Made by a program: the position numbers and the translations under genes. The notes under the pieces are model-generated. The model searched no databases. It worked only from the letters and a program-made list of their open reading frames with translations, and was not told where the DNA came from. This document shows, piece after piece, positions 1-13,275 of a DNA stretch of 13,275 bases (positions within the stretch are counted from its first letter, which is position 1; every line of letters begins with the position of its first letter). The DNA is from Candidatus Omnitrophota bacterium (GTDB lineage Bacteria > Omnitrophota > Gorgyraeia > JACOVV01): NCBI GenBank assembly GCA_016177145.1, contig JACOVV010000032.1, forward strand, positions 1 through 13,275, read 5' to 3'.

Positions 1-3000
1 CGCTGTCCTTGGCGTTTGCGGCAAGTTCAACGGCTCTGTTGATCAAATAAATTCTCGATGCGGCCAGGTCGCGGAACTGACCGGATGTTTGCACGACCAC
101 GTCAATCCGCGGGCGTTTTAATTTCTCCATCGGAATCAATCGAACGTCGTAAACGGCCCCCCTGGCGTTGCGCACCGGCTCCACCCCCAAAAGATAGAGA
201 ATCTCGGCAATCGTCGTTCCCTGTTCGCGGACAAATTCACTGCTCCAAAGGGTAAAAGCCACCTTCTTGGGATAAGCCCCTGTCTCCTTTTGCCGGATCT
301 CGATCAGCCGCTCGGCAAGCTTCACACCGGTCTTCCACGATTCCTCCGTCGGCGTTTTCTCGGCATCAATCCCATAGGTATTCCGCCCCGCAGGAATCGA
401 ATCCGGGTTGACGATCGGGTCGCCCCCTGAGGCGGGAGCCGTATAGCCGCCGGACAAAGCATTGACAATGGTGTTCATTTCGATCTCAGGAGAGCTTTCG
501 ACAGCCTTGTAATAATTCTTGATGGACGAGAGCGTGGATTGATAAAGCTCATAAGCCGCGTTAAATTTCTGTTGATCGAGGACGCTTTCGCGCGAATGCG
601 AATGAACCTCACCGTCACTCATGGTTTGATGATCATGCTCACGGTCCTGCTGATGCCTGTCGTGCTCATGAGAATGCTCTCCTGCCGGGAGCCATTCGTG
701 AGAATGGGCGGCAACGTAATGCTCTAATCCATTAAGATCGGCAAATTCTTCAGGAGACGCGCCGTTCAATAAAATCTCATCAATCAGGGCAAAGGCCTGG
801 CCGCGATAGAACTGCTCCAAATCATGTCCATGCAATTCCGTCTGCAAGATTTCCCGCCCTCTGGCCGAATCCATTTCTTCAAGACCATGGGCCAAATAAT
901 CCACGGCGATCAACCGCACGGTCTCTGTCATTTCTTCGGGGCGATAGTTCTCTCCTAACCGGTAAAGACCTCTTGTGATTTTTCCCTGAGCCAGCGAATG
1001 GCCGTATTCGACGATTTTGTCTATCATTTCGTCGGAGACAGTGGACGTGCTGTTAAAATCATCGAAACCGAGGTCTTTATAAATATTCGTCTTAAGGAGA
1101 AGACCTTTGATCGTTTCCCGGTACTCTTCTTTTATCGCTTCATCCTCGATACTCTGAAACTCATGGACCTTGTCATGAAGTCCGGCTAAATCCGAATAAA
1201 GCCCTGATTCGGTAAACGGCGGCGTGATATGCGTCATCATCGTCGCGTAACTTCTTCTTTTGGCCACCAGGGCCTCGCCGATATTACTGATCGAGTAAAG
1301 ATAAAAATGCGGAATACCGTTGAGCAGGGCGTCGGGCCAATCGTATTGGGACAACGCCACCTGTTTCCACGGTGTGAATTCCACACTGCCGTGGGTGCCG
1401 AAATGGATAAACGCATCGGCCCCAAATCCGCGAAGCCCCCATAAATAAGCGGCAAGGTAAGGATACGGCGGCGCTTTTTTGGCGCCGTGGACAAGTTTGG
1501 ACTCGTTCCCGCCATACGCGGATAAAGGAACCGGCAAAAGGACCACGTTCCCGAATTGAACGCGCGCCACCGTGACAGCCGGTTTGCCGTTTTTCTCAAG
1601 GGTCATATACTCCCCGATCGGCCTACCGTATTCGCGTTCGACATCCGCGATCATCTCCGGCTGGAAATATTTTTCCATCCACTCAGTGATTTGGTCTTTT
1701 TCAATCAACACAGGATCACCGCTCTTGAGATACTCCTCAAATGCCCCTTTGGCATAAGGCCCCAACACCCGCCCGTCGTTTTGTATTTTTTGAAGCAGCT
1801 CGTCTTCGTTTTCAGGCAGCTTGCCGGTGTTATAGCCCTCAGCTTGTAAGCGTCTCAAAAGGTTCAGAAGGGAAGGAGCGATTTCCAGCCCTTCGGCGAC
1901 CATCGCATTCTGTCCGGCTCCTTTGTAATAAAAAATCGTGATTTTCTTTTCCGCGTTCGGCATCGTGCGCAGACGTATCCAGCGACTCGCCAAATCACAA
2001 AAAGTTTCTATGCGGCCCGGCAGCTCTTTAAAGACTTTCAGTCCGCTCTGGTCTGCGAATTGCGTCGCAATCACGTAGGGAGAAACACCGCCGTCCACTT
2101 CCGGCATCACGACACCTTGACTCAATACCCCGGCATCAATGCCGCGCTGATTTTTAAGCCATGCCTCATATTCCTCAAACACCACGAGCGGACAGAGCAG
2201 GGGGATATTTTGTTTCTTAAGCCACGCAACACCCTCCTCCGAAGCAAGCCGCCCGTGCGGAATCAAGACGATCAAAGAAGGATTGACTCCTTTAAGAAAT
2301 TCAAGACGCTTATCGTTGCCAAAAACCGGATAGAGATTAAATCCTCTTTTCTCAAAGCTCCTGATGAGCGGTTCATAAAACGCTCTGCCTCCTTCCCGTC
2401 CAAGGACGACGGAAACAATCGCAATCCTTGGCGCCCCCTCTTTATAAAATCCCTTACGTTCGTAAAACCGCTGATAAGCTTCGAAGCTTGCGAAAACATC
2501 CTCCTCTCTCAGGTGAAAGAACCCCTCGTTCGGATAAACAACCGGTTCCGCTATTTTGCGGGAGAATAAAATTTTCCTGTCGAACACCCTCCTGGAATAA
2601 TTGAGCAGCGACCACAGATTCTTCCGCCCGCCGTTTTCAAAGTACGCCTTGACCCGTTCCCGGTCTTCCCCTTTCAGATTGCCGAAATCGGCGTCTCCCT
2701 GCAGTAAACCGAATAGATAGAGTTTGGTTCCGCTTTTTCCCGCCGCCTGAATTTGCTCGATCTGTTTTTCGCTGAGATTGATGGCGTGGGCGAAAAAATA
2801 GATCACATCGTATTTCTTCAAATTAAAATCCTTGCCGGATTGAAAATCAATCCGATGGAGTTGAATCAACGGATTGTCATTGGCCTGGCGAATAGGAGCA
2901 AATTGATGATCGGCAAAATTGACAAACCCGATATGGGTTACAGACGCATATTGAGAGTAACCCAGCCAAGCCGCCGCGAAAAATACGATCCCCATCCCTA

Positions 3001-3022
3001 GTTTTTTCTTATTCCGGAACAT
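1..3022 (-). CDS. hmuS: CobN-like metal chelatase, HmuS-type (haem dechelatase candidate), 3' end off window
   Basis: The reading frame is open from an ATG at 3022 to the left edge, about 1007 residues with no stop, so the C-terminus is missing; CobN-family proteins are usually 1200-1400 residues. CobN signatures are visible: HFGTHGSVEFTPWK at residues 540-553 (compare HFGTHGTLEWLPGK in CobN), VAFTLWSSEFVREQGTTIAE near 921, and RPRIDVVVQTSGQFRDL near the edge. Residues 9-28 are hydrophobic after a lysine-rich start, which suggests a membrane anchor or signal peptide, unlike cytoplasmic CobN. Residues 768-809 hold a histidine-rich insertion with 11 His. The start overlaps the upstream DUF2149 gene by 14 nt and has a Shine-Dalgarno AGGAGGGG. 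The context (hemP, HmuT/U/V-like genes, Fur box) points to HmuS, which in Bacteroidetes acts on haem, rather than to cobalamin synthesis. Family is certain; haem as substrate is inferred from neighbours. Confidence 0.85.
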   Translation of the reverse strand, partial: MFRNKKKLGMGIVFFAAAWLGYSQYASVTHIGFVNFADHQFAPIRQANDNPLIQLHRIDFQSGKDFNLKKYDVIYFFAHAINLSEKQIEQIQAAGKSGTKLYLFGLLQGDADFGNLKGEDRERVKAYFENGGRKNLWSLLNYSRRVFDRKILFSRKIAEPVVYPNEGFFHLREEDVFASFEAYQRFYERKGFYKEGAPRIAIVSVVLGREGGRAFYEPLIRSFEKRGFNLYPVFGNDKRLEFLKGVNPSLIVLIPHGRLASEEGVAWLKKQNIPLLCPLVVFEEYEAWLKNQRGIDAGVLSQGVVMPEVDGGVSPYVIATQFADQSGLKVFKELPGRIETFCDLASRWIRLRTMPNAEKKITIFYYKGAGQNAMVAEGLEIAPSLLNLLRRLQAEGYNTGKLPENEDELLQKIQNDGRVLGPYAKGAFEEYLKSGDPVLIEKDQITEWMEKYFQPEMIADVEREYGRPIGEYMTLEKNGKPAVTVARVQFGNVVLLPVPLSAYGGNESKLVHGAKKAPPYPYLAAYLWGLRGFGADAFIHFGTHGSVEFTPWKQVALSQYDWPDALLNGIPHFYLYSISNIGEALVAKRRSYATMMTHITPPFTESGLYSDLAGLHDKVHEFQSIEDEAIKEEYRETIKGLLLKTNIYKDLGFDDFNSTSTVSDEMIDKIVEYGHSLAQGKITRGLYRLGENYRPEEMTETVRLIAVDYLAHGLEEMDSARGREILQTELHGHDLEQFYRGQAFALIDEILLNGASPEEFADLNGLEHYVAAHSHEWLPAGEHSHEHDRHQQDREHDHQTMSDGEVHSHSRESVLDQQKFNAAYELYQSTLSSIKNYYKAVESSPEIEMNTIVNALSGGYTAPASGGDPIVNPDSIPAGRNTYGIDAEKTPTEESWKTGVKLAERLIEIRQKETGAYPKKVAFTLWSSEFVREQGTTIAEILYLLGVEPVRNARGAVYDVRLIPMEKLKRPRIDVVVQTSGQFRDLAASRIYLINRAVELAANAKDS

Positions 3023-3338
3023 AAATAATTTTCCCCTCCTCTAATTCATAAGCGACCCCAACCCGCCGCCCTTTGCCTTCGCTTGTTTTTCCCGATGCTT
3101 TATAACGCTCTATCTCCTTCCCCTTCTTGATGATGATCTCCATGTTTTCTTTTCCGGGATTTTTCACTAGCGTCATCTCCTCCTGCGTAAAAATCTCGGT
3201 CATTTGCAGACGGGTGACCATCGCCACCATCAAAGCCACGGCAAACACCGTGGCCAGATCAAAAAGATTGGCCATCCCAGACAACGGGTCATCGTCAAAG
3301 TCACTTAAGGCCTTATACGAGTATCGTCTTTTTGTCAT
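3009..3338 (-). CDS. DUF2149 family protein, HmuV-like, ExbD-like membrane protein
   Basis: A 109-residue protein from the ATG at 3338; a TTG two codons earlier is a weaker choice. The ATG has GGAG six bases upstream. The N-terminus is basic and then acidic (DDDPLSGMANLFD, residues 15-27), followed by one membrane helix (about 28-44) and a small soluble domain rich in Lys and Glu. DPLSG followed by a helix is, from memory, the DUF2149 signature. Asp27 at the helix entrance sits where ExbD and TolR carry their proton-pathway Asp, so an ExbD-like partner role is plausible but inferred. The gene overlaps the ExbB-like gene upstream by 26 nt and the chelatase downstream by 14 nt, implying translational coupling. 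In Bacteroidetes hmu loci the equivalent gene is hmuV. Confidence 0.75.
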   Translation of the reverse strand: MTKRRYSYKALSDFDDDPLSGMANLFDLATVFAVALMVAMVTRLQMTEIFTQEEMTLVKNPGKENMEIIIKKGKEIERYKASGKTSEGKGRRVGVAYELEEGKIIYVPE

Positions 3339-3930
3339 TTTCAACTCCGCTTCGGGCTAAATCAAACAGGTACTGCAAATTATTCAGATCCTCGATAAAC
3401 CACCGCTTCTTTACCAGATGAGTCACAAACCCGACAGCCCCGCAGAAGACGCCGATGACTGTCGTCGAAAAAGCAACCTGCATGTTAACGGCCATCGCAG
3501 TCATATTGCCGGAAGCCAGAGCCACCAGCGCCGGCCCCAGCGGGATCAACGTCCCCATCAGCCCCAGCATCGGCCCCACCCGAATCAATATCTTGGAGGA
3601 TTCAAGTTCCTTCTCCCCCTTGAGTTCGAAATCGGCCAAAATTTTATCGGTATGGACAGAGCGCCATTGCGCGCGGCCGGCTTCATTGAGTGAAGCAGCA
3701 AACCGGCTGTGGCCGCTGAGGTTCGGTAATTTGAATTCCGATTCGCCTATCTCTTTGAGATCCAACAAAACCTGGCCGATCTCTTCTCTGAATTTGAGCC
3801 GTCCCAGATAGATGCCATAGAAACTTCCGAGCATCAAAAGCGACCCGATGAAAGACACAATTAAAAACACAACCACCGGCATCAGAAATGCCATCGAGAC
3901 CCAATAGAGAATATTCGTTAAGAAATTCAT
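3313..3930 (-). CDS. MotA/TolQ/ExbB-family proton channel protein, HmuU-like
   Basis: 205 residues with three hydrophobic regions: about 8-43, 115-140 and 145-173. The motif VGPMLGLMGTLIPLGPAL (118-135) corresponds to the ExbB/TolQ signature around LGPLLGLLGT in membrane helix 2, and helix 3 (VAFSTTVIGVFCGAVGF) keeps the family pattern of small and Thr residues. It is clearly divergent from the canonical ExbB encoded at 9235-9855. The ATG at 3930 has AAAGGA seven bases upstream and lies 4 bp after the preceding gene's stop. Its partner is probably the DUF2149 protein that overlaps its 3' end. Together they could form a proton-driven motor for the haem system (inferred). The equivalent gene in Bacteroidetes hmu loci is hmuU. 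Confidence 0.8.
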   Translation of the reverse strand: MNFLTNILYWVSMAFLMPVVVFLIVSFIGSLLMLGSFYGIYLGRLKFREEIGQVLLDLKEIGESEFKLPNLSGHSRFAASLNEAGRAQWRSVHTDKILADFELKGEKELESSKILIRVGPMLGLMGTLIPLGPALVALASGNMTAMAVNMQVAFSTTVIGVFCGAVGFVTHLVKKRWFIEDLNNLQYLFDLARSGVENDKKTILV

Positions 3931-3934
3931 CTGT

Positions 3935-4615
3935 TTATCCTTTCTTCAACAATCGCTTCTGCCGTAAAAACCCGAGCCCGCAGAATCCTGTCATCGTCAG
4001 CAAAACCACCATGGTTTGCTTGACGGGAATTTCAAAATGGCTTTGACCGATATTGGCGCCAACAATCACCAGCGGAAGAAACGCAGCCAGGAGAATCTGT
4101 AAAAATGAAAGCGCTATCTTGGACTCCATCTTCCATTCCCATACTTTTATCCATTTATCGAGAGCCGCGGCGCTTAAAATCAAAACGGTGAAAACGCCGA
4201 CGGCAAATCCCAGCGCGATCAAAAAGAACGAAATCCTTTCAATGGCATGAAAAAGAGACGTCTGCATTAGGAAAAGCCCGGCCAGGAAAATCCCCGAAGG
4301 GGCTAAAACCAAACTCTGGGTCATCATCCGATTCCGGCCGGCATAGCGGCTCTTGATTAAAAGGAAACTGAGAAGCATCATCCCGATAGACTCAAATGCC
4401 TGAAACGCACAAGCCGCCGACAGCGCGTTAAAATCAGACAGAAATTGAAAAGCAGTCTGAAGATTCATTTTTGCCGACAGGGGAAAGAACATCAAAATCG
4501 CCGCCGATACTAAAGCAGCATAGATCAGCTGATGTCTTTTCTTGGCCAGCAGAGAAATGCTATGAACGGTATGGATGAATCCTAAGATAAAGAGGATTCC
4601 CAAAAACAACCACAT
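3935..4615 (-). CDS. Seven-helix membrane protein, HmuT/DUF2162-like
   Basis: 226 residues, almost entirely hydrophobic, with about seven membrane segments (roughly 1-22, 27-46, 62-87, 105-124, 130-155, 168-190 and 198-218) and a basic C-terminus (RQKRLLKKG). No catalytic motif is recognised. Two histidines in the first helix (His15 and His18, in FIHTVHS) could be ligands, but this is speculative. The assignment as DUF2162, a predicted transporter family, rests on gene context: it precedes an ExbB-like gene, a DUF2149 gene and a CobN-like gene, the set seen as hmuT-U-V-S. The start at 4615 has only a weak GGGG Shine-Dalgarno. A 112-bp gap containing a hairpin separates it from hemP. It may be an inner-membrane permease for haem or iron. 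Confidence 0.6.
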   Translation of the reverse strand: MWLFLGILFILGFIHTVHSISLLAKKRHQLIYAALVSAAILMFFPLSAKMNLQTAFQFLSDFNALSAACAFQAFESIGMMLLSFLLIKSRYAGRNRMMTQSLVLAPSGIFLAGLFLMQTSLFHAIERISFFLIALGFAVGVFTVLILSAAALDKWIKVWEWKMESKIALSFLQILLAAFLPLVIVGANIGQSHFEIPVKQTMVVLLTMTGFCGLGFLRQKRLLKKG

Positions 4616-4671
4616 CGTAACCCCGTGTTGGTAATGTTGTGTCGCTAGCTGGGTTTTGTCTTTTGAGCAGG

Positions 4672-4703
4672 AGCGCCGTCCCTGGCTGTTTAAAGGCGCT
4701 TGG
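4672..4703 (-). repeat. Hairpin element, copy B
   Basis: An imperfect inverted repeat (AGCGCC ... GGCGCT) encloses a loop whose sequence is shared with the element at 8180-8209. On the minus strand the shared part reads GCCTTTRAAYAGCCAGGGA followed by GGC. It lies between hemP and the HmuT-like gene, about 57 bases before that gene's start. No U-tract follows on the minus strand, so it is not a simple terminator. It could be an mRNA-processing or stability structure within the operon, or an interspersed REP-like repeat. Confidence 0.55.
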
Positions 4704-4727
4704 ATTTTTGGCTGGGTATCGCTTTAT

Positions 4728-4916
4728 TTATTTTGTCAGAATTAATTTCCGTTGTTTGGTAATCATCAGGCGATACCAATCGTCATTATGCTTAATCAGA
4801 ACAAGCCGCCCTTCGTCTCCAAAGAGGTCTTTAGAGTGAATGACCAGACTTGCCTTGCCGGTTAAATCAACCATCGGTGAGGGTGCGCTCGTCTCTTTTA
4901 AATCCTCTTGTTTCAT
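4728..4916 (-). CDS. hemP: Haemin uptake protein HemP
   Basis: A 62-residue protein starting MKQEDLKETS. The C-terminal half, LVLIKHNDDWYRLMITKQRK followed by LILTK, matches the HemP/HmuP family, whose members end in a Y-R-L-x-x-T-x-x-x-K-LILTK pattern. Family members are short proteins encoded first in haem-uptake operons; in some proteobacteria they are needed for activation of the haem receptor gene. A GTG one codon upstream (4919) sits eight bases from GGGAG and is a possible alternative start. The gene is the first of the haem operon, about 75-80 bases downstream of a Fur box and promoter. Its presence is the strongest sign that the genes that follow handle haem rather than corrinoids. 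Confidence 0.85.
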   Translation of the reverse strand: MKQEDLKETSAPSPMVDLTGKASLVIHSKDLFGDEGRLVLIKHNDDWYRLMITKQRKLILTK

Positions 4917-4990
4917 CACAAAAGTTTCTCCCTTTAACCCGCCGTAACGGACTTACGTTGACTCCAATCAGAGACGGTCTGGCCTAAGAA

Positions 4991-5019
4991 ACGATAAAGA
5001 GAATGAGACTCATTCTCAA
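4991..5019 (-). promoter_or_regulatory. Predicted sigma-70 promoter of the hemP operon
   Basis: On the minus strand TTGAGA (5019-5014) is followed after 17 bases by TATCGT (4996-4991): 5/6 and 4/6 matches to the consensus at ideal spacing. The Fur box occupies nearly the whole spacer, so Fur binding would block RNA polymerase. The predicted leader to hemP is about 70 bases. Confidence 0.6.
4999..5017 (-). promoter_or_regulatory. Fur box of the hemP-hmu operon
   Basis: GAGAATGAGACTCATTCTC is a perfect 9-1-9 palindrome of 19 bp. It has the architecture of the Fur consensus GATAATGATAATCATTATC and matches it at 14 of 19 positions. It overlaps the -35 element and spacer of the hemP promoter. The same TGAGACTCA core recurs before exbB and on the fur start codon. 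Confidence 0.85.
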
Positions 5020-5048
5020 TATATGCGCTAAAAACCAATACCCCTTCA

Positions 5049-5870
5049 TCAATTATCCTCAATCTTTCTTTCCTTGAGCAAGAAGGTTATCCCAATCAAG
5101 TAACTCCAATAAACGATCACCTCGGTCAGAGATGGATTCCCGTTATACCCGAACAGCGCCTTCAGAAAAGACCCGATCCCCTGTTTTTCATTCAGAATAG
5201 GATTGATATTCCAAATGGGATAAATGATGGGGTTGATCCACCCTATTTCTTCCAGTTCGTGCACACCGTAGGCCAGTAATCCCCCGGCAATCACAAGAAT
5301 CAACAATCCTGTCCCACGAAAGAGCGCGCGCATCGGAATCTTCTTTCCGCCGAAAAAGAGGAGCGCCGCGATCGTCACCGCCAGAGAAAATCCAAAGAGT
5401 CCGCCCCAAAAAGAAACTACCCCTCCTCCCTGTAATGAGATGGCTTTTAAAAACAAAACCGTCTCCGCCCCTTCCCTGAAAACCGCGAAGAAAGGAAGGG
5501 AAATCATGACGAAATAATCATTTCTCGAAAGAGCCGCCTCCACTTTCGTTTCGATATCCGATTTGATTTTTCTCCCCTGTTTGTCCATCCAAAAAACCAT
5601 ATAGGTAAGAACAGAGGCCGCCACCAGAGAAATGACCCCTTCGATCACTTTCTCCATCTGCCCTTGCGCCGATTGAGTCAGCGTCATGATCCATAATCCA
5701 GCGCCAATACTGACCAGAATCGCCGCAAGCACGCTGGCAAAGACATGAGAAAAATACCGATGGGCTCTTAGGCGAGCCAGAACCGTCAGGATGATCCCAA
5801 CGATCAGGCTCGCCTCAAGGGCTTCCCGAAAAACAACTAGAAACGTCGCTGCAACTGTCGCCTCATTCAT
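5049..5870 (-). CDS. FTR1/EfeU-family high-affinity iron permease
   Basis: 273 residues, close to the usual FTR1/EfeU length (about 276 for E. coli EfeU). Both family signatures R-E-x-x-E are present: REALE at 15-19 (in FREALEASLIVGI) and REGAE at 132-136 (in FREGAETVLFLKA). These glutamates bind iron during transport. About seven membrane helices are visible. The ATG at 5870 was chosen over an upstream frame extension because AGGAG lies seven bases before it and the family starts just before the first REALE motif. The start is 10 bp after the receptor stop, and its Shine-Dalgarno abuts that stop. No EfeO or EfeB partner follows. The likely role is moving iron released from the FecA-like receptor's substrate across the inner membrane. 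No terminator was seen downstream. Confidence 0.92.
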   Translation of the reverse strand: MNEATVAATFLVVFREALEASLIVGIILTVLARLRAHRYFSHVFASVLAAILVSIGAGLWIMTLTQSAQGQMEKVIEGVISLVAASVLTYMVFWMDKQGRKIKSDIETKVEAALSRNDYFVMISLPFFAVFREGAETVLFLKAISLQGGGVVSFWGGLFGFSLAVTIAALLFFGGKKIPMRALFRGTGLLILVIAGGLLAYGVHELEEIGWINPIIYPIWNINPILNEKQGIGSFLKALFGYNGNPSLTEVIVYWSYLIGITFLLKERKIEDN

Positions 5871-5880
5871 ACACGTGCTC

Positions 5881-8115
5881 CTAAAATTTCTTCTCGACTC
5901 CCGCCGTAAACGTAAACGGTTTCCCAGGCCTTGGCCCGATCGGGTGCCTGGCCACCATGTACTCTCGATCAAATACGTTATCCAGATTCACAAAGAATGT
6001 GTCATTCTCGGTCATCTTGTAGTGAGCTGAAAGATCCAGAGTCCAGATGGCGTCTGTTTTCCCGACGTTGGAATTCGGCGTTCCTGTTCCATTGACCCCT
6101 TCATTCTGATTGGAGGTATTGCTGGCCGTCGTGAAAGTCTCATCCACAAAAATGAGATCGGCAGAGAGGTCCCATTTCGTAAATCCTAAACCGGTCCCGA
6201 ACTGGAACTGATACTCCGGAATGTAGGGGACTTTTTTCCCTTTTGTCCCGAAGCTGAATGTCGTGGCATCGTCGCTCTCTGTAGCGCTGCTCGCGTCACT
6301 TTGCAATTCCGCGTCGGTGTAGGTGAAGGAGAGGCGATAGGGATTGCTGAAGCTCCAGTTTCTGGCCAGTCCCAGGTCATACTCTGCCAGGTACTCCACT
6401 CCTAGACTGCTCACTTCTCCTACATTTTGGGTGGCGGCTGTTCCTCCTCCTCCGACGTTGTCCACAACGATCAAATCATTGAAGCCGGTGTAGAAGAAGA
6501 TCGCTTCAGTACTAAATCCCCGTTGATTGTTATACCGCGCTCCTAATTCAGTGCCGATACTGGTCTCTTCGTGAATGCCGCTGCGCACAAAATCTCGCGG
6601 AGCGGGAACTGAAAACCCGCGGTGCACTCCGCCGAAGAGCGACCAGGAGTCGCTGAGCCGATACTGAGCGCCCGCCCCGCCGGCCAAGACGTCGAGGGTT
6701 TTACTGCCGCTGGCGGTGACTCGCTGCGGATCGGTTCCGGTGGTGTCATAATCACGGTATGAATAGTCAATACTTTCGTAACGGATCCCCGGAAGAAAAG
6801 TCCAGGCGTCTTTCTTGATTTCATCCTGGAGGAAGAACGCCAAGGCATTGGCATCTTCGCGCCGATTGCCGGCGCTGCCTGATCCCCAGGCCGTTTCATT
6901 CCTTGCGGTAATCGCCCCGTTGGCATCCTGGGTAAAATTGACGTTCCGCTGGAACCGCCTGACCCGATCCCAATGATATCGAGTTCCAAATTCCAAATGA
7001 TTCGTCCAATCGCTCAAAGGGAAATCATATCCCAACACCGACTCGACGCCGCTCAACCAGTAATCCCGGTTGTTGTCACGATAGGGTAAAGTCCCCGCCG
7101 CTTCTCCCTTCCATAACGCCCGCGTCTGGTCATCTGATAAATCTCTCCCCCCCCCATTGAGCTTAAACCAGTCGCGATGGAATTTGTTGTAGTAGCCGGT
7201 GGTTGTTAATTTCAGACCGGGTTTTAGTTCTATCGCGTGCTGCAGAGAACTGCGGAAGTGATTGGAATCGAAGTGATCGAAACGAGAAGCGGGATACCGT
7301 TGGTAAGGATTATCGCTGAAATCATCGTCAAAGAGTCCCATATAAGTTTCATCCGATTCATGATCGGTATATCCTAGTTTTAACTGAAACTTCTGATCCA
7401 AACTTGTTTCCGGTTCCCATGACAGTTTCAAAGTCGAGTCGCTATTTTCAAAGCCGGTCTCATCCCGGTTAGAGATCCCCGGTTTTTCATTGATCGTCTT
7501 GAAGCCATCGGTGCTGCGGAAGTAGTGCTCCACCAGATACCCCACCTTCCCGAAGGAGGTATTGAGTGTATCCCCAAGATAGCCGTGCGCCCGCGCGTCA
7601 AAATTGGAACCGCCGCTCCCTTTCAAATACATTTGCCGCTCTTGTGGTATCGGAGTAGAGAGATAATTAATCACGCCCCCCGTCGTGTGCGGACCGTATT
7701 TCACCTGGCTGGTCCCTTTTAACACTTCGATCCCGCTCATTCGTCCGGTCGTCGGCGAATAGTAAGCGGCCGGCGCGGAATAAGGCGCAGGCGCTGTCAG
7801 AATCCCGTCCTCCATGATCGTGACTTTCTGGCTTCGCCCGGGATCCACTCCTCTTAAGCTGATGTTGGGAAACTGTCCGTAACCCTCTTCATCACGGACA
7901 TAAACCCCCGGGACTTGGCGCAAAAGTTTTCCGACATCATCATAACTATGTTCACGAATCTGGTCTTGGTCAATGTAGGCGGCCGAACCGGGAAGGGTCT
8001 GCGCCCGTTCTTTGGATCCGACCACGGTGACTTCTTCTAAGGAAGTGACTTCCGCCATCGCGGGTGAACCGATGAACATCATCAACCACCCAAGTAATGC
8101 CGCAAAAAAACCCAT
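5881..8115 (-). CDS. FecA-like TonB-dependent outer-membrane siderophore/ferric-chelate receptor
   Basis: 744 residues. A signal peptide (1-21, ending SPAMA) is followed by a TonB box (EVTVVG, 28-33), a plug domain to about residue 160 and a 22-strand-type barrel ending in Phe (VEKKF). The plug motifs ISLRGVDPGRSQKVTIMEDG (85-104), APAPYSAPAAYYSP (108-121) and VKYGPHTTGGVINY (138-151) resemble FecA-type ferric citrate receptors. The FRAP and NPNL motifs of typical haem receptors are not seen; the matching barrel region reads GFSVPAPRDFV. Start: AAGGAG seven bases before the ATG. It follows tonB by 104 bp and precedes the FTR1 permease by 10 bp. The coding strand has nine consecutive G at 7147-7155 (residues 321-323). 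Ligand is uncertain: ferric citrate or another ferric chelate. Confidence 0.9.
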   Translation of the reverse strand: MGFFAALLGWLMMFIGSPAMAEVTSLEEVTVVGSKERAQTLPGSAAYIDQDQIREHSYDDVGKLLRQVPGVYVRDEEGYGQFPNISLRGVDPGRSQKVTIMEDGILTAPAPYSAPAAYYSPTTGRMSGIEVLKGTSQVKYGPHTTGGVINYLSTPIPQERQMYLKGSGGSNFDARAHGYLGDTLNTSFGKVGYLVEHYFRSTDGFKTINEKPGISNRDETGFENSDSTLKLSWEPETSLDQKFQLKLGYTDHESDETYMGLFDDDFSDNPYQRYPASRFDHFDSNHFRSSLQHAIELKPGLKLTTTGYYNKFHRDWFKLNGGGRDLSDDQTRALWKGEAAGTLPYRDNNRDYWLSGVESVLGYDFPLSDWTNHLEFGTRYHWDRVRRFQRNVNFTQDANGAITARNETAWGSGSAGNRREDANALAFFLQDEIKKDAWTFLPGIRYESIDYSYRDYDTTGTDPQRVTASGSKTLDVLAGGAGAQYRLSDSWSLFGGVHRGFSVPAPRDFVRSGIHEETSIGTELGARYNNQRGFSTEAIFFYTGFNDLIVVDNVGGGGTAATQNVGEVSSLGVEYLAEYDLGLARNWSFSNPYRLSFTYTDAELQSDASSATESDDATTFSFGTKGKKVPYIPEYQFQFGTGLGFTKWDLSADLIFVDETFTTASNTSNQNEGVNGTGTPNSNVGKTDAIWTLDLSAHYKMTENDTFFVNLDNVFDREYMVARHPIGPRPGKPFTFTAGVEKKF

Positions 8116-8179
8116 AGTATGACTCCTTAATTATCTTGAACGAAGATTGTTAGCTGGAGAGTATTTTTACTTTTTGTTT

Positions 8180-8209
8180 GCCGCCCCTCCCTGGCTATTC
8201 AAAGGCGGC
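8180..8209 (-). repeat. Hairpin element, copy A
   Basis: GCCGCC (8180-8185) pairs perfectly with GGCGGC (8204-8209) around an 18-base loop. The minus-strand loop and flanks share GCCTTTRAAYAGCCAGGGA with copy B at 4672-4703. It lies 10 bp after the tonB stop and about 65 bases before the receptor start, in a 104-bp gap with no gene. An A-rich rather than U-rich tract follows on the minus strand, which argues against a rho-independent terminator. Confidence 0.6.
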
Positions 8210-8219
8210 GTTGAATTCA

Positions 8220-8807
8220 CTACCGGTTCACGATTTTGAACTGAACCGGAATTCGAACCTGGCTTCGGATAGCGATCGTCCCAACTTTTGCCGGCGTAAA
8301 TTTCCATTTTCTGACCGCCTCAAGAGCGGCTTGATCCAAAATAGCGTAGCCCGATGATCTCTCGACACGAACCTCTAAGGGATCGCCCCCAGCGCTGACC
8401 TCCACTAAAAGCACTAATCTCCCTTGAATATTCTTCAACAACGCCGCCCTTGGATAACGAGGGGCTGGGTTATCGGTATAATCGGCTGAGCTTTTCTCGA
8501 CTCCACTGCTTTCAAGAGAGACCAGAGGAGTCATTTTTGGCGTCTCCTCCCTAACTTCTTTTTTATTGACCTCGATTGGCTTCAAGCTGGGCTCTACCGT
8601 TGGTTCTGCCTTTGGAGTGATTTCCTTCTTATCTTCCGGTTTTTTGATCTCTTTTGACTTTGGTTCTTCTAAGAAGACCACTCGAATTCGATTCTCCCCT
8701 GTCATCACAGGGACAGAGGGAGGTTCCAATGTTAAAAACGCCGGCGCGGCCAATAGCCCCACATGAACCGCTCCTGAGAATAACAATCCCCAATAAAACC
8801 GCTTCAT
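8220..8807 (-). CDS. tonB: TonB energy-transducing protein
   Basis: 195 residues. One N-terminal membrane helix (about 5-25) contains S11-x3-H15, the spacing of the functional Ser/His pair in the E. coli TonB anchor. A periplasmic linker rich in Lys, Glu and Pro (about 45-95) follows, then a TonB C-terminal domain (about 110-193) with APRYPRAALLKNIQGRLVLL, and SSGYAILDQAALEAVRKWKF towards the end. The start overlaps the exbD stop in an ATGA junction. It couples the inner-membrane ExbB-ExbD motor to the outer-membrane receptor encoded next. Confidence 0.95.
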   Translation of the reverse strand: MKRFYWGLLFSGAVHVGLLAAPAFLTLEPPSVPVMTGENRIRVVFLEEPKSKEIKKPEDKKEITPKAEPTVEPSLKPIEVNKKEVREETPKMTPLVSLESSGVEKSSADYTDNPAPRYPRAALLKNIQGRLVLLVEVSAGGDPLEVRVERSSGYAILDQAALEAVRKWKFTPAKVGTIAIRSQVRIPVQFKIVNR

Positions 8808-9235
8808 GGTTTAGACTCCGGTTCCACGGTAAAAACCACTTCTCCAATCCCATTCTGCCGCACAAAATCGAGGACCCCCATCACTTTTTCGTGGGTCGTT
8901 CCTTTATCGGCGTTAAGAACCACCATCCCATCCTTATGCTGTTGGCGAAACTGTCTCAGTCTTTGAAGGAGTTCACTCTCGCTGACGGGCGCTTTATCAG
9001 CAAAAACTTTCCCTTCCTGGTTGACGGTCAAATAAAGTGATTCTTTTTTCTCTTCTTTGAGAGATTCACCCGTTTGGGCCTTTGCCAAATTCACAAAGAT
9101 CCCCCGCTGCACCACCATGGACATCGTCACGTAGATGAAGAAGCAGAGAAGCAGAAACATGCAGTCCATGAGAGGAATCATTTCCACTCTGGCTTTCTGC
9201 GCGTTCATTTTGTTTCGCCATCGGCCGTAGGGCAT
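8804..9235 (-). CDS. exbD: Biopolymer transport protein ExbD
   Basis: 143 residues from the ATG at 9235. This start is fused to the exbB stop as TGATG; GTG at 9238 and a later ATG at 9208 are alternatives. The motif VEMIPLMDCMFLLLCFF (17-33) is the ExbD/TolR membrane helix with the essential proton-pathway Asp at position 24. A periplasmic domain follows, with LYLTVNQEGKVFADKAPVSE and VVLNADKGTTHEKVMGVLD typical of ExbD. It ends in an ATGA overlap with tonB. Confidence 0.95.
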   Translation of the reverse strand: MPYGRWRNKMNAQKARVEMIPLMDCMFLLLCFFIYVTMSMVVQRGIFVNLAKAQTGESLKEEKKESLYLTVNQEGKVFADKAPVSESELLQRLRQFRQQHKDGMVVLNADKGTTHEKVMGVLDFVRQNGIGEVVFTVEPESKP

Positions 9236-9855
9236 CACGGCTCTCCATGTTTTTTTTGCTGATACTGTGCGTACAAGATTTCAAACTCATACGCGTATTT
9301 CTCTAATCGAAACGCGAAACGTTCTGTTTGTGATAGAAAAAAGTTGTACGCGATAATACTCGGCATCGCGATCGCGAGCCCCGCCGCGGTTGTGATCAAC
9401 GCTTGAGCAATACCGACACTGACCGCCTGTGGGTCCGCGATACTGGTTTGTCCCAGTAAATCGAATGACTGGATGATACCGGTGACCGTACCGAAAATTC
9501 CTAAGAGTGGTGACAAAGTGATTACCGTATCAATCGCCCGAAGCCCTCTTTGGGTCATCTCGACCGCACGGTCGACTTCCAGCCCCAGTGCGTCATGCAG
9601 GACCCTCTCTCCATGCCCCAGAGACGCGGTCAGAACTTTCACGACAGAATCGGGGGATTCCTCTCCCTGTTTGAGCATCTCTTTTAAACGTCCATGACGC
9701 AGATGCTCCAAGAATTGATCTAAATTTTTGGAACTAAACCGTCTTTTTTGCTGCCACCAGAAAAGAGACCGCTCCGCGATAAACGCCACTGCCAGGAACG
9801 AGCAGACCAGCAATGGAACCATCACCGGCCCTCCCTTTTGGATGAATTCGATCAC
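9235..9855 (-). CDS. exbB: Biopolymer transport protein ExbB (MotA/TolQ/ExbB family)
   Basis: 206 residues starting at GTG 9855, with GAAGGG six bases upstream and the family N-terminus MIEFIQKGGPVMVPLLVCSF. Three membrane segments are visible: about 8-27, 108-130 and 148-173. The signatures TLSPLLGIFGTVTGIIQSF (113-131) and VGIAQALITTAAGLAIAMPS (147-166) are those of canonical ExbB. It is the first gene of exbB-exbD-tonB-receptor-FTR1 and lies 66 bp after the fur stop, with a Fur box in between. It can be told from the divergent ExbB-like gene at 3313-3930 by its much closer match to the family. Confidence 0.95.
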   Translation of the reverse strand: MIEFIQKGGPVMVPLLVCSFLAVAFIAERSLFWWQQKRRFSSKNLDQFLEHLRHGRLKEMLKQGEESPDSVVKVLTASLGHGERVLHDALGLEVDRAVEMTQRGLRAIDTVITLSPLLGIFGTVTGIIQSFDLLGQTSIADPQAVSVGIAQALITTAAGLAIAMPSIIAYNFFLSQTERFAFRLEKYAYEFEILYAQYQQKKHGEP

Positions 9856-9876
9856 TTTTTGCCCTTCTCATTTTTG

Positions 9877-9899
9877 ATTATGAGACTCATTCTCATAAT
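9877..9899 (-). promoter_or_regulatory. Fur box(es) upstream of exbB
   Basis: A 23-bp inverted repeat, ATTATGAGA-N5-TCTCATAAT. A second, offset palindrome centred at 9885 (ATGAGACTCAT) shares the TGAGACTCA core of the other two boxes. Two overlapping registers suggest that more than one Fur dimer binds. The minus-strand CATAAT at 9885-9880 is a reasonable -10, but no good -35 lies 16-18 bases upstream. Transcription may also run in from fur. Confidence 0.8.
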
Positions 9900-9921
9900 T
9901 CCATTCGAGAAAAATTCCTTC

Positions 9922-10416
9922 TTAGAACTTGATCTTAAACTCGCGCTCCTTTTCTTTTGTTTTTCCCTGCCGGCACCGGACGCAGGTCCCGTACATTTTA
10001 TGGCTGTGGGACGCGATCGTGAAATTGTATTTTCTGGCGACCTTCTCTTGAAGTTCTTCAATCGCCGGATTTTCAAACTCGGTAATTTTGCCGCACTCAA
10101 GACAAATCAAATGATCGTGGTGGTGATGTCCCACCATCTGTTCGTAGTAGAGCTTCCCCTGCTCGAAATCCCTCGGTTCGATTAACCGGCTCTGCGTCAA
10201 TAATTGCAGAGTGCGGTAAACCGTCGCTTTGGAAGCCGTTCTGTCCTTTTTATGGACCCGCGCCCAAAGATCATCCGCCGTGAAATGCCCTCTAACCGCG
10301 AGCGCCTCTTTGACGACAACCTCTCTTGGACGCGTAATCTTCATCCCCTTTTCCTTTAGGAATTCCTCAAACCCTCCCCAGGGGTTTTGCTTGTCAATAC
10401 TGATATTGAGTCTCAT
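9922..10416 (-). CDS. fur: Fur-family ferric uptake regulator
   Basis: 164 residues from the ATG at 10416. The winged-helix DNA-binding part starts with FEEFLKEKGMKITRPREVV (16-34) and has recognition-helix region ASKATVYRTLQLL (61-73). The metal-binding part has GHHHHDHLICLECGKITEFE (96-115), His137/His139 and C145-x2-C148, giving the HHHHDH iron-sensing cluster and a CxxC...CxxC structural zinc site. HHHHDHLIC favours Fur proper over Zur or PerR. The start is a decision: ATG 10416 has no Shine-Dalgarno but coincides with the predicted transcription start. ATG 10344 has AAGGA seven bases upstream but would remove the first helix. TTG 10452 lies in the -35 element and is unlikely. The protein presumably represses its own gene, exbB and hemP when iron is sufficient. 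Confidence 0.92.
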   Translation of the reverse strand: MRLNISIDKQNPWGGFEEFLKEKGMKITRPREVVVKEALAVRGHFTADDLWARVHKKDRTASKATVYRTLQLLTQSRLIEPRDFEQGKLYYEQMVGHHHHDHLICLECGKITEFENPAIEELQEKVARKYNFTIASHSHKMYGTCVRCRQGKTKEKEREFKIKF

Positions 10417-10426
10417 TATCAGTATT
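10396..10426 (-). promoter_or_regulatory. Fur box overlapping the fur start codon (autoregulation)
   Basis: A 31-bp palindrome centred at 10411 with arms AATACTGATA and TATCAGTATT and inner core TGAGTCTCA; only one base pair of the 15 per arm fails. Minus-strand positions 10420-10402 read GATAATGAGACTCAATATC, matching the Fur consensus GATAATGATAATCATTATC at 15 of 19 positions. It covers the last half of the -10, the predicted +1 and the first codons of fur. Confidence 0.85.
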
Positions 10427-10452
10427 ATAATAAAACAGATGCCGGCTGTCAA
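10424..10452 (-). promoter_or_regulatory. Consensus sigma-70 promoter of fur
   Basis: TTGACA (10452-10447), exactly 17 bases, then TATAAT (10429-10424): a perfect 12/12 match to the sigma-70 consensus. The -35 lies in the 3' arm of the hairpin that ends lpxD. The predicted start of transcription, six or seven bases past the -10, falls at 10417-10416, on or next to the A of the fur ATG. Confidence 0.85.
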
Positions 10453-10473
10453 GTTTTTTCAGCCGGCTTTTTT
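10441..10473. terminator. Hairpin terminator at the lpxD 3' end
   Basis: GCCGGCTG (10441-10448) pairs perfectly with CAGCCGGC (10460-10467) around an 11-base loop. On the plus strand six T follow (10468-10473), an ideal rho-independent terminator in the antisense direction. On the minus strand, the direction of lpxD, the tail is the weaker ATCTGTTTTATT, so it may end lpxD transcripts only partly. The lpxD stop codon lies at the edge of the first arm. Confidence 0.7.
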
Positions 10474-11535
10474 GCGCTGCGCCTCCCAGGGGGCTTGCCC
10501 GTTCAATTTGATTTCCAGTTCTTCAATCCGTTTCTGAAGCCGTTCGACCGTTTTCAACAACTCGGGCAGGCGTTGGAGCGCCGCGTTCAGCCGTTTCGCC
10601 TGCATGTGCGGCTTCGCGGGATACCCGGAGACACAAGTATTCTCCGGAACCGATTTGGTGACACCCGCCTGGGCGGCGATTACGGCGTTATCCCCTATCG
10701 TGATATGCCCCACAATTCCCGATTGCCCCGCCAGAGTGACGTTGTTTCCGATTTCCGTGCTTCCGGAAATTCCTGTCTGCGAGACAATGACCGAATGTTC
10801 CCCAACCACGACGTTATGCGCGATCTGGACAAGATTGTCAATTTTTGTCCCTTTTTTAATCCAAGTTTTGTCAAACCGCGCGCGGTCAATCGTAACGTTG
10901 GATCCGATCTCAACGTCATCTTCAATCACAACCGTTCCTATCTGCGGTATTTTGTGGTGAACCCCTTTGACCGTGGAAAAACCAAAACCATCGCTTCCGA
11001 TAACGCTTCCACTGTGGATAACCACACGGTTTCCGATCTTAACTCTTTCCCGGATCGTCACGTGAGGATAAATCAAACAGTCCTCTCCTATCCTGGCATG
11101 GTGTCCCACATACACCCCCATGTCAATAACGGTCCGGTCGCCAATAACGGCGTGATCATCCACCATCGCGTAAGGCTCAATGGCCACCCCTTTCCCCAGG
11201 ACCACTTCTTTGCCGATCACGGCGGTCGGATGGATTCCCTTTGGTCGCCTGACTTCATTGGGAGCGATTAACTGGACCATCTTGGCGAAAGCAAGGGAAG
11301 GATTTTCGGCGCGGATAATGGGCCGCGAAGACTCTTTGACATCGTAAGAAGTGATAATGGCGCTTGCTTTGGTCTGCTGCATCAAGGGAAGGTATTTCGG
11401 GTTCGCCAGAAAAGTAATATCCCCTTCCCTGGCTTCTTTGATCCCGGAAATCCCCGTGATCACAATATCTCCATCACCGATCACTTCTCCCCCAATGAGA
11501 CTCGCAATCTCCCGGAGGTTCTTCCTGATCGGCAT
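10459..11535 (-). CDS. lpxD: UDP-3-O-acylglucosamine N-acyltransferase LpxD
   Basis: 358 residues from ATG 11535 (E. coli LpxD has 341). It adds the N-linked 3-hydroxyacyl chain to UDP-3-O-acylglucosamine in lipid A synthesis. The N-terminal uridine-binding domain (MPIRKNLREIASLIGGEV, and GDITFLANPKYL) is followed by a long run of hexapeptide repeats forming the left-handed beta-helix (about 100-305). GSDGFGF (180-186) is a family motif, and the catalytic His is His240 in QIAHNV, against His239 in E. coli, which supports this start. An in-frame ATG at 11577 would overlap skp by 29 nt. The C-terminus is a predicted amphipathic coiled coil (LLKTVERLQKRIEELEIKL). It is 13 bp downstream of skp. 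fabZ and lpxA do not follow. Confidence 0.96.
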   Translation of the reverse strand: MPIRKNLREIASLIGGEVIGDGDIVITGISGIKEAREGDITFLANPKYLPLMQQTKASAIITSYDVKESSRPIIRAENPSLAFAKMVQLIAPNEVRRPKGIHPTAVIGKEVVLGKGVAIEPYAMVDDHAVIGDRTVIDMGVYVGHHARIGEDCLIYPHVTIRERVKIGNRVVIHSGSVIGSDGFGFSTVKGVHHKIPQIGTVVIEDDVEIGSNVTIDRARFDKTWIKKGTKIDNLVQIAHNVVVGEHSVIVSQTGISGSTEIGNNVTLAGQSGIVGHITIGDNAVIAAQAGVTKSVPENTCVSGYPAKPHMQAKRLNAALQRLPELLKTVERLQKRIEELEIKLNGQAPWEAQRKKAG

Positions 11536-11548
11536 CAAGCCGTTTCGG

Positions 11549-12076
11549 TTATTTCTTCTTACTGTTGTATCGCTCATTGAGAAGTTGAATGATTTGGGTG
11601 GTCACGTCCATTTCCTGACGCCCATAAAGCAATACCCGGTCATTCAGGATCATGCTGAAACCGTTTTTATCTCCATACTCGCCGATCAATTCGTCAATCT
11701 CCTTAAGGATATCTCTTACGATGCTGTCCCTCTCCCGCCTGAGTTCATCTCTGACTTTAGAATCGAAATCCTGCAAGTCTCTCAGCGTTTGGTCCATTTC
11801 AGTCTGTTTTTTTCTGCGGGCTTCCTCGCTGAGCAGTTCCATTTCATCTTTCAACTTCTTGACGGCTGCCACTTTTTTTTCTCGCTCCTGCTGCTTAGCT
11901 TCTCCTTTTTTTTCCATAACGCTGTCCGCATCCTTGGTTTTTTGATAACTGTCGAAGGCCTTAGCCACATCGACAAAACCGACGCGGTTTTCTACAGCGG
12001 CAAACGCCTGACCGGCCGAAGCGACAAAAATTAAAAAACCCACCCACTGACAAACGCTTTTGAAATTGTTCTCCAT
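11549..12076 (-). CDS. skp: Periplasmic outer-membrane protein chaperone Skp/OmpH
   Basis: 175 residues. A signal peptide (1-26, ending AGQAFA) is followed by NRVGFVDVAKAFDSYQKTKD, the family's first beta strand and turn. A long, highly charged coiled-coil region (about 55-130) follows, and a short C-terminal segment (FSMILNDRVLLYGRQEMDVT) packs back into the trimer body. Skp trimers hold unfolded outer-membrane proteins in the periplasm and deliver them to BamA. The start has AAAGGAG four bases upstream and lies 11 bp after the bamA stop. The bamA-skp-lpxD order is widely conserved. Confidence 0.95.
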   Translation of the reverse strand: MENNFKSVCQWVGFLIFVASAGQAFAAVENRVGFVDVAKAFDSYQKTKDADSVMEKKGEAKQQEREKKVAAVKKLKDEMELLSEEARRKKQTEMDQTLRDLQDFDSKVRDELRRERDSIVRDILKEIDELIGEYGDKNGFSMILNDRVLLYGRQEMDVTTQIIQLLNERYNSKKK

Positions 12077-12087
12077 TGGACTCCTTT

Positions 12088-13275
12088 CTAAAAACCACGG
12101 CTGATGTTAAAATGAAAACGTCCTTTTTTGCTCTCTCCGGCCGGCGGATTCAACGGATATCCCCAGTCTAATTTCACGGGGCCAATGGGGGTCTTGATAC
12201 GCATCCCCACGCCGGTCCCCGATCGAAAAGTTCCGCTCCCAATGTCTCCCGCCCTCCGCCAGACATTGCCCGTATCGTAGAAAATACTCCCCTTTAATAC
12301 CTCCACAATGGGGAAGACATATTCGACATTCGCGATCATCATGGACTTGCCCCCGATCGGGTCATCGGTGTTTGAATCTTTTGGCCCAATCCGACGCTCA
12401 CGATACCCTCGAATGGTATTCGCGCCTCCGGCAAAGAACCGTTCGTAGATGGGAACATCTTTGCTGTCGCCAAATTCTGAAGCCCATCCACCGCGCAAAT
12501 GAAATTCCAATACCCAGTTCTGCCACGTACTCAGATACAAAGCGCCCGAAGAAATCGCTTTGATGAAATCTTTATCAGCGCCCAAAAGCCCCCCCGCCGT
12601 TTCTAACGACCCGCTCACCGTATACCCACGGCTCGGAGCGAAAATGTTATCCCTGGTATCCAACGTCAGCTGTGACGCCAAACTGCTGATTGAATTGCGC
12701 CCGCTTTCTCTCTTTAAATCGTCTGTCGCGCTGGCGCTTACGTCCGAGATTGCAATCCGTTCAAGGCGATAAGTCAGGTCTCCTCTCAAATACTCGCGAA
12801 ATTCTTTCCCCAGCCTTAGGGCCCCTCCCCGCCTTTCTTCGTCGAACCCGAAACCGATGTCGCTTTCCCGGAGAGTCGTCCGGTTATAGAGATCAAATCC
12901 AAATAAAACAGGATGATCAAAAATCCACGGTTCCGTGAAACTAACCTCGTAATCTCTGCGGACTGTCCCCACGTTGGCGCGCAGGGCGAGCTTCTGGCCA
13001 TCCCCCGTAAACGTCGGCGGATTCGCGATGTCGAAATTGTTTTGCGCTACTTGAACAAACCCCAGCAGTTTGTCAACGGAACTGAACCCGGCGCCAAAAC
13101 TGAACTCTCCGGTTTTGGCTTCTTTCACGGAAATCGCCAAATCCCGCTTGGTCGGTTCGCTTGCCGCTTCCGTATCGAAAGCGACTTCCTCAAAATATCC
13201 TAAATTGTACAACCGCTCTTTGCTCCGGCGGATTTTAGTGCCGTCATACCGCTCTCCAGGTTTGATTCTTAATTC
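12088..13275 (-). CDS. bamA: Outer-membrane protein assembly factor BamA, C-terminal part (5' end off window)
   Basis: The frame is open from the right edge to a TAG at 12088, 395 residues. TTG at 13212 only looks like a start, because the coding frame continues upstream (LRIKPGERYDGTKIRRSKER). The visible part begins in the last POTRA domain (LYNLGYFEEVAFDTEAA) and continues into the 16-strand barrel. The loop-6 motif TIRGYRERRIGP contains the conserved (V/I)RG(F/Y). GMRIKTPIGPVKLDWGYPL is the usual late-barrel signature, and the protein ends HFNISRGF with a terminal aromatic beta-signal. BamA folds and inserts barrel proteins such as the receptor encoded at 5881-8115. Confidence 0.97.
   Translation of the reverse strand, partial: ELRIKPGERYDGTKIRRSKERLYNLGYFEEVAFDTEAASEPTKRDLAISVKEAKTGEFSFGAGFSSVDKLLGFVQVAQNNFDIANPPTFTGDGQKLALRANVGTVRRDYEVSFTEPWIFDHPVLFGFDLYNRTTLRESDIGFGFDEERRGGALRLGKEFREYLRGDLTYRLERIAISDVSASATDDLKRESGRNSISSLASQLTLDTRDNIFAPSRGYTVSGSLETAGGLLGADKDFIKAISSGALYLSTWQNWVLEFHLRGGWASEFGDSKDVPIYERFFAGGANTIRGYRERRIGPKDSNTDDPIGGKSMMIANVEYVFPIVEVLKGSIFYDTGNVWRRAGDIGSGTFRSGTGVGMRIKTPIGPVKLDWGYPLNPPAGESKKGRFHFNISRGF

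Follow-up and report, generated by a model that had tools for sequence, protein, structure and literature searches.

A probable haem-iron extraction module of the HmuS kind, with histidines at both ligand positions, in an Omnitrophota bacterium

In Bacteroides thetaiotaomicron, HmuS carries out an NADH-dependent, oxygen-independent conversion of haem to protoporphyrin IX and Fe(II), according to published work that defines the protein as periplasmic, with membrane anchors at both ends, and by the haem ligand Met-79 together with a methionine-rich insertion (PMC12583661). The hmuYRSTUV operon, found in this bacterium and in Porphyromonas gingivalis, has been described as confined in its intact form to Bacteroidetes and as Fur-regulated in B. 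thetaiotaomicron, with HmuV called ExbD-like (all PMC10100974). De-chelation of haem by HmuS has been in print since 2025, so the core idea behind the present analysis is already known. Here we describe a locus from an uncultured Omnitrophota bacterium that probably encodes an HmuS-like system for extracting iron from haem, under Fur control, probably periplasmic and of a bis-His type.

The window, that is, the whole stretch of DNA analysed, is an entire contig of 13,275 bases from a MAG that is 60% complete. The operon lies on the minus strand and is headed by hemP (4728..4919; 63 aa), which matches PF10636 at 49.5 bits, above the Pfam cut-off of 25. It is followed by an hmuT-like gene for an inner-membrane protein (3935..4615; 226 aa), an hmuU-like gene of the MotA/TolQ/ExbB family (3313..3930; 205 aa; PF01618, 36.3 bits against a cut-off of 22.9), an hmuV-like DUF2149 gene (3009..3338; PF09919, 117.8 bits against 27.1) and, last, an HmuS-like class I chelatase gene (2..3022; PF02514, 684 bits). 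This last gene is cut by the contig end, so the chelatase, of which 1007 aa are seen, lacks its C-terminal part and the region left of hmuS is out of view. The second genome of this two-genome order (same genus, 71% complete) gave no match, and the contig thus could not be extended from close kin. The genes are tightly coupled, with gaps of 112 nt between hemP and hmuT and 4 nt between hmuT and hmuU, and overlaps of 26 nt between hmuU and hmuV and 14 nt between hmuV and hmuS. This coupling had been noted in the initial annotation, and all the gene parts listed there (hemP, a membrane protein, an ExbB-like protein, a DUF2149 protein and a chelatase) were located, by Pfam in every case except the membrane protein.

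As in the hmuYRSTUV operon, homologues of S, T, U and V are present, with hmuT, hmuU and hmuV adjoining hmuS, one of the traits by which an hmu operon is recognised. The hmuT-like protein had no Pfam match at E 0.01, but an iterative profile grouped it with T genes from 70 loci, including that of B. fragilis, and its AlphaFold model is all-helical (mean pLDDT 88.5). The DUF2162 label suggested for it earlier is not supported: the protein itself had no match to this family, and only one of 37 homologues did, at E 0.0035. A PADLOC scan returned nothing informative. The hmuU-like protein and B. fragilis HmuU have a conserved block in common, and an Asp in a hydrophobic segment of HmuV is invariant in all 59 aligned sequences. 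HmuV was not detectable as an ExbD homologue: profile comparison, for which just three ExbD sequences served, gave a probability of 0.3%, and the PDB yielded no match. The gene order in the window is TUVS after hemP, as against STUV in most Bacteroidota loci, although four of the latter also have TUVS. In the ORF annotation, which included no HmuY model, neither hmuY nor a haem receptor gene hmuR was among the annotated ORFs of the visible operon, and no hmuY was recognised on the contig.

The best solved match of the chelatase is HmuS (PDB 9d26), at 762 bits, compared with 294 for ChlH and 232 for CobN. In agreement with these scores, the tree places it apart from the CobN/BchH anchors, and the best CobN model reached only 450 bits, scored on the incomplete protein, against a cut-off of 1248. 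A CobN or BchH identity was rejected on model cut-off, PDB scores and tree. CobN and ChlH/BchH share with the window's protein the PF02514 family and the active-site His, but they form a separate branch, have cob or bch neighbours and lack the HGR motif. That motif is kept in the window at 256-258 (B. thetaiotaomicron His-254), as is HFGTHG with the active-site His544 (His-538 of B. thetaiotaomicron, in the published motif HFG(T/A)HG). The second catalytic motif, with His-1209 (LSLDHxxEFMGG), would lie beyond the contig end; it is present in the nearest relatives, P0002 and P0003, and LDHxxEF was found in 189 of 192 long relatives. The N-terminal hydrophobic segment is weak in the window (1.16, with the C-terminus missing), whereas the copy in G283, the 71% identical relative, has hydrophobic segments at both ends (1.93 and 3.25). 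The four CobN/BchH anchors have no strong terminal hydrophobic segments. The initial reading of this protein as an HmuS-like chelatase, linked to HmuT/U/V homologues behind a Fur-type site, is supported, and clustering with CobN, which would have spoken against it, did not occur.

The chelatase nonetheless lacks two published hallmarks of HmuS, and this is what is new here. In the alignment, the Met-79 ligand is replaced by His79, as in all 31 members of the window's clade, and the insertion at about residues 765-810 is His-rich rather than Met-rich, with 11 His but a single Met over 80 residues. The second ligand position is His256 (254 in B. thetaiotaomicron). Among 200 relatives, the pairs at 79/254 were Met/His in 99, His/His in 54, Arg/His in 32 and Pro/Met in 4. 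The idea that His79 and the His-rich loop are independently linked traits was rejected, as six independent pairs were available and none was informative.

The Pro/Met operons raise the question of cargo. All four (L049, L051, L053 and L100, from Parabacteroides and Dysgonomonas) carry a homologous S, with T, U and V seen in three of them, and all four stand behind cobalamin riboswitches, compared with 0 of 29 other scanned operons. The window's module could likewise serve cobalamin or corrinoids, with a membrane-anchored CobN-like protein acting on cobalt; the receptor of a related genome, G002, scored best with a B12-receptor model, below its cut-off. Yet the window has His at both ligand positions, Fur-type sites and, by scan, no cobalamin riboswitch, and its nearest relative has a haem receptor (432.7 against a cut-off of 316.85). 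In addition, CbiC was not found in G283 or G002, nor in G000, which is only 60% complete. We consider a corrinoid function quite improbable.

In front of hemP lies a Fur-type operator, GAGAATGAGACTCATTCTC (4999..5017), which matches the Fur consensus at 15 of 19 positions. It forms a perfect 9-1-9 palindrome, and no second one exists in the window; 200 first-order random sequences contained 0.05 such palindromes on average. Second and third Fur-type sites are found upstream of exbB (9876..9894; 15/19) and at the start of fur (10402..10420; 16/19). Their shared core, TGAGWCTCA, occurs three times in the window, at 5004, 9881 and 10407, the latter two at other transcription starts; dinucleotide shuffles had a mean of 0.05 copies and 0 of 200 reached three. 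The third site adjoins a sigma-70 promoter at 10452-10424 (12/12 in the promoter scan). At hemP, where a Fur box and promoter had been proposed, the palindrome exceeds chance, but the promoter hexamers (9/12) are at chance level, with 12 promoter-like sites found and 12.4 expected. By the same criteria, no comparable Fur box was found in G283, G188 or G002. The Fur-family gene itself (9922..10416, minus strand; start codon uncertain, listed ORF 10452-9922) scores 97-104 bits with three models of the ferric uptake regulator, each time under the cut-off.

Upstream of the operon, also on the minus strand, are genes for an FTR1/EfeU-type iron permease (5049..5870; PF03239, 154.4 bits against 25.3; 210 bits with the EfeU model, under its cut-off of 255), a TonB-dependent receptor (5881..8115; PF00593 and PF07715), TonB (8220..8807; PF03544), ExbD (8804..9238; PF02472) and ExbB (9235..9855; PF01618). 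The last three form a complete receptor motor, separate from hmuUV. The only solved matches of the receptor are FecA, at 85 bits, with no haem receptor among them, so it may take up some iron chelate that is not haem. Zinc or nickel is often bound by His-rich loops, and the module might instead release some other metal that a metallophore carries, which may also be the task of PA1922-PA1925, an operon that Pseudomonas aeruginosa uses in zinc starvation. As published, that operon combines the same gene types (receptor, CobN-like, proton-channel (ExbD-like) and DUF2149 proteins) in the Zur regulon (PMC9431628, PMC8456098), and we liken the two by this published description. It differs in its zinc regulation: the window's sites are of Fur type rather than Zur type, as scored with the Fur consensus alone, hemP and FTR1 are present, and the nearest relative has a receptor for haem. 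Release from a metallophore is unlikely in our judgement.

The operon had also been portrayed as a Bacteroidetes-type module to which a hemP of proteobacterial kind was joined, a view that our searches do not support. An HMM found hemP in 19 of 384 Omnitrophota genomes, and eight of ten hemP loci viewed have a Fur, TonB-receptor or FTR1 homologue nearby, two of these matches being weak. In the tree, the hmuTUVS module falls outside the Bacteroidota HmuS clade, in a clade whose named members come from Omnitrophota, Planctomycetota, Acidobacteriota and one proteobacterium. The window differs from hmuYRSTUV in clade and phylum, as well as in its own ExbB-ExbD-TonB and adjoining FTR1. Corrinoid synthesis genes on the left, which would also have spoken against the initial reading, would lie past the contig end; in G283, ExbB, ExbD, TonB and the haem receptor come after hmuS. 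FeoB is on the contig of the HmuS-like gene in G002 and G188, and G188 has both chelatase types, with CobN on the contig that carries CbiC and the HmuS-like gene on the contig that carries FeoB. A 31% match was seen in G218, and there are further unannotated loci in Pseudoalteromonas, Cupriavidus campinensis and a Caballeronia plasmid, the last two with rows in the tree.

For haem we counted HmuS as the nearest solved structure, the tree, the active-site His and HGR, the T/U/V partners, the Fur-type sites, the leading hemP, the G283 haem receptor, FeoB in G002 and G188, the two types in G188, the riboswitch-free window and the published haem turnover by B. thetaiotaomicron HmuS. Against it we counted the absent Met-79 and Met-rich insertion, the FecA-like receptor, the G002 B12-receptor score, the weak N-terminal segment, the missing Fur box in G283, G188 and G002, and HmuV without detectable ExbD similarity. 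Also counted against it was the report that B. fragilis mutated in both btuS1 and btuS2 still released protoporphyrin IX (PMC6460266).

By analogy with B. thetaiotaomicron HmuS, the gene set probably pulls iron from haem independently of oxygen. Under iron limitation, Fur would leave its operator and hemP-hmuTUVS would be transcribed. Haem would arrive through a TonB-dependent receptor and be bound between the chelatase head and neck by His79 and His256; demetallation would then take place in the body, where His544 would act together with another His past the contig end. The His-rich loop, replacing the Met-rich one, may catch haem or the freed metal, and the iron would enter the cell through an inner-membrane carrier, such as the adjoining FTR1. 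Alternatively, the chelatase could be a haem chaperone that passes intact haem to the membrane complex with its iron retained, a role also suggested for HmuS of P. gingivalis (PMC13227078). Two His ligands might bind haem tightly enough for this. However, the catalytic His is kept in 200/200 relatives, and its change to Ala in B. thetaiotaomicron HmuS is reported to abolish turnover but not haem binding (PMC12583661), which makes a chaperone very unlikely.

Returning to haem-iron extraction, HmuU and HmuV would, as a putative proton motor, serve the chelatase, given that a complete ExbB-ExbD-TonB set adjoins. A wider proposal joins this to a cargo code at 79/254, in which Met/His and His/His would denote iron-tetrapyrrole and Pro/Met cobalt-corrinoid, with the window combining the bis-His pair and the His-rich loop and HmuUV driving the chelatase rather than the receptor; taken as a whole, we regard it as tentative and rather doubtful. 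A receptor motor beside HmuUV does call into question whether HmuUV supplies the receptor with energy, as has been published. The natural His, Arg and Pro variants offer a means to probe the role of the site-1 haem, which was unclear to its discoverers. Finally, the His79 clade of Omnitrophota, Planctomycetota, Acidobacteriota and a proteobacterium keeps the active site and, where context is visible, T, U and V.

The window spans the whole of contig C188, which belongs to a metagenome-assembled genome (MAG) of 1.23 Mb and 60% completeness. Its minus strand, read from 13275 to 1, encodes BamA-like and Skp-like proteins, LpxD, Fur, ExbB, ExbD and TonB, followed by a TonB-dependent receptor, an FTR1/EfeU-type permease, hemP, HmuT-, HmuU- and HmuV-like proteins and, last, an HmuS-like chelatase that is truncated at the contig end. 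The names BamA and Skp are our putative labels, from sequence and gene order; a single family scan found no useful match for the Skp-like protein. The best solved relative of the chelatase was B. theta HmuS (9d26; 762 bits), followed by ChlH (294) and CobN (232). Consistent with the initial annotation, which had likened it to HmuS, the chelatase fell inside the HmuS-like group and apart from CobN in a 58-row tree with CobN, BchH and HmuS, a quick LG+G4 search in which the BchH and Cupriavidus campinensis rows form long branches. The CobN rows with cob neighbours came from Azospirillum, Spirosoma and Natronococcus; a Sulfitobacter row annotated as CobN sits between bchB and bchL, and we call it BchH. 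The starred 12-row set around the window also held the Omnitrophota genome G283, the proteobacterium UBA652, the Planctomycetota Algisphaera and Poriferisphaera, a protein named Acidobacteriota (P0032) and nameless proteins. The closest chelatase (P0002, 71% identity), labelled Candidatus Omnitrophica, lies on contig C44 of G283; G283 and G188 are given as the same class.

Two published hallmarks of HmuS are absent from the window: Met-79 and the methionine-rich insertion. PMC12583661 defines HmuS by this insertion together with Met-79, His-254 and body motifs, on the basis of 680 sequences sharing at least 50% identity with the B. theta protein. The Met-79 column holds His in the window, and the insertion contains 11 His and 1 Met in 80 residues (hypergeometric p 2.9e-6, for a region picked after looking). 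We aligned 200 relatives (120 of 2319 proteins found, plus 80 loci), a broader set than the published Met-rich sample. Residue 79 was M in 99, H in 54, R in 32, I in 5, P in 4, K in 2, A, V and L in one each and a gap in one; position 254 was His in 195, Met in the four Pro79 rows and Leu in one, and the catalytic His was present in all 200. In the 200-row FastTree, the window's starred set was His79 throughout (31/31), with a His-rich insertion (8% or more) in 12. Across all relatives, His-rich loops occurred in 12 of the 53 His79 rows whose segment was usable, versus 1 of 99 Met79 rows, an association that independent contrasts on this tree did not support. Only 21 of 99 Met79 rows reached 8% Met over our segment, and thus the insertion varies throughout. 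Excerpts of the literature searched mention neither residue-79 variation beyond the CobN/ChlH contrast nor a His-rich insertion in HmuS; excerpts of PMC13227078, PMC6460266, PMC9431628, PMC8456098, PMC13083405, PMC7857532 and PMC9241770 were also drawn on. P0012 (Poriferisphaera), P0014 and similar proteins carry insertions of ~280-310 residues with His-rich flanks and a small central domain that has no Pfam name.

HmuS-like matches were found in 7 of 384 Omnitrophota genomes. Four have hmuTUVS systems: the window's own MAG, G283 and G002 in that order, and G188 with one extra gene between TUV and S. This gene (9364-10068 of locus L016) encodes an FmdE-domain protein (PF02663), and DUF2023 and flavodoxin-like genes lie upstream. 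G129 and G111 have lone relatives (28-30% identity) that retain HGR and HFGTHG and adjoin response-regulator genes, with no TUV nearby; G218 is the seventh genome. Among 80 named loci, orders beginning with ST, some incomplete, predominated (53; 51 Bacteroidota and 2 Pseudomonadota), TUVS occurred in 11, one showing UVS only (4 Bacteroidota, 2 Planctomycetota, 2 Lentisphaerota, and one each Omnitrophota, Pseudomonadota and unassigned), and 16 had S without a recognised partner order, several ending at a contig edge.

The HmuV-like family, DUF2149, was present in 5 of the 384 genomes, namely the four with TUVS and G049, where it lies on a 3-kb contig (C155) with an hmuU-like gene, between surface-protein genes. 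The latter look archaeal, and the contig appears to be an archaeal contaminant in G049. Among 14 control genomes, DUF2149 was found only in Methanosarcina acetivorans, an archaeon without an outer membrane. HmuV showed no detectable similarity to ExbD. Since the window, G283 and G002 all have ExbB, ExbD and TonB next to TUVS, we infer that HmuUV serves the chelatase; PMC12583661 and PMC10100974 assign it to the receptor instead.

The neighbouring genes bear on the cargo. In G283, TUVS is followed by ExbB, ExbD, TonB and a receptor that exceeds the TonB-hemin cut-off (432.7 vs 316.85). Directly after this receptor, a weak, below-cut-off phage terminase-like match (15063-16580 of locus L015) may mark an insertion. 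In G002 the order is Fur, FeoB, receptor, ExbB, ExbD, TonB, TUVS, and the receptor is nearest to B12, siderophore and haem models, each below cut-off. The window's receptor is FecA-like, which counts against a haem-only reading. In G188 the HmuS-like gene lies on contig C27 along with FeoB and a flavodoxin-like gene, whereas its CobN-like gene shares contig C30 with CbiC. Of seven genomes searched, one had CbiC, two ferrochelatase and five FeoB; absences from the window's own MAG weigh little because it is incomplete. In the UBA652 locus, hmuS is directly followed by a membrane protein of the HsmA family (TIGR03987, 127 bits; 8854-9231), with a similar-looking ORF upstream (556-933) and a flavodoxin further on (10872-11411); these are possible electron donors for haem reduction.

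Three Fur-type sites in the window share the core TGAGWCTCA: a perfect palindrome before hemP (4999-5017), one before exbB (9876-9894) and one at the start of fur (10402-10420). None of 200 dinucleotide shuffles reached three copies; the sites were scored against a Fur consensus. Immediately before the fur site lies a 12-of-12 sigma-70 promoter (TTGACA, 17, TATAAT; 10452-10424), a pairing (10402-10452) that makes autoregulation of fur probable; the start codon of fur is uncertain. The hemP promoter hexamers scored at chance level, and by the same criteria the G283, G188 and G002 loci had no convincing Fur site. An HMM built from four hemP sequences and applied to every locus collected at that stage exceeded its threshold only in the window and in the three seed loci, which had been obtained separately; thus no other collected chelatase locus has hemP nearby. 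By Pfam, hemP occurred anywhere in 4 of 24 chelatase-bearing genomes and in 19 of 384 Omnitrophota genomes, and 8 of 10 such Omnitrophota loci viewed had a Fur, receptor or FTR1 homologue near it (two matches weak).

The Pro79/Met254 homologues lie in receptor-S(-T-U-V) operons of Parabacteroides and Dysgonomonas (L049, L051, L053 and L100). In an Rfam scan of 33 chelatase-bearing loci, all four had a same-strand cobalamin riboswitch whose end lies 31 to 70 bases upstream of the first potential start codon in the receptor ORF, which precedes S; the pairing may reflect one event, as the four loci come from two neighbouring genera. The other 29 had no cobalamin riboswitch in this position, the operon start being cut off in L025 and L078; in the Arg79 locus L098 there is one, but on the other strand. 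PMC10100974 reports Hmu-like operons preceded by cobalamin riboswitches. The Pro79/Met254 homologues may act on cobalt corrinoids, and their pairing with the riboswitch extends that report.
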